Below are positions 1 through 64,000 of a stretch of DNA of 64,000 nucleotides, in pieces. The notes beneath the pieces were generated by a model, which did no database searches, was not told the DNA's origin, and was given only the letters and a program-made list of their open reading frames with translations. Source of the DNA: Thermosipho sp. (in: thermotogales). GTDB lineage: Bacteria > Thermotogota > Thermotogae > Thermotogales > Fervidobacteriaceae. A program made the translations under genes and the position numbers. Within the stretch, counting starts at the first letter, position 1. Each line of letters opens with the position of its first letter. Location: contig JACDOA010000001.1 of assembly GCA_017656335.1 (NCBI GenBank), positions 124,001 to 188,000 on the forward strand, given 5' to 3'.

Positions 1-2
1 AT

Positions 3-116
3 GCTGCTATGATGCTTGATGGTGGTGGATCAAGCGCAATGGTTGTTGGCCAAAATGTCGTAAACCAAGATGGAGAAATTCAAAGAGGTATTCCAGTAGG
101 GATTGGAATAAAATAA
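3..116 (+). CDS. Phosphodiester glycosidase (NAGPA domain), C-terminal end only
   Basis: The window opens inside a gene; only the last 37 codons are present, ending with TAA. The visible peptide contains AMMLDGGGSSAMVV, the hallmark DGGGSS strand near the C-terminus of NAGPA/DUF2233 phosphodiester glycosidase domains, followed by a short tail ending in GIPVGIGIK. Proteins of this family remove sugars from phosphodiester-linked glycans and in bacteria are usually exported. The N-terminus, and so any signal peptide or extra domain, lies outside the window. It is followed 17 bases later by apt, so the two may share a transcript. The family is fairly sure from the motif; the substrate is unknown. 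Confidence 0.7.
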   Translation, partial: AAMMLDGGGSSAMVVGQNVVNQDGEIQRGIPVGIGIK

Positions 117-133
117 CTTTGGAGGTGTATGAA

Positions 134-646
134 GTGAACTTAAGAGAATATATTAGAGATATTCCCGATTTTCCACAAAAAGGTATAATTTTTCGTGATA
201 TTACTCCACTTTTAAGAAATCCAGAAGCATTTAAAAAAGCTATCGATGATTTATGTGAAAAACTTCAAAATTTAGATTTTGATTTGATTGTTGCACCTGA
301 AGCAAGAGGATTCATTTTTGGCGGAGCTATTTCATATAAGCTCAAAAAAGGATTTGTACCTGTTAGAAAACCAGGAAAATTACCCTTCAATATTATTAGT
401 GAAAAATATTCTTTAGAATATGGAACCGCCGAGCTTCAAATGCATGCTGATGCCATTGAAAAAGGCCAAAAAGCAATAATTTTTGATGATGTTTTGGCTA
501 CTGGAGGTACTGCAAAAGCTTTGAAAAATTTGGTTGAAAAATCTGGTGGAGAGGTAGTCGCAATGGTCTTTTTAATTGAACTTACATATTTAAATCCTAG
601 AGACTTTTTACAAGGAGAAGAAATTATTTCTCTTATAAAGTTATAA
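134..646 (+). CDS. apt: Adenine phosphoribosyltransferase
   Basis: It converts adenine and PRPP to AMP in the cytosol (purine salvage). The 170-residue length is normal for the family. The start opens NLREYIRDIPDFPQKGIIFRD, the usual APT N-terminus, and the PRPP-binding loop is seen as IIFDDVLATGGTAKA near residue 120. I chose the GTG at 134 because GGAGGTG lies at 121-127 with correct spacing; an in-frame TTG at 119 would put the Shine-Dalgarno inside the gene. pgi follows after 12 bases, suggesting one transcript with the coaE group. Confidence 0.93.
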   Translation: MNLREYIRDIPDFPQKGIIFRDITPLLRNPEAFKKAIDDLCEKLQNLDFDLIVAPEARGFIFGGAISYKLKKGFVPVRKPGKLPFNIISEKYSLEYGTAELQMHADAIEKGQKAIIFDDVLATGGTAKALKNLVEKSGGEVVAMVFLIELTYLNPRDFLQGEEIISLIKL

Positions 647-658
647 GGAGGGCTAAAA

Positions 659-2014
659 ATGTTGAAATTTGACTTTGCAAACATCTTTAACAATAAAATA
701 CCAAATGGTATTAATAAAGATACTATAAATGATAATAAAAAAATTATTGAAGAATCTATTAACAATATAAAAAATAATAATCCAGGATTTGTAGAACTTG
801 TCTTAAGTCGAAAATGGATAGATTCAGTTTTAGATATTAACAATTTTGTAAAAAGTTTTGACAATTTAGTAGTTATTGGAATTGGTGGATCAGCTCTTGG
901 AAATATTGCTCTCCAAAATACATTGAGACCTTTAAATTGGAATAACTTTTCTAAAAACGAGAGAAAGGGTAATTTGAGAATTTTTATCATCGATAATGTG
1001 GATCCTGATTATGTCTCATCAATTCTAGACTCTATTGATCTTAAAAAAACCTTATTTAACGTAATATCAAAATCTGGTAGCACTGCGGAAGCAATGTCAA
1101 ATTATTTAGTTGCAAGAGGATTAATTGAAACATGTGGTCTATCACCCAGAAAGCACCTAATTTTTACTACTGATCCCAAAAAAGGTGTATTAAGAAAAAT
1201 TGCTAAAGAAGAGAACATTTTAACATTAGAAATACCTGAAAATGTTGGTGGAAGATTCAGTGTTCTTTCACCAGTAGGATTGTTATCAGCTATGGCTGCA
1301 GGCATAAACATTGAAGAACTCTACGACGGTGCAAAAAGTGCTTATTATCGAACAATTAATGAAAATATTTGGAACAACCCAGCTGCTCTTATAGCTCTAA
1401 TTCATTTCTTGTATTATCAAAAAGGAAGAAACATTTCTGTTATGATGGCTTATTCAAATAAATTATATTATCTTGCAGATTGGTATAGGCAACTCTGGGC
1501 AGAAAGTTTAGGAAAGGCTTACTCAAAAGACGGCAAAAAAATTCATATTGGACAAACTCCTGTAAAAGCTCTTGGTGCCGTTGATCAACATTCACAGATT
1601 CAATTATATAATGAGGGACCAAATGATAAAATAATAACATTTTTAAAAACAGAATCTTTTGATAGAGATATTAAAATTCCTTATATTCACATAGATGAAA
1701 ACTCTTTAAATTATTTACATGGAAAATCTTTATCTCAGCTTTTAAATAATGAGTTACTAGGGACTGAAACCGCTTTAGCTCAAAACGGCAAACCTTCTTT
1801 AAGAATTACATTTCCAAAAATCAACGAATTTAATGTTGGTGAATTTATAATGTATTATGAACTTGCCACTACTATTGCAGGAGATTTATTCAATGTAAAT
1901 CCTTTCGATCAGCCTGGCGTAGAATTAGGTAAAAAGATAACATATGCCTTAATGGGGAGAAATGGTTTTGAAGAATATCGTCCTTCAATTTCTGACGAAG
2001 GGATTGAAATTTAA
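659..2014 (+). CDS. pgi: Glucose-6-phosphate isomerase
   Basis: It interconverts glucose-6-phosphate and fructose-6-phosphate in glycolysis/gluconeogenesis. The 451 residues match the compact bacterial PGI form. Family blocks are visible in order: VIGIGGSALGN near residue 75, a SKSGSTAE phosphate-binding loop near 140, ENVGGRFSVLSPVG near 200, the DQHSQIQLYNEGP catalytic region near 305, and NPFDQPGVELGKK near the C-terminus. AAGGAGGG precedes the ATG. Its TAA overlaps the next ATG by one base (TAATG), so translation is probably coupled to the small downstream gene. Confidence 0.95.
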   Translation: MLKFDFANIFNNKIPNGINKDTINDNKKIIEESINNIKNNNPGFVELVLSRKWIDSVLDINNFVKSFDNLVVIGIGGSALGNIALQNTLRPLNWNNFSKNERKGNLRIFIIDNVDPDYVSSILDSIDLKKTLFNVISKSGSTAEAMSNYLVARGLIETCGLSPRKHLIFTTDPKKGVLRKIAKEENILTLEIPENVGGRFSVLSPVGLLSAMAAGINIEELYDGAKSAYYRTINENIWNNPAALIALIHFLYYQKGRNISVMMAYSNKLYYLADWYRQLWAESLGKAYSKDGKKIHIGQTPVKALGAVDQHSQIQLYNEGPNDKIITFLKTESFDRDIKIPYIHIDENSLNYLHGKSLSQLLNNELLGTETALAQNGKPSLRITFPKINEFNVGEFIMYYELATTIAGDLFNVNPFDQPGVELGKKITYALMGRNGFEEYRPSISDEGIEI

Positions 2015-2241
2015 TGGAAAATTTGATTAATATCTTAATAGAAATTTTTAATCCCACTGAAATCTTTAAACAAAATGAAATAATAACTATTATTGTAGAT
2101 TCTGAACAAAAGATGGAAGAAAAAATTTCAAAATTTTCTTCATTAATTTCAGACTTAGACGAAGAATACAGTTTTAGGTTCCTAACAAAAGATGAAACCA
2201 AAAATTTCAATTTTAAAGATTTAGGAGTGAAAATCTTTTGA
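2014..2241 (+). CDS. Small acidic protein of unknown function
   Basis: A 75-residue protein I do not recognise. It has no signal peptide, cysteine cluster or membrane segment. The N-terminal half is hydrophobic/acidic and predicted alternating strand-helix (LINILIEIFNPTE, then IITIIVDSEQKMEEKI), so it may be a small alpha/beta domain. It is translationally coupled on both sides: its ATG overlaps the pgi stop by one base, and its TGA overlaps the TTG start of coaE by 3-4 bases. That tight fit and the normal codon use make it a real gene rather than a chance frame. Confidence 0.65.
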   Translation: MENLINILIEIFNPTEIFKQNEIITIIVDSEQKMEEKISKFSSLISDLDEEYSFRFLTKDETKNFNFKDLGVKIF

Positions 2242-2777
2242 AATTTATTCTTTGTGTTTCAGGTAAAATTGGAACTGGCAAAACTACTGTTTCTAAATTT
2301 TTTAAAGAAAAAGGTTTTACTTATATAAACATGGATGAAGTAGGTAATGAAGTTTTTGAAAAAAAACAACATGAAATATTGAATGTTTTTGGCACTTCAA
2401 ATAGAAGTGAAATTTCAGAGATTGTTTTTAATGATTTTGAAAAACTAAAAATTCTTGAATCTATTTTGCATCCTGAAATGTTGAAAATTCTAGCTGAAAA
2501 AACCCAAAGAAATCTTAACTATGTTATAGAAGCGGCTATTAAAAGACGTTTAAATTTAAACTGTGACATCAATTTAACTATAACATCCGAAAAAAAAATC
2601 ATTTTCGAACGATTAATTCAAAGAGGTTTAACTGTAGATAAAATAGAAAAAATTTTGAGGGCTCAAGAAGATATAATTCCTGAAGGTATAGTTATCGACA
2701 ATAGTTTTTCATTAAAAATCTTAAATAGAAAATTGGAGTATATTTATTTATTTCTCAAAAGATCCTTTAAATTTTAA
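2238..2777 (+). CDS. coaE: Dephospho-CoA kinase
   Basis: It phosphorylates the 3'-OH of dephospho-CoA, the last step of CoA synthesis. At 179 residues it is a little shorter than the typical 195-205. The P-loop is VSGKIGTGKTTVSKFF at residues 7-22, followed by the NMDEVGNEVF substrate-side Asp region, and an LHPEM motif near residue 75, characteristic of CoaE. The start is TTG at 2238, overlapping the previous stop (TTGA), with GGAGTGA as the ribosome site. The lid region is short but has the usual arginine pair (FERLIQRG). It is the last gene before a terminator. Confidence 0.88.
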   Translation: MKFILCVSGKIGTGKTTVSKFFKEKGFTYINMDEVGNEVFEKKQHEILNVFGTSNRSEISEIVFNDFEKLKILESILHPEMLKILAEKTQRNLNYVIEAAIKRRLNLNCDINLTITSEKKIIFERLIQRGLTVDKIEKILRAQEDIIPEGIVIDNSFSLKILNRKLEYIYLFLKRSFKF

Positions 2778-2781
2778 AAAT

Positions 2782-2808
2782 AGTGCTATGTACATAGCAC
2801 TATTTTTT
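2782..2808. terminator. Bidirectional intrinsic terminator between convergent coaE and uvrB
   Basis: The arms AGTGCTATG and CATAGCACT (2782-2790 and 2793-2801) leave a two-base TA spacer, so the tip must open to form a loop. Seven T follow on the + strand and a shorter T-run follows on the - strand. It lies just after the coaE stop and overlaps the uvrB stop codon, so it can end both transcripts. Confidence 0.85.
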
Positions 2809-4788
2809 TCTTGAAGAATTTAATTTTTCTTTAATATTAAACAATTCATCTCTTAATTTTGCAGCATCTTCGTATCGTAATTCAGCAGCAGCTTTATACA
2901 TTTCTTCCTCAAGAATCGCAATATATTCTTCCAATGATAATGATTCTTTTAATGATAAAACATTTTGAATCTCTTCTTTGTATTCTTCCTCTTCTTCCAT
3001 AAAAGGTTTAAATATTTCAACGTTTAATGGTTTTATAATAGATTTTGGTTTTATACTGTGTTTTTTGTTATATTCTATTTGTAATTTTCTTCTTCTTTTA
3101 GTTTCTTCAATTGCTCTCTTCATAGCTGGAGTAATTCTATCAGCATACATTAAAACCTTCCCATTTTCATTACGTGCAACTCTTCCGATTATTTGTATTA
3201 ATGTAGTTTCACTTCTTAAAAATCCTTCTGTATCTGAATCCAAAATAGCTACTAATGAAACTTCTGGAAGATCTAATCCTTCTCTTAAAAGATTTATTCC
3301 AACTACCACATCCACGTCTCCTCTTCTAAGTTTTTTTAATACCTCCACTCTTTCAATTGTGTCAAGCTCAGAATGAATATAAAGAGCATTAATGCCTATT
3401 TCAACCAAATGTTCGGCTAGTTTTTCTGCCACTTTTTTTGTTAATACTGTTATAATTGCCCTTTCACCTCTTTTCTTGACTTTTGTAATCTCGTTGACAA
3501 TATCATCTATTTGATTTTGAGTAGGTCTTACCTCTACTTCCGGGTCAATTAAACCTGTAGGCCTAATTATTTGTTCCACAACCTGCTCGGAATTTTTAAG
3601 CTCAAACTCGGCTGGTGTGGCTGATACAAAAATTACCTGGGGAATTTTATGCCAAAATTCTTCAAATTTTAATGGTCTATTATCAAAGGCACATGGTAAT
3701 CTGAATCCATACTCAACTAAATTCTTTTTTCTTGAATAATCGCCGTTGTACATTGCCCTAAGTTGAGGAATTGCAATATGAGATTCGTCAATAAAAAGTA
3801 AATAATCATCTTTAAAATAATCTAATAATGTATAAGGTGGTTCTCCTGGCTTTCTACCATCAAAATGACGTGAGTAATTTTCAATACCAGTACAATAACC
3901 CAAAGCTGTGAGCATTTCAACATCATTTAAAGTTCTTTGTTTAATTCTTTCAGCTTCTAGAACTTTTCCCAATCTTTTGAAATATCTTACCTGTTCATCT
4001 AATTCTTTTAAAATTTCGTTTATAGCTCTTTTTATTTTTTCATCAGTGGTTATAAACTCTTTAGAAGGATAAATAACTACTTTATCTAACTTTTCTATAA
4101 TATTCCTATTTAATGTATCTATACTATAAATTGCTTCAACTTCATCACCAAATAATTCTATTCGAATTCCTTCATCTTGATAAGTAGGAAAAATTTCAAT
4201 AATATCTCCTCGGACCCTAAAACTTCCTGTAATTGATACATCTTCTTTTCTTTCATATCCTATTTTTGCTAGATAACTAGTAATCTTGCTGATTTTTATC
4301 CGTTCACCAACACTTATAGAGAAATTTAATTCATCAAAATCTTTTGGATCACCACAATTGTAAATTGCAGATACACTTGCCACAACTATTACATCTTTTC
4401 TTGTCATAATCGATTTTATAGCACTCATTCTCATTCTAGCAATTACATCATTAATATCGGCATTTTTTTCAATATATAGATCTTTAGTAGGAATATATGC
4501 TTCAGGTTGATAATAGTCATAATAACTAACAAAAAATTCAACTTTATTTTCTGGAAAAAAACTTTTAAATTCAGCATAAAGCTGTGCAGCAAGAGTTTTG
4601 TTAGGAGAAATTATCAAAGTAGGTTTTTGAACTTTTTCAATTACTTTTGCCATTGTAAAAGTTTTTCCACTTCCAGTGACCCCTAGCAAAGTTTGTACTC
4701 TATAATTTTTTCTTATTCCTTCCACCAATTTTTCAATAGCTTTAGGCTGGTCTCCTGAAGGCTTGTATTCAGAAACAACTTTGAACAT
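2800..4788 (-). CDS. uvrB: UvrABC system protein B (excinuclease helicase subunit)
   Basis: It is the damage-verification helicase of nucleotide excision repair, loaded by UvrA and then partnered with UvrC. The 662 residues are full length. Visible blocks are [11 protein letters not shown] at the N-terminus, Walker A GVTGSGKT near residue 38, the damage-probing beta-hairpin [14 protein letters not shown] near 92, a DESH helicase motif II near 337, [12 protein letters not shown] motif VI near 540, and a C-terminal UVR domain ([14 protein letters not shown]) for UvrC binding. AGGAGG precedes the ATG, and the gene overlaps the end of the upstream RqcH-type gene by 20 bases, so the two are co-transcribed. 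Confidence 0.96.
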
Positions 4789-6448
4789 CTTCTAGCCTCC
4801 TAGGATTTACATAAATAGTCTTATAATTATCATATAAAACCATACCTGGTTTTAAATCTTTTGTTTTTCTTACATGTTTAATTTTTGTGTAATCAACAGG
4901 AACATTCGTAGAATTTTTACCTTTACTATACCCTGCTGCTAACTGAGCAGCAAATTTTAAAGTTTCCATATCAATGTCTTTCCCTTCACTTTTTATTACA
5001 ACGTGAGCCCCTGGCATTCCATGTGAATGGAGCCATATATCTTCTTTTGAAGATTTCTTTACAAGCTCGTCATTTTGTCTATTGTTCTTTCCAATATATA
5101 TTGTAAATCCATTATATATTGTTTTCCTTGGTAAAGACTTTTCTATTTTCTTTTTTCGTTTTCCCTTTTTTTCCTTTATTAACCCATATTCAATTAATTC
5201 TTTTTTTATCTCTTCTACATCTTTGGTATTCTCTATTTCATTAATTGAATACCAAAGTTGATACAAATAGTCTAATTCTTTTTCAAGATATTCTTTTCTT
5301 TCTAATAAACCTTTTAATTTGGTTTTTTTCCTATTATAAATTCTAAAATAATTATTAGCATTTTCAATTGGGTTTTTATCTTTCTCCAGTGGAATATTTA
5401 TCTTTTCCCCAGTATTCCAATCTTCAAGTTCAACTTCTTTTTGAAAATCATTAATTCGATAAAAATATGCTTTTAAAAGCTCTCCCCATTTTTTATATTT
5501 TTCATAATCTGAGTTTTTTCTTATTTCTTTTTCAATTTTTGTAAGAATATTTTCTAGTTTTTCTATTTTTTTGATTACTATATTTTCCAAATTTTTTTTA
5601 ACTTGAAATAGATAACTTTTTTGCTCAATCCATTCAAAAAAGAATGATATTGCTTTTGAAATATCATCCAAATTCTTATATTCCATTCCTAAATGATTCA
5701 ACTTAAATGCACTAATTTCAAAAGGTTGATTATTTTCAAAATAAATATATAATTTATTCTCTTCAAATTCTCTCATCAATTCTTCAACAGTTTTTACTAT
5801 AATTTCTAAATCATCACAGGAGAATTTCTTATCCTCCAAATTTGCTCTATATAGAACCTCATTTGCTGTAATTTTAGAAAAACCTTGTATGTTTTTAAAA
5901 ATAAACTCTGATTTTTTACCATCGAAAGCCTTTGCAAAGGAAAACAATTTATCTAAATCTGTTTTAGGATTTATTTTTGAACCTTCAAATAATTTAAATT
6001 TTTCACCTGGAATTATATTTCTGTATCTTGTAGTAATTCTTCTATAAGCATCTAAAATTTTATTATTCTCTACTATTATTATATTGGAATGCTTTCCCAT
6101 TATATCAGTATAAATTTCATATTTATGTGTCACTCCAATTTCATCATTTTTTTCTAAAACTAATTTAGCGGTTCTTTCAAAACCAAATTGTTCAAAAGAT
6201 AATATTTTAGAATTTTTTATTCTACTTCTTAAAAAATCTACAAAATAATGTTTTTTCATATCTTGTGAAAGCATTCTTCTTTCAAAAGTCATATATGAAA
6301 AATTTGGATTTAATGATATTTTAAGATCAACATTTGAAAAGCTGAAATACATAGTATTTTTTTTGTAATAAATATTTTTTAAAAAACTTCCAACTATAAA
6401 TTGAGCTTGATTGATAAACTTGTTCATTACAAAACCATCATAAGGCAC
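4769..6448 (-). CDS. rqcH: NFACT-family protein, Rqc2/RqcH type (ribosome quality control)
   Basis: NFACT proteins bind obstructed 50S-peptidyl-tRNA complexes and add alanine tails; older databases call them fibronectin-binding proteins. The 559 residues show NFACT-N ([10 protein letters not shown] start), a long coiled-coil middle (about 280-420, rich in Lys/Glu), and a C-terminal NFACT-R domain with [10 protein letters not shown] and [14 protein letters not shown] near 460-500. I chose the GTG at 6448 because AAGGAGG lies 6 bases upstream; the in-frame ATG at 6466 precedes that site. Odd point: the Asp-Arg pair needed for tailing in Bacillus (D97-R98) seems to be Glu-Arg here (E91-R92). The gene is paired with uvrB by overlap. 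Confidence 0.85.
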
Positions 6449-6489
6449 AAAAAAACCTCCTTTCATTTAAATAAGTATAACATAAATAA

Positions 6490-6510
6490 AGCGGCCCTTT
6501 AAGGGCCGCT
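6490..6510 (-). terminator. Strong GC hairpin after the substrate-binding protein gene
   Basis: A perfect palindrome AGCGGCCCTTAAAGGGCCGCT (read on the - strand) lies between the end of the ABC substrate-binding gene and the start of the RqcH gene. On the - strand TTTATTTATG follows, a modest U-run, so it could terminate or attenuate read-through into rqcH-uvrB. Confidence 0.65.
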
Positions 6511-6532
6511 AAACAAACAGGATTAATATCAA

Positions 6533-8377
6533 TTATTCTTTACCTTCAAAGTAATATGCGTAATAGTCATCACCTGGTCTCATTGGATTTGGATACCATC
6601 CTTTGAGCCATGCTCTGTGTACACGTACACCTACTGGTTGATAAAGTGGTACACTAATTGCATATTTTACCACAAATTCCTGTGCTTTCTTGTAAAGCTC
6701 TTCACGAACAACTGGATCAGTTTCTGCAGCTGCAGCTTCAATTATTTCATCCAAACTCTTTCCACCAAGTTCATCCATTGGAGTGCTAACAAATTCTTGG
6801 AATTTTTTACCCTGTCTTGTGCTGTAATCACCTTTAGAGTCATAGTATGTGAATATAAAGTTGTCTGGGTCTGGGAAGTCAGCAAGCCATCCAAGAATAA
6901 ATATTGGAAGCTCACCACGTTTAGTAGCATCAAGGAATGTTGGCCATTGTAATCCTACAACTTCAATTTTAAATTTTGGATTAAGCATTTCAAGATATGC
7001 TTTGACCATTTCAGCTGTTCTTTGTCTTGCTTCGTTTCCAAGGTTGTATGCAACAGAGAATTTAACTCCTTTTTCCCATACTTCACCATTCCATGCTTGC
7101 ATTAACTCCTGTCTTGCTTTAAAGAGGTTGAAATCATAAAGTGGTAATGTTGGATCATAACCTAACAATGAATCTGGTAATGCTGTTGGTACTCTTTTAC
7201 CGAAGCCTTTTAATACGTCATTTATTAGTGCATCATAATTTATTACGTGTGCAATTGCTCTTCTTGCATGTACATCTGAGAAGAAATCTGGTGGAATTCC
7301 ATTTCCATCAAGTTTACCACTGCCTATGTATTTACTGTCTTCTTTAATCGACCAGTTGAATCCAAGTACTGTAACTGATAACGTTGGTAATCCCTCAATT
7401 ATTTCTATATCTGGATTTCCTCTTACTTGATCAAGATATTGTGTTGGAATATATGCAATATCTGCGTCTCCTTTTTCAAGCATTGCTTTTCTGGTAGAAA
7501 ATTCATCTACTCCCCAAATAATTACTTTCTTTATCTTTGCTGGTTCTCTCCAATAATTTTCATTTGCTTCAAGTATTACTTTTTGTTGTGCTCTGTCCCA
7601 TTCTACAAATTTGTATGGCCCTGTTCCCATTGCTGTTTGGAAAAGTGGTGATTCTTCTTTTCCTTGATCATGCCATTTCCACCATGTGGTTGGTTGTCCA
7701 TCCCAAAGTCCTACTTCTATACACCATTCTTTGTCAAGTATTGCTCCCCAACTCGAACCTTGGGCAATAACATTCAAGAATGGAGCATATGGTCGTTTAA
7801 GATGAAATACTACATTATCTCCATCAACTTCAATTGCTTTGTCAACTACATCATATACTTGTTTGAATACTTCCTCTGCTCCTGGTACTGGATTTCCATT
7901 TTCATCAAACAATTCATCCCAGGACTTTCCTGAAACTTCTTCTGCCATTTGAGTTACATCCCAGATGCCAAATATTGCATACCAAAGCATCCAAACAGGT
8001 CCACCAGCTGGATTGTAAAGTAACCCTCTTTCAAAACTGTATTCAACATCTTCTGGAGTTAAGTCATTACCATTGTGGAACTTTACCCCTTTTCTAATTG
8101 GGAAAATATATGTTGTTCCACCATCTTTAACTAAGCCGTTTTCAACAGATGGAACTTCTGTAGCAAGTCTAGGTTCAAATTCACTAACACTGGAACCTTT
8201 GTATTGAATAAGGTTCTCGTATACTTGATAAATAACTTCTCCACTAGCTGTGTCATACGCAAGATGTGGATCAAGAGTATCTGGTTCACCGATGGTAGCA
8301 TCAACTAATACGTTTGGATCTGCTGCATATAAAACCACTGCTAGTAAAACTGCCAAAAACACTAACAACTTCTTCAC
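6533..8377 (-). CDS. ABC transporter substrate-binding protein, family 5 (peptide/oligosaccharide type)
   Basis: A periplasmic solute receptor for an Opp/Dpp-type importer. The 614 residues are typical. An N-terminal Sec signal (KKLLVFLAVLLAVVLYAADP) has no lipobox cysteine. The SBP_bac_5 core follows: GEPDTLDPHLAYDTASGEV, FPIRKGVKFHNGNDLTPEDV near residue 105, and MGTGPYKFVEWD near 250. In Thermotogales this family is used for beta-glucans and other oligosaccharides as well as peptides, so the ligand cannot be told from sequence. I chose the GTG at 8377 behind a GGGGGG ribosome site; the in-frame ATG at 8413 is upstream of it. It has its own promoter and terminator, and no permease or ATPase genes are adjacent. 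Confidence 0.92.
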   Translation of the reverse strand: MKKLLVFLAVLLAVVLYAADPNVLVDATIGEPDTLDPHLAYDTASGEVIYQVYENLIQYKGSSVSEFEPRLATEVPSVENGLVKDGGTTYIFPIRKGVKFHNGNDLTPEDVEYSFERGLLYNPAGGPVWMLWYAIFGIWDVTQMAEEVSGKSWDELFDENGNPVPGAEEVFKQVYDVVDKAIEVDGDNVVFHLKRPYAPFLNVIAQGSSWGAILDKEWCIEVGLWDGQPTTWWKWHDQGKEESPLFQTAMGTGPYKFVEWDRAQQKVILEANENYWREPAKIKKVIIWGVDEFSTRKAMLEKGDADIAYIPTQYLDQVRGNPDIEIIEGLPTLSVTVLGFNWSIKEDSKYIGSGKLDGNGIPPDFFSDVHARRAIAHVINYDALINDVLKGFGKRVPTALPDSLLGYDPTLPLYDFNLFKARQELMQAWNGEVWEKGVKFSVAYNLGNEARQRTAEMVKAYLEMLNPKFKIEVVGLQWPTFLDATKRGELPIFILGWLADFPDPDNFIFTYYDSKGDYSTRQGKKFQEFVSTPMDELGGKSLDEIIEAAAAETDPVVREELYKKAQEFVVKYAISVPLYQPVGVRVHRAWLKGWYPNPMRPGDDYYAYYFEGKE

Positions 8378-8419
8378 AAAAATCCCCCCTTTTCTGGAGT
8401 AATATAGTAGCACACCGAT

Positions 8420-8449
8420 ATTATACCATAATTTTTACAATTAAATCAA
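8420..8449 (-). promoter_or_regulatory. Sigma-A-type promoter of the substrate-binding protein gene
   Basis: On the - strand TTGATT (8449-8444), 18 bases, then a perfect TATAAT (8425-8420). It lies about 45 bases ahead of the GTG start at 8377 and is one of the best promoter matches in the window, fitting a highly expressed receptor. Confidence 0.75.
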
Positions 8450-8494
8450 GTATATTAACAATACCAAAAAGAAATTATATGACTGTTACAAAAC

Positions 8495-9709
8495 TTAAAA
8501 ATAATTAACTACATATTTTACATAATCTCCTGAAAAAAATATATCAGGCGCAATATAATCATTTGAATAATTTTTATAGAACCTGGTGGGAATAAAAACT
8601 CTAATATTTGTCCAATGTGTTGAAAATTCTTTCATTGAGCCATAAAAATTTGCTGGATAAGACGGGAAATCTCCTATTATTTTTCCAACCTCCCATTTTT
8701 TAACAAAAGATATCACAAACATTGGCAAAGGATGAATTATGTATCTATCTGAAATAAAGATCAAATTTTTATTTGAAAAATTTCTTTCATTTGGATGAAT
8801 ATATCCATATTTTTCATATTTTAAAACTTTATTTCCAAATGAATAGAATACTTCATCTGATATGTAATGATTTTCATCAGTTATAAAAGATAATAACATA
8901 TAAACTCCACTTAAATCATTTATATCACCATAACTACTTCTCATATCTATTAATAATGTCGTTATGCTTTCATTTGAAATAGATTCAAGCAAGGTTAACA
9001 TTTTATAAAAATCCTTTCCTTCTACATCAAAATGATTTACCTTTAAAAGACCAATTTCTGAATTTAATTTTTCATATTCAAAAGGTTCTAATTTAATTCT
9101 TTTACAATACTCCTCAAAAGTTATAGCTTCAATAATTTTTTTATAAGTATAACCCTCATATTGATATTCAATTTTAAACTTATTTTCTCTTTCAAAATCA
9201 GGCAAAAGTGGAAAAATTGTCAAAGTAAAATTATGTTTCTTAACATAATCATTGACTCCATTAACGCAATTTTTATATTTTAAATACACATTTTCTATAT
9301 CTTCATCATTAATTTTTAGAATTATTGCATTTTTAGGAATTTCACAACCACTAATTACAACTTTAAATGTTTCATCTAAATAACATATTTTTAAAGGAAG
9401 TAATTTAGATGTCTTGTTTTGATAAGGAATACTAAAATGAACTTCGGGTAGTACATTAAAATGTTCTCCTAAAAATTGAAAAAATTCATATCTATTCATC
9501 ATTTTTGAAATATTAACTTCACTTAATTCAAAAGAATTTTCCAAAAATCTTCCAATATGAAATGTTTCAATCTTATTTTTTATATAATCATATTCCTTCT
9601 GAAGTGTTTGTTTAGAAAATTTTTGATATTTAAAAATAAACGGTGAAATTAAGAAGAATATAAAAACTGCGATGACAAAAATAAAAGTCAAATTTAGTAT
9701 CTTTTTCAC
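8495..9709 (-). CDS. Membrane-anchored S41 peptidase-like protein, probably inactive
   Basis: A 404-residue protein with one N-terminal membrane segment (residues 5-25) and the rest extracytoplasmic. Several features recall the S41 (tail-specific/C-terminal processing) fold: LPEVHFSIPY near 87-96, like the conserved DxH segment, LLIDMRSSYGD at 252-262 in place of LIIDLRxNxGG, a following strand NLIFISDRYIIHPLPMF at 314-330, and a late APDIFF near 387. In true S41 enzymes the strand around 315-330 carries the catalytic Ser; here I see no serine in the right context and no downstream Lys motif. The start is GTG at 9709 behind AAGGGGGG. The fold assignment is tentative and the function unknown. 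Confidence 0.55.
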   Translation of the reverse strand: MKKILNLTFIFVIAVFIFFLISPFIFKYQKFSKQTLQKEYDYIKNKIETFHIGRFLENSFELSEVNISKMMNRYEFFQFLGEHFNVLPEVHFSIPYQNKTSKLLPLKICYLDETFKVVISGCEIPKNAIILKINDEDIENVYLKYKNCVNGVNDYVKKHNFTLTIFPLLPDFERENKFKIEYQYEGYTYKKIIEAITFEEYCKRIKLEPFEYEKLNSEIGLLKVNHFDVEGKDFYKMLTLLESISNESITTLLIDMRSSYGDINDLSGVYMLLSFITDENHYISDEVFYSFGNKVLKYEKYGYIHPNERNFSNKNLIFISDRYIIHPLPMFVISFVKKWEVGKIIGDFPSYPANFYGSMKEFSTHWTNIRVFIPTRFYKNYSNDYIAPDIFFSGDYVKYVVNYF

Positions 9710-9756
9710 AAAATCCCCCCTTAAATTATATTATACACTAAATACTGAAAAATAAC

Positions 9757-9785
9757 TTGATTTTAAAACTTTTTTATGCTAATAT
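9757..9785 (+). promoter_or_regulatory. Promoter of tRNA-Val
   Basis: TTGATT (9757-9762), a 17-base spacer, then TAATAT (9780-9785). The expected start site is only a few bases before the mature tRNA 5' end at 9797. The short region 9710-9796 also serves the divergent S41-like gene, which has a TATAAT at 9735-9730 on the - strand. Confidence 0.7.
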
Positions 9786-9796
9786 CTAATTTGAAT

Positions 9797-9871
9797 GGGT
9801 GCGTAGCTCAGTGGGAGAGCGCTTCCTTCACACGGAAGAGGCCGCAGGTTCAATCCCTGCCGCACCCACCA
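9797..9871 (+). tRNA. tRNA-Val (anticodon CAC)
   Basis: The cloverleaf can be folded by eye. The acceptor pairs GGGTGCG with CGCACCC. The D-arm is GCTCAGTGGGAGAGC, the anticodon stem CTTCC/GGAAG has loop TTCACAC (anticodon CAC, reading GUG), and the T-arm is GCAGGTTCAATCCCTGC. The discriminator is A, and CCA is encoded at 9869-9871. It is a single tRNA with its own promoter and terminator. Confidence 0.97.
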
Positions 9872-9883
9872 GTAAATTTATTT

Positions 9884-9906
9884 AAGGGGCCTTAAAGGCC
9901 CCTTTT
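9884..9906 (+). terminator. Intrinsic terminator after tRNA-Val
   Basis: Stem AAGGGGCCTT / AAGGCCCCTT with a one-base centre (so a small opened loop), followed by a short T-run (CCCCTTTTAT). It lies 12 bases after the tRNA and 50 bases before the next start codon. Confidence 0.8.
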
Positions 9907-9953
9907 ATGTTAAAATATATTTAAGAAATAATTTGGAAAAACGGGGTGAAAAA

Positions 9954-10412
9954 ATGAAAAATTTTCAATTGTATTTATCATACATTTTTGGAACGTTATT
10001 ATTCCTGATAGGTCTCTTTTTTGCTTCATTTTATTTTTCTTTTTCCTATGTAGCTCCTTTATTACAAGATTTGTTTTCTTTAACTATTAATCTTTCATTT
10101 TCCCTTTTATTTATTGCTCTATTCTTTACTTTTTCCGGCTTTTTTATGGGTATTTATTCAATTTCAAAAATAAATTCTGGAAAATCAAAAATTTGGATTT
10201 TATTATCAGCACTGTTTTCTTTGCTTTCATTTGCATTTCAATTATACAAATTAGCAACTTTAGGTCCAACATGGGTTGGATTAGAATTTTTTGGAATTAG
10301 TGGAAATAGAATTGAAGCAATGTATATATCTGCCTTAATTTTTCTTTTGAATTTCCTTTCTCTTGTACTTTCTTTTTCAATATTTTGGATTGAATTGAAA
10401 GGTGAAGAATAA
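9954..10412 (+). CDS. Small four-helix membrane protein, function unknown
   Basis: A 152-residue protein made almost entirely of four hydrophobic segments (about residues 6-28, 39-62, 74-95 and 120-146), with short loops and no recognisable motif. I chose the ATG at 9954 because GGGGTGA sits 6 bases upstream; an in-frame TTG at 9933 has no such site. The stop overlaps the tmcAL ATG by one base (TAATG), so it is coupled to tRNA-modification and repair genes. That could be simple operon packing rather than shared function. Confidence 0.7.
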   Translation: MKNFQLYLSYIFGTLLFLIGLFFASFYFSFSYVAPLLQDLFSLTINLSFSLLFIALFFTFSGFFMGIYSISKINSGKSKIWILLSALFSLLSFAFQLYKLATLGPTWVGLEFFGISGNRIEAMYISALIFLLNFLSLVLSFSIFWIELKGEE

Positions 10413-11680
10413 TGAAAGTTTTGGGTTTAATAGTTGAATATAACCCAATGCACAATGGACATTTATATCATTTAAAAGAAGCAAAAAAGATTGTAAACCC
10501 TGATTTTACTGTTGCTGTAATGAGTGGAAATTTTTGTCAACGCGGCGAACCCGCTATTGTCAATAAATTTGCAAGAACTTTAATGGCATTAAAAAATGGT
10601 ATAGATATCGTCTTTGAATTACCAACTGTATTTGCTTTGCAAGATGCAGGTGGTTTTGCATTTGGTGCAATTTCTATATTAAATAATTTAAAAATCATTA
10701 CTGATTTAGTTTTTGGGAGCGAAAGTAATGACATTAAGTTTTTAAAAAAAATAGCGGAAATACTCTATACCCAACCTAAAGATTTCGACCATTATTTTAA
10801 AAAAGAATTAAAAAAGGGATATTCATATCCAAATGCTAGAAAATTTGCCCTACAAAACTTTTTAAAACTAGATAAAGATACTTTACAAAAAATTGAAAAG
10901 TCAAATGATATTTTGGGAATTGAATATATTTTCTCTTTACTAAAAATAAATAGCAAAATTAGATTTCATACAATAAAAAGAATTGGAAGCAATTATAACG
11001 ATCCAAATCTTAAAAGCACTATTTCTTCTGCTACTGCAATTAGAAATGCAATCAAAAATAATATTAATTTTTCTCAATCTTTACCAAAAAACAGTTTTGA
11101 AATTTTATCCAAGGAAATTGAAGAAGGAAGAGGACCTATATTTCTTGAAGCATTTGAACCTTTTGTTTTGCCATACTTAAGGAAACTAAAAAGAAATGAT
11201 TTAGAAAAAATTTATGGATTTAAAGAAGGACTAGACGTAAGATTTATCGAAGCTGCCAACAAAGCAGGAGATATCAATGAATTTCTTGAATTAGTTAAAG
11301 CAAAAAGATTTACATATTCAAGAATAAGAAGATTAATTTTTTACTCAATTTTTAACTTCAATAAAGATATCATTGAAGCTTCCAACGAGTACGGTCCTCA
11401 GTATTTCAGAATTTTAGGATTTACAAAAAAAGGTCAAGAATTATTATCTATTATCAAAAAATACGTAGATCGTCCATTAATTAGTACTGCTTCAAATTAT
11501 AAAAAGGTGCTCGAAAAAATTCTAAAAGATACTGAAAAAGAATGGAATGTAATTCCTAAATTATATTTGCAGCAGTTTGAAATGGATATCAATGCAAGCA
11601 ACATTTATACATTTTTTTACCCAAATAAAAATCAAAGAAAAGCTGGTATGGATTTTAGAAAACCAGTGATTATAGAGTGA
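10412..11680 (+). CDS. tmcAL: tRNA(Met) cytidine acetate ligase
   Basis: TmcAL (formerly YlbM) uses acetate and ATP to make N4-acetylcytidine at the wobble position of elongator tRNA-Met. The 422 residues fit. The nucleotidyltransferase signature is clear at the N-terminus: GLIVEYNPMHNGHLYHL (residues 5-21, HxGH-type), then AVMSGNFCQRGEPAIVNKF near 35-53 and the IVFELPT segment near 70. The C-terminal half is the helical tRNA-binding region. It runs into mfd with a short overlap or no gap, depending on the mfd start. Confidence 0.92.
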   Translation: MKVLGLIVEYNPMHNGHLYHLKEAKKIVNPDFTVAVMSGNFCQRGEPAIVNKFARTLMALKNGIDIVFELPTVFALQDAGGFAFGAISILNNLKIITDLVFGSESNDIKFLKKIAEILYTQPKDFDHYFKKELKKGYSYPNARKFALQNFLKLDKDTLQKIEKSNDILGIEYIFSLLKINSKIRFHTIKRIGSNYNDPNLKSTISSATAIRNAIKNNINFSQSLPKNSFEILSKEIEEGRGPIFLEAFEPFVLPYLRKLKRNDLEKIYGFKEGLDVRFIEAANKAGDINEFLELVKAKRFTYSRIRRLIFYSIFNFNKDIIEASNEYGPQYFRILGFTKKGQELLSIIKKYVDRPLISTASNYKKVLEKILKDTEKEWNVIPKLYLQQFEMDINASNIYTFFYPNKNQRKAGMDFRKPVIIE

Positions 11681-11685
11681 GAAAT

Positions 11686-14406
11686 ATGGAAAATACAATT
11701 ATAATTGTTCCCAAAGAAAAGGATTGCGAAAATACTGAATATTTTCATATTCCATCACATGATATTTTTCCTTTTGAAAACATTTCAAATTCTTGGTATG
11801 TAAGATCACATAGAATTTATGCTCTTTACTTGGCTTTAAATAATAAATTAAAAGGAATTGCTACTCTCCATGCTTTAACAAGATACATTATGTCTCCAGA
11901 AGAATTTAAAAAATTCATATTCGAATTCAAAGTAGGTGATGAATTTAAATCGCCAGAAACTTTATTTATTGAACTTGGTTATGAAAGGGTTTTTAATGTA
12001 AGAGAAGGTGGACAATTTGCAATAAGAGGAGAAATAATAGATTTTATTGGCCCATCTGAAATCCCTACTAGAATTGAATTGTTTGGCACAAAAATTGAAG
12101 ATATAAGGCAATTTGAACCTTCAACACAAAAATCCATCAAAAAACTTGATTTTGCTTTGATTTTACCTGCTAAAGAATACGTTGGAATTATTGAACATGA
12201 AACAATGCTGGGTGAAAAGTATAAAGGTACGATACTGGATTATAACGTTAAATTACTACTAACAGATAAAAATGAAGTTATAAAAAATTATGTAAGAAAA
12301 GAACGGGAAATTAGAGAATTGATTATTGATCCTCAACTTAGGCATAAGTACGTTTCATTATCTGGCGTTGATTATCAGATAATTTTAAAAAATATCTCTG
12401 GAAAAGTAGAACTAAAAAAATTTGAAAAAAGCAAGAAGCAAAAAAAAGAACAAGAAGAACTTCAAGCAATTCCAGTAATATCTGAAGAAGAATTTCAAAT
12501 TAGTGATATTGTTGTACATAAACACTATGGTATAGCAAAATTTTCAGGTATAAGAAAAATATCTAAAGAAAATCTAGATAGAGAATATTTAATTTTAGAA
12601 TATCAAGATTCAAAACTTTATGTACCTATTGACAGATTGGACTTAGTTCAAAAATATGTTGGCACAAAGGAAACTGTAAAATTAGACAAATTAAGAAAGA
12701 GTACATGGAAAAAACGAGTAAAAAAAGCAAAAAAAGAAATTGAAAGAGTAGTAAAAGAACTTCTTAGATTAAATGCCATAAGGAAAAACACTAAAGGATT
12801 GTCTATCGATGGTGATCCCGAACTTGAAAAAAATTTTGCCAATACTTTTCCACATATAGAAACAGAAGATCAATTAAAAGCAATTGAAGATGTTCTCTTA
12901 GATCTAGAATCAGAAAAAAATATGGATAGATTAGTAGCTGGAGATGCTGGATACGGTAAAACCGAAGTTGCAATGAGAGCAGCTTTCAAAACCGCTGTTT
13001 CTGGAAAACAAGTAGCAGTATTAGTTCCAACTACAGTTCTTGCTAGACAGCATTATGAAAATTTTAAAGAAAGATTCGAAAAATTTGGAATAAATGTTGA
13101 ACTGTATGATAGTTCACTTACTCCAAAGCAAAAACAATCTGTTATTTCAAATGTAAAAAAAGGTATCACTGATATTGTAATTGGAACTCATGGTATTTTT
13201 AAATCATTAAAATTTTCCGACTTAGGACTTTTAATTATTGATGAAGAACAAAAATTTGGAGTAGAACAAAAGGAATCTCTCAAAAAAATTAGAGTGAATA
13301 TTAATATCTTATCAATGAGTGCTACTCCTATTCCTAGGACTCTTCACATGGCATTAAGTGGTCTAAAAGATATGTCTGTAATTAAAACCCCACCTTTTGG
13401 AAGAAAACAAATTCAAGTTATTGTTAGCAAATTTGACTCTAAGCTTGTTAGACAAGCAATTTTAAGAGAGATAAACCGTGGAGGTCAAGTACTCTACGTT
13501 CATAATAGAGTGAATGATATTGAAGAAATATCAAAAAAATTAGGTGAAATTGTTCCTGAAGTTACAATAGGTATTGCTCATGGACAAATGTCAAAAAGAG
13601 TCATGGAAAGAACTATTCACGATTTTTATCATGGCAAAATAGATGTATTAGTTGCTACTACAATTATAGAAAATGGAATAGATATACCTAATGCTAACAC
13701 CTTAATTGTAGATGATGCTCACAGATACGGTTTATCTCAACTTTATCAACTTAGGGGAAGAGTAGGAAGAAGTAATAAAAGAGCCTTTGCCTATTTCTTA
13801 TATCCCATTAAACTCAACAAAATTGCAGAGCAAAGGCTAAAAGCTATTAAGGAACTCATAGGCCCAGGAAGTGGATTTCAAATCGCATTAAGAGATATGG
13901 AAATTCGAGGAATTGGGAATATATTAGGCTTAGAGCAACATGGATTTATTAATGATATAGGATTGTATTATTATTTTGAAATTTTAGATGAAATATTAAA
14001 CGAAAGCCAAGGAAAGATAATCTCAAAAATAGAAACTGAGATTTTTGGTATGAAAGGGTCAATAGTGATACCAGAAGACTATGTATACGATCCCATAGAA
14101 AGAATTAGATTATATAGAAGAATTGCTTCAATAACAAATATTAAAGAAATAGAAGATTTAGAATACGAATTGACTGATAGATTTGGAGACATTCCTGAAA
14201 GTGTTATAAATTTGCTAAAATACACAAAATTAAGAATCTTGGCTTCAAACAAAAAAATCACCAAAATTTCCATTGAAGACAATAGCATAATTTTACATAC
14301 AGAAAATAATTTAGATTTAAATTTACCTCACATATATAATGAAAAAAAGAAAGCTTATATAGTTTTTGCAGATGAAACCGATCTCATTAATGAACTTTCA
14401 AAATAG
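11686..14406 (+). CDS. mfd: Transcription-repair coupling factor, short form
   Basis: Mfd removes RNA polymerase stalled at lesions and recruits UvrA. Visible order: a shortened UvrB-like N-terminus (only the ELGYERVFNVREGGQFAIRGEIIDF block near 105), a polymerase-binding CarD-like module (ISDIVVHKHYGIAKFSG near 270), the RecG-like translocase with GDAGYGKTEVAMRAAF near 425, DEEQ near 520, and SATPIPRTLHMALSG near 543, then LRGRVGR, and a C-terminal domain. At about 906 residues it is some 200-250 shorter than E. coli Mfd, and the missing part is the N-terminal region that contacts UvrA. The start is uncertain: ATG 11686 or the GTG at 11677 that overlaps the tmcAL stop. Confidence 0.93.
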   Translation: MENTIIIVPKEKDCENTEYFHIPSHDIFPFENISNSWYVRSHRIYALYLALNNKLKGIATLHALTRYIMSPEEFKKFIFEFKVGDEFKSPETLFIELGYERVFNVREGGQFAIRGEIIDFIGPSEIPTRIELFGTKIEDIRQFEPSTQKSIKKLDFALILPAKEYVGIIEHETMLGEKYKGTILDYNVKLLLTDKNEVIKNYVRKEREIRELIIDPQLRHKYVSLSGVDYQIILKNISGKVELKKFEKSKKQKKEQEELQAIPVISEEEFQISDIVVHKHYGIAKFSGIRKISKENLDREYLILEYQDSKLYVPIDRLDLVQKYVGTKETVKLDKLRKSTWKKRVKKAKKEIERVVKELLRLNAIRKNTKGLSIDGDPELEKNFANTFPHIETEDQLKAIEDVLLDLESEKNMDRLVAGDAGYGKTEVAMRAAFKTAVSGKQVAVLVPTTVLARQHYENFKERFEKFGINVELYDSSLTPKQKQSVISNVKKGITDIVIGTHGIFKSLKFSDLGLLIIDEEQKFGVEQKESLKKIRVNINILSMSATPIPRTLHMALSGLKDMSVIKTPPFGRKQIQVIVSKFDSKLVRQAILREINRGGQVLYVHNRVNDIEEISKKLGEIVPEVTIGIAHGQMSKRVMERTIHDFYHGKIDVLVATTIIENGIDIPNANTLIVDDAHRYGLSQLYQLRGRVGRSNKRAFAYFLYPIKLNKIAEQRLKAIKELIGPGSGFQIALRDMEIRGIGNILGLEQHGFINDIGLYYYFEILDEILNESQGKIISKIETEIFGMKGSIVIPEDYVYDPIERIRLYRRIASITNIKEIEDLEYELTDRFGDIPESVINLLKYTKLRILASNKKITKISIEDNSIILHTENNLDLNLPHIYNEKKKAYIVFADETDLINELSK

Positions 14407-14435
14407 TTATAAAATTTACAAATAGGAGGGGGATA

Positions 14436-15728
14436 ATGTATAAAAATCGATGGTTAATTCTAATTTTTATCACTATTCTTCTTATTTTTCTTAATGCAGA
14501 TCAAATGGTTATGTCTCCTAATATTGGACAAATAGAAAAAGAATTTAATATTAACGATTCACAAATAGGTCTTGTCGCCTCTACTTTTACAATTTTAGGA
14601 GCAGTAATAAGCTTAATTTGGGGATATCTCTCAGATAAATACAACAGAAAACTCTTATTAATATTTTCAATATTGGTTGGTGAAATTCCCTGTTTTATGT
14701 CAGCATTTTCTAAGAATTATTCACAGTTATTTTTTTGGAGAACTCTTACGGGAATAGGAGTTGGAGCTTCTTTTCCAATAGTTTTTTCATTGATAGGTGA
14801 CATGTTTTCTCACAAAGAACGCGGTAAAGTTATGGCATTAGTCGCTTTATCTATTACTCTTGGAAATATTCTTGGAATGGCAATTGGTGGTTTTCTTGGT
14901 GAAACCTTAGGTTGGAGAATTCCTTTTATTTTAGTTTCTGTACCAAATTTCCTTTTTGCATTAGCATCTATTTTTATTTTAAAAGAACCTAAAAGAGGCT
15001 CTTCAGAAGAAGGTTTTATTAATTCAAACAAAGAATTTATTAAAAAAATTTCACTAAAAGATTATTTAAAACTTTTCAAAATAAAAACTAATCTTTTATT
15101 ATTCTTACAGGGTATAGCCGGTACAATTCCTTGGGGTGCTATTCCTTATTTCCTTGTTGAATTCTTTAAAAGAGAAAGAGGATTATCTGCATCTAAAGCA
15201 ACTTTAGTTTTTTTAATTTTTGGATTTGGAAGTATTTTTGGAAATTTAATTGGTGGTTTCGTTGGTGAATTTTTATATAATAAAAACAAAAAATTAGTAC
15301 CAATTACTTCTGCAATAACAACTTTTACTGGAGTTATTTTTACTTTGCTAACATTTTCATTCAAAAATATCTATACCAATTCTGGCTTTTTTATTCTTCT
15401 AACTTTAGGGTTTACTGCAGCTGTTTTTGACTCATTTACTGGACCAAATGTTAAAATGATGCTTTTAAATGTTAATGAACCTCAAGATAGAGGAAGAATT
15501 TTTTCAATTTTTAATCTTACAGATTCCTTGGGAACTGGTATAGGAAAATATTTTGGAGGTTTGATATCTGTTACATTTGGCTCGCTGGCTTCTTCAATGA
15601 ATTTATCTACTTATTTTTGGATAATTTGTGGAATTTTCTTATTATTAGCGTATTTTACTTTTGAAAATGACGTGATTTCCTTAAACACAAAAATGAAAAA
15701 GCTGTCAAAATTATTGAACAATAATTAA
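14436..15728 (+). CDS. Major facilitator superfamily transporter
   Basis: A 430-residue inner-membrane carrier with about 12 hydrophobic segments. The N-terminal half carries the MFS signatures: NADQMVMSPNIGQIEKEF after TM1, GYLSDKYNRK (the G-x-L-x-D-R/K-x-x-R/K loop between TM2 and TM3) near residue 65, and RTLTGIGVGASFPIVFSLIGD in TM4. The central loop is charged (FKREKGL-like). DAFTGPN-type loops in the second half do not identify the substrate. It follows mfd by 29 bases with a strong AGGAGGGGG site. It could be an exporter or an organic acid/sugar carrier. Confidence 0.85.
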   Translation: MYKNRWLILIFITILLIFLNADQMVMSPNIGQIEKEFNINDSQIGLVASTFTILGAVISLIWGYLSDKYNRKLLLIFSILVGEIPCFMSAFSKNYSQLFFWRTLTGIGVGASFPIVFSLIGDMFSHKERGKVMALVALSITLGNILGMAIGGFLGETLGWRIPFILVSVPNFLFALASIFILKEPKRGSSEEGFINSNKEFIKKISLKDYLKLFKIKTNLLLFLQGIAGTIPWGAIPYFLVEFFKRERGLSASKATLVFLIFGFGSIFGNLIGGFVGEFLYNKNKKLVPITSAITTFTGVIFTLLTFSFKNIYTNSGFFILLTLGFTAAVFDSFTGPNVKMMLLNVNEPQDRGRIFSIFNLTDSLGTGIGKYFGGLISVTFGSLASSMNLSTYFWIICGIFLLLAYFTFENDVISLNTKMKKLSKLLNNN

Positions 15729-15793
15729 AAACAAAATAACTTCCTTAAATATCGAAAATCATTTAAGAGGGGTATTATTTTATTTTTTACTTA

Positions 15794-16279
15794 TTATCTC
15801 TGCCCTAATTCTCTATCAAGCAAATAAATCCCATTTGGAGAAGAAGATAGCATTTTAATTTTTTGCACAATTTCTTCAGTTTGAGCTTCTTCTTCAACTT
15901 GTTCATCAATAAACCATTTGAGCATACTTGATGTAGCGTACTCTTTTTCTTCTAATGAAAGTTCATATAGTTTATAAATTGAGTCAGTAATAAATTTTTC
16001 ATGTGAATAAGCTTCTTCAAATACTGCAAGTGGAGAATCCCATTTACACTTTGGTTTTTCAATTGCTTGAAGTTCTACTTTTCCGCTTTTTTCATAAATG
16101 TAATTATAAATTTTCATTGCATGTTCAAATTCTTCCTTTGCTTGTTTTTTCATCCAGTTAGCAAAACCTTTTAAATTCTCAGCATCAAAAAATGCTGCCA
16201 TAGAAAAATAAAGATAAGCTGAATAAATTTCCTTTTTTATTTGTTCATTTAAAGCTTTCTCAATCTTTTCATTTAACAT
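15794..16279 (-). CDS. ftn: Ferritin
   Basis: A 24-subunit iron storage shell with ferroxidase activity, cytosolic. Its 161 residues show the complete bacterial ferritin metal site in register: E17, E50 and H53 (EEFEHA), E94, and Q127/E130 in DEQVEEE. No haem-binding Met of bacterioferritin is visible at the usual place. It begins 21 bases after the disA stop, so it is probably co-transcribed with the c-di-AMP synthase. That pairing links iron storage and DNA-integrity signalling only by position. Confidence 0.93.
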   Translation of the reverse strand: MLNEKIEKALNEQIKKEIYSAYLYFSMAAFFDAENLKGFANWMKKQAKEEFEHAMKIYNYIYEKSGKVELQAIEKPKCKWDSPLAVFEEAYSHEKFITDSIYKLYELSLEEKEYATSSMLKWFIDEQVEEEAQTEEIVQKIKMLSSSPNGIYLLDRELGQR

Positions 16280-16300
16280 TCTTTCAACCTGCCTTTTAAA

Positions 16301-17374
16301 TTATTTTTGAATAACCCTATTTCTCATTGAATTAATACTATCAATTATAGCTGCTGCACGTTTTTCACCAATACCTTCGACTTCTTTAAGAGCTGAAAAA
16401 TCAGCGTTACTTAGAGAAAAAACATTACCAAAAGCTTTAACAACATTGTGAGTAATGGTCATAGGTATTTTTGCAACACTTCTTAAAAGTCTATAACCTC
16501 TCGATTGAACAGCATAGTCGTTCAATTGACTAATATTAGCTACATCATCATAACCTAATAAACGTGCAGTAGATATAGGCCTTCTTTCTTTATAACCTTT
16601 TAAAGTTTCTATTATTTGAATCGCTTTCTCTTCATCCTCTAAATCAGTTTTATAGTAATCAAGAACTAAATTTTGTAGTATTTCCTCAACATCAACTACT
16701 ATTTCTTCAAGTTGCATAGATGCCAATCTTCCTTCAACACCGAGTTCAATTACATATGGTTCTATTTCATCTCTAATTTTTAAAATTTCAATTCCCTTAT
16801 TGATTATCTCTACAACGTCAACTAATGTGACACGATTTTCAAGTTCAAGCAAATCAATATTTAATAACATTTTATCAAAATTTTGTCTGTATTTTTCCAA
16901 AGTATTAAGTGCTTGATTAACTCTTGTAATAAGAAAATTTATATCGTTAATAATATACTTGTAATTATTAAAATACAAAGAAATAACATTTCGTCTTTTG
17001 GAAACAGCTATAACAAGTTGACCCGTTTGTTTAGCAACTCTTTCAGCAGTTCTATGCCTTGTACCGGTTTCACTAGTTGGAATACTTGCATCTGGTACAA
17101 GATGAACATTAGCAGCTAAAATTTTTGTAACACTATCATCAATAATTATAGCTCCATCCATTTTCGCCAATTCATAAAGTTTCTCAGGCGAAAATGGTAT
17201 ATCTAATTTGAAACCTGCTTGTATTATATCAGAATATTTCTCCATATCTTCTTCAGAAATAAAAACAATAAGTGCTCCAAAATTGGCGAGAACTATATCA
17301 TCCAAAGCTTTTCTTAATTTTGTACCTGGAGCTAATAATTTAATTTTTGTAAGCAATTCTTGTGTTATAATCAT
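16301..17374 (-). CDS. disA: DNA integrity scanning protein DisA (diadenylate cyclase)
   Basis: It makes cyclic di-AMP from two ATP while scanning branched DNA. At 357 residues it equals the T. maritima protein whose structure is known. The DAC domain shows the DGA motif (residues 73-75) and RHR motif (106-108 in TSETGTRHRTAERVAKQ), both required for cyclase activity. A helical linker follows, and a C-terminal helix-hairpin-helix domain (LKEVEGIGEKRAAAI near 335-349) for DNA binding. I chose the ATG at 17374 with GGTGGGG upstream; an in-frame ATG ten codons earlier has no site. Confidence 0.95.
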   Translation of the reverse strand: MIITQELLTKIKLLAPGTKLRKALDDIVLANFGALIVFISEEDMEKYSDIIQAGFKLDIPFSPEKLYELAKMDGAIIIDDSVTKILAANVHLVPDASIPTSETGTRHRTAERVAKQTGQLVIAVSKRRNVISLYFNNYKYIINDINFLITRVNQALNTLEKYRQNFDKMLLNIDLLELENRVTLVDVVEIINKGIEILKIRDEIEPYVIELGVEGRLASMQLEEIVVDVEEILQNLVLDYYKTDLEDEEKAIQIIETLKGYKERRPISTARLLGYDDVANISQLNDYAVQSRGYRLLRSVAKIPMTITHNVVKAFGNVFSLSNADFSALKEVEGIGEKRAAAIIDSINSMRNRVIQK

Positions 17375-17430
17375 TTTAATCCCCACCGTTTTATCAAATT
17401 TCAATATAATTATAACATAAATTAAAAATA

Positions 17431-17466
17431 AAAAACATGGCCTTTTATATTAAAGGCCATGTTTTT
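17431..17466. terminator. Bidirectional intrinsic terminator after pdxT
   Basis: Long hairpin with arms AAAAACATGGCCTTT and AAAGGCCATGTTTTT, and a short AT loop. It lies between the pdxT stop (17487) and the disA start, closing the pdxT end of the upstream - strand operon. The flanking A and T runs allow it to act on either strand. Confidence 0.85.
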
Positions 17467-17486
17467 CCAAAAAGAATTGAAATTTT

Positions 17487-18050
17487 TTATCTAACCATAT
17501 CAACAAAGTATTTATGAATTCTTATATCATCTGTTAATTCAGGATGAAAAGATGCAACTAGAATTTTCCCTTGTCTCAATAAAATAGGCGAATTTTCATA
17601 TTCGGATAAAACTTCGACATCATTGCCACATTCAACAACTTTTGGAGCTCTTATAAATATTGCTCTAAAAGGGGCTTGAGAAAATTTAAGCTTTACATCA
17701 GTTTCAAAACTATCAACCTGTCTTCCATAAGCATTTCTTTCAACCTTTATATCTATCACTTTCAAAGAATCTTGTGGGAAATTAACTACCTCTTTTGATA
17801 AAACTATCATACCAGCACATGTTCCAAACACAGGAAAACCTTTCTCTATTTTACTTCTTAAAGTTTCATAAAATCCTGTCATCTTCATAATTCTTATCAT
17901 AGTTGTTGATTCGCCACCAGGTATGATTAATGCATCAACCATATCCAACTCATTAGGTTTTCGTACTACAAGTGTTTCCACACCTAATTTTTCCAAAATC
18001 AATTTGTGTTCTCTAAAATCTCCTTGTATTCCAGAGACTCCTATTTTCAA
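17487..18050 (-). CDS. pdxT: Pyridoxal 5'-phosphate synthase glutaminase subunit
   Basis: PdxT hydrolyses glutamine and channels ammonia to PdxS for PLP synthesis. The 187 residues show a class I glutaminase fold: [12 protein letters not shown] at the N-terminus, the PGGESTT oxyanion region near 45-50, nucleophile Cys78 in FGTCAGM, and the His-x-Glu pair in SFHPELTDD near the C-terminus. The start is TTG at 18050, two bases beyond the pdxS stop, with GGTGAG from the end of pdxS as ribosome site, so it is translationally coupled to its partner. Confidence 0.95.
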
Positions 18051-18051
18051 C

Positions 18052-18930
18052 TCACCAACCCCTTTCTTGCAATCTGACGTCTAACTCTTCAATTTCAAGA
18101 CCTTCCATAGGGGTACCAATATCTTCAGAAATTTTCAAAAGCATTTCCGGATCGTTCCAGTATGTGACTGCCATTACAATCGCTTTTGCCATTTTCGCAG
18201 GATCTTTCGATTTAAATACTCCACTACCTACAAAAACTCCATCTGCACCCAATATCATCATTAAAGCTGCGTCAGCTGGAGTAGCAACACCACCTGCAGC
18301 AAAATTTACAACTGGTAATCTTCCTAATTTTTTAACTTCTGCAACCAAGTTTACTGGGGCACCAATTTCTTTTGCAAAACTTACCAATTCTTCATCAGGC
18401 ATATTCTGAACTTTTCTAATTTCATCCATAACAGTTCTCATATGTTTGACAGCTTCAACAATATTCCCAGTCCCGGCTTCTCCTTTTGTTCTGATCATTG
18501 CTGCACCTTCAGCTATTCTTCTTAAAGCTTCACCAAGATTTCTTGCACCACATACAAAAGGAACTTTGAAATCCCATTTATTAATGTGATATTTATCATC
18601 AGCTGGTGTTAATACTTCTGACTCATCAATAAAATCTACTCCCAATGCTTCCAAAATTCTTGCCTCAGCTACATGACCTATTCTTACTTTAGCCATTACT
18701 GGAATTGAAACAGCATCCATAATCTCTTTTATCTTTTTAATACTTGCCATTCTTGCAACTCCACCAGCTTTTCTAATATCAGCCGGGACTCTTTCCAATG
18801 CCATTACTGCAACTGCCCCAGCTTGTTCAGCAATTTTAGCTTGTTCAGCAGTTGTAACATCCATTATTACTCCACCTTTAAACATTTCAGCAAAACCTTC
18901 TTTAACCATCCATGTACCTTTATCGGTCAT
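18052..18930 (-). CDS. pdxS: Pyridoxal 5'-phosphate synthase subunit PdxS
   Basis: It condenses ribose 5-phosphate (or ribulose 5-phosphate), glyceraldehyde 3-phosphate and ammonia into PLP, forming a dodecamer with PdxT. The 292 residues are very conserved. Lys81 (VMAKVRIGH) forms the substrate imine, followed by [10 protein letters not shown] near 102, [16 protein letters not shown] near 150-165 with the second active lysine upstream, and the [14 protein letters not shown] phosphate-binding loop near 230. AGGAGGTG precedes the ATG, 15 bases after mcmA, so PLP synthesis sits at the tail of a long operon. Confidence 0.97.
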
Positions 18931-18945
18931 ATTAACACCTCCTCG

Positions 18946-20625
18946 TTAAATAATTACTGTTTCACTATATTCTCCATAAACTTCTCTCAAAGCATTGCTA
19001 ATCTCTCCAACTGTAGCGTAAACCTTTACAGCTTCTATAATATAAGGCATAAGATTTTCATCATTTGTTGCAGCATTTTTTATATTCTTCAATGCCTTTT
19101 TAACCCTTTCATTGTCTCTGCTTTCTTTCAATCTTTTTAAATTACTTTTTTGCTTAACTTCAAGTTCTGGGTTTACCTTTAAAATTTCCTTATGTTCTAA
19201 ATCTTCGTTAATTTGAAATTTATTAACACCCACAATAACTTCTTCACCATTCTCAACAGCAAGCTGCAGTTTGTAAGCACTTTCATGTATTTCTCTTTGG
19301 ACATATCCAGACTCTATTGCTTTAACCATTCCACCTAAAGAATCAATCTTTTCAATATATTCCACAGCTCTTTTTTCAATTTCATTTGTCATATGTTCAA
19401 TTACAAAAGAACCTGCAAGAGGATCTATTGTATCAGCAACACCAGATTCATAAGCAATTATTTGTTGAGTTCTTAAAGCTATCATTGCCGATTCTTCAGT
19501 TGGTAAACCTAAAGCTTCGTCATAGCTATTGGTGTGCAATGATTGGGTTCCTCCTAAAACTGCTGCTAATGCTTGTATAGTTACTCTTACAATATTGTTC
19601 AAGGGTTGTTGAGCAGTTAATGTGGAACCACCTGTTTGAGTATGAAATCTTAGTCTCATTGCTTTTTCATTCGAAACTTTAAATCTATCTTTCATAATCT
19701 TTGCCCAAAGTCTTCTGGCAGCTCTGAATTTTGAAATTTCCTCAAGAAAATTATTATGTGAAGCAAAAAAGAAAGATAACCTTTGTCCAAAAACATTTGG
19801 ATCTAAGCCAACTTTAATCGCTGACTCTACATATGCAATAGCATCAGCTAATGTAAAAGCAACTTCTTGGACAGCTGTAGCGCCAGCTTCTCTTATGTGA
19901 TAACCACTAATACTTATTGGATTCCATTTGGGCATATTTTTAGAACAATATTCAAAAATATCAGTAATAATTTTCATTGATGGTTGTGGAGGAAAAATGT
20001 AAGTTCCTCTTGCAATATATTCTTTTAATATATCATTTTGTATTGTACCAGAAAGTTTATCAAGCGGAACCCCCTGTTTCTCAGCAACAACAATATACAT
20101 TGCAAGTAAAATAGCAGCTGTACTATTAATTGTCATTGAAGTGCTGACTTTATCCAACGGAATTCCATCAAATAAAATTTCCATGTCTTTAAGAGAATCA
20201 ATAGCTACACCAACTTTTCCCACTTCACCTTCAGCCATTGGATCATCTGAATCATATCCAATTTGAGTTGGCAAATCAAAAGCAACAGATAAACCTGTTT
20301 GTCCTTGTGATAATAAATATTTATATCTTTTATTAGATTCTTCAGCAGTGCCAAAGCCAGCATATTGCCTCATTGTCCATAATTTTCCTCTGTACATTGT
20401 TGGTTGAACTCCCCGTGTAAAAGGAAACATTCCGGGAAAACCTAAATCTTCCTGATAATTCAAATTAGAAATATCTAAAGGAGTGTACAATCTTTTTATT
20501 TCATACCCAGAAGTTGACTTAAATTTCTTTTTTCTTTCAGGAAATTTTTGAGTTGTTTTTTCAACTAATGAATTGTATTTTTCTGACTCAATTTTTATTT
20601 TTTTTAATTCATTATCATCAAACAT
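18946..20625 (-). CDS. mcmA1: Methylmalonyl-CoA mutase, catalytic large subunit (no B12-binding domain)
   Basis: It interconverts succinyl-CoA and (R)-methylmalonyl-CoA by an adenosylcobalamin radical. The 559 residues form the substrate-binding TIM barrel only. Key residues match in register with the Propionibacterium enzyme: Tyr88 (RQYAGFG), Arg206 (ARGTYIFPP) and His243 (GYHIREAG). The B12-binding DxHxxG domain is absent, so a separate small subunit must be encoded elsewhere, as in archaeal-type mutases. It follows a class II aldolase by 31 bases and precedes pdxS by 15. The carboxyltransferase OadA upstream in the same operon fits a propionate/succinate pathway. Confidence 0.93.
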
Positions 20626-20656
20626 TTTTTTACCTCCTTTACCAATCTTAAGATAA

Positions 20657-21295
20657 TTATCTAATATCTTTTGAATTCTGTCTATAACTGTTTAAGTATT
20701 TATTCCTAAGTATAACAGCATCTTCTTCATTAATTAAATTAAAATTGCCAATATTCATAGCATACAGAAATATTTCAGCTGTTTTTTCACAAACAAGACT
20801 GGCTGTCAATGCTTCATTAATATCTTGACCAACTGTAATTAAACCATGATTTTTTAAAATTACCGCATGATTGTTTTCTAAAGCCTCAATTACGTTTTGA
20901 GCTAGCTTTAATGTTCCTGGTAAAGCATATTCGGCTACATTTATTTTTGGACCTAAAATCATTACAGCATCTTCTACTAAAGGTGGTATAAAATTACTCA
21001 CTAAAGAAATTGTTGTAGAAAAAACAGGGTGAGTATGAACTATTGCATTAACATCTTTTCTAACTCTGTATATTTCTAAATGTGTTGGTAATTCCGAAGA
21101 TGGTTTTAATCCGGACACATGGGTCCCGTTCATTTCTACTACAGATATATCATCTTCTGTTAAAACATCGTACGGAATTCCAGATGGAGTAATATATATA
21201 AAATTTCCATCTTTTATTGAAATATTTCCCCAAGTGCCTTTTACCAGCCCATTATCAACAATAAATTTAACAGCCTCTAAAATTTTATTTTTCAC
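20657..21295 (-). CDS. Class II aldolase/adducin family protein (FucA-like)
   Basis: A zinc-dependent sugar-phosphate aldolase or dehydratase of 212 residues. Seen: GTWGNISIK near residue 20-28, TPSGIPYD near 36, [12 protein letters not shown] near 67-78 (catalytic Glu), the HTHP zinc ligands near 90-93, and KNHG (third His ligand) near 152. This is the pattern of L-fuculose-phosphate aldolases. Other possible activities are 5-deoxyribulose-phosphate aldolase or methylthioribulose-phosphate dehydratase. I chose the GTG at 21295 with AGGAGG just upstream; the longer frame would overlap acpS-folK. It lies between acpS-folK and mcmA in one operon. Confidence 0.85.
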
Positions 21296-21308
21296 ATTGT
21301 CCCTCCTA

Positions 21309-22127
21309 TCACAACTTCTTATATTCCCAATCAATTTTTTCCCAATTTTTCTTTAATTTGAATGAATATTCACTGATTTTTTTCGCATGAATTGGATGAC
21401 AAAAATCTGATGAAATTTCTGCCATTGGTACAATAAAAAAATCTCTATTTTCAAAATCATAATGAGGAATTTTTAGTTCAGGTAAATCAACAACTAAATT
21501 TCCATAAAATAAAATATCAATATCTATATTTCTAGGACCCCACTTAATTTTTCGTACTCTTCCCATCTTTTTTTCAATTTCCAAAACTGTTTCTAACAAT
21601 TGATAAGGAGACAAATCAGTATCTATTTCAATTACTATATTTAAAAAATCTTCTTGATTAGATAAACCATAAGGTTTCGTTTTATATAAACTAGAAACTT
21701 TTAAAATTTTGATTCCTTTTAAGTCCAATTCGCATAAAGCATCAGTCAGATTTTTAACTTTATCGCCCATATTACTTCCTAATCCTAAAAATACTTTTCC
21801 TTCAACTTTTTCCAAAATCACAGATGAAATAGCAAATAAATCATGACTTAAAGAGACATGACAGAAGTTAAATCCTAAAAAATCCTTATGAAATACACAA
21901 AAAGGTTTTCCTTTAATGTTGTTGATAAATGAAACATCTTTAAATGAATTTTCACCAATTCCCGTCCCTAGTGCCTTAAAAAATGCTTCTTTAAGTGAAA
22001 AACGCCCAGCTAAATATTGGGCGTCAATTTTTTTATCTTTTTTTTCAAATTCTGTAAGAACTTTCTTTTCTAATTTCAAATTAATCCTTTTAATCTCAAC
22101 AATATCATTTCCTATTCCTATAATCAA
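21309..22127 (-). CDS. acpS-folK: Fusion of holo-ACP synthase (AcpS) and HPPK (FolK)
   Basis: Two enzymes in one 272-residue chain. Residues 1-107 are AcpS, which attaches phosphopantetheine to acyl carrier protein: GIGNDIVEI with Asp8, GRFSLKEAFFKALGTG with Glu47 (both magnesium ligands), and VSLSHD near 91-96. Residues 110-272 are 6-hydroxymethyl-7,8-dihydropterin pyrophosphokinase of folate synthesis: FLGLGSNMGDK at 113-123, and WGPRNIDIDILFYG at 196-209 with its magnesium Asp pair, followed by IPHYDFENRDF. The linker is only two or three residues. The start is TTG overlapping the oadA stop (TTGA). Both active sites look intact. Confidence 0.92.
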   Translation of the reverse strand: MIIGIGNDIVEIKRINLKLEKKVLTEFEKKDKKIDAQYLAGRFSLKEAFFKALGTGIGENSFKDVSFINNIKGKPFCVFHKDFLGFNFCHVSLSHDLFAISSVILEKVEGKVFLGLGSNMGDKVKNLTDALCELDLKGIKILKVSSLYKTKPYGLSNQEDFLNIVIEIDTDLSPYQLLETVLEIEKKMGRVRKIKWGPRNIDIDILFYGNLVVDLPELKIPHYDFENRDFFIVPMAEISSDFCHPIHAKKISEYSFKLKKNWEKIDWEYKKL

Positions 22128-23500
22128 ACAGGATAACCTCCTCCAAATTCCTCAGCCAGATCCAAGTCAATCAAAATTTTTTCTTCATATTTTTCTTTTA
22201 AATACTTTCTACCAATTTCACCAAGTATGGTATATATCAATAACTCTTCATCATTAGAAGCAAGAATTCCTATTGATTTTCTGGCTTTTTCGATTTCTGG
22301 TTCCAATAAATCAGCGGGTCTACATTCAATAGGTTTTTCTTTACCTAAAATTTTCTCTAAAAGTTCTTTATCAACAGGTGCTGGTGGTTTTCCATACATA
22401 CCCTTTAAATAATTTTTCACCTCATTGGTAACTTTTGAATATCTTTCACCTGTCAATACGTTTAAAACCGCCTGAACACCGACAATTTGACTGGTAGGAG
22501 TCACCAATGGAGGATATCCCAAATCTTTTCTAACTCTAGGGATTTCCTTCAATACTTCGGGTAGTTTATGTAACATCTTCTGTTCAGAAAGTTGTTTTAC
22601 CAAATTTGAATACATTCCTCCCGGAACTTGTGAAACCAAAACCCTATAATCTATACTTAACATTGATACATCATATTCTTTGTATTTTTCACGGACTTTT
22701 TTAAAGTGTTCTACTAAATATTCTACTTTTTCCCAATCAATATCTTCAAGCTTTCTATATTCTTTAGCGGAATAGTACAGAGATTCAAATGGAGGTTGAG
22801 AAGTTCCCAAAGCAAAAGGTGATAGAGCAGTATCTACATAATCTACTCCTGCTTCAATTGCTGCAATGTAATTCATATCTCCCAATCCAGCAGTCGAATG
22901 AGTATGAACTTCCACAGGAATATCAAAATTCTTTTTTAATTGTAAAACAAGTTCATAGCTTTTTTTAGGTGTTAAAAGTCCAGCCATATCTTTTATACAC
23001 AAAGAATGTACGCCTCTTTCTACAAGTTGTCTAGCAAATTCTATAAAATATTCTATTGTATGAACTGGACTTATTGTATACGAAATAGCTCCTTGAACAT
23101 GGGCACCGTTTTTGAGTGCAACTTCAATGCTTTTTTCTAGGTTCCGAATATCATTTAAAGCATCAAAAATTCTTATTTTTTCAACACCATTTTCAATTGC
23201 TTTCTTGATAAATAACTCAACTACATCATCGGCATAATGTCTATATCCAACCAAATTTTGACCTCTTAATAACATCTGAGTTTTTGTTCTTTTTAAATTT
23301 TTCTTAATTATTCTAATTCTTTCCCAGGGATCTTCTTTTAAAAAACGAACACAAACATCAAATGTAGCACCACCCCAAACTTCCATGGCTTCAAAATTTA
23401 ACTCATCCATATATGGAAGAGTAGGTATCATATCAATTGTTCTCATTCGAGTAGCAATAAGTGATTGATGACCATCTCTCAAAGTTGTATCCACAAACAT
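22124..23500 (-). CDS. oadA: Oxaloacetate decarboxylase/transcarboxylase-type carboxyltransferase, alpha subunit without biotin domain
   Basis: A TIM-barrel carboxyltransferase of the OadA/5S/pyruvate-carboxylase-B family. It transfers a carboxyl group between oxaloacetate or pyruvate and biotin. Visible: FVDTTLRDGHQSLIATR at the start (metal Asp and substrate residues), GGATFDVCVRFL near 43, CIKDMAGLLTP near 170 (carbamylated Lys), and EVHTHSTAGLGDMNY near 198 (HxH metal ligands). At 458 residues it ends before the biotinyl domain, so a separate biotin carrier protein is needed. With mcmA in the same operon it suggests sodium-pumping decarboxylation or transcarboxylation in succinate/propionate metabolism. 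Confidence 0.9.
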   Translation of the reverse strand: MFVDTTLRDGHQSLIATRMRTIDMIPTLPYMDELNFEAMEVWGGATFDVCVRFLKEDPWERIRIIKKNLKRTKTQMLLRGQNLVGYRHYADDVVELFIKKAIENGVEKIRIFDALNDIRNLEKSIEVALKNGAHVQGAISYTISPVHTIEYFIEFARQLVERGVHSLCIKDMAGLLTPKKSYELVLQLKKNFDIPVEVHTHSTAGLGDMNYIAAIEAGVDYVDTALSPFALGTSQPPFESLYYSAKEYRKLEDIDWEKVEYLVEHFKKVREKYKEYDVSMLSIDYRVLVSQVPGGMYSNLVKQLSEQKMLHKLPEVLKEIPRVRKDLGYPPLVTPTSQIVGVQAVLNVLTGERYSKVTNEVKNYLKGMYGKPPAPVDKELLEKILGKEKPIECRPADLLEPEIEKARKSIGILASNDEELLIYTILGEIGRKYLKEKYEEKILIDLDLAEEFGGGYPV

Positions 23501-23515
23501 ATTACTTACTCCTTT

Positions 23516-25612
23516 TTAATTATTTTTTTGTTCATTTCCTTCGTCGAAAGTTAATTTTTTATTTACTTTTTTAATAACTGCAAATTCCAATTCATCGCCT
23601 TCTCTAATATCATCAAAGTTTTCTAGTTTAATACCACATTCTTGAGGAGCATCAACTCTTTTAACATCTTGTTGATAATGCTTTAGTGATTCAATTTTCC
23701 CTTCAAATATTAGTTTACCATTTCTATAAAGCCTAGCTATTCCAGTTTTTTCAACATAACCCTCATACATTTGAACTCCAGCTACAGAACCAAGCTTTTT
23801 TATTTTAAATACCTTTTTAATTTCTCCTCTACCAGTAATTTCTTCAACTTCTTCAGGTTCTAACATTCCTTCAAGAGCAGCACGTAAGTCGTCAATTAAT
23901 TTGTAAATAATCGTATAAGTTTTGATTTGGATCCCTTCAGCTTCGGCCATTTTCCTTGATTGACTATCCGCTTTTACTCTAAAACCTAAAATTATCGCAT
24001 CAGAAGCTGAAGCTAACATAACATCACTCGTTGTAATTGCTCCTACAGCAGAATGGATAATATTAATCCTAACTTCTTCACTTTGAAGTTTTTGTATAGC
24101 AGTATTTAATGCCATAACTGAACCCAAAGTATCTGCTTTTATAATCAATCTTAATTCTTTTTGTTCAGATTGTTCCATCATTTTCAAAATTTCTTCTAAT
24201 TTCAAATGTCTTTTCCTTCTAAGTTCTTTCTGTTCCATTTCTTTAATCTTTTCAGTAATTTCACGTGCTTTGTCAAGATTTTCAACAGAATAAATCACAC
24301 TATGAGCATCCGGTAAGTCCTCAAAACCAACTATCATAACCGGAGTTGATGGTCCAGCTTCCTTGATTCGCTTTCCTTGATCATTTACCAACGCTTTTAC
24401 CTTTCCCATTACTTTGCCCGCTACAACATAATCACCAATTTTTAATTTACCATCTTTAACAATTGCATTTGCAACAGGGCCAAAACCTTTATCAAGTCTT
24501 GTTTCTATTGTTACAGCTCTAACAGGACCATCAGAAATTGCCTTAATTTCCTGCATTTCAGCAACTAATAAAATCATTTCCAATAATGTATCGACATTTT
24601 GACCTTTTTTCGCAGAGATTGGAACCATAATTGTATCTCCGCCCCATTCTTCTGGAATTAAGGAAAGTTTATTAACCAATTCTTGTTTAGTTAATTCAAC
24701 ATTGGCATTTGGCTTATCTATTTTATTGATTGCAACTATTATTGGAACATTTGCAGATTTTGCATGATTATAGGCCTCAATAGTTTGTGGCATAACACCA
24801 TCGTCAGCAGCAACGACAAGAACCACTATATCAGTAGCCTGCGCTCCTCTAGCTCTCATTTCTGTAAAAACTTCGTGTCCCGGAGTGTCAATAAAAGTAA
24901 TTTTTTTACCATTAACTTCAACTTGATAAGCACCAATACTTTGAGTAATTCCTCCTTCTTCTCTTTCGGCAACTCTTGTTCTTCTGATATAATCTAACAA
25001 AGTAGTCTTTCCATGGTCTACGTGCCCCATAACCGTAACTATTGGAGGCCTTTCAACAAGATTTTCTTTATTTTTATATTTTTCTTCGAAATATTTTTCA
25101 ATTTCTTCAAGTGGATTTTCTTTTACTTCTTCTTTAGTTTCTTCAATATCAAATCCAATTCTAACATCATATAATTTAGCTATTTTTTTAGCAAGTTGCA
25201 AATTTAATGTTTGACCAGGTTTTAAAATTTCACCTTTCATGAAAAAATCTTGTATAATTCTATTTTGTGGTATTCCTATTTTCTCTGAAAATTTATCTAA
25301 TTTTAAATCCTCTTCAGAGATTTTTACTAAAGACTTTTTCTTCTCAGGCTTTTCTTTTTCTACTTCACCTTTTTTAGAAATTCGCTTCTTATCATAGATT
25401 TCTTCTTCAAGTTCCAATAATTCTTCATATTCATCAAATTCTTCTTCATCTTCAGATTTGCTATACATTTCAAGCAAAATATTTACTGTTTCTTCATCAA
25501 TAAAACTCATATGGCTTTTTATCTCAATTCCAAGATCTGCCAATTCTTTCATGAGTTCTTTAGTATCCATTTCAAGCTGTCTAGCTAATTCATATACTCT
25601 TAAACGGCCCAA
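23516..25612 (-). CDS. infB: Translation initiation factor IF-2
   Basis: A GTPase that delivers initiator tRNA to the 30S subunit. Of about 698 residues, the N-terminal region has an IF2_N domain ([19 protein letters not shown]) and a charged linker. The G domain has [12 protein letters not shown] (G1) near 195, DTPGHEVF (G3) near 240 and NKIDKPN (G4) near 295. Beta-barrel and C-terminal fMet-tRNA-binding domains follow ([19 protein letters not shown] near the end). I chose the TTG at 25612: GGAGG at 25621-25625 is 8 bases upstream, and the peptide then begins like other IF-2 proteins; the in-frame GTG at 25621 overlaps that site. Confidence 0.96.
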
Positions 25613-25650
25613 ATAAACCACCTCCTACGTTGCTCATACATTATAACATA

Positions 25651-25860
25651 TCATTTATTTCTTTTAAGTTTTTTCATTTCTTCATGTTCTTTCTCTAATT
25701 CATTTAACAAGTCTTCTAAAGACCAGCTTAGATTTGCTGGAGTTGAAGTAGCAAAAATTAATTCTTTCTCAGGAAAATTTTCCTTCAAAATTTTGATTGC
25801 TTTCTTAATTTCTGAATTTTCAAAACCATGTAAAATCACAAAAGATTTTCCCATTCCCAT
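25651..25860 (-). CDS. DUF3783-type small protein
   Basis: A 69-residue protein opening KSFVILHGFENSEIKKAIKILKENFP, which resembles the DUF3783 family of small cytoplasmic proteins of unknown function. The middle segment (LIFATSTPANLSWSLEDLLNEL) is also like that family, and the C-terminus is a charged helix. It begins the - strand operon, 30 bases ahead of infB. No catalytic motif is visible. Confidence 0.65.
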   Translation of the reverse strand: MGMGKSFVILHGFENSEIKKAIKILKENFPEKELIFATSTPANLSWSLEDLLNELEKEHEEMKKLKRNK

Positions 25861-26104
25861 GATATCATCCCTTAAAATATTCTTTCACTATGTTTATTTT
25901 AACATCTTTTTTAATCTATTTCTAAGTTTTTTACTTAATAATCCTTTACAAAAGTTAAAAATTTTTAACATTTTAAATTTCTAATACCAAATTCACAAAA
26001 TAATAATAATTTCAAATTATTTGTTACTTGAAAAAATTCATTAAAACATTAAAATTTAAAACCGGAAGAAATGAATTAATTTAAATTTTGACAGGAGGTA
26101 TTAC

Positions 26105-26737
26105 ATGAAAAATTTAAATGTGGAACTTATGACACTATCTTCACTCTTTACATCAATAATCATTATTTCAAATATAATTGCAGGAAAACTTATTAATATT
26201 GGACCATTCATTTTAACTCTTTCAATTTTAATTTACCCTCTAAGCTATGCTATTGCAAATATTATTTCAGAAATTTATGGTACAAAAATTTCAAAAAAAG
26301 TAATTAAAGCAGGCTTTATCTCTTCTATTTTATTAGTAATTATTTCTTTTATTACTTTTTATTTTCCTCCTTCTCCTGTGTTTGAATATAACGAAGCATA
26401 TAAAATTGTTTTTGGTTCAACGCCAAGAATAATATTGGCAAGCTTTTTGTCATATTTCGCTGCACAAAATGTAAATATTTGGATTTTCAATTCATTGAAA
26501 TCTTTTTTTAAAATTGAGAATTTGTTTTTCAGGAATATTATTTCTATGATAATTACACAATTTATTGATTCTGTTGTTTTTGTTGGAATTTCGTTTTATG
26601 GAAAATACGATTTGCAACTATTAACAAATATGATTCTCTCACAATATTTAATCAAATTGTTAATTTCTATTCTAAATAGCCCTATAATTGCAATTAGCGT
26701 TAGACAATTAAAAAAACGTTTAATTCTAGAACATTAA
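26105..26737 (+). CDS. VUT/YhhQ-family queuosine precursor transporter
   Basis: A 210-residue integral membrane protein with about six hydrophobic segments. Early blocks SNIIAGKLINIGPFILTLSILIYPLSYAIANIISEIYG (residues 21-58) match the conserved region of the VUT/DUF165 family, including the YP...ISEIYG motif. YhhQ relatives import preQ0/preQ1, precursors of queuosine for tRNA. AGGAGG lies 6 bases before the ATG. No preQ1 riboswitch is recognisable in the 244 bases upstream. Confidence 0.82.
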   Translation: MKNLNVELMTLSSLFTSIIIISNIIAGKLINIGPFILTLSILIYPLSYAIANIISEIYGTKISKKVIKAGFISSILLVIISFITFYFPPSPVFEYNEAYKIVFGSTPRIILASFLSYFAAQNVNIWIFNSLKSFFKIENLFFRNIISMIITQFIDSVVFVGISFYGKYDLQLLTNMILSQYLIKLLISILNSPIIAISVRQLKKRLILEH

Positions 26738-26771
26738 TGTTATAATTTTCTTAACACCTAAATTAACTGGA

Positions 26772-27911
26772 GTGATACTTATTTCTATTTTATTGATTTT
26801 TCTTTCAATTTTTTTGGGTTTAATTTTAGGAAATATCAAATTTTATAAGTTCAAATTGGGAGTTTCTGGTACAATTTTTACTAGTCTAATCATAAGTTGG
26901 GTTTCAAAAAAATTTTTAAATGTTTCGGTTGATTCTTTAAAGGTTGAATTTGATGTTTTTTTCAATTTTTCTTTAATTCTTTTTATTTCATCCGTAGCTC
27001 TAATAGCTTCAAAGAAAATTAAAGGAATTTTTAAAAATTTTGGAATAAAATTCGCTTTATTAGGTTTTTTTACAACTTTTACAGGATTTATTTCAACATA
27101 CCTTCTTTCTTTTGTCCCAAACATCAACAAGGAGCAGCTTATCGGCCTCTTCTCTGGTTCCCTTACTAGTTCACCTGGTTTAGCCACTGCTTTAGAAAAT
27201 TCTTCCGCTGATCCTGAGATTGTTTATGGATATTCAATAGGGTATATACCTGGAGTATTTGGAGTCATTTTTATCCTATCTTTAATTGTACAACTTTTTA
27301 AAAATCACAAAAACAACAATTTTGGTTTACACACTACTTTTAAGATTGATACAAATTTTAATAAAATCAAAGATTTTAATTTTTTATCTTATTCCTTAAT
27401 AATCATTATTGGCATTATCCTCGGAAAATTCAAAATAAACTTCGGTATAATTAATTTCTCTCTTGGAATGACTGGTGGTATTTTAATTTCATCGTTATTA
27501 TTAGGTACTGTAAGAAAATTTTGGATATTTTCATTTCATTTTGATGATTCTATTTTAAAAGGATTCCAAAATTTAGGTTTACTTATTTTTCTTGCTTCTA
27601 TAGGTTTGAAATCAGGTTATCTTATAATTGATTCTCTGAATTTTTCAAGTTTTTATTTAATGGTTTTATCTCTTTTAATCGCATTAATTTCTATATCTGC
27701 AGCTTTTATTATCGGTAAATATATTTTAAAAATAGATAATCTACTATTGATTGGTGCTATTACTGGCGGAATGACTAGCACACCTGGATTAGCAACAGCA
27801 ATAGACTTAACAAATTCAGATAACGTCATATTAGGATATGGTGCCACCTATCCTTTCGCTCTTTTGGGTATGGTAATCTTCAACAAAATTTTAATTTATG
27901 TTTTAACATAA
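26772..27911 (+). CDS. AspT/YidE/YbjL-type transporter, minimal form
   Basis: A 379-residue carrier with roughly ten membrane segments in two homologous halves. Each half carries the family motif: GSLTSSPGLATALE near residue 133-146, and GGMTSTPGLATAID near 333-346. Classical members (aspartate:alanine exchanger and relatives) have about 550 residues with two TrkA-C domains between the halves; here only about 35 residues (a short polar linker) join them. The start is uncertain: GTG at 26772 abuts the GGAG site, and a non-standard ATT a few codons later would space better. It ends 50 bases before the lysine riboswitch transcript begins. Confidence 0.8.
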   Translation: MILISILLIFLSIFLGLILGNIKFYKFKLGVSGTIFTSLIISWVSKKFLNVSVDSLKVEFDVFFNFSLILFISSVALIASKKIKGIFKNFGIKFALLGFFTTFTGFISTYLLSFVPNINKEQLIGLFSGSLTSSPGLATALENSSADPEIVYGYSIGYIPGVFGVIFILSLIVQLFKNHKNNNFGLHTTFKIDTNFNKIKDFNFLSYSLIIIIGIILGKFKINFGIINFSLGMTGGILISSLLLGTVRKFWIFSFHFDDSILKGFQNLGLLIFLASIGLKSGYLIIDSLNFSSFYLMVLSLLIALISISAAFIIGKYILKIDNLLLIGAITGGMTSTPGLATAIDLTNSDNVILGYGATYPFALLGMVIFNKILIYVLT

Positions 27912-27925
27912 TCGTAACACAAATA

Positions 27926-27954
27926 ACTTTTCAAAAATGTACAATTGTTATAAT
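27926..27954 (+). promoter_or_regulatory. Promoter of the lysine riboswitch operon
   Basis: A perfect TATAAT at 27949-27954 places the transcription start about 27961, exactly where the aptamer P1 stem begins. The -35 region (around 27926-27932, CTTTTC) is a poor match. Confidence 0.65.
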
Positions 27955-27960
27955 AACATT

Positions 27961-28132
27961 GGCAATCGGAGGCGCGTCCGAGATGAGTAGGATTTCCTTT
28001 AGTGGGAGAGTTGGGGAAATCTGAAAGGCGAGGACGCCGAAGATATGACAGGGGTTCTCCCACCCTGCATATCTGGGGGTACAGGGAATACCTGTACCAC
28101 TGTCACGGAAATTCCGTGGAGAGCCGATTGCT
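27961..28132 (+). promoter_or_regulatory. Lysine riboswitch (L-box aptamer)
   Basis: P1 pairs GCAATCGG (27962-27969) with CCGATTGC (28124-28131). Conserved core elements are in order: GAGGCGCG then AGATGAGTAGG (27980-27990), GAAAGG ... GACGCCGAAG (28023-28042), a long GC-rich arm with TCCCACC, CTGTCAC at 28100-28106, and GGAGAGCC at 28118-28125. This is the L-box consensus and the same arrangement as the T. maritima asd riboswitch. The 3' strand of P1 can instead pair with 28154-28165 (see the terminator entry), so lysine binding should favour termination and switch off the downstream lysine genes. Confidence 0.97.
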
Positions 28133-28192
28133 GCGAGAAATTTAATAGATTTTTCGCAGTGATCGCCTCTCATTGAGGCGTTTTTTTTTTTT
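28125..28192 (+). terminator. Riboswitch expression platform: antiterminator and intrinsic terminator
   Basis: The terminator stem is CGCCTC (28164-28169) / GAGGCG (28175-28180), with loop TCATT and twelve T (28181-28192). The alternative antiterminator pairs 28125-28136 (CGATTGCTGCGA) with 28154-28165 (TCGCAGTGATCG), with G-U pairs. It uses both the 3' strand of P1 and the first bases of the terminator, so aptamer folding and antitermination are mutually exclusive. The asd ribosome site AGGAGGTGA follows directly at 28193. Confidence 0.92.
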
Positions 28193-28205
28193 AGGAGGTG
28201 AAAAA

Positions 28206-29174
28206 GTGAAAATTGGAATTGTTGGTGCGACTGGAGAAGTTGGAAGAACTATGATTAAAGTTCTTGAAGAATTCAAAATACCCGTTAAAAAATTAAGACT
28301 TTTTGCTTCAAAAAAGTCTTCTGGAAAAACCTTGATTTTTAATAATACAAAAATCATAATCGAAGAATTAACCGAAAATACAATGAAAGAAAAATATGAC
28401 TTTTTATTATTTTCAGCTGGTTCAAATATTTCAAAAACATTTGCTCCAATTGCCGCAAAGTATGGAAATATAGTAATAGATAATTCATCAGCTTTTAGAA
28501 TGGAAGAGGATATTCCATTAGTTGTTCCTGAAATAAATGGAAATATAGTAAAAAATTACCAAGGAATAATCGCAAATCCTAATTGTTCAACCATTCAAAT
28601 GGTCTTGTCATTATACAAAGTTCACGAACAATTTGGAATTGATGAAATTTTCGTTTCAACATATCAAGCCGTTTCTGGAGCAGGTCATAAAGCAATTGCT
28701 GAACTTCAAAAGCAAATAAATGGGGAAAATATTACTTCTGTTTTTCCTAAACCTATTGCTCATAATGTTATACCACTTATAGGAGACACAACTACAGATG
28801 GATTTACCACTGAAGAACACAAAATGATTAATGAAACTCGAAAAATTTTAAATGACTATTCAATAAATGTTTATCCTACAACAGTAAGAGTTCCGGTTTT
28901 TTATGGACATTCCGAATCAATCGTAGTTAAAACAAAAATTCCTTTTAATGAGATTTCAAACGTCGAAAAAGCTATAAGAAAATCTAAAGATGTAATTCTT
29001 AAAAACGAAGTTATAACTCCTATAGAAATTGCTGGAAGTGATTATGTTTATGTATCAAGACTAAGAAAAATAGACGAAACTCGATTTGCACTTTGGAATG
29101 TTGCAGACAATATTCGTGTTGGAGCTGCAACAAATGCAATTAGGATTTTAATGTTAAAGGTGGGATTGCTATGA
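28206..29174 (+). CDS. asd: Aspartate-semialdehyde dehydrogenase
   Basis: It reduces aspartyl phosphate to aspartate semialdehyde with NADPH. The 322 residues show the Rossmann start KIGIVGATGEVGRTM, the NPNCSTIQM catalytic Cys near residue 125, QAVSGAGHKA near 155, and a VPVFYGHSESI region near 232 with the substrate His. I chose the GTG at 28206 with AGGAGGTGA upstream; in-frame codons further upstream fall inside the terminator. It is the first gene of the riboswitch-controlled operon and overlaps dapF by 4 bases. Confidence 0.95.
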   Translation: MKIGIVGATGEVGRTMIKVLEEFKIPVKKLRLFASKKSSGKTLIFNNTKIIIEELTENTMKEKYDFLLFSAGSNISKTFAPIAAKYGNIVIDNSSAFRMEEDIPLVVPEINGNIVKNYQGIIANPNCSTIQMVLSLYKVHEQFGIDEIFVSTYQAVSGAGHKAIAELQKQINGENITSVFPKPIAHNVIPLIGDTTTDGFTTEEHKMINETRKILNDYSINVYPTTVRVPVFYGHSESIVVKTKIPFNEISNVEKAIRKSKDVILKNEVITPIEIAGSDYVYVSRLRKIDETRFALWNVADNIRVGAATNAIRILMLKVGLL

Positions 29175-29884
29175 AAATAGAAAAATTTACTGCTACAGGA
29201 AATTCCTTTATAGTTTGTGATATAACAAACACTTATTTAAGTGATAAAGAAAAAAGCGAATTTGTGATTAAGAATTCACAGAATAGAGATGGAGTTATTT
29301 TTGTTGAAAAGAAAAATAAAGGATTCTTTATGGATTATTTTAATAAAGATGGAAAAAGGGCCGCATTTTGTGGAAACGGAGCTAGAACATTTTTGTTTTA
29401 TTTAAAAATTAAAGGATATGTTCAAGAGAAAATAGTGAAATTTAACACTTACGTAGGTGAAATTTTTGGAAGATTAACTGAAAACGGTGTAATGATAAAA
29501 ATGCCTAAACCTACTTACCCAAAAAAAATATCTTTTGACTACTATGAAGGATTTTATCTTACTGTAGGAGTACCTCATTTTGTAATTTTTGTTGATAACA
29601 TTGATTCTATAAATGTCAACAGAATTGGTAAAAATTTAAGAAATAAGTTAGATAGCAATGTTAATTTTGTTCAAATCCTAAATGCAAAAACTTTAAAAAT
29701 TAGAACTTTTGAAAGAGGGGTTGAATCTGAAACGCTTGCTTGTGGAAGTGGTACTACGGCAAGTGCATATGTTTTCAATAAAAATCAGAACGAAAAAATT
29801 GAAGTTAGAGCGCGCGGCGGAATTTTGTTCGTTCATTTTTTAAATGATGGAATTTATTTAGAAGGAGGGGTTCAAAATGTTTGA
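29171..29884 (+). CDS. dapF: Diaminopimelate epimerase
   Basis: It converts LL- to meso-diaminopimelate. The 237 residues are short for the family (about 270) but the two catalytic thiols are present: FCGNGARTF near residue 67, and LACGSGTTASAY near 195, with ERGVESET just before. The start KIEKFTATGNSFIVCD fits the family. ATGA overlap with asd at the 5' end and an 8-base overlap with dapA at the 3' end show tight coupling. Confidence 0.93.
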   Translation: MKIEKFTATGNSFIVCDITNTYLSDKEKSEFVIKNSQNRDGVIFVEKKNKGFFMDYFNKDGKRAAFCGNGARTFLFYLKIKGYVQEKIVKFNTYVGEIFGRLTENGVMIKMPKPTYPKKISFDYYEGFYLTVGVPHFVIFVDNIDSINVNRIGKNLRNKLDSNVNFVQILNAKTLKIRTFERGVESETLACGSGTTASAYVFNKNQNEKIEVRARGGILFVHFLNDGIYLEGGVQNV

Positions 29885-30758
29885 AGGGATAGGAACTGCT
29901 ATTGTCACACCATTTAGAAATGGAGAATTAGATATAGAATCATATGAAAAGCTATTAAAATTTCAAGTAGATAATCATATTAATGCTATTATTGTTTTGG
30001 GCACAACTGGTGAAGCTCCAAATGTATCTATAGAAGAAAGAAGTTTATTAATAACAAAGGCAAAGGAAATTTGTGGTGAAAAAGTTCAAATTATAGTAGG
30101 AGCAGGTTCCAATGGTTTAAGCCATACAATGGAATTAGTTAAAAATGCTGAACAAAATGGTGCTGATGGACTATTAATTGTTACACCTTACTATAACAAA
30201 CCGACTCAGAAAGGTTTATACGAATATTACAAATACATTTCTGAACACACAAATTTAGAAATAATAGTTTATAATGTACCGAGTAGAACAGGTGTAAATA
30301 TCCTACCTGAAACTGTTTATAAAATTGCTAGTGATTGCAAGAACGTAAAGGCTTTAAAAGAAGCAAATTCTTCTTTTGAACAGATTAATAAAGACTTATT
30401 ATTACTTAAAACAATAAAGGATTTTAAAGTTTTTTCAGGAAATGATGATACTGCATTTCAACTTCTTGTTAGTGGTGGTGATGGCGTAATATCAGTAGCT
30501 TCTAATGTTATTCCTTGGCAAATGGTTCAAATGTTCAAAGCAATTAAAAATGGAAAGATTGAGGAAGCAAGAAAAATCCACTTCTCGTATTACCAACTTT
30601 TCAAGAATTTATTCGTTGAAACAAATCCTATCCCTGTAAAGGCAGCTTTATATTTGATGGGATTTATCAATAATGACTTAAGACTTCCATTGATCCCTGC
30701 TTCAGAATCAACTCTTAAAATTCTTAATGAAACACTTAAAGGATGTGGAATTATATGA
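29877..30758 (+). CDS. dapA: 4-hydroxy-tetrahydrodipicolinate synthase
   Basis: It condenses pyruvate with aspartate semialdehyde, the committed step to diaminopimelate and lysine. The 293-residue TIM barrel has [14 protein letters not shown] (near 43), the Tyr in YNVPSRTG (near 134), and the Schiff-base Lys in VKALKEAN (near 161). GGAGGGG precedes the ATG within the end of dapF. Lysine feedback at enzyme level is common in the family; here transcription is already lysine-sensitive. Confidence 0.96.
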
Positions 30759-31408
30759 AATTTGGTGTGGTTGGATATAAAGGAAGAATAGGTAAATTAA
30801 TTTTAGATGTTTTCACCACTGATAATCATGTTCCTGTCTTGTTAGTTGACAAAGATGAAATAATTGAAAAAGACTCACCAGATGTGATTGTTGATTTTTC
30901 TACTCCAGATGCTTTAAAGATAACAAAAACCTTATGTGAAAAGCATCAAAGTAAACTCGTGATTGGAACCACTGCGCTTAACAAAGAACATTTTAAATTA
31001 CTAGAAAATCTATCTAAAAATTTTGCAATAGTACAATCATTTAATTTTTCAATTGGAATTAATATACTTCTGGATGTCTTAGAAAAAATAAACAATATTT
31101 TTAAAGATTGGGACTGTGAAATAACTGAAATACATCACTCAAAGAAAAAAGATAAACCTTCTGGAACCGCCATATTATTAAAAGAAGCAATAAATAGAGA
31201 TTTAGAAATTCATTCTTTAAGATTAGGTGGAATTCCGGGAGATCATTCAATCCTTTTTTCTAATGAAGGAGAACTTATAGAAATAAAACATAGAGCTATA
31301 TCTAGAAAGGTTTTCGCTATTGGAGCATTAAAAGCTGCTAAGTTCATATTAAAAAAACAAAATGGATTCTTTACTTTTAAAGATATTATTAAGGAGGAAT
31401 TACAATGA
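30755..31408 (+). CDS. dapB: 4-hydroxy-tetrahydrodipicolinate reductase
   Basis: It reduces the DapA product with NAD(P)H. The 217 residues represent the short Thermotoga-type form. Seen: [16 protein letters not shown] (cofactor loop), VDFSTPDAL near 50, VIGTTAL near 75, the E[13 protein letters not shown] block near 130-140 ([15 protein letters not shown]), which holds the catalytic His and Lys. The ATG at 30755 overlaps the dapA stop (ATGA). An in-frame GTG four codons earlier is less likely. Confidence 0.95.
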
Positions 31409-32106
31409 ATACACAAGAGATAATTGATTTAATAGCCACCTCAAAAAAGAAAACTTTAACAGTAGCATATGTACAAGGAAAACTTAAAAAGTTAGATTTT
31501 AAACTCTTGGAATTTTTTGGAAATGATACTTTTGGAATTATATTTGGTGAATATAATGAAATAGTCGAATTTCTTAAAAAAAATACAGAAAACATTGAAA
31601 AATATAAACTTGAAATCAAAGCTAGAAACTCTGCAATTTCATTAGCAGATTTAAGCAAATACAACGCAAGAATTGAACCTGGTGCAATAATAAGAGATTT
31701 AGTTGAAATAGGTGATGGTGCTGTAATAATGATGGGAGCTGTTATTAATATTGGTGCCAAAATAGGGGAAGGAACTATGATTGATATGAATGCTGTAATT
31801 GGAGGTCGAGCAATAATTGGAAAAAACTGTCATATTGGTGCAGGAGCAGTTGTAGCAGGAGTAATAGAACCACCAAGTGCTCAACCAGTAGTTATTGAAG
31901 ATAACGTAATGGTTGGTGCAAATGCAGTTATCCTGGAAGGCGTTCGTGTTGGAAAAAATAGTGTAATAGCTGCAGGTGCAGTCGTTATTGATGATGTTCC
32001 TACACATTCTGTAGTTGCCGGAGTTCCGGGAAAAATTATAAAACAAGTTGATGAAAAAACAAAACAAAAAACTCAAATTGTAGAAGGATTACGAAAATTG
32101 AGGTGA
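31405..32106 (+). CDS. dapH: Tetrahydrodipicolinate N-acetyltransferase
   Basis: It acetylates tetrahydrodipicolinate, committing the cell to the acetylase branch of diaminopimelate synthesis. The 233 residues have an N-terminal alpha/beta cap, then hexapeptide repeats of a left-handed beta-helix (about 95-200: [37 protein letters not shown] and so on), with the family motif [20 protein letters not shown]. It is the acetyl-CoA type rather than the succinyl-CoA DapD, judged from length and this motif. AAGGAGG precedes the ATG, with a 4-base overlap with dapB. Confidence 0.94.
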
Positions 32107-32110
32107 TTAA

Positions 32111-33310
32111 ATGATCGTAGTTCAAAAATATGGTGGTTCATCTATTGCTGATAAAGAGCGAATCCTCAATGTTGCAAATAAAATAAAAAAAAGAATAGAA
32201 AAAGGTGATAAAGTAGTTGTAATAGTTTCTGCAATGGGAAACACTACAGATAATCTCATTCGACTAGCAAAATCACTTAGTAAAAATCCTCATCCAAGAG
32301 AAATGGATATGCTTTTGACAACAGGAGAGCAAATATCAATTGCGCTGTTATCAATTGCTCTTATTGATTTAGGAATAAAAGCAAAATCTTTTAATGCTTT
32401 TCAATTAAATATTAAAACAACTCATGATTTCACAAAGGCAAGAATAAAAGATATAGATTCTAATAAAATTTTAAAAGAGCTGGAGTTAAATTCGGTTGTA
32501 ATTGTTGCAGGGTTTCAAGGTGTAACTGAAAATGGAGATTTAACAACTCTTGGTCGCGGAGGATCAGATACAACTGCTGTAGCAATTGCAGCAAAATTAG
32601 GTTCACACTGTGAAATTTACAGTGATGTTGATGGAATTTACACCAGTGATCCCAGAATTATTCCAAATGCTAAAAAACTAAAATATATTACATACGATGA
32701 CGCTCTTGAACTTTCTTCACTTGGTGCAAAAGTTCTTCATTCGCGTTCTGTTGAACTAGCAAAAAAATACAATGTAAAACTATACTGTGCTTCTAGTTTT
32801 TCTGAAAAGGAGGGAACCTGGGTGATTGATAAATTACCTGAATGGTTGGAACAACCTGTCGTTTCTGGCGCAACAATTGAAAAAGATCAGGTGAAAATTA
32901 CTTTAAATAATCTTCCAAAAGATAATAAAGTAATTGAAAAAATATTTGAAATACTTAGTGATAAAAAAATAAACATAGATATGATTTCGATGATTACAAG
33001 CAACAAAAATATTCATCTATCATTTTCAGTATTGAATGATCTAAGAAAAACAATTGAAGAATCAATAAAAACAATAGATTCTTCAATTGATATCTCTTAT
33101 GAGGGTATGTTTGATAAAGTTTCAATAGTTGGAGTAGGCATGAAATCAAGTCCTGGAGTTGCTGCAAGATTTTTTAAAGTTCTTACTGATAATGGTATAA
33201 TTCCAGAACTGGTTACAACATCTGAAATAAAAATTTCTGTTTTGGTTTCCAAAAAAAATTCAGAAAAACTATTGAAAAAATTAGTAGATGAATTTTCTTT
33301 AGGAGGATGA
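32111..33310 (+). CDS. lysC: Aspartate kinase
   Basis: It phosphorylates aspartate, the first step of the pathway. The 399 residues have the kinase domain (VQKYGGSSIADKERI start, TTGEQISIALLS near 76, GRGGSDTTAVAIAAKLGS near 150, DVDGIYTSDPRI near 174) and a C-terminal pair of ACT domains (about 262-395) that normally bind lysine or threonine. GAGGTGA precedes the ATG, 4 bases after dapH. It therefore may have both RNA-level and allosteric control. Confidence 0.95.
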   Translation: MIVVQKYGGSSIADKERILNVANKIKKRIEKGDKVVVIVSAMGNTTDNLIRLAKSLSKNPHPREMDMLLTTGEQISIALLSIALIDLGIKAKSFNAFQLNIKTTHDFTKARIKDIDSNKILKELELNSVVIVAGFQGVTENGDLTTLGRGGSDTTAVAIAAKLGSHCEIYSDVDGIYTSDPRIIPNAKKLKYITYDDALELSSLGAKVLHSRSVELAKKYNVKLYCASSFSEKEGTWVIDKLPEWLEQPVVSGATIEKDQVKITLNNLPKDNKVIEKIFEILSDKKINIDMISMITSNKNIHLSFSVLNDLRKTIEESIKTIDSSIDISYEGMFDKVSIVGVGMKSSPGVAARFFKVLTDNGIIPELVTTSEIKISVLVSKKNSEKLLKKLVDEFSLGG

Positions 33311-33314
33311 AAAT

Positions 33315-34463
33315 ATGTCTTTATCGAACACTTATAAAAGGATACCATTAAAAATTAAAAGAGCAAAAGGTGTTTGGATAATCGATGAAAATGACGAGAA
33401 ATACTTAGATACTTTTTCGGGTATTGGAGTACTTTCATTTGGACATTGTGATGAGAAAATCAATGAGGCGATCTCAGAACAAATTAAAAAATACACTCAT
33501 ATTTCTAATTTTTTTGTGGATCAAAATGCCATAGAGGTTGCCAAAAGACTAATTGAGGAAACTGGAAAAGATGGATCTGTTTTTTTTGCAAATTCTGGAA
33601 CTGAAGCTAATGAAGCCGTTTTAAAAGCAATAAAGAAAATTAAAAAAGGGTATATTGTATCTTTTGAAAACAATTTTCATGGAAGAACCTTGGGTTCACT
33701 TTCTATAACAGGCTTTTCAAATTTAAAAAAAGAATTTGAACCATTACTTCCAAATGTTGTCTTTCTACCTTTTAATGACCCTAAAAAACTTAAAAGCTTT
33801 ATAGAGTCTGAAAGAGAAAATATTTCTACAATTTTTGTAGAATGTGTTCATGGAAGTGGTGGATTAGATATAGTAAGTAAAGAATTTATAGAAATAATAA
33901 ATCATTACAAAAATGTATATAACTATATTGTTGTTGCAGATGAGGTTCAAGCAGGATTAGGAAGAACAGGGAAATTCTATTCTTATCTTAATTTTGATTT
34001 GGATGTTGATATAGTAACTGTCGCAAAATCCCTTGGAGGAGGTCTTCCATTATCTGCAGCAGTTTTCACTGGAAAACACAAAAATGTTTTTACAATTGGT
34101 GAACATGGCTCCACATTTGCTCCAAATCCTGTTTCACTTGCTGCTAGTAAAACTGTTCTCGATAGATTAAATAAATACTTTTTGAATAGTGTTAAAGAAA
34201 AAGGAAATTATTTAAGAAATGAATTATCAAAATTAAAAGAAAAATATTCAATTGTAAAACAGATTAAAGGGCTTGGATTAATGGTTGGAATTGAATTGGA
34301 TATAAAACAATCAGATAAAATAATAGAATTTGGCTTACATGAAAGAATTTTATTAAATATAGTTAAAGGAAATATCATCAGATTACTTCCAGCGCTCAAT
34401 ATTAAATTTGAAGAAATCAATGAACTTCTCAATAGGCTTGAAAAGGTTATTAAAAAAATTTAA
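33315..34463 (+). CDS. ArgD-like aminotransferase, probably N-acetyl-diaminopimelate aminotransferase
   Basis: A class III PLP aminotransferase of 382 residues. Seen: FSGIGVLSFGH near 34, FANSGTEANEAVLKA near 91-105 (PLP phosphate loop), FHGRTLGSLS near 121, VVADEVQAGLGRTG near 206-219, and the Schiff-base Lys238 in VAKSLGGGLPL. Sequence alone resembles acetylornithine aminotransferase. Its position as last gene of the lysine operon, four bases after lysC, argues that the substrate is N-acetyl-L-2-amino-6-oxopimelate; it may also serve arginine synthesis. Confidence 0.88.
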   Translation: MSLSNTYKRIPLKIKRAKGVWIIDENDEKYLDTFSGIGVLSFGHCDEKINEAISEQIKKYTHISNFFVDQNAIEVAKRLIEETGKDGSVFFANSGTEANEAVLKAIKKIKKGYIVSFENNFHGRTLGSLSITGFSNLKKEFEPLLPNVVFLPFNDPKKLKSFIESERENISTIFVECVHGSGGLDIVSKEFIEIINHYKNVYNYIVVADEVQAGLGRTGKFYSYLNFDLDVDIVTVAKSLGGGLPLSAAVFTGKHKNVFTIGEHGSTFAPNPVSLAASKTVLDRLNKYFLNSVKEKGNYLRNELSKLKEKYSIVKQIKGLGLMVGIELDIKQSDKIIEFGLHERILLNIVKGNIIRLLPALNIKFEEINELLNRLEKVIKKI

Positions 34464-34520
34464 TATTTTTGTGATTTTTATGATAAAATAAAGTTATACA
34501 AAATGTATTCGGGTGAAAAA

Positions 34521-35207
34521 ATGTATTATTGTTTTGGTGATAGTATTACTGAAGGCAAACCAGGAGTATCTTACGTTAAATATTTAGGAAAAATTTTTTA
34601 TAATTTAGGGAGAGGTGGAGATACTGTAATTAATCTTACATCTAGACTGAAAAAAATCATGTTAAATCATCCTATTGAAAGGTTAGTTATCCAAATTGGT
34701 ACAAATGACATACTTTTACCATTTTTATTTAACTACTCACCGGCATGGCAAAAAACTATTAAAAAAATTATTTCTACCGGAAGAATCCCTTCCAAAAATA
34801 AAGAAAAGTTTGAAAAAAATTATAATACCCTACTAGAGCTTTTAAATGGAAGAAAAGTTATAATTGTTAATATACCTTGTATTGGCGAAAACAAAAATAG
34901 TAAACTTAATAAGAAAGTTGATGAATATAACGCTATTATCAAAAAATTGTGTGAAGAACACTCATTAAAATTAGTAGATTTTAATTCTTGGCAAAAAAGT
35001 CAAATAAAAAACAGAAACAATAAATATTTTATTTCAAAAAATCCTTTTAAAATGATTTTAGATTCTTTTTTTGTTAGAACACCCCATATTTCAATTTCAG
35101 TAAGCAAAAAAAGAAATCTCATTACAACAATCGATGGGGTTCACCTAAATGATTTTGGTGCCAAAAAATTAGCCGAATTAGTTAAAGAAAAAATATACGC
35201 CAACTGA
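34521..35207 (+). CDS. SGNH/GDSL-family hydrolase
   Basis: A 228-residue esterase-like protein with no signal peptide, so probably cytoplasmic. Blocks: FGDSITEG with nucleophile Ser8, NLGRGGDT near 28-34 (block II Gly), QIGTNDILL near 58-66 (block III Asn), and IDGVHLNDFG near the C-terminus (Asp/His of block V). All four SGNH residues are present. An inserted helical stretch (about 70-100) follows block III. The ATG at 34521 has GGGTGA upstream; an in-frame ATG at 34503 has none. The substrate is unknown (acyl ester, acetylated sugar or lysophospholipid are options). Confidence 0.85.
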   Translation: MYYCFGDSITEGKPGVSYVKYLGKIFYNLGRGGDTVINLTSRLKKIMLNHPIERLVIQIGTNDILLPFLFNYSPAWQKTIKKIISTGRIPSKNKEKFEKNYNTLLELLNGRKVIIVNIPCIGENKNSKLNKKVDEYNAIIKKLCEEHSLKLVDFNSWQKSQIKNRNNKYFISKNPFKMILDSFFVRTPHISISVSKKRNLITTIDGVHLNDFGAKKLAELVKEKIYAN

Positions 35208-35868
35208 AATACGAACTTTTTCGATTATTTGTTATACAATAAAGAGATTATTTTCACTGAATTATTAAATTACTTAACCATTATTTTCTTTACCTTTCTA
35301 TTTTCGATAGTATTAGGCGTCAGGTTAGATTTTTAGTTTCAAATATACTAAAATGGAAAACATTATTTTAAACTTAGCTAATACCTTTAAGACTTTTCCA
35401 AACCCTACCTTTTTTGAAATTATAGTTATAATTCTTGCTTCTTTCCAAATGGGTTGAGGTAAACCTCCTGTTATTATTACGTAAAATTTTTCTGCTGCTA
35501 ATTCTGCTAAACTGATTTATCTATTTTGTTTATTTGATAGATGCAAAACAATAGCGTTTATAATGAAGAAAAAAACTTCTCTTCAATATATAATCCTGCT
35601 ATACTAGTTAGAGGAGTAATTAAAAAAAATCCTGAAATTCAGAGATACTAAACTTCAAATTTTTTACTTAAATAAAATTATCATCATTAGATTGAGTCAT
35701 CTTGTAGACATTAAGGCCCTAAATGGAAATAGTAGCTAAAATTTATTTTTAATTAATAAAAACAAACTTATACTTATTTAGTATTCGATTTTAAATCATG
35801 CATTTTTAGAGCTTTTTCTGTGATATACTTATTATTGAATAATAAACTTAATTAAGGAGGAATAAAAA
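35208..35868. other. 660-base gap with no intact gene
   Basis: The longest non-coding stretch of the window. It is AT-rich, with no tRNA, no riboswitch and no strong hairpin. The - strand holds short protein-like runs in different frames broken by stops (see the pseudogene entry). The last 50 bases carry the ribosome site AAGGAGG and probably the promoter of the DegT aminotransferase gene at 35869. Confidence 0.7.
35325..35638 (-). pseudogene. Decayed remnant of an unidentified protein gene
   Basis: Two protein-like segments lie on the - strand in different frames. At 35638-35561 a hydrophobic run contains GFFLITPLTSIAGLYIEEKF before a stop. At 35516-35328 there are 63 open codons with a soluble-looking composition, including ELAAEKFYVIITGGLPQPIW and SKKVGFGKVLKVL, but no start codon with a ribosome site. 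The high share of small, well-mixed residues is unlike random AT-rich DNA. I do not recognise the family. It could also be chance, so confidence is low. Confidence 0.35.
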
Positions 35869-37005
35869 ATGAAAATTCCCCTTTCTGATTCATATATCGA
35901 TAAAGATGATATTAATGAAGTAATAAAAGTATTAAAAAATAAAAGATTAGCTTTAGGACCTTATTTAGAAAAATTTGAAAACATTGTGGCTAATTACATT
36001 GGTACTAAATATGCAATAGCAGTTAATAGCGGAACTTCTGCTTTGCATTTGATACTAAAATCCTTATCTTTTCAAGAAAATGATATTTTACTTGTTCCTT
36101 CTTTTACTTTTATTGCATCAGCTAATGTAGCGCTTTTTGAAAGAGGAATTCCGGTATTTATTGATATTGAAGATGATACATGTAATATGGATCCTGATGC
36201 CTTGGATTATTTTTTAGAAAAAGTATTTTCAGGCAAAACCGCATACAATCCTAAAAAGGTAAAATTCTTAATGGCGGTAGATATTTTTGGACATCCTTTA
36301 AATTGGGAAAGATTTTTAAAAATTTCAGAAAAGTATAATTTAAAAATCATAGAAGACTCATGTGAAGCTTTAGGTAGCGAATATAAGGACAAAAAATGTG
36401 GTTCTTTTGGTGTAGCTGGTGCTTTTGCATTCTATCCTAATAAACAAATAACTACTGGAGAGGGTGGAATAATAGTTACAAACGATGAAAAAATAGCTAA
36501 TCTTTCAAAAGCAATGCGAAACCAAGGAAGAACAGGAAGTGGTTGGCTTTCACATGAAGTGATTGGCTTTAATTATAGATTAGATGAAATATCAGCTGCT
36601 CTTGGATTTTCGCAAATGAAAAAAATTGACTTAATAATAGAAAAAAGAAATAATGTTGCAAAATATTACAATAAAATACTCAATTTTGTTGAAACACCTG
36701 TTGTAAAAAAGTATGTTTCAAAAATGTCCTGGTTTATATACGTAATAAAACTACCAGAGAATGCCAATAGAGGAAAAATAATTAAATTTTTACATGAAAA
36801 TTCAATTGAAACCAGGGATTATTTTGCTCCAGTTCATTTGCAACCATTATATAAAGAACTAGGTTGGAAAGAGGGAATGCTACCTAAAACAGAAAAAATT
36901 TCTAAAAGAACTTTAGCACTTCCCTTCTTTACTGATTTAAAGCCCGAACAACAAGATTATATAGCCTTTTACTTAAAAAAGGCATTAGAATTATTCACCG
37001 CTTGA
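35869..37005 (+). CDS. DegT/DnrJ/EryC1/StrS-family aminotransferase
   Basis: A PLP-dependent sugar aminotransferase (or dehydratase) of 378 residues. Seen: PLSDSYIDKDDINEV at the start, AVNSGTSALHLIL near 46-58 (PLP phosphate), EDSCEALGSEYK near 164, and the Lys of FYPNKQITTGEGGIIV near 190. In other bacteria such enzymes aminate nucleotide-linked keto sugars for glycans or lipopolysaccharide-like molecules. No sugar nucleotide enzymes are adjacent, so the substrate is open. AAGGAGG precedes the ATG. Its stop is 12 bases before the lnt start. Confidence 0.92.
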   Translation: MKIPLSDSYIDKDDINEVIKVLKNKRLALGPYLEKFENIVANYIGTKYAIAVNSGTSALHLILKSLSFQENDILLVPSFTFIASANVALFERGIPVFIDIEDDTCNMDPDALDYFLEKVFSGKTAYNPKKVKFLMAVDIFGHPLNWERFLKISEKYNLKIIEDSCEALGSEYKDKKCGSFGVAGAFAFYPNKQITTGEGGIIVTNDEKIANLSKAMRNQGRTGSGWLSHEVIGFNYRLDEISAALGFSQMKKIDLIIEKRNNVAKYYNKILNFVETPVVKKYVSKMSWFIYVIKLPENANRGKIIKFLHENSIETRDYFAPVHLQPLYKELGWKEGMLPKTEKISKRTLALPFFTDLKPEQQDYIAFYLKKALELFTA

Positions 37006-37016
37006 GAGGCGATAAT

Positions 37017-38486
37017 ATGATATTTATAATATTTTCATCAATTTTAACCGCATTATCAATGCCTGGATTTTTATGGGGAGGTTTTATTTGGTTTTCTTTA
37101 ATCCTTTTATTCAAAGGACTTGAAAAGAAAAAATTTTGGGTTTCAGCTTTATATTCTTTTGTCTTTTATTACGTATTTTCCTTTATTTCTCTGTTTTGGG
37201 TTATTCCAGTTTTAACAAAAAATCTTCCAGATTTTTTTGGAAAATTTAGTAGTTTTACCGGTTTTGGAGTTTTTTTACTTCTTTGTTTTATAGAGGCGCT
37301 TCCTTTCTTGATTTTTGGATCTTTATATGGCTATTTTGTTCCAAAAATACGAGGAAAATTTACTAAAGCTTTATTTGTTGCTTCAATTTACAGTATTTCT
37401 GAATATATCAGGGGAATTGGCGACTTAGGATTTACTGGTGGAAGACTTTCAGATGCTTTATTTAAAGATATTGGTATTATACAAACTGTTTCAATTTTTG
37501 GAACAATAGGCTTGACATTTTTGATTGTTTTTTTAAACTTTATGTTTTATCTCAATCTTAAGAGCCCAAATAAATTTCTTACAAAAACTGCAATTTCTAT
37601 TTCTCTTATTTATCTATTAAACTCGATTGTTTTATCTTTTCTTCCATTAAATACGGCTAATATTCCTGTTGTTGCTGTTCAGACAAATTATGATCAACTG
37701 GTTAAATATTCAAAACCAAGTAGTGAAATACTAAAAGATATTGAAAATCTTATTAAAAATACCCCAAATCACCTACATATTTTCCCCGAAGCTACCTTCC
37801 CATCAGAAGATATTAGATTTACAAAAGTCGAAGCTGAATTAAAAGGAATAAGCATCAATAAACCTTTAATCATTGGTTTTCCGATTTCTGAAGAATCCAA
37901 AGATTACAATAGTGCTGTAGTATACGTTAACAGAGAAAACGTTGGTCACTACGATAAAATTAAATTATTTCCTTTTGTAGAATTTTTACCTTACAACAAA
38001 ATTTTCAAAAAATTCTCTTTTTTAAAAGGGGTTCTTTATTTTACTCCTGGAAACGAAGAAAAAATTTTTGAAATTCCTAATTATCCTAAATTAGGTATTC
38101 AAATATGTTTTGAATCGTATTTTCCAGAAATTTCCAGAAAACTATCCTTAAAAGGAGCTGAATCATTAATTACTATTACAAATGATGGATGGTATGACTA
38201 TGATACAGCCCTTTGGCAACATTTTTCAAAAAGTGTATTTAGAGCAATAGAAAATAGAAGATATATGATTCAAGTTTCTAACAAAGGAATAACTGGTGTA
38301 ATTGACAAATTTGGTAGAATAACTCAAATCCTTCCAACCAGAAAAGAAGGTTTTGCTATTTTTAATATTGAGCCTAATAACAAAAAAACAATATATACTA
38401 CTTTTGGAGACTGGTTTATTATTGTTTCATTAATACTTGCATTAGTAATACCAATATTTTTTAAAACTTCTTTGAGGAAGTTTTAA
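37017..38486 (+). CDS. lnt: Apolipoprotein N-acyltransferase
   Basis: It adds the third acyl chain to the N-terminal Cys of lipoproteins in the inner membrane. The 489 residues have about six N-terminal membrane segments (1-205) and a nitrilase-like periplasmic domain with the full triad: Glu258 (FPEATFPSE), Lys314 (YDKIKLFPF), Cys364 (QICFESYFPE). A final membrane helix lies near 463-482. Lnt is typical of diderm bacteria, which agrees with the toga-bearing Thermotogae. The ATG at 37017 is preceded by GAGAGGCGAT; an in-frame ATG five codons earlier is unlikely. Confidence 0.92.
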   Translation: MIFIIFSSILTALSMPGFLWGGFIWFSLILLFKGLEKKKFWVSALYSFVFYYVFSFISLFWVIPVLTKNLPDFFGKFSSFTGFGVFLLLCFIEALPFLIFGSLYGYFVPKIRGKFTKALFVASIYSISEYIRGIGDLGFTGGRLSDALFKDIGIIQTVSIFGTIGLTFLIVFLNFMFYLNLKSPNKFLTKTAISISLIYLLNSIVLSFLPLNTANIPVVAVQTNYDQLVKYSKPSSEILKDIENLIKNTPNHLHIFPEATFPSEDIRFTKVEAELKGISINKPLIIGFPISEESKDYNSAVVYVNRENVGHYDKIKLFPFVEFLPYNKIFKKFSFLKGVLYFTPGNEEKIFEIPNYPKLGIQICFESYFPEISRKLSLKGAESLITITNDGWYDYDTALWQHFSKSVFRAIENRRYMIQVSNKGITGVIDKFGRITQILPTRKEGFAIFNIEPNNKKTIYTTFGDWFIIVSLILALVIPIFFKTSLRKF

Positions 38487-38520
38487 AAAATTAAAATGAA
38501 AAGCAAGGAGGTATAATTTC

Positions 38521-39816
38521 ATGAAAAGACTTCACCCAAAGGTTTTCAAATTACCAATAGATAAAATTAGAATGGGATATTATTCTGACAAATATTTTAC
38601 TCGATATGTTGAAATTTTAAAAAAAGACAATCATCATCCAAGAGTTTACTATCAATTTTTCCCACGACAAGATGCTGTAGTTTGTGGAATTGATGAAGCT
38701 TTGGCTATTTTAAAATATTGTACAGGTTATTATAAAGATGAAGAAAAAGCTAATGAGCTATTTTCTGAAATGATTAAAATTGACAAACAAATCCAAAATT
38801 GTTCGGTAGAAGGGAAAGTTCAAGAAATTATCGACCTAACAAAGAAAAAATGGGATTTAAGATTAAAATTAAATAGCATATGGGTTGACAAATGGAATTC
38901 AATTGAAGTAAAAGCTGTATTTGATGGAGATAAAGTTAGTAAAGGGCAACCTATCTTAACTATTGAAGGTGACCCAACTTATTTTGGCTATTTGGAAACA
39001 GTTTTGTTGGGAGTAATTGCTAGAGCAAGTAGTACTGCTACAGCCGTTCACAAAGTAGTAAAAGCTGCAAATGGCAAACCTATACTATTCTTTAGTGCAA
39101 GATTTGATCATTTTTGGGTTCAAGCTACTGATGGTTATGCCGCTTTAAAGGCTGGGGCATTTGGAGTTTCTACTGATGCAAATGCCGATTATTGGGGAAT
39201 TGAATCAATGGGAACAATTCCACATGCTTTAATTGCAGCTTATTATGGGAACACTGAAGATGCTTCGATTGCATTTAATAAATATATGCCCGAACATGTG
39301 AATAGAATTTTTTTAGTAGATTGGGATAACGATGTAATTAATACAACTATTAGAGTAGTTAAAAAATTTTATGAACATATTATTGGCAAAAAATTTATTC
39401 CTGGAAAAACGGATCCATCTCAAATAATCGGACCTGGAAAAGATAAAATTTGGGGAGTTAGATTTGACACTTCTGGCAATCTCCGAGATAAATCAGTTGT
39501 GCCAAAAGATGAAAGTTCCTTTGGTGTTTGTCCTGAACTTGTTTGGAGAGCAAGGCAAGAATTTGATAAATTAGGATTAAATAATTTGAAAATTGTCGTC
39601 TCTGGTGGTTTTGATGAAAAAAAGATAGAGTTGTTCGAAAAGCTACAAGTTCCTGCAGACGTTTATGGAGTTGGTTCAAAATTACTAAGAAAAAAAATAG
39701 ATATTACTGCAGATATTGTTGAAGTTAACGGAAAACCTTGTGCAAAAGTTGGAAGATGCAAAAAAGATGCTTCTCATCTTACAAAAGTTCCTTACAAATA
39801 TTGGAACAATGAATAA
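38521..39816 (+). CDS. pncB: Nicotinate phosphoribosyltransferase
   Basis: It makes nicotinate mononucleotide from nicotinate and PRPP (NAD salvage). The 431 residues have GYYSDKYFTRYVEIL near 19-33 with the conserved substrate Tyr, EGDPTYFGYLETVLLGVIAR near 148, FSARFDHFW near 192, ESMGTIPHALIAAY near 229 (the phosphorylated His region), a phosphate loop IVVSGGFDEKKIE near 358, and the terminal CAKVGRCKK motif. AAGGAGGT precedes the ATG, 34 bases after lnt. Confidence 0.9.
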   Translation: MKRLHPKVFKLPIDKIRMGYYSDKYFTRYVEILKKDNHHPRVYYQFFPRQDAVVCGIDEALAILKYCTGYYKDEEKANELFSEMIKIDKQIQNCSVEGKVQEIIDLTKKKWDLRLKLNSIWVDKWNSIEVKAVFDGDKVSKGQPILTIEGDPTYFGYLETVLLGVIARASSTATAVHKVVKAANGKPILFFSARFDHFWVQATDGYAALKAGAFGVSTDANADYWGIESMGTIPHALIAAYYGNTEDASIAFNKYMPEHVNRIFLVDWDNDVINTTIRVVKKFYEHIIGKKFIPGKTDPSQIIGPGKDKIWGVRFDTSGNLRDKSVVPKDESSFGVCPELVWRARQEFDKLGLNNLKIVVSGGFDEKKIELFEKLQVPADVYGVGSKLLRKKIDITADIVEVNGKPCAKVGRCKKDASHLTKVPYKYWNNE

Positions 39817-39911
39817 ATTAGTAAAAAATTGTTTTTTATTATTTTAAGACTTAAATTGATAATAATCATATTTGATTGTTTTAAATTAATCTTTCTTTAA
39901 AAATCCTTAAA

Positions 39912-39920
39912 TGCTAAAAT
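39912..39920 (+). promoter_or_regulatory. Possible extended -10 promoter of the glycine-cleavage cluster
   Basis: TGCTAAAAT (an extended -10) lies 18 bases before the ATG at 39939 in a 122-base gap. No good -35 is seen, and no glycine riboswitch motif is present in the gap. Confidence 0.35.
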
Positions 39921-39938
39921 TAAAATGGAGATGATATT

Positions 39939-41252
39939 ATGTGGAAAAAATTAAGAGAAGTTGAAGGTGAAATTCAAGCTAAAATGCTTGAAGATTTTTT
40001 AAAAGCTAATGAGATCCCGGCTGTTACAAAAATTATTGATGGCCCTTTACCTAAGGCTTATTTTGGTTCTTCATCGTACTTTGCAATTTATGTTATGAAT
40101 AAAGATTTTGAAAGAGCAAATAATTTATTAAATTCTATTAAAAAGGAGGAATCTAAAGTGAAATATACTGTTTTACATGAAGAACATTTAAAACTTGGCG
40201 CTAAAATGGTAGAATTTGCTGGTTTTCATATGCCTGTGCAATACAAGGGAATTAAAAATGAAGTTTTAGCTATAAGAAACAATGTTGGGATGTTTGATGT
40301 TTCACATATGGGAGAAATTTTTGTTAATGGAAAAGATTCTACAAATTTTGTTGATTTTCTTATAACTAATGATTTTGGTAATTTAACTTCTGGACAAATT
40401 GTTTACACTGCAATGTGTAATGAAAATGGAGGATTTGTCGACGATCTTCTTGCATACAAAATTTCAGAAAATCAAGCTATGCTAGTTGTTAATGCGTCAA
40501 ACATTGAAAAAGATTTTAATTGGATGATAAATATTGCTGAAAAATTTGACGTAAAACTTGAAAATAAATCTGATGAATATGCTCTTATTGCTGTTCAAGG
40601 TCCTAAAGCTCAAGAAACCTTACAAAATTTAACTGATTTAAATCTTGAAAACATTGAATATTACTGTTTTGAATTTGGTAAAATTAATGGAATTGAAGCC
40701 ATTATTTCAAGAACCGGTTATACTGGTGAAGATGGGTTTGAAATATACACCACTGATAAAGATGGAATCGTAAAATTATGGAAAAAACTTTTAGAAATGG
40801 GGATTGAACCAGCTGGATTAGGAGCTAGAGACACCCTTAGATTAGAAGCTTCTCTTTTATTGTATGGCAATGACATGGATGAAACTGTAACTCCTCTTGA
40901 AGCTGGAATAAAATGGGCTGTGAAATTTAATAAAGATTTTATGGGGAAAAGTGCTTTAGAAAAACAGTTAGAAGAAGGGCTTCAAAGAAGATTGAAAGGT
41001 TTTATTCTTGTTGATAAGGGAATAGCAAGACATGGTTATAAAATTTACAAAGATGGTGAAGAAATTGGCTATGTAACTAGTGGGACTTTTTCTCCAACAT
41101 TAAATAAATCTATAGGTATGGCAATGTTAAGAAAAGGTTTTAAAACAGGTGATGCTATTGAAATAGAAATAAGAAACAAATTAGTAAATGCTGAAATTGT
41201 GAAAATGCCTTTCTATCGTGGAAGTGTAAGAAGTAAGAAAAAGAAAAAGTAA
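39939..41252 (+). CDS. gcvT: DUF2007 domain fused in frame to glycine cleavage T-protein
   Basis: GcvT transfers the methylene group from the H-protein aminomethyl arm to tetrahydrofolate, releasing ammonia. Residues 1-70 look like DUF2007 (MWKKLREVEGEIQAKMLEDF, then PLPKAYFGSSSYFAIYVM), a small putative regulatory fold. Residues 74-437 are a full-length GcvT: AGFHMPVQYKGI near 94, RNNVGMFDVSHMGEI near 112, SRTGYTGEDGFEIY near 264 and GLGARDTLRLEA near 291. Both parts have their own ribosome sites: GGAGATGAT before ATG 39939, and AAGGAGG at 40143-40149 before an in-frame GTG at 40158. A normal 364-residue GcvT could therefore be made as well. Confidence 0.85.
   Translation: MWKKLREVEGEIQAKMLEDFLKANEIPAVTKIIDGPLPKAYFGSSSYFAIYVMNKDFERANNLLNSIKKEESKVKYTVLHEEHLKLGAKMVEFAGFHMPVQYKGIKNEVLAIRNNVGMFDVSHMGEIFVNGKDSTNFVDFLITNDFGNLTSGQIVYTAMCNENGGFVDDLLAYKISENQAMLVVNASNIEKDFNWMINIAEKFDVKLENKSDEYALIAVQGPKAQETLQNLTDLNLENIEYYCFEFGKINGIEAIISRTGYTGEDGFEIYTTDKDGIVKLWKKLLEMGIEPAGLGARDTLRLEASLLLYGNDMDETVTPLEAGIKWAVKFNKDFMGKSALEKQLEEGLQRRLKGFILVDKGIARHGYKIYKDGEEIGYVTSGTFSPTLNKSIGMAMLRKGFKTGDAIEIEIRNKLVNAEIVKMPFYRGSVRSKKKKK
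40143..40160 (+). promoter_or_regulatory. Internal ribosome site and GTG start for stand-alone GcvT
   Basis: AAGGAGG (40143-40149), 8 bases, then GTG (40158-40160), giving KYTVLHEEHLKLGAKMVEFA, the standard GcvT N-terminus. A run of five A (40140-40144) sits just before it. With six A the upstream frame would end at TAA (…GGA GGA ATC TAA) directly before this GTG. Confidence 0.75.
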
Positions 41253-41283
41253 AATTTTTAAAATATACGAAAGGATGGTGAGT

Positions 41284-42603
41284 ATGCACAGATATATTCC
41301 ACATACACAAGAAGAAATAAATGAAATGCTTAAAGAAATAGGTGTTAATTCAATAGAAGATTTATATGTAAGCGTACCTAAAACTATTGAAGATTATAAC
41401 CTAGAAAATGGAAAAGACGAATTCTCAGTAAAAAAAGAATTATTAAGTTTAAATAAAAAGAATAAAGTATTTGAACCAGAGAATATTTTTGCAGGCGCCG
41501 GTATTTACTTTCATTACATCCCTTCTGTTGTTGAAACTCTAGCTAATAACCAGAGATTTGTAACCGCATATACACCCTACCAAGCTGAAGTTTCTCAAGG
41601 AACATTACAAGCCTTGTTCGAATATCAAACAATGATGTGTGAATTAACTGCAATGGAAGTAGCAAATTCTTCTATGTATGATGGTGCAACTGCACTTGCA
41701 GAAGCTATGTTAATGGCAGCAAGAATCAATGGCAAATCTAAAATGCTAATTGCAAGTTCTATTAATCCTGAATATTTGCAAACAAGTAAAACATATTGTA
41801 CACCTCAAAATATTGAAATTCAAAAAATAAAATGGACTGAGAACGGTACTTTAGATGTAAATGACTTAAAAAATAAAATTGATGATAACACATCAGCTGT
41901 TGTAGTTGGATACCCAAACTTTTTTGGAATAATTGAAGATTTAAAATCAATAAAAGAAACATTACCGGAAAATGTTATTTTCATTGTGGTGAGTGAACCT
42001 ATTTCCTTGTCTATATTAGAAGCTCCTGGAAAACTAGGAGCCGATATTGTAGTTGGTGAAGGACAAGCACTTGGAATTACTCCAAACTTTGGTGGCCCCG
42101 GTATTGGATTTTTTACAACTCTCCAAAAATTTGTCAGAAAAATGCCTGGGAGGATAATTGGGGAAACAAAAGATATAGAAGGTAAAAAGGGATATGTTAT
42201 GATACTTCAAACAAGAGAACAACATATTAGGCGAGCAAAAGCGACTTCAAATATCTGTTCTAATCATGCTCTTATGGCTTTAATAAACGCAATTTATATG
42301 TCAGCCATGGGACCAAAAGGACTTAAAAAAGTTGCAAAAATGTCTTACAACGCTTCACATTATCTTGCCAAAAAACTGGAAGAAAAAGGTTATCATCTAA
42401 TATTTAATGGTCCTTTCTTCAATGAATTTTTGTTCAATGCTGGTGAAAATTATTATGAAAAATGGAAAAAAATGTCTGAAAATGGAATCTTAGGACCATT
42501 ACCTCTTGGAAAATCGATGCCATTCTTTAAAAATGTCGCTCTTGCTTGTTGCACTGAAGTTAATACAAAAGAAAGCATTGATAACCTTTTAAAACACTTT
42601 TAA
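41284..42603 (+). CDS. gcvPA: Glycine decarboxylase (P-protein) subunit 1
   Basis: The N-terminal half of the PLP-dependent glycine decarboxylase, which forms an alpha2beta2 enzyme with GcvPB. The 439 residues begin HRYIPHTQEEINEMLKEIGV, and contain AGAGIYFHYIPSVVETL near 70 and YTPYQAEVSQGTLQALFEYQTM near 95, all typical. I chose the ATG at 41284 with AAGGATGG upstream, over an in-frame ATG at 41275 that lies within that site. It follows gcvT by about 30 bases with no gcvH between. Confidence 0.94.
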   Translation: MHRYIPHTQEEINEMLKEIGVNSIEDLYVSVPKTIEDYNLENGKDEFSVKKELLSLNKKNKVFEPENIFAGAGIYFHYIPSVVETLANNQRFVTAYTPYQAEVSQGTLQALFEYQTMMCELTAMEVANSSMYDGATALAEAMLMAARINGKSKMLIASSINPEYLQTSKTYCTPQNIEIQKIKWTENGTLDVNDLKNKIDDNTSAVVVGYPNFFGIIEDLKSIKETLPENVIFIVVSEPISLSILEAPGKLGADIVVGEGQALGITPNFGGPGIGFFTTLQKFVRKMPGRIIGETKDIEGKKGYVMILQTREQHIRRAKATSNICSNHALMALINAIYMSAMGPKGLKKVAKMSYNASHYLAKKLEEKGYHLIFNGPFFNEFLFNAGENYYEKWKKMSENGILGPLPLGKSMPFFKNVALACCTEVNTKESIDNLLKHF

Positions 42604-42621
42604 TTGTTAGGAGGGATTTAA

Positions 42622-44064
42622 ATGACAATTTTTGAAATATCCAAACCCAATAGAATTGGTTTTGAACTTCCTGAAAATAATATAGAGGATTTTGAATTAA
42701 ATATCCCTGAACATTTAATCAGAAAAGAACAGCCAAATCTTCCACAAGTTAGTGAATTGGATATTGTAAGACATTATACAAACTTGGCTGCAAAAAATTA
42801 TGCTGTGGATGTTGGGTTTTATCCATTGGGATCTTGTACAATGAAATATAATCCAAAAATTAATGAAAAGATTGCTAATTTTGAAGGATTTTCAATGATT
42901 CATCCGTTTCAACCCCATGAAACTACTCAGGGAGCATTGAAATTAATGTTTGAATTAAAGGAAATGCTCTGTGAAATTACGGGAATGGAAGATATGACAT
43001 TAATCCCTTCTGCTGGAGCTCATGGAGAACTTACTGGAATGTTGATAGCTAGAGCCTATCATTTAAGTAAAGGGGATACAAAACGAACAAAAGCAATTGT
43101 TCCTGATAGTGCTCATGGAACCAATCCTGCTTCAGCAAGAATGGCTGGATTTGAAGTAATTGAAATTAAATCTGGTCCTGATGGAAGAGTTGATCTCGAA
43201 GAGCTTAACAAAGCCTTAGATGAAAATGTTGCAGTTTTAATGCTTACAAATCCTAATACCCTTGGACTTTTTGAAAAAGATATATTAAAAATTTCAGAAA
43301 TGGTTCATGAAAAAGGAGCTCTTTTATACTATGATGGAGCAAATTTAAATGCACTTCTTGGTAGAACTCGACCTGGTGATATGGGATTTGACATTGTTCA
43401 TCTTAATTTGCACAAAACTTTTAGTACTCCTCATGGTATGGGAGGGCCCGGTAGTGGACCAGTTGGAGTTAAAAAACATTTAGCTAAATTTTTACCTATT
43501 CCCGAAGTCATTAAAGAAGACGATAAATATAAATTAAATTATAATAAACCAGATAGTATCGGTTTTATAAGAAGTTATTACGGAAACTTTTCCGTTTTGG
43601 TTAAAGCTTATGCATACATAAAAACAATGGGAAATGATGGATTGAAAAAAGTCGGACAAATGGCCATTTTAAATGCAAATTATTTAAGAAAGAAAGTTGA
43701 AAAGATCATGGATATTGCTTATCCTGGATTCTGTATGCATGAATTTGTTTCTACTTGCGAAAAATTCACCAAAGAAACCGGTGTTAAAGCTTTAGATATA
43801 GCAAAAAGATTACTTGACTATGGAGTCCATGCTCCTACTATGTATTTCCCATTAATTGTCCATGAAGATTTCATGATTGAGCCAACTGAAACTGAAAGTA
43901 AAGATTCTTTAGATAAATTTGCCGAAATTCTTGCTAAAATATTCGATGAAGCTAGAGAAAATCCTGATTTTGTAAAAAATGCTCCTTATAATACACCAGT
44001 TAAAAGATTAGATGATGTATTAGCTTCAAGAAAACCTGTTTTTAAATTTGATTTTGGAAAGTGA
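42622..44064 (+). CDS. gcvPB: Glycine decarboxylase (P-protein) subunit 2
   Basis: The catalytic half of the P-protein, carrying the PLP lysine in [20 protein letters not shown] (near residue 270). The 480 residues also show [15 protein letters not shown] near 67, [18 protein letters not shown] near 130 and [16 protein letters not shown] near 155. AGGAGG precedes the ATG, 18 bases after gcvPA. It works with gcvT, an H-protein and a lipoamide dehydrogenase, the last two not in this window. Confidence 0.96.
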
Positions 44065-44073
44065 GGTAAAACA

Positions 44074-45147
44074 ATGGAATTTTATTTACCTACAAAATTG
44101 TTTTACAATATTGAAGCGTTTTCAGCAGAATTAGATAAATTAGGCGAAAAATTTCTAATCATTACTGGGAAAAGTTCGAAGTATAACGGGAGTCTTGATG
44201 AATTAACTAGAATATTAAATAAAACATCTAAAAAATATGAAATTTTTGATGAAACAAAAGAAAATCCTCCTAAAGAATTAATAGAAAAGATTATTGAAAA
44301 ACACGGAAAAGACTGGGATGTAGTTGTAGGCCTTGGCGGTGGTAGTCCAATGGACACCGCCAAAGCTGCTGCAGTTCTTTGTAAAAATAATATTTCAGTG
44401 GAAGAACTTTATAAATCACAAAAGTATGATTCTGCCGCTAATATTGTTTGCATACCCACTACTGCTGGCACTGGAAGTGAAGTTACACAATATTCAGTTT
44501 TAACAATTAACGGAATTAAAAAAGGATTTAAACACGAAAGAATTTTTCCGAAACTTTCTTTATTAGAACCAAAATTTTCTTTAACACTACCGAGAGATTT
44601 AACTATTTCTACTGGCCTTGACGCACTTTCTCATGCCATTGAATCTGCTTTATCACTTAAGACGAATAGTTTTTCTGAATTATTTGCATTTAAAGCAATA
44701 GAAATTATTAAAGAAACCTTGCCTAAATTAGTCAATGATTTAAAAAACTATGAACTCAGGAAGAACATGTTATTAGCTTCGACTTATGCTGGAATTGCAA
44801 TAAGCATAACAGGAACAACGATAGCTCACTCTCTTGGGTATTCACTTACAACTGATAAAGGAATACGACATGGAATTGCTACAGCAGTATTTTTACCCTT
44901 TGAAATTGAAAATGCAGATAATAAAAATTCCAAAAAAGTTAGATATATTTTAGGCGATATGCTAAACTTCTTAAAAAAATTGGATGTTCAAATTTCATTT
45001 GTAGTTAATGATCAAGAAATTAGCAAATGGGCTGAAAATGTTGCTAATTCCTCACATGTAAAGACTACACCAGGTAATTATAATTATGAAAAAATTAAAC
45101 AAGCATACTATTGGCTTATAGAAAAATCCGGGATTTATAGGGGATAA
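44074..45147 (+). CDS. Iron-containing alcohol dehydrogenase
   Basis: A cytosolic NAD(P)-linked oxidoreductase of family III. The 357 residues have GLGGGSPMDTAKAAA near 86-100 (dinucleotide loop), TTAGTGSEVTQYSV near 129, and four metal ligands in the family pattern: Asp183 and His187 (GLDALSHAIE), His252 (TIAHSLGYSL), His266 (IRHGIATAVFLP). It is the length of the T. maritima Fe-ADH of known structure. It overlaps nothing and follows gcvPB by 9 bases. Whether it acts in the direction of alcohol formation or oxidation cannot be told. Confidence 0.9.
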   Translation: MEFYLPTKLFYNIEAFSAELDKLGEKFLIITGKSSKYNGSLDELTRILNKTSKKYEIFDETKENPPKELIEKIIEKHGKDWDVVVGLGGGSPMDTAKAAAVLCKNNISVEELYKSQKYDSAANIVCIPTTAGTGSEVTQYSVLTINGIKKGFKHERIFPKLSLLEPKFSLTLPRDLTISTGLDALSHAIESALSLKTNSFSELFAFKAIEIIKETLPKLVNDLKNYELRKNMLLASTYAGIAISITGTTIAHSLGYSLTTDKGIRHGIATAVFLPFEIENADNKNSKKVRYILGDMLNFLKKLDVQISFVVNDQEISKWAENVANSSHVKTTPGNYNYEKIKQAYYWLIEKSGIYRG

Positions 45148-45152
45148 TAAAT

Positions 45153-46319
45153 ATGAGAGTACAATTGAAAAAAGATATCAAAAATCGAATTAAAAATGGT
45201 CATCCTTGGATATATGAAAACGAGATAGAAAAAATTGAAGGAACTATAGATAATGGTGATATTGTTGAAGTATTTAACCATGAAAGTTATTTTATTGGAA
45301 AAGGTTATATAAACTTTAATTCAAAAATTCGGGTAAGATTATTAACAAGAAAAAATGAAAAAATAGATAGAGAATTTTTCAAAAAAAGAATTTTAGAAGC
45401 ATTAAAAAGAAGAAATTCAAAAGAAGAAAGTTTTAGAGTTGTTTTTTCTGAAGCTGATAATTTACCTGGTTTAATAGTTGATAAATTTGAAAAATTTTTA
45501 GTCATAGAAATAAATACTTTAGGAATAGAAAAATTCAAATCTCAAATTATTGATGTTCTTATAGAAATATTTAATCCTAATGGTATTTATGAAAAATCAG
45601 ATAGTTCTTCACGCCTCAAGGAAGGCCTGCCAACAAACACTGGATGGATATATGGTAATGGTCCTGAACTTATACCTTATAGTATTAATGGGATTAGATT
45701 TTTTGCCGATACTCGAGGACAAAAAACCGGTGCTTTTTTAGACCAAAGATTCAATGCACTTTCTTTAAAAAACTATGTAGATAATAATAAAATTTGTCTT
45801 GATTGTTTTTCTTATACTGGAAATTTTGGGCTTCACATGTTGAAATTTGGTGCAAAACACGTTATATTTGTGGATTATTCACAAAGAGCTATTGAAATAG
45901 CAAAACTTACACTCAAAGAAAATGGCTTTGAAAATTTTGATTTAATTGTAGGAAATGCCTTTGATATTTTAAAAAATTTTGATAAAAATTCAAAATATTT
46001 TGATGTTATATCAATTGATCCTCCTTCGTTTGCTAAAAGTGCTTCTAACAAAAAATCAGCCCTGAGAGGTTACAAAGAAATCAATCTTAGAGCAATGAAA
46101 ATTTTAAAAAACCATGGAATTTTGGCGACTTCTTCGTGCACACAGGTAATATCTGAAAATGATTTTTTAAACACTATTTTTTCTTCAGCAAGCGATTTAA
46201 ATAAGCTTGTACGAGTATTGCATAAAGGTGGACAACCATTTGATCATCCCCAAGTACTCAATATTCTAGAAACTCAATATCTTAAATTTCTACTTTTGGA
46301 AATTGAAAATATTAAGTAG
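45153..46319 (+). CDS. RlmI-type 23S rRNA (cytosine-C5) methyltransferase
   Basis: A class I SAM-dependent methyltransferase with a PUA RNA-binding domain. The 388 residues show the PUA part at the N-terminus (KNGHPWIYENEIEKIEG, near 12-28), an EEHD-like middle (FSEADNLPGLIVDKFEKF near 92-109), a linker GQKTGAFLDQR near 190, motif I DCFSYTGNFGLHMLKFG near 213, motif IV DPPSFAKS near 286, and a TSSCTQ cysteine near 325. This arrangement is the RlmI/YccW family. It follows Fe-ADH by 5 bases. Confidence 0.88.
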   Translation: MRVQLKKDIKNRIKNGHPWIYENEIEKIEGTIDNGDIVEVFNHESYFIGKGYINFNSKIRVRLLTRKNEKIDREFFKKRILEALKRRNSKEESFRVVFSEADNLPGLIVDKFEKFLVIEINTLGIEKFKSQIIDVLIEIFNPNGIYEKSDSSSRLKEGLPTNTGWIYGNGPELIPYSINGIRFFADTRGQKTGAFLDQRFNALSLKNYVDNNKICLDCFSYTGNFGLHMLKFGAKHVIFVDYSQRAIEIAKLTLKENGFENFDLIVGNAFDILKNFDKNSKYFDVISIDPPSFAKSASNKKSALRGYKEINLRAMKILKNHGILATSSCTQVISENDFLNTIFSSASDLNKLVRVLHKGGQPFDHPQVLNILETQYLKFLLLEIENIK

Positions 46320-46327
46320 GTGAAGGT

Positions 46328-47989
46328 ATGAAAAGATCTTTTTTACTAGTTTTATTTTTGATTTTTTCTTCAATTTTAAATTCACAAGTTTTCTATTTAA
46401 CTAATGATGGTGTATACAAATCTCTGGAAAAAGTTACTTCTGGAATTTTTAATGATATAGTTACAATTGATAATTTTGTTTATCTGGTAAAAAATAATTC
46501 TATTGTTAATCTCAACACTAATGAGGAAATAAAAATAGAATCCCCAATTTATATTGGTGAAAGGTATTTTTTATCTAATAACAAAATTTATAAGCTTGAA
46601 AATAACAAAATTATATTTTATAAGATAATTCCTAGTGATATTAAAAATGTAATTATATATAAAAACTTTATTATTGGAATTCAATTAGGAAAAATAGTTG
46701 CTCTAAACAACGGAAAAATTATTTGGACAATCGAGCCAACAAGTGAAAATATCATCAAAATCAAACTTAGTAATGGTTATCTGGCCGTTTTCACAAATAA
46801 AGAACTTACAATTTTTGATTTAAATGAACCAATGTACCCTAAGTTCGTAGAAAATTTTTCAAATGTAGATGACTATGAGTATGTTGGATATCATGTATTA
46901 TTATTTAAAAATGAAGTTCTAATTTACGATGAAAGTAAAAAACTTCTTTTTTCAAGAAAAGTTAATGGAAACAAATTAATCTCTGATGATGAAAATGTCT
47001 ACATTGGAAATTACATTATAACAAAAGACTTAAAAATAACTACTTATCCATATATAATTAAAGATGTAGCGGTATTAAAAAATGAAAACATCCCAAAAGG
47101 TGAAATAAAAATCCTTTGGTCATATAACTTGAATCTTGAAATTAAATCAAAACCAGTTGCTTTCAACAATAATTTATATATTGCATCCACGAATGGAAAG
47201 ATAATCTCATTAAACAACGGTAATTTAATTTGGGATTATCGATTACCTTTTATTATTACTGGACATTTAACCATTACAAATGATTCAATTATTGCAACTT
47301 GCTGGGATAATAATATTTATTCATTTAGTTTTGATGGTAAACTTTTATGGAAAGTTCCACTTGATTCCGATGTTACTCTTGGTGTCGCGTGGGATGGAAT
47401 AGAAATTTATGCTCTTTCTGATGATGGTTATTTATATGAATTAAAAGATGGAAAAATTATAAATCAATTTAAGGTTGGAAAATGGCCTATTGCAGGACCT
47501 TTTATTTCTTTATCCGGAAAAGTTTATTCAATCGACGCTATGGGGTACTTATGGATTAACAATAATAAATCTAATTTTATAGGAAAAGTCAAAAATTTAG
47601 CATTTTTTTCTGAAAACCCTGTAATACCTCCTGAAAATTCTTTTGTACTCTTAGATGACTTTGGTAATGAATTCATATTTGAAAAATTCTCAATTATAAA
47701 AAATGGGAAAATAGTGTTTAATTCAAATGATGAAATAATAGACGCTGTTCTTGGAAAAAATAATATATATCTATTAACATCTAATGGTATGATTTATTTT
47801 ATTGATAGAAAAGATTATAAAATAGTTTATTCTAACATATTTGAAGATTCGAAATTTCTTGTTTATGACAATGGTATTCTTTATGTAATTGGAAAAAACA
47901 TTTTTGCAATTTCTACAAACGACATTAATCCTGATTCCTGGTATAGTATCTACAAAGATAGTAAAAACACTTCTTCAATTAACAATTAG
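46328..47989 (+). CDS. Exported beta-propeller protein (PQQ-like repeats)
   Basis: A 553-residue protein with a signal peptide (KRSFLLVLFLIFSSILNSQ) and no membrane anchor beyond it. Several repeats of the PQQ-like type are visible in the second half, for example LYIASTNGKIISLNNGNLIW near 285, IYSFSFDGKLLW near 332 and IYALSDDGYLYELKDG near 358, each closing with a Trp or Gly-Lys-Ile pattern. It probably forms an eight-bladed propeller, outside the membrane. The relation to BamB-type outer membrane assembly factors is possible but not shown. The function is unknown. Confidence 0.75.
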   Translation: MKRSFLLVLFLIFSSILNSQVFYLTNDGVYKSLEKVTSGIFNDIVTIDNFVYLVKNNSIVNLNTNEEIKIESPIYIGERYFLSNNKIYKLENNKIIFYKIIPSDIKNVIIYKNFIIGIQLGKIVALNNGKIIWTIEPTSENIIKIKLSNGYLAVFTNKELTIFDLNEPMYPKFVENFSNVDDYEYVGYHVLLFKNEVLIYDESKKLLFSRKVNGNKLISDDENVYIGNYIITKDLKITTYPYIIKDVAVLKNENIPKGEIKILWSYNLNLEIKSKPVAFNNNLYIASTNGKIISLNNGNLIWDYRLPFIITGHLTITNDSIIATCWDNNIYSFSFDGKLLWKVPLDSDVTLGVAWDGIEIYALSDDGYLYELKDGKIINQFKVGKWPIAGPFISLSGKVYSIDAMGYLWINNNKSNFIGKVKNLAFFSENPVIPPENSFVLLDDFGNEFIFEKFSIIKNGKIVFNSNDEIIDAVLGKNNIYLLTSNGMIYFIDRKDYKIVYSNIFEDSKFLVYDNGILYVIGKNIFAISTNDINPDSWYSIYKDSKNTSSINN

Positions 47990-47997
47990 GTGATAAT

Positions 47998-48588
47998 ATG
48001 TACTTTGTAGACGATGGTTTTCTGACTTCAATTTCTGAATATTCAGTAATTATACCATTGATAGAAGGTAAGTATTTTTTGTTTGAAATGCGCTCTAAAA
48101 ATTTGAAAATACAACCACAAGAAATTTGTTTTCCCGGTGGAAAAATTGAAGAAAATGAAACACCAATTGAAGCTGCTGTTAGAGAATTATACGAAGAATT
48201 AGGAATAAAACCAATAGAAATATTGGGAAAATTAAAAGATTTGATCACCCCATTTAATTTAGTTATACATCCTTTTTTAGCTAAAATTGATCTTTCAAAC
48301 CTAAAATTAAATACAAAAGAAGTAGAATCAATTTTCAAAGTTCCAATTGAAAAATTTGAAAAACCTTTTTTGAAATTTAATACTGAAATCAAGATTGTCC
48401 CACCTGATAATTTCCCATATCATCTAATCCCAAATGGAAAATATTATAATTGGCGTAAAGGAAATTATGAAATTTTATTTTTTAAATATCGTAAAAAAGT
48501 TATCTGGGGAATTACTGCTAGATTAGCTTTTGAAACATGCAGAAAAATAAAAGGAGGTTTTATAAATGAATATCAAAGAACAAATTGA
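47998..48588 (+). CDS. Nudix hydrolase, CoA pyrophosphatase-like
   Basis: It hydrolyses a nucleoside-diphosphate linked to another moiety. The Nudix box fits the consensus GX5EX7REUXEEXGU exactly: GKIEENETPIEAAVRELYEE within residues 48-70, continuing LGI. The FEMRSKNLKIQPQEICFPGGKIEE stretch ahead of it is like the NudL (CoA diphosphatase) UPF0035 motif, in which CFPGG follows a basic helix. 196 residues. It overlaps the M20 peptidase by 23 bases, and that gene's ribosome site lies inside this one. Confidence 0.85.
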   Translation: MYFVDDGFLTSISEYSVIIPLIEGKYFLFEMRSKNLKIQPQEICFPGGKIEENETPIEAAVRELYEELGIKPIEILGKLKDLITPFNLVIHPFLAKIDLSNLKLNTKEVESIFKVPIEKFEKPFLKFNTEIKIVPPDNFPYHLIPNGKYYNWRKGNYEILFFKYRKKVIWGITARLAFETCRKIKGGFINEYQRTN

Positions 48589-49795
48589 GAAAAAAGTTAC
48601 TGAATTAAAACCAGAAATCATTGAATCCATGAAAAAATTTATTTCAATTGATTCCGTAAATCCACGCGCTGGTGGGCCTGGTGAAAAAGAAATTGCTGAA
48701 TTTTTAGGAAATCTGATTAAAAATTGGGGATTTGATGAAATTAAAAGATACGATGCCCCCGATAATGCAGTTCCATATGGTTTCAGACCCAATATAATAG
48801 CAATTTACAAAGGATTAGAAGGTAAAAGAACTATTTGGATTGTTACACACATGGATAAGGTACCAGCTGGAGATTTATCACTTTGGGATAATGATCCCTT
48901 TACACCTGTAGAAAAAGATGGGAAAATATACGGAAGAGGTTCTGAAGATAATGGAGCGTCATTGATTGCTTCTCTTTATGGAGTAAAAACAATAATTGGA
49001 TTAGGAATTACACCAAAAGATAATATTGGTATAGCTTTGGTATCAGATGAAGAGACAGGATCTGATTACGGAATTAAATATCTTATCAAACAAGGAATTT
49101 TTGGAAAAAATGATCTTTTTATTGTACCAGATTCTGGAGAACCTGATGGAAGTTTTATTGAAATTGCAGAAAAATCAATTATGTGGCTAAAAATTACTAC
49201 AAAAGGAAAACAAGCACACGCATCAAGACCTGATATTGCTTTGAATGCTCATCGTTATGGAATGAAATTTGCAATTTTTCTTGATGAATACTTACATAAT
49301 AAATATAATGCTGAAAATAATATCTTTGATTATCCAAAAAGTTCTTTTGAACCCACCAAAAAACTTTCTAATGTTGAAAACATTAATACTATACCAGGTA
49401 CAGATATTCTTTTCTTTGACTGTAGAATTTTACCTGAATATAATATTGAAGAAATCTTTGAAAACATCAAAAAGTTAGCAGATGATTTTTCAAAAAAACA
49501 TAACATTAAAATTGATATTGAAAGGCTACAATTTGAACAAGCTGCTCCACCAACTAATGAAAATTCTGAAATTGTAATAAAATTAAAAAATGCAATTAAA
49601 GAAATGCGAAACATCGAGCCTCGAGTAGGTGGAATTGGCGGGGGCACTTGTGCAGCTTTGATTAGAAAAGAAGGATTACCTGCTGCTGTGTGGGCAACAA
49701 TCGATGAAACTGCGCATCAACCAAATGAATATGTGAAAATTGAAAATTTAATCAATGATACCAAGGTTTATGCATATTTAATCGCTAATTCATAA
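48566..49795 (+). CDS. M20-family metallopeptidase/deacylase
   Basis: A zinc (two-metal) hydrolase of 409 residues. Visible: [13 protein letters not shown] near 28, THMDKVPAG near 93 (first His and catalytic Asp), [13 protein letters not shown] near 124 (bridging Asp), [15 protein letters not shown] near 155 (Glu base and metal Glu), VPDSGEPDG near 189, a dimerisation domain, and [11 protein letters not shown] near the end (last His). It is closer to the DapE/ArgE dipeptidase group than to HipO-type deacetylases. Peptide or acyl-amino-acid substrates are likely. It could supply the missing diaminopimelate deacylation, but that is only a guess. Confidence 0.8.
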
Positions 49796-49806
49796 GGAGG
49801 GATACT

Positions 49807-51459
49807 ATGAACAGAATAATTAAAGCACCCAGAGGAACGAAATTAAGTTGTAAGTCCTGGCAAACTGAAGCTCCTATGAGAATGTTAATGAATAACTTAG
49901 ATCCAGAAGTTGCTAGAGATCCAGCAAACCTAATTGTTTATGGTGGTACCGGAAAAGCTGCAAGAAACTGGGAGTCTTTTGATAAGATAGTTGAAACACT
50001 GAAAAATCTTGAAATGGATGAAACCTTACTTGTCCAAAGTGGGAAACCTGTTGCCGTTTTTAAAACCAATGAGTGGGCTCCAAGAGTTCTAATTGCCAAT
50101 TCAAATTTGGTCCCTAAATGGGCAAATTGGGAATACTTTAGAGAACTTGAAAAAAGAGGATTGATTATGTATGGCCAAATGACAGCTGGGAGCTGGATTT
50201 ATATTGGAACTCAAGGAATTTTACAGGGAACATATGAAACATTTTTTGCAGTAGCCAAAAAGTATTTTAATGGTTCATTAAAAGGCAAATGGGTTTTAAC
50301 AGCTGGTTTGGGTGAAATGGGTGGTGCACAACCACTTGCAGTTACTTTAAATGATGGAGTTGTTTTAGCAGTAGAAATCGATAAACGTATGATTGAAAGA
50401 AGGATTAAAACAGGATATCTTGATACCTGGACCGATAATCTTGATGAAGCAATTAAGTTAGTCCAAGAGGCTGTAAAAAATGAAAAACCACTATCCATTG
50501 GATTACTTGCTAATGCTGCTGATGTACATCCAGAATTAGCGAAGAGAAACATAATCCCTGACATTGTTACTGACCAGACTGCCGCTCATGATCCACTCAA
50601 TGGTTACATTCCTGGTGGTATGACTTATGAAGAAGCAATTAAACTAAGAAATGAAAATCCTCAAAAATACATGGAATTAGTTTATGAAAGTGTTGCAAAA
50701 CATATAAATGCAATACTTGAAATGCAAAAACATGGCGCAAAAGTTTTTGAATACGGAAACAACATTAGACGTCTTGCATATGATCATGGGGTAAAAGATG
50801 CATTCAATATACCTGGTTATGTTCCAGAATATATTCGAGATCTTTTCTCAGAGGGAAAAGGACCCTTTAGATGGGTTGCTTTATCTGGAAATCCTGAAGA
50901 TATTTATAAAACCGATAAAAGGGTTCTTGAACTTTTCCCATATGATGAACATTTAAAAAAATGGATTGAACTTGCTCAAAAAAAGGTGAATTGGCAAGGA
51001 TTACCATCAAGAATCTGCTGGCTTGGTCAAGGTGAAAGGGCAGAATTTGGCCTTGCAATAAACGAAATGGTTAAAAAAGGTGAACTAGAAGCTCCTATAG
51101 TAATTGGTAGAGATCACCATGATACAGGCTCAGTTGCTAGTCCATATAGAGAAACTGAAGCCATGAAAGACGGAAGTGATGCAATTGCAGATTGGCCAAT
51201 TTTAAACGCTATGCTAAATGTGGCAAGTGGTGCCACATGGGTATCATTCCATCATGGTGGTGGAGTTGGAATTGGATATTCCTTGCATGCTGGTATGGTA
51301 ATAGTTGCAGATGGTACTTCTCTTGCTCAGAAAAAACTTGAAAGAGTCCTTACAAACGATGTTGGACTTGGAGTTGTAAGGCATGCAGATGCAGGATATG
51401 AAATAGCCATTCATACTGCTAAAAAACACAATTTAAAAATTCCATGGCTTAATAAGTAG
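49807..51459 (+). CDS. hutU: Urocanate hydratase
   Basis: It converts urocanate to imidazolonepropionate, the second step of histidine breakdown, using tightly bound NAD. The 550 residues begin [20 protein letters not shown], with [11 protein letters not shown] near 40, [16 protein letters not shown] near 120, the NAD loop [15 protein letters not shown] near 165, a conserved Cys in [18 protein letters not shown] near 402, and [18 protein letters not shown] near 435. AAGGAGGG precedes the ATG. No hutH, hutI or hutG neighbour is in this window. Confidence 0.95.
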
Positions 51460-51495
51460 ACAAGAAATATTTCTTGAGTATTTTATAATTAATAC

Positions 51496-51522
51496 AAAAC
51501 TCCAGCTTAAAGCTGGAGTTTT
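51496..51522. terminator. Bidirectional terminator between hutU and the BMP operon
   Basis: Hairpin AAAACTCCAGCTT / AAGCTGGAGTTTT with a one-base centre, followed by TTTTG. It lies between the converging ends of hutU (+) and the last permease gene (-). Confidence 0.85.
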
Positions 51523-51551
51523 GTTATATAGAAAATCTTTAAATTATTAAA

Positions 51552-52511
51552 CTATGCTTCTTTTTCATAAGGCACACCATCAGCTTTAGGGACGTGCGAT
51601 TTTCCAACAAATCCAGCAACAACTATTATAGTTAATATAAATGGTATCATATCAAATAATGGTTTTACTGTGGCTGAAACATGTATCAATGAACTACTTT
51701 GCATTTGATTTGCAAAAGCACTTGAAGCTCCAAAAAGTAAACTAGCTAACATTGCACCAACAGGATTGTAATTTCCCAAAATCATTGCTGCTAATGCAAT
51801 GAATCCTCTTCCACCTGACATTAACTCTCTAAAATGACCTACTTCTCCCACACTTAAATATGCTCCAGCAAGACCAGCCCAAACACCACTCATTAATACT
51901 CCAAAATATCTGATTCCATAAACGTTTATACCAAGTGTATCAGCTGCTTCTGGATTTTCACCAACTGACCTCATCCTAAGACCTAGTTTTGTTTTGTAAA
52001 TTAACCACCAAGAAAAAGCAACTGCTGCAAATGCCATATATACAAAAGGACTCGTTTCACCTATTATTTTACCTAAAAACGGAATATCAGCAAGTCCAGG
52101 AATTCTAAGTTCTTCAACTTTTCCAACAAAGTCAGTCTGGCCAGGTTTACCAAATATAGGTTCCATCAAAAAACCAGTAATACCTTGTGCAATTAAAATC
52201 AATGCTGTGCCCAAAACAACTTGATTTCCAGCCCATTTAATACTCCCCCAAGCATGAAACCAAGCAAGAGCTACTCCAGAAACAACTGCCATGAAAACAC
52301 CTATCCAAACATTACCAGTCAACCATGTGAAAACTACCGAAGTAAAAGCCCCAAGAAGCATTATACCTTCCAAAGCAATATTAACAACACCAGTAATTTC
52401 ACTATAAACACCACCTAATGAAGCAAAAATTAATGGAGTAGCTGCAGTTAAGGTAATTTTGTAAAAAAGAGGATTAATAAAAACAAGAAAAATAGCTTCT
52501 AAAACTCTCAT
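51552..52511 (-). CDS. ABC transporter permease, BMP/nucleoside type (second permease)
   Basis: An inner-membrane protein of 319 residues with about eight hydrophobic segments, of the branched-chain amino acid/simple sugar permease fold (BPD_transp_2). GGVYSEITGVVNIALEGIMLLGA near residue 34-56, and GENPEAADTLGINVYGIR near 190 are typical of the NupQ/RfuD-like partner permease. The ATG overlaps the first permease by 4 bases. It is the last gene of the importer operon and ends at a terminator. Confidence 0.9.
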   Translation of the reverse strand: MRVLEAIFLVFINPLFYKITLTAATPLIFASLGGVYSEITGVVNIALEGIMLLGAFTSVVFTWLTGNVWIGVFMAVVSGVALAWFHAWGSIKWAGNQVVLGTALILIAQGITGFLMEPIFGKPGQTDFVGKVEELRIPGLADIPFLGKIIGETSPFVYMAFAAVAFSWWLIYKTKLGLRMRSVGENPEAADTLGINVYGIRYFGVLMSGVWAGLAGAYLSVGEVGHFRELMSGGRGFIALAAMILGNYNPVGAMLASLLFGASSAFANQMQSSSLIHVSATVKPLFDMIPFILTIIVVAGFVGKSHVPKADGVPYEKEA

Positions 52512-53542
52512 TTCTCCACCCTCTTTCTGATCATAATAGTGCGGACAATTCTATCTGCTGCTACAAGAAATATAACAATACCTTGAATAATCATAACCAT
52601 ATGTTTTGGAACACCAATAAATTGCATTTCATTACTCCCAGTTCTTAATGCTCCTATAAGAAACGCTGCAAATATGATTCCTATGGGATTATTCTGACCA
52701 ATCAAAGCAATACTAATTCCGTCAAATCCCTTACCACCTGATAGTTCGCCTAGAAATCTATGATGAACACCCATCAATTCAGTTGCACCAGCAAGACCAG
52801 CTAAAGCACCGCTAATAGCCATTGCTAGAACAATATTTTTCCCAACTGAAATTCCTCCATATTCTGCTGCATAAGGATTAAAACCAACTGCTTTAACTTC
52901 ATAACCTGTAGTAGTTTTATTTAATAAAATATACATAAAAATAGCAGCAATTATTGCAATTATTATTCCTGCACTCATCTCAATTGCTCCTACTTTCATT
53001 AATACCGGTAATTGACAAGAATCAGATATTTCAGGACTTTTGGGAGTTCCTGAACCAACTTTTAAAGGTCCAGTTACCATATACGATGCAAAATAAGTAG
53101 CTATCCAGTTAAGCATGATCGTGGTAACAACTTCATGAGCACCGGTTTTAGCTTTCAAAAATCCTGCTATAGCAGCGTATCCTGCTCCTACAGACATCGC
53201 AATCAAAATAGTCAAAGGAATTGCAAGTAAAGGGGGAAGTGACCCAAAGTTACTTGCAAAAGTAGCTGCAATTAAAGCTCCCATTACCATCTGACCTTCA
53301 GCACCAATATTAAAAACTCCTGCTCTAAAACCAAAACCAACAGCTAAACCTGTAAGAATTAAAGGAGTTGTTTTTATAACAGTATCAGCTATTGCTTGCT
53401 TTGAACCAAAAGAACCTTTTATTAGAGCTCCATAAGCATCTATTGGATTTTTCCCTATTAGTAAAATAATAACAGTAGAAATTGCAAGTGCAATCAAAAC
53501 AGATACTACCGGAACGAGTATAGCCATAACTTTTTTATTCAT
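52508..53542 (-). CDS. ABC transporter permease, BMP/nucleoside type (first permease)
   Basis: 344 residues, with about eight to ten hydrophobic segments. GFRAGVFNIGAEGQMVMGALIAA near 70 is the signature of this permease group, and GFNPYAAEYGGISVGKN near 220 the coupling loop that contacts the ATPase. With the partner permease it forms the transmembrane heterodimer of a BmpA-type importer (nucleosides such as guanosine in characterised systems). GGAGGGG precedes the ATG, two bases after the ATPase stop. Confidence 0.9.
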   Translation of the reverse strand: MNKKVMAILVPVVSVLIALAISTVIILLIGKNPIDAYGALIKGSFGSKQAIADTVIKTTPLILTGLAVGFGFRAGVFNIGAEGQMVMGALIAATFASNFGSLPPLLAIPLTILIAMSVGAGYAAIAGFLKAKTGAHEVVTTIMLNWIATYFASYMVTGPLKVGSGTPKSPEISDSCQLPVLMKVGAIEMSAGIIIAIIAAIFMYILLNKTTTGYEVKAVGFNPYAAEYGGISVGKNIVLAMAISGALAGLAGATELMGVHHRFLGELSGGKGFDGISIALIGQNNPIGIIFAAFLIGALRTGSNEMQFIGVPKHMVMIIQGIVIFLVAADRIVRTIMIRKRVEK

Positions 53543-53544
53543 TC

Positions 53545-55068
53545 TTATCCCCTCCGTGCTTCTTCAATTCTATGTCCTGTCATCATTAAACCAACTTCTT
53601 CAATAGTAGTTTCTTCTGGCTTCACTTCTCCCATAATCTCGCCTTCATACATTACAAGTATTCTATCGCTTAAAGAAAAAATTTCTTCTAATTCCATTGA
53701 AATTAATAATATACCTACATCAAGGCTTCTCATCTTTAATATTTGTTTATGAATAAATTCAATTGCTCCTACATCCAAACCACGAGTGGGTTGAGCAACA
53801 ACTAAAAATTTTGGATTTGTTCTTATCTCTCTTCCAACAACCAGTTTTTGTTGATTTCCACCCGAAAAATTGCCACCTAAATGATCAATTTTTCTTGGCC
53901 TAACATCAAATTCTTCCATTAAATCTTCACTATATTTAAATATATTATTATGATTTAAAAACGCCCCATTAGCAAAAGGATTTCTATAATGTTGCCCTAA
54001 AATAATATTATAATAAGCTTCAAATTCTTCAATTAAACCATGTTTTAACCTATCTTCAGGTATATGAGACATTCCAAGTTCCCTTAATTGTCTAGGAGTA
54101 AAACCAGCAACCTCTTTACCTTCAAAATAAATGTGTCCACTTTCAATTTTTCTTAACCCAGTAATTGCCTCAACTAATTCAGTTTGGCCATTGCCAGCAA
54201 CTCCGGCAATACCTACTATCTCTCCCTTTCTTACGTTAAAAGAAACATCATTTACTGCAGTTAATCCTCTATTATCTTTTACTACTAAATCTTTTATCTC
54301 AAAAATAACATCTTTAGGTTCATGAGGCTCTTTACTGACCCTTAATACAACATCTCTTCCAACCATATGCCTTGCAATTTCTTTTGGATTGGTTTTCGAA
54401 GTTTCAAGTTCACCTGTAACCTTTCCTAATCTCATTACTGTAATCCTGTTACTAATTTCCATAACCTCGTGCAATTTATGAGAAATAAACAAAATTGTTT
54501 TTCCATCATTTTTAAGCTTTCTCATTATTTCAAATAATTCCTCAACTTCTTGAGGAGTTAAAACTGCTGTTGGCTCATCCAAGATTATTATATTAGCACC
54601 CCTATATAATGTTTTTATAATTTCCACCCTTTGTTGCATTCCAACGGGAATATCTTCAATTTTTGCATCAACATCAACAAATAAACCGTATTTTTCTGAA
54701 AGTTCTTTGACTTCCTGTCTAGCCTTTTTCATATCAAAATTCAAACCCTTAACTGGTTCGGAACCCAAAACCACATTTTCAGCTACTGTTAAAGTATCAA
54801 CCAACATAAAATGCTGGTGTACCATTCCAATTCCAAGCTTTATAGCATCTTTGGGGCCTCTGATTACCACCTTTTCTCCATTTATAAAAATTTCACCTTC
54901 ATCGGGGTGATACAAACCGTAAAGTTGATTCATTAATGTAGATTTTCCTGCACCATTTTCTCCAACTATAGCATGAATTTCACCTTTTTTCACACGTACT
55001 GTTACATGATCATTTGCTAATACTCCGGGAAATCTTTTTACAATATTTACCATCTCCACGGCATACAC
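53545..55068 (-). CDS. ABC transporter ATPase, tandem nucleotide-binding domains (simple sugar/nucleoside type)
   Basis: It powers the importer; about 507 residues contain two ABC domains. The first has Walker A GENGAGKST (36-44), Q-loop MVHQHFML and Walker B IIILDEPTAVLTP, but an unusual signature IPVGMQQRVE. The second has a degenerate Walker A (GVAGNGQTEL) yet a good signature FSGGNQQKLVVGRE and FLVVAQPTRGLDVG. This asymmetry is normal for the family. I chose the GTG at 55068 with GGGAGGAG upstream; an in-frame ATG at 55092 falls before that site, next to the hairpin region. Confidence 0.93.
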   Translation of the reverse strand: MYAVEMVNIVKRFPGVLANDHVTVRVKKGEIHAIVGENGAGKSTLMNQLYGLYHPDEGEIFINGEKVVIRGPKDAIKLGIGMVHQHFMLVDTLTVAENVVLGSEPVKGLNFDMKKARQEVKELSEKYGLFVDVDAKIEDIPVGMQQRVEIIKTLYRGANIIILDEPTAVLTPQEVEELFEIMRKLKNDGKTILFISHKLHEVMEISNRITVMRLGKVTGELETSKTNPKEIARHMVGRDVVLRVSKEPHEPKDVIFEIKDLVVKDNRGLTAVNDVSFNVRKGEIVGIAGVAGNGQTELVEAITGLRKIESGHIYFEGKEVAGFTPRQLRELGMSHIPEDRLKHGLIEEFEAYYNIILGQHYRNPFANGAFLNHNNIFKYSEDLMEEFDVRPRKIDHLGGNFSGGNQQKLVVGREIRTNPKFLVVAQPTRGLDVGAIEFIHKQILKMRSLDVGILLISMELEEIFSLSDRILVMYEGEIMGEVKPEETTIEEVGLMMTGHRIEEARRG

Positions 55069-55090
55069 AATATAACTCCTCCCTTCAAAC

Positions 55091-55158
55091 ATTTTGTCAC
55101 TTTACTAAAGTTAAAACCTTAGTAAAATGACAAAATATGGGGGCAAAATGCCCCCCAA
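55091..55158 (-). promoter_or_regulatory. Two stacked inverted repeats between receptor and ATPase genes
   Basis: Read on the - strand, first GGGGGGCATTTTGCCCCCC (55158-55140), then an 18-base inverted repeat (55136-55119 and 55108-55091) with arms ATTTTGTCATTTTACTAA / TTAGTAAAGTGACAAAAT, one G-T mismatch, and a 10-base loop. No clear T-run follows either. They may hold back transcription into the ATPase and permease genes, or protect the upstream receptor mRNA, a common way to make more receptor than membrane complex. Confidence 0.7.
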
Positions 55159-55170
55159 AATAATCAATCA

Positions 55171-56268
55171 TTAAAATGGAAATTCAATTTTTGGTGTTCT
55201 AAATGAATTCAAACTTTCTTCTGTATCTGGAACAACAAGAGTGCCTCCTTTGATCATTGTAACTAAATATTCTAATTCTGCCAATGTTCTGTTTGAAACT
55301 AAACCTTTTGTATATTTCATTGGACTCATTCTTACACCATTTTCAGCCAATCCAAGTGTGTGAACACCTGGTGTCCATTCACCATTATATGCCCACATCA
55401 CACCCATATAAGATGCAGTATCGACACCCTTCATCGCACTTGCAAGAACAACACCAGGAGCCATATAATCTTGATCTACGTCAACACCCATAGCAAAATA
55501 TCCGCCTTTTTCAAATGCATATTCAATTACCTTTGATAAATCTTCACTTCCAACTAATGCAATCATTTTTTCCTTTGCTGCTTCTATAACACCATTTCCG
55601 CAAGCACCACTAGCATGGAAAATAATGTCAACACCTTCTGCAAATTGTGAAAGGGCTAGGTCTTTACCTTTCTTTGGATCACTAAAATGATTTGTATAAC
55701 CTTTAATAATTGTTACATTAGTTCCATGTAAATCGTTATAAACTTTAACACCAGTTTCAAAACCATATCTGAATCTTTCAACTGGTGGAATTGGAATACC
55801 TCCAATAAAACCAACTTTTCCAACCCTTGTAGTAGCTGCTGCTAGATAACCAACTAAAAATGCAGACTCTTGTTCTTTAAATAAAAATGTTATTACATTT
55901 GGTGGGACAGCTTCTGATGGAGGAGCAATATCAATTCCAGCGAAATATACATCTGGATATTGTTGAGCAACTTGGAATAATGCATCAGTCATCATAAATC
56001 CAACTGCATAGACAATTCCACCATCTGGTTCTTTTTGAACTTCCTCTGCAGCTTTTGAGAGGTTTGAAATATAATCAGCTTGTTCATATGATTGAATAAC
56101 CTTGGCTTCAACTCCCAATTCTTTTACAGCTCTTTGAATACCGGCCCAGGTTCCATCATTAAATGACTTGTCACCTAAACCACCAGTATCTGTTACCATA
56201 ATAGCTTTAAACGAAAATGCTGAAACAACAAACAACACAGCCAACAAAACAATAAGTACTTTTTTCAT
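55171..56268 (-). CDS. BMP-family ABC transporter substrate-binding protein
   Basis: The exported receptor of the importer, 365 residues. A signal peptide KKVLIVLLAVLFVVSAFSF is followed by KAIMVTDTGGLGDKSFNDGTW, the family start with the ligand loop (GLGDKSFN), then QEPDGGIVYAVGF, and YFAGIDIAPP near 108. There is no lipobox Cys, so it is periplasmic rather than a lipoprotein. Known family members bind purine nucleosides (PnrA) or riboflavin, so nucleoside uptake is the best guess. I chose the ATG at 56268, with GGAGGG upstream. It follows the unknown membrane protein by 31 bases. Confidence 0.92.
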   Translation of the reverse strand: MKKVLIVLLAVLFVVSAFSFKAIMVTDTGGLGDKSFNDGTWAGIQRAVKELGVEAKVIQSYEQADYISNLSKAAEEVQKEPDGGIVYAVGFMMTDALFQVAQQYPDVYFAGIDIAPPSEAVPPNVITFLFKEQESAFLVGYLAAATTRVGKVGFIGGIPIPPVERFRYGFETGVKVYNDLHGTNVTIIKGYTNHFSDPKKGKDLALSQFAEGVDIIFHASGACGNGVIEAAKEKMIALVGSEDLSKVIEYAFEKGGYFAMGVDVDQDYMAPGVVLASAMKGVDTASYMGVMWAYNGEWTPGVHTLGLAENGVRMSPMKYTKGLVSNRTLAELEYLVTMIKGGTLVVPDTEESLNSFRTPKIEFPF

Positions 56269-56299
56269 AAACTTCCCTCCTTTTGAAAAGTTTAACAAT

Positions 56300-58120
56300 C
56301 TATCCCTTTTGGGGAATTATTCTCCTTATAAGCATTACTATAGCAGGAATAGAAATTAAAGGAATTACAAGATTATAGGATACAAAAATTGTAGGAACGC
56401 CATATTGCACAATAAATTCTATAGGATTTATAAACATTAAAATTGATGAGAACAAAGCTGCAATATACCAAATAAAGTCATATTTAAATTTTACAGCAGT
56501 TAAAAATAATGCAATTGAAACAAAAATAAACGTCAAAAGACCATAGTTAGTTCTATAAAATTTGATAGGTGCTCTTTTCATGTCGTTTGTCTCATCAAGA
56601 GTTTTTTTAATTTTATTTAATGTTGGTTTTACTTCATCATAATTCAATTTTTTATTTATTTCTTCTAAAAAGAGATTTTCAAATTTGCTTGACGATATTT
56701 TAGCTATCTCCTTTGAAAAAGTTAAAATTTCACCTTCAAAAGAACGATATTTTCTTTTCCGAATATTTTCCTCGATACGATAATTTTCAAATTCCAATGC
56801 AACCTTTTTGAAATCATCTATTCTTCGATCAAAATTCTCCACATTCATATATTTGGAATCCTGAATTTTTTCTTCAAAGTTTTTTGCGTTAGTTTTCAAT
56901 CTTTGTACAATATCTTCTGTTTCTATTATACTTGAATTTGATTGTGTAAGTAAACCTTTAATAATATTGGAAAATTTTGAATAATTATCTTTTAAAACAT
57001 CGTTTGCAAGTTCATCGAAGTATATCGAATTTTCAAAATCAACATTGTTTTTCATCACTAAATCTTGAGAATAATATGTCGGAACCAAAAAAGAAATTAG
57101 GACAATTAAACTCATCAAAGAAGCTAAAATTCTTTTTTGTTTTATAAAAATCAAACCAGCTACGATAAAACCAAAGAATGAAATTAAACCATAAATTGTC
57201 GAAGCTGAATTTGATAAAATATCAAATCCTAAAAACAAATAAACAATTTCAACTAAAGAAATTAGAATAATTGTAACATTCCAAGATTTGTGCTTAAATA
57301 CAAAAACTGTTAACACTATTAAAAGAGCATAAACTACCCACCTTAACCACCAAAAACTATAAGAATTTGGAGCAATTTTTGCAAAAATTTCAGCATAAGT
57401 GTTTTTTAAACCAGCAATCACTTTAATAATACTCCTCTGTAAAAGTCCACCATATCTCAGTATCTTTTTTTCAGTTGTAGAGGAATTTTCCGATAGGATT
57501 TGAAGGTATTGATTGAAAGTTTTTACAAACTCTGGATTACTGGCAAGGGCTTGTATTTCAAATTCATAACCGCTTTCTTTGTACCGTGGCGTATAATCAA
57601 ATTTAAAATCATAATAGGGAGCTTCAATATCAATTGGAAGGTCAATTTTAGCTCCTAAATGTTTAGCAAGCAAGTCAGTATAATAATTTCTAGCAATTAA
57701 AATAACTTTATTTTGATAACTATTAAAAAACTGATTAAAATTCGGAGAAGCTTTAATAAAACTTGATTCAAATCCCTTTCTTTCAAGTTTTGCTTCTAAG
57801 TAAGCCATAAATGCCGCTCTGGCTAACTTCTCCTCATCTTCCGTTCCTTGAAATTCTCTATAAATTACATTTAAATAATCACCGACTTTTTTAGTTACAT
57901 CAGACTTTTCTACACTTCCTACTAGCCATATTTTATAAAAACGATACAAAGGTAATTCTTTATTAATTAAAGGTTTAATTACAGAAATAAATCCATCAGC
58001 AGAAGAGTTATCATAGTCATCAACATATTGTAAAAAAAGTTCCTGAGATTTCTCAATATTCAACGAAAAAGCAGCTAAAACAAACAAAAGAAGTACGATT
58101 ATTAAGGAAAATCGTTTCAT
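56300..58120 (-). CDS. Multi-pass membrane protein of unknown function, first gene of the BMP operon
   Basis: A 606-residue protein I do not recognise. It has a signal-like N-terminus (1-19) and an external-looking domain of about 235 residues. Four membrane helices follow (roughly 258-276, 281-298, 308-327, 331-349), then a second soluble stretch of about 170 residues rich in Lys/Glu with coiled-coil character (380-510). Three final helices lie at 525-544, 549-570 and 577-600. No catalytic motif is visible. GGAGGTG precedes the ATG, and the BMP receptor gene follows after 31 bases with no terminator, so it is probably made with the importer. It could be a helper or sensor, or only a passenger. 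Confidence 0.7.
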   Translation of the reverse strand: MKRFSLIIVLLLFVLAAFSLNIEKSQELFLQYVDDYDNSSADGFISVIKPLINKELPLYRFYKIWLVGSVEKSDVTKKVGDYLNVIYREFQGTEDEEKLARAAFMAYLEAKLERKGFESSFIKASPNFNQFFNSYQNKVILIARNYYTDLLAKHLGAKIDLPIDIEAPYYDFKFDYTPRYKESGYEFEIQALASNPEFVKTFNQYLQILSENSSTTEKKILRYGGLLQRSIIKVIAGLKNTYAEIFAKIAPNSYSFWWLRWVVYALLIVLTVFVFKHKSWNVTIILISLVEIVYLFLGFDILSNSASTIYGLISFFGFIVAGLIFIKQKRILASLMSLIVLISFLVPTYYSQDLVMKNNVDFENSIYFDELANDVLKDNYSKFSNIIKGLLTQSNSSIIETEDIVQRLKTNAKNFEEKIQDSKYMNVENFDRRIDDFKKVALEFENYRIEENIRKRKYRSFEGEILTFSKEIAKISSSKFENLFLEEINKKLNYDEVKPTLNKIKKTLDETNDMKRAPIKFYRTNYGLLTFIFVSIALFLTAVKFKYDFIWYIAALFSSILMFINPIEFIVQYGVPTIFVSYNLVIPLISIPAIVMLIRRIIPQKG

Positions 58121-58277
58121 TAACTAAGCACCTCCGCTAATTGTTTTGATTCTTATTAATTTTATCATAACTTTAAATATTTGCTATTTTTAATTATAGC
58201 ATAAAAATAAAGATTTTTTTTAAATTCTTTTACTAATTCTCTTTATTTCATTGTTTTTATTTAATCAACATTTTTAG

Positions 58278-58283
58278 TATAAT
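58278..58283 (+). promoter_or_regulatory. -10 promoter element of the P5C dehydrogenase gene
   Basis: A perfect TATAAT, 35 bases before the ATG at 58319. No convincing TTGACA-like -35 is present at the usual distance. Confidence 0.45.
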
Positions 58284-58318
58284 CTTGATGACATATCAAA
58301 AATAAGGAGGGGGATATC

Positions 58319-59893
58319 ATGGAAGCTACAGATTTTTTAATCTTAAAACCTTTTAAAAATCTGCCAATTTCAGACTTTTCTAATCCTGAAATTGAGAAAA
58401 AAATGAAAGAAGCCTTAGCTAAAGTTGAATCGGAGTTTGAAAAAGAATATGAAATAGTAATTGGTGGTAAAAGGTATAAATCGGAAAGAAAAATTAAATC
58501 CATAAATCCAAGTAAAATTACTGAAATTGTAGGAATAACAAATTCTGCTAATGAAGATTTAGCAGAAATGGCAGTACAAACTGCTTTAAAGGCATTTGAT
58601 AAATGGAGTAAAACACCAGCTTGGAAAAGGGCAGAATATTTACTTAAAACAGCAGAAATTTTGAGACAAAAAAGATTTGATTTTGTTGCAACAATGGTTT
58701 TTGAAGTTGGAAAAAATTGGGTAGAAGCTGATGCTGATTTTGCTGAAGCAGTTGATTTTCTTGAATTTTACGCAAGAGAAATGCTGAGATATGCTTCTGA
58801 ACAACCATTAGTAAGAATTCCAACTGAAAAAAATGAGCTAAGATACATTCCACTTGGAGTTGGAGCAATTATTCCTCCGTGGAACTTTCCTCTTGCAATA
58901 CTAGTTGGTATGACAAGTGCTGCCGTTGTTACTGGTAACACTGTTGTTCTTAAGCCGGCAAGTGATAGCACAGTTATTGCTGCAAAATTTTATGAAGCTC
59001 TTGAAGAAGCTGGACTCCCTGAAGGTGTTGTTAATTTTCTTCCTGGAAGTGGTGCTCTTGCTGGTGAATATCTAGTAAAACACCCAAAAATTAGATTTAT
59101 AAGTTTTACTGGTTCAAAAGAAGTGGGCCTGAGGATTCATGAACTAGCTTCAAAAACACAACCCGGGCAAATTTGGATTAAAAGAACAGTTTTAGAAATG
59201 GGCGGAAAAGATGCCGTTGTTGTTGATGAAACAGCCGATTTGGATGCAGCAGCCGAAGGAATTGTAGCAAGCGCATTTGGTTTCCAAGGGCAAAAATGTA
59301 GTGCTGGAAGCAGAGCTATTATTGTTGATGAAGTTTACGACAAAGTAATTGAAAAAGTTATTGATAAGGCTTCTAAAATAAAAATCGGTGATGTTAGATA
59401 TAAAGAAAATTGGTTGGGGCCTGTTATTAATAGAGGAGCCTTTGAAAAAATTAAAGGATACATCGAAATAGGAAAAAAAGAAGGCACGCTTATTTTTGGT
59501 GGTAAAACTCTAGAAAATTGGGGAGGATTTTTCATAGAACCAACAATTTTTAAAGATGTTCCTTGGAACGCGAGAATTGCACAAGAAGAAATCTTTGGAC
59601 CAGTATTAGCAATTATTAAAGCTAAAGATTTTGAAGAAGCACTGAAAATTGCAAATTCAACTGAATATGGATTAACAGGATCTTTATATTCAAAATCGCG
59701 AGAAAGAATAGAAAAAGCAAAAAATGAATTCCACGTTGGAAATCTTTACTTTAATAGAAAATGTACTGGTGCTTTAGTAGGTGTTCATCCATTTGGTGGG
59801 TTTAATATGTCCGGTACAGATAGTAAAGCAGGTGGTAGAGATTACCTTGGCTTGTTCCTTCAAGCAAAATCAATTTCAGAAAAAATTCTTTAA
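58319..59893 (+). CDS. rocA: L-glutamate gamma-semialdehyde (P5C) dehydrogenase
   Basis: It oxidises glutamate semialdehyde to glutamate with NAD(P), the last step of proline/arginine/ornithine breakdown. The 524 residues fit the group A P5CDH family: a conserved KPFKNLPISDFSNPE start, PPWNFPLAILVGM near 182, VLKPASDSTV near 209, FTGSKEVGLRIHELA near 262, LEMGGKDAVVVDETADLD (catalytic Glu) near 293, and FGFQGQKCSAGSRAI with the catalytic Cys near 326. AAGGAGGGGG precedes the ATG. It stands alone with a terminator after it. Confidence 0.93.
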   Translation: MEATDFLILKPFKNLPISDFSNPEIEKKMKEALAKVESEFEKEYEIVIGGKRYKSERKIKSINPSKITEIVGITNSANEDLAEMAVQTALKAFDKWSKTPAWKRAEYLLKTAEILRQKRFDFVATMVFEVGKNWVEADADFAEAVDFLEFYAREMLRYASEQPLVRIPTEKNELRYIPLGVGAIIPPWNFPLAILVGMTSAAVVTGNTVVLKPASDSTVIAAKFYEALEEAGLPEGVVNFLPGSGALAGEYLVKHPKIRFISFTGSKEVGLRIHELASKTQPGQIWIKRTVLEMGGKDAVVVDETADLDAAAEGIVASAFGFQGQKCSAGSRAIIVDEVYDKVIEKVIDKASKIKIGDVRYKENWLGPVINRGAFEKIKGYIEIGKKEGTLIFGGKTLENWGGFFIEPTIFKDVPWNARIAQEEIFGPVLAIIKAKDFEEALKIANSTEYGLTGSLYSKSRERIEKAKNEFHVGNLYFNRKCTGALVGVHPFGGFNMSGTDSKAGGRDYLGLFLQAKSISEKIL

Positions 59894-59910
59894 AAACAAA
59901 TTTTAAATCA

Positions 59911-59936
59911 AAAAGGTCGGCAAACGCCGACCTTTT
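59911..59936. terminator. Bidirectional terminator between rocA and the ferredoxin gene
   Basis: AAAAGGTCGGC and GCCGACCTTTT form an 11-bp stem around AAAC. The T-run on the + strand ends rocA, and the A-rich 5' side supplies a T-run for the convergent ferredoxin transcript. Confidence 0.85.
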
Positions 59937-59959
59937 AATTAAATAATAATATTTTAAAA

Positions 59960-60154
<195 letters not shown>

Positions 60155-60190
60155 CTATAGTTATGATCAAAGCCTATCAATCTCATTATA

Positions 60191-61510
60191 TCATACACTT
60201 TTTCCCTCTGCAAATCTTTTTGTCTTTTTATCTAGATCTTTTAAATAATTTTTTATTGCTAAGTTATTATCTTTTATTGAATTTTCAATTTGTTTTAAAT
60301 TTTGCACAACGGAAGAATGACTTTTATTAAAAATTTTTCCAATTTCCCTTGTTGATAATCCCAAATACTTACTCAAATAATACATTCCGATTTTTCTAGC
60401 AAAAGAAACATTTTTAGTTCTTTTTGAGGATAACATTTCTTCTGGAGAGCATTCAAAAATTTCAGATAAAATCACAATTATATTTTCTGTCAATGTCTTT
60501 GAATCAGTTCTATAATTAGGAATTAATGATTGAGCTATTGATAAGTTCATTTCTCCAAAAAGATTTTTATATGCAATTAACTTTAACAAAGCGCCGTGTA
60601 AAACTCGTGGAGTATCATAAACTTGAACCAAGTACTCAATAATTTTATCATCAAGCTCGGCTTCTTTTAATTCTAAAATTTTCTTACCAATTTTAAACAG
60701 ATCAAACTTAGAAGGTTTTTCTATCTTAACAACCAATCCCATTTGAAATCTTGATATCATCCTAGAGTGAAAATCTTTCAACTCATTGGGGGTTCTATCA
60801 GAACATATTATGATCTGCTTACCAGCTTCGTGTATTGCATTAAAAGTATGAAATAATTCAATTTGAGCCGCCTTTTTTCCAATCAAAAATTGTATATCAT
60901 CAATAATCAAAATATCAGCTTTTTTTCTATATTTCTCTCTAAATTCCTCAGTTGTTCCTTTTTTTATAGAAATTATCATTTCATTCATAAACTCTTCGCT
61001 TGTTAAATAAGCTACTTTCATATCTGGATCAGTTTCCAATACATAATTTCCCAATGCTTGTGCAAGATGAGTTTTTCCTAGACCAACTCCACTGTACAAA
61101 AATATAGGGTTATAATAACCTGGATTTTTACTTGCCTCTAAAAAAGCATTGTAAGCAAATCTATTGAATTCGCCCACAATTAAATTCTGAAAAGTATATC
61201 TTGGATTCAAAGGTGTAATTAAAAGAGGTTTTTTCTTTACTAATGGTCCTTCTTGTTTATCTCTACTATCATTAGTTTTAATTTCTCTATAGGTGAATTC
61301 ATAAGAGTATTCTTTTCCAAAAAAATCACGTAAAACTTTTGAAATGGTTTTACCAAATTTTTGCTCAAGTCTGTCTTTTATAAAGATATTTCCAACTTCA
61401 AAAACAACATGATTATTTTCAATTTTTTTAATGTCAAAATCAAGAAACCAACTTTCCCAATTCTGTCTGCTAATTCGTTCTTTCAAGGCATTAAGTATTT
61501 CTTTTTTCAT
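60191..61510 (-). CDS. dnaA: Chromosomal replication initiator protein DnaA
   Basis: The AAA+ initiator that unwinds the origin. The 439 residues begin with a domain I (NALKERISRQNWESWFLDF), have no extended domain II beyond about 100 residues, and then the AAA+ core: NPRYTFQNLIVGEFNRFAY near 102-120, Walker A YSGVGLGKTHLAQAL near 142-156, and IDDIQFLIGKKAAQ near 205. The C-terminal domain IV has the DnaA-box reader KYLGLSTREIGKIFNKSHSSVV near 385-408. GAGGTG precedes the ATG. Confidence 0.97.
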   Translation of the reverse strand: MKKEILNALKERISRQNWESWFLDFDIKKIENNHVVFEVGNIFIKDRLEQKFGKTISKVLRDFFGKEYSYEFTYREIKTNDSRDKQEGPLVKKKPLLITPLNPRYTFQNLIVGEFNRFAYNAFLEASKNPGYYNPIFLYSGVGLGKTHLAQALGNYVLETDPDMKVAYLTSEEFMNEMIISIKKGTTEEFREKYRKKADILIIDDIQFLIGKKAAQIELFHTFNAIHEAGKQIIICSDRTPNELKDFHSRMISRFQMGLVVKIEKPSKFDLFKIGKKILELKEAELDDKIIEYLVQVYDTPRVLHGALLKLIAYKNLFGEMNLSIAQSLIPNYRTDSKTLTENIIVILSEIFECSPEEMLSSKRTKNVSFARKIGMYYLSKYLGLSTREIGKIFNKSHSSVVQNLKQIENSIKDNNLAIKNYLKDLDKKTKRFAEGKSV

Positions 61511-61804
61511 ATAGGGTACACCTCATAATCGGAATTTTATTTTTGGAGGGAGCAAAAAATATTATCTCATATCCGAATGTAAAAAATCAAGAAACAATTG
61601 TATCAAAGTTCTAAATAACTTCCCAATAATTTGAAACAAAACCTTATAATTGCTTAATCAATTCTTTTAAAGTGATAAAAATTAAGTAAAATAAGCTATT
61701 TTAAAAATTCTGCCATTTTCTATAACTTACTAAATTTAGAAAAAATGAGCTTTTAGGTTAAAATAAAATTGTAACATTTTAAAAAAATGGTGAGAGGTGA
61801 AATT
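61511..61804. other. AT-rich region between divergent dnaA and dppA-like genes
   Basis: 294 bases, very AT-rich, with promoters for both directions presumably within it. I looked for DnaA boxes (TTATCCACA-like) and for the T. maritima-type 12-mer (AAACCTACCACC) on both strands and found none, so no origin is claimed. TTAAAATAAAAT around 61759-61770 may be a -10 for the + strand gene. Confidence 0.6.
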
Positions 61805-62626
61805 ATGAAAATTTATATTTCTGTCGATTTAGAAGGTCTTGGAGGAATTGTTCAATGGTCTGATGTTTCTCAAGGCGGTAGTTTTAAACAATATTATTTG
61901 ATGGAACAACTAAGAGCTTTATTAAGAGGGCTTGGAAATAACTACGTTTTAATTTCTGATTCTCATGCTTACGGAGACAATATTTTATGGGAAATTACCA
62001 AAGAATTTCCTAATGTAGAAATAATTAGTGGTGGGCTTAGAAAAAATTATATGATGACTGGTTTAGATGAAAGTTTCGATAGGGTAATATTTTTTGGTTA
62101 TCACTCATCAATTGGAACAAAATATTCTACAATGGATCATACTTATTCATCATCTTCAATATACAACATATGGATTAATGGCACAATAGTTAATGAAGCG
62201 CTTATTAATGCAGCGTTTGCTGGTCTTTTCAATGTTCCAATAAGTATGGTAATTGGAGATGACAAACTTAAAAATGAATTAAAAGTATTCAAAAATCTTT
62301 TTTATGTAGAAACTAAAACATCACTTGGTAGATATTCAGCAAAATTAAAACCTATGAAAACTCTGCTTGAAGAAATTGAATTAAAAGCAAAAGAAATGAT
62401 TTCAAAACCCAAAAATATCTTTACAGTATTTAAATTTGAGTCACCTATTGAACTTATTGTTGAACTTTCAGATACAAGTAGGGCGGATTTAGTTGAAATC
62501 TTACCCTTGACAGAAAGAATAGATGGAAGAAAAATAAAAGTTGTTCATTCTGAATATCAAGTAATATTTGATACAATATTATCGATTGCATTTTTATGTC
62601 AGGTAGCAAAAACTATAGGGAGGTGA
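61805..62626 (+). CDS. M55-family D-aminopeptidase (DppA-like)
   Basis: A zinc peptidase that forms a decamer and acts on D-amino-acid peptides in Bacillus DppA. The 273 residues have the family start IYISVDLEGLGG with the SxDxEG motif (residues 5-10), SDSHAYGDN near 52 (metal Asp-His), YHSSIGTKYSTMDHTYSS near 100-118 (His and Thr-like residues), and a NGTIVNEALINAAFAG helix near 126. I chose the ATG at 61805 with GAGAGGTGA upstream. Its physiological substrate here is unknown; cell wall peptide recycling is one option. Confidence 0.85.
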   Translation: MKIYISVDLEGLGGIVQWSDVSQGGSFKQYYLMEQLRALLRGLGNNYVLISDSHAYGDNILWEITKEFPNVEIISGGLRKNYMMTGLDESFDRVIFFGYHSSIGTKYSTMDHTYSSSSIYNIWINGTIVNEALINAAFAGLFNVPISMVIGDDKLKNELKVFKNLFYVETKTSLGRYSAKLKPMKTLLEEIELKAKEMISKPKNIFTVFKFESPIELIVELSDTSRADLVEILPLTERIDGRKIKVVHSEYQVIFDTILSIAFLCQVAKTIGR

Positions 62627-62630
62627 ACTA

Positions 62631-63515
62631 ATGCTGCAATCTTTTCAACAAATCATTGATATTGCCAAAGGAAAAAACGCAACAATCGCCTTAGCAGGTG
62701 CCGAAGATATAGAAGCAATTAAAGCTATAAAAAGTGCTCTAGATTTTGGAATTAGAGGTATACTTGTTGGAAATAAAGATATAATCAAGAAGCATCTAGA
62801 AACTTTACAAATCGATCTTCCAATAGTTCATTCAGAAAATGAAACTGAATCTTCCGAAAAAGCTGTAAAGTTAATTAATGAAGGAAAAGCAAATATTTTA
62901 ATGAAAGGTTTAGTAAAAACAGCTACACTTTTAAAAGCTGTTTTAAATAAAGAATGGGGGCTACGAACTGGAAATCTTTTATCACATGTAGCTATACTTG
63001 AAACACCTGGACTTGATAGATTAATCTTTGTTACTGATGGTGGTATGATTATAAAACCAGATCTCAATCAAAAAGTTGGAATAATACAAAATGCTGCTAA
63101 TTTGGCCCATGATCTTGGATATGAAAAACCCAATGTAGCTTTAATTGCTGCTGTCGAAGTTGTAAATCCTGACATGCCAGAAACTATGGAAGCTGCTATA
63201 ATTTCAAAAATGGCAGATAGAAAGCAAATTAAAGGATGCAATATAGATGGGCCGTTAGGTTTGGATAACGCTTTGAATCTTATGGCTGCTCAAATAAAAA
63301 AAGTAGAAAGTGAAGTTGCAGGAAAAGCTGATATTTTGGTCGTTCCCGACATTCATAGTGGAAACTTCTTAGGAAAATCTGCAGTATATCTTGCAAAAGG
63401 TAAAATTGCAGGGTTAGTTATTGGAGCTAAAGTTCCAATTATAATAGTATCTAGAGCTGATTCAAGTGAATCAAAAAGAAATTCAATTGCTTTAGCTGCA
63501 GCTATAAGTAAATAA
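62631..63515 (+). CDS. ptb: Phosphate butyryltransferase-type acyltransferase
   Basis: It exchanges acyl-CoA and acyl-phosphate, feeding ATP-yielding kinases. The 294 residues match the Pta/Ptb fold: ALAGAEDIEAIKAIKSALDFGI near 20, LVGNKDIIKKH near 45, MKGLVKTATLLKAVLNKEWGLRTG near 91-114, FVTDGGMIIKPDLNQKVGI near 133, and PDIHSGNFLGKSAVYL near 245. The sequence is closer to the phosphate butyryltransferase group than to long Pta. It begins 4 bases after the peptidase and is followed 14 bases later by a carbamate kinase, not a butyrate kinase. Confidence 0.85.
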   Translation: MLQSFQQIIDIAKGKNATIALAGAEDIEAIKAIKSALDFGIRGILVGNKDIIKKHLETLQIDLPIVHSENETESSEKAVKLINEGKANILMKGLVKTATLLKAVLNKEWGLRTGNLLSHVAILETPGLDRLIFVTDGGMIIKPDLNQKVGIIQNAANLAHDLGYEKPNVALIAAVEVVNPDMPETMEAAIISKMADRKQIKGCNIDGPLGLDNALNLMAAQIKKVESEVAGKADILVVPDIHSGNFLGKSAVYLAKGKIAGLVIGAKVPIIIVSRADSSESKRNSIALAAAISK

Positions 63516-63529
63516 AAAGGAGGGGAATT

Positions 63530-64000
63530 ATGAAAAAGTTAGCAGTAGTTGCTATTGGTGGAAATGCGGTAAATAGACCTGGAGAAAAGGCAACAGCAGA
63601 AAATATGTTTAAAAATTTAAGTGAAACTGCTAAGTTCATTTCAAAGATGTTGGATGAATACGATATTGCAATAACTCACGGGAACGGTCCCCAAGTAGGA
63701 AATCTTTTAGTGCAACAAGAAATTGCAAAAGATAAAATTCCACCTTTCCCTATTGATGTAAATGATGCACAAACTCAAGGTAGCTTGGGGTATATGATTG
63801 CTCAGACTTTATATAATGAATTAAAAGAAGAAGGGAAAGAATATCAAATTGCTGCTGTTGTAACTCAAATTGTTGTAGACAAAAATGATCCAGCCTTTCA
63901 AAATCCAACTAAACCTGTTGGACCTTTTTATTATGAAAAAGAAGCTAAAAAACTAATTGAAGAAAAAGGATGGATTATCAAAGAAGATGCAGGTAGAGGT
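63530..64000 (+). CDS. arcC: Carbamate kinase (5' part, cut by the window edge)
   Basis: The first 157 codons of an amino-acid-kinase-family protein. KLAVVAIGGNAVNRPGEKATA at the start, ITHGNGPQVGNLLVQQEIA near 48-66, and DAQTQGSLGYMIAQTLYNEL near 80 are characteristic of carbamate kinases, which make ATP from carbamoyl phosphate. The ADP/nucleotide-binding half lies beyond the window. AGGAGGGG precedes the ATG. Arginine deiminase pathway or purine/creatinine breakdown partners are not seen here. Confidence 0.9.
   Translation, partial: MKKLAVVAIGGNAVNRPGEKATAENMFKNLSETAKFISKMLDEYDIAITHGNGPQVGNLLVQQEIAKDKIPPFPIDVNDAQTQGSLGYMIAQTLYNELKEEGKEYQIAAVVTQIVVDKNDPAFQNPTKPVGPFYYEKEAKKLIEEKGWIIKEDAGRG

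Follow-up and report, generated by a model that had tools for sequence, protein, structure and literature searches.

Enzyme fusions often join successive steps of one pathway. In the described fusions of HPPK (FolK), namely FolB-FolK and FolK-FolP (PDB 2cg8, 3mcm and 2bmb), the partners act at neighbouring steps of folate synthesis. HPPK also occurs as a stand-alone enzyme (PF01288, TIGR01498), and so does the holo-ACP synthase AcpS (PF01648, TIGR00516), which is 115-130 residues long in most AcpS models. A type of AcpS with a long C-terminus is represented by PDB 5xum and by the NCBIfam model NF011255 (169 positions). We take 5xum to be a protein from Thermotoga maritima; no study of 5XUM was found in the open-licence literature. 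A laboratory mutant of E. coli HPPK, V83G/del84-89 (PDB 1rtz, 1ru1 and 1ru2), shows that the HPPK scaffold folds despite a partial deletion of loop 3; its structures match the model of the fusion described here at Z about 22.

The gene described here lies in a stretch of 64,000 nucleotides of Thermosipho DNA (the window) and combines the two stand-alone types. It has the domain and motif region of stand-alone AcpS, but the AcpS part, of about 106 residues, runs straight into HPPK. It has a complete HPPK fold and shares with the FolB-FolK and FolK-FolP proteins the fact that HPPK is fused, but its partner acts in fatty-acid synthesis and CoA use and not at a neighbouring folate step. The searches covered 61 relatives; f1 denotes the family of the window, and f2 and f3 are other families of the same order, all assigned according to a kinship table.

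The fusion gene and its two active sites

A first-pass annotation of the window had proposed an AcpS-FolK fusion at 21309-22127, without naming a strand. This is confirmed by two curated families that meet on a single open frame of 272 codons, free of internal stops, which runs on the minus strand from a TTG start (22127-22125) to a TGA stop (21311-21309; Table 1). Pfam places ACPS (PF01648) at residues 4-93 (1.7e-13, 51 bits, cut-off 25) and HPPK (PF01288) at residues 113-239 (2.4e-39, 134.8 bits, cut-off 25.7), and the NCBIfam models acpS (TIGR00516, 67.8 bits against 59.8) and folK (TIGR01498, 143.7 bits against 54.1) agree. The annotation's estimate of about 107 AcpS residues and a linker of two or three comes close, as AcpS ends at about residue 106 and about 3-5 residues separate it from HPPK. 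Its TTG start overlapping oadA was borne out as well: the tetranucleotide TTGA (22127-22124) is shared with the stop codon of the oadA-like gene.

Table 1. Coordinates of the fusion gene, its parts and its upstream neighbour in the window
Feature	Position	Strand	Basis
acpS-folK fusion gene	21309..22127	minus	272 aa; ORF call, two family models, orthologues
AcpS (holo-ACP synthase) domain, residues 1-106	21810..22127	minus	Pfam and NCBIfam; end at about residue 106 by alignment
Linker, about residues 107-109	21801..21809	minus	AcpS end at about 106, HPPK strand 1 modelled at 112-118
HPPK (FolK) domain, residues 110-272	21312..21800	minus	Pfam, NCBIfam, model pLDDT, structure match
HPPK segment E167-N210 (strand 3, helix 2, catalytic loop, strand 4)	21498..21629	minus	44 residues in 29/29 fusions; 27 in 13/13 putative relics
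TTGA overlap, fusion start codon with TGA stop codon of upstream oadA-like gene	22124..22127	minus	Sequence; register common to 29 loci
oadA-like carboxyltransferase gene (PYC_OADA, HMGL-like), upstream, conserved neighbour, outside the fusion	22124..23500	minus	

Both sets of catalytic residues had been described as intact, and the residues expected at the two active sites are indeed invariant in all 16 aligned fusions. In the AcpS half these are D8, E47 and K51, which we take to be the conserved metal and CoA-site residues. In the HPPK half they are R190, R192, W196, R199, D202, D204, H222 and R228, presumably the loop-3 arginines and tryptophan, the two aspartates and the histidine, equivalent to residues of E. 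coli HPPK. The linker retains a single invariant glycine across the same 16 proteins. By its sequence, the window gene is a true fusion of AcpS and HPPK in which the expected catalytic residues are in place.

The structure model of the HPPK half is good (block means of pLDDT 92-97 over residues 111-250) and matches solved HPPK structures with Z up to 26.7, the value reached with 4crj (VIA Z, rmsd 1.3 over 158 residues). For the AcpS half the model is poor (block means 37-58), and the alignment behind it had no AcpS rows. With the AcpS half in this state, 5xum is not among the 50 structure matches listed for the fusion model, an absence that has no bearing on how the C-terminus of 5xum folds.

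The surrounding minus-strand run (window 18946-25621) comprises IF-2, the oadA-like gene, acpS-folK, a class II aldolase and methylmalonyl-CoA mutase, with IF-2 upstream of oadA and the last two genes downstream of the fusion. The oadA gene adjoins the fusion in f1 and f2, and the mutase comes next in f1; a class II aldolase between fusion and mutase was not found in the g2 and g3 loci.

Distribution, copy number and folate context

Both domains lie in one frame in 20/20 f1 genomes and 10/11 f2 genomes. Besides the window's own genome, 29 genomes carry the fusion, at 49-76% identity. In the f1 genome G019 the gene is in two pieces at contig ends, and in G011 the match crosses one TAG near its end, the ORF there reaching window residue 254. 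In the f2 genome G040, which is 71% complete, neither AcpS nor HPPK was found. The fusion is an established trait of f1 and f2 within the order. At the 29 loci with an upstream gene (L001-L029, window included), an oadA-like gene overlaps the assigned fusion start, and the register is the same in 29/29: the first base of the fusion start codon is also the last base of the final sense codon of oadA. A frameshift joining two neighbours, which the first-pass annotation had named as a danger to its proposal, is excluded, and so is a chimera or assembly error, because both domains share one frame in 29 further genomes.

The third family, f3, has AcpS in 13/14 genomes, with 47-54% identity to the AcpS half of the window protein, and there the window match ends at residue 114-155; no AcpS match was found in the f3 genome G041. 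In the rest of the class, the two enzymes are separate, since HPPK frames reach 224 residues at most in the 37 genomes that have one, and the AcpS ORFs examined, 16 in number, have 118-178 residues. AcpS frames of 500 residues in f4 and f7, obtained by reading through one stop, were rejected as fusions; the ORFs themselves have 123-133 aa.

Outside the phylum, no AcpS was found in any ORF examined at 80 HPPK loci, the 80 best-scoring among 585 relatives in a scan of species genomes. Thirteen genomes of other phyla gave nine with both domains at different places and four with HPPK only. In a phylum sample of 398 genomes, no AcpS-HPPK fusion was seen among the matches listed, which are the best-scoring part; the two rows that reach furthest into the AcpS half are FolB with FolK, fused in one case and side by side in the other. 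Two further phylum samples, in which only matches at E 1e-48 or better counted, gave zero matches in 120 genomes (run without a positive control) and one match, to HPPK only, in 121 genomes. Two viral-contig scans found no relative. The first-pass annotation did not know the fusion as a common architecture and suggested a search for it. Outside the order that impression fits the 80 HPPK loci and the three phylum samples, though a diverged fusion elsewhere could have escaped these scans; within the order the fusion is a settled feature of two families. It had further allowed that the fusion might already be described, and no title or abstract on an AcpS-HPPK fusion was found in the open-licence literature.

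One ACPS match per genome was obtained in 43/45 genomes of the order, and HPPK gave a single match in all 30 f1 and f2 genomes in which it was found. A look for separate acpS or folK copies, also suggested with the annotation, found none, either in the genome of the window or elsewhere in f1 and f2. The rest of the pterin route is nearly always present: FolE2 in 19/20, PTPS in 18/20 and DHPS in 18/20 f1 genomes, and each of the three in 11/11 f2 genomes (38 FolE2, 37 PTPS and 37 DHPS over the cut-off among the 45 genomes of the order). FolB was found in 0/45 genomes of the order, and a GTP cyclohydrolase I of a type other than FolE2 was not found in the window's genome. PTPS has been proposed as a replacement of FolB (PMC4224340). 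Judging by these genes, f1 and f2 have a pterin branch with PTPS instead of FolB. With FolE2, PTPS and DHPS present, the fused HPPK is therefore the only candidate found for a step that is needed. Both halves of the fusion are very probably active, because it supplies the only AcpS and the only HPPK found per genome while FolE2, PTPS and DHPS are retained nearly everywhere.

The window's genome has FolE2, PTPS and DHPS on different contigs, and PTPS and FolE2 are adjacent in f2. The f2 DHPS at L168:2993-4240 (G030) has 416 residues, with the DHPS part at 161-400 and no Pfam match at E 1e-5 in residues 1-160; most f2 frames and 4/5 f9 folP ORFs are of similar length.

A candidate HPPK relic on AcpS of family f3

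Counted from just past the last AcpS strand, the f3 AcpS proteins carry a C-terminal extension of 57-76 residues, and one of them is identical to PDB 5xum over 169/169 residues. In an alignment, the extension matches HPPK strand 1 and the stretch from strand 3 to 'YGN'. Profile-profile comparison of 13 f3 extensions with 29 fused HPPKs (hhalign) gave a score of 31.1 (P 6.4e-5, probability 64%), on the same sequences as the alignment from which the idea of a relic had first arisen. Against column shuffles the score was 30.9, reached by 0/400 shuffles (mean 12.3, s.d. 2.65; one shuffle was highest at 28.4), and the reversed profile scored 14.0. The signal is stronger in the carboxyl part of the extension (28.0; 0/300 shuffles as high, null highest 20.5) than in the amino part (15.0; 2/300 as high, null highest 18.2). 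When an HMM of the extension was run against 3102 ORFs that did not include f3 AcpS, fusions took the first eleven places among the proteins (best E 0.0054).

The likeness is strongest to the fused HPPKs. Taken separately, those of f1 scored 30.7 and those of f2 23.7, and the 80 HPPKs of other phyla scored 21.7, with 0/100 shuffles as high in each of these three comparisons. FolK of f9 and f11 gave 17.1, aligned at another place (2/100 shuffles as high), and FolK of f5 gave 13.2 (14/100). The extension's score with f3's own FolK was background (11.1; 49/100), as were those with the decoys DHPS (14.0; 25/100) and AcpS (12.0; 23/100). Between the same anchors there are 27 residues in 13/13 extensions and 44 in 29/29 fusions, a shared deletion of 17 residues.

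Read on the fusion model, the extension seems to keep strands 1 to 4 and helix 2, and seems to be without most of helix 1, the loop between strands 2 and 3, loop 3 and everything past strand 4. Unlike the window protein, the 5xum-type AcpS would thus end in an HPPK-like remnant that has neither loop 3 nor the metal-binding aspartates; the aspartate pair is absent from the f3 extension in both alignments. The E. coli mutant mentioned above is only partly comparable, since the f3 remnant is without 17 residues at that place and much more elsewhere. We speak of an HPPK relic and not of a family member, because the Pfam HPPK model, at E up to 10, found no match in 6/6 f3 proteins tried. The profile tests point to the extension being a relic of the fused HPPK. 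This relic in a sister family is new here and was absent from the first-pass annotation.

Codons were compared in 78 f3 pairs; in five of these, the synonymous distance is below 1.5 for relic and core alike and the relic shows changes. The ratio of non-synonymous to synonymous change in the relic is 0.08 for G037-G033, 0.13 for G021-G033 and 0.17 for G021-G037 (AcpS core 0.06, 0.07 and 0.04). It is 0.47 for G031 with G027 and with G029 (AcpS core 0.13 and 0.12), both values setting one protein, G031, against two nearly identical ones. The other f3 pairs are saturated or without change and were given no weight, including one saturated pair that reaches 0.91. In most pairs, change is quicker in the relic than in the AcpS core. 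By this codon measure, the extension is constrained, less tightly than the AcpS core. That the fused HPPK shed its substrate loops in f3 and was kept under selection as a non-catalytic domain in the service of AcpS is, in our estimation, the probable course, held with some reserve.

The HPPK supply of f3 differs between genera. A separate FolK lies directly behind FolP in 8/14 f3 genomes (genera g7 and g9), and in the g7 genome G031 PTPS, FolE2, FolP and FolK form a compact run (L044:2102-4529). The first-pass annotation had offered genome compaction as a cause of the fusion; this is unsupported, because f3 genomes of like size (1.6-1.9 Mb) keep folK apart. Its other suggestion, shared use of an adenine-nucleotide-type substrate pool, is neither favoured nor disfavoured by the data. 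In six f3 genomes (g8, g12 and g14: G023, G039 and G041-G044), neither HPPK nor FolE2 nor PTPS nor DHPS over the cut-off was found. In five of the six, DHPS matches weakly to frames of 780-847 residues, presumably methionine synthase. Pterin synthesis appears to have been lost in these six genomes, and external folate should therefore be needed. FolP also adjoins or overlaps FolK in 10/10 f5 loci and 4/5 f9 loci, with a gap in the fifth f9 locus; at the 10 loci examined from f1 and f2, the roughly 3 kb around FolP contain no FolK.

The neighbours of acpS in f3 are a methyltransferase and trigger factor in g7 (L031:2915-6096) and WecG-like and NusA genes in g12 (L040:3442-6792); oadA was not found beside acpS in f3 loci. 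Near the acpS of G031, phosphoglycerate kinase and triosephosphate isomerase share one frame of 654 residues (L031:904-2865), a fusion known from Thermotoga.

Origin, alternatives and meaning

The AcpS tree (113 columns) did not recover f3 as one clade, and none of the clades tested was rejected (AU p 0.21 for f3, 0.19 for f2 with f3, 0.37 for the whole order). The best HPPK trees did not join the fused HPPKs of f1 and f2 to the exclusion of all outgroups, and their union as one clade was not rejected (AU p 0.134). In the HPPK tree, built from the 64 rows of the class together with 28 of the 80 from other phyla, the separate f3 FolK grouped with f5 and a Caldisericota sequence (94/90), away from the fusions. 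This position does not favour the idea that f3 FolK is a split-off half of the fusion; holding the HPPKs of f1, f2 and f3 together costs 37 log units and was not rejected (p-AU 0.095). DHPS trees (7 f1 and 3 f2 genomes as representatives; L089, L053, L117 and the partial L070 dropped) neither show nor exclude a horizontal gain of the f3 folP-folK pair (AU p 0.381 for f1, f2 and f3 together).

The fusion most likely originated once, no later than the common ancestor of the order. We infer one origin and one decay from the shared junction, neighbour and deletion and not from a resolved tree. In the simplest history, an ancestor with folP-folK would have had a copy of HPPK that became fused to AcpS in the ancestor of the order. 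The separate folK would then have been lost in f1 and f2, which keep the fusion as their one gene for both enzymes. At the base of f3, the fused copy would have lost its catalytic loops by the deletion common to the family, the remnant persisting as a conserved accessory domain on AcpS. Genera g7 and g9 would have retained, or regained, folP-folK, and the rest of f3 would have lost the pathway.

The history could also have been one of two independent fusions, in f1 and in f2, with an unrelated f3 tail that resembles HPPK by chance. The best HPPK trees and the failure of Pfam to see HPPK in the f3 proteins would fit such a history. However, f1 and f2 have the same junction, the same oadA neighbour and the same overlap, their HPPKs are compatible with one clade, and the score of the f3 tail with fused HPPK exceeds those of shuffles and decoys, the deletion in the tail being constant, so that we hold independent fusions to be quite improbable. 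An artefact of assembly or sequencing that joined neighbouring genes is of negligible probability, the fusion recurring in 29 other genomes at the identities given above.

Other alternatives concern what the fused HPPK does. Judging by the f3 relic, AcpS seems able to retain a non-catalytic remnant, and the HPPK of the fusion might, by analogy, be no longer catalytic and a structural aid to AcpS. The invariance of its expected catalytic residues in 16/16 fusions and the failure to find another HPPK where FolE2, PTPS and DHPS are kept make this very improbable. It is also conceivable, though unlikely, that the fusion couples the two pathways, for instance by making folate synthesis responsive to the CoA or ATP state or by tethering HPPK to an AcpS trimer. 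Solved AcpS homologues are trimers, an arrangement that would bring three HPPKs together, and the fusion has been maintained in two families. Against coupling speak the established chemistry, in which AcpS and HPPK have no substrate or product in common, the ability of f3 to manage without an intact fusion, and the short linker with its single invariant glycine.

Together, our data favour a bifunctional fusion of single origin in the order that decayed to an accessory relic in f3, a reading in which we place high confidence. In the intact protein, the AcpS half would transfer 4'-phosphopantetheine from CoA to acyl carrier protein, and the HPPK half would serve folate synthesis by transferring the pyrophosphate of ATP to 6-hydroxymethyl-dihydropterin. 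Most probably the two halves act separately, and channelling would not be expected, because the product of neither half is the substrate of the other. In f3, HPPK would come from a separate folK beside folP, or the pathway would be gone.

The AcpS-HPPK fusion thus joins two unlinked pathways, has been maintained over two families and is the sole copy found of both enzymes, so that annotation of either half by itself overlooks the other. Should the relic prove real, the order would offer a before-and-after pair, an intact fusion and a stripped remnant with a solved structure, in which to study how a catalytic domain turns into an accessory domain. The relic would also account for the AcpS extension that Pfam leaves blank, and it would be a shared derived character of the order.
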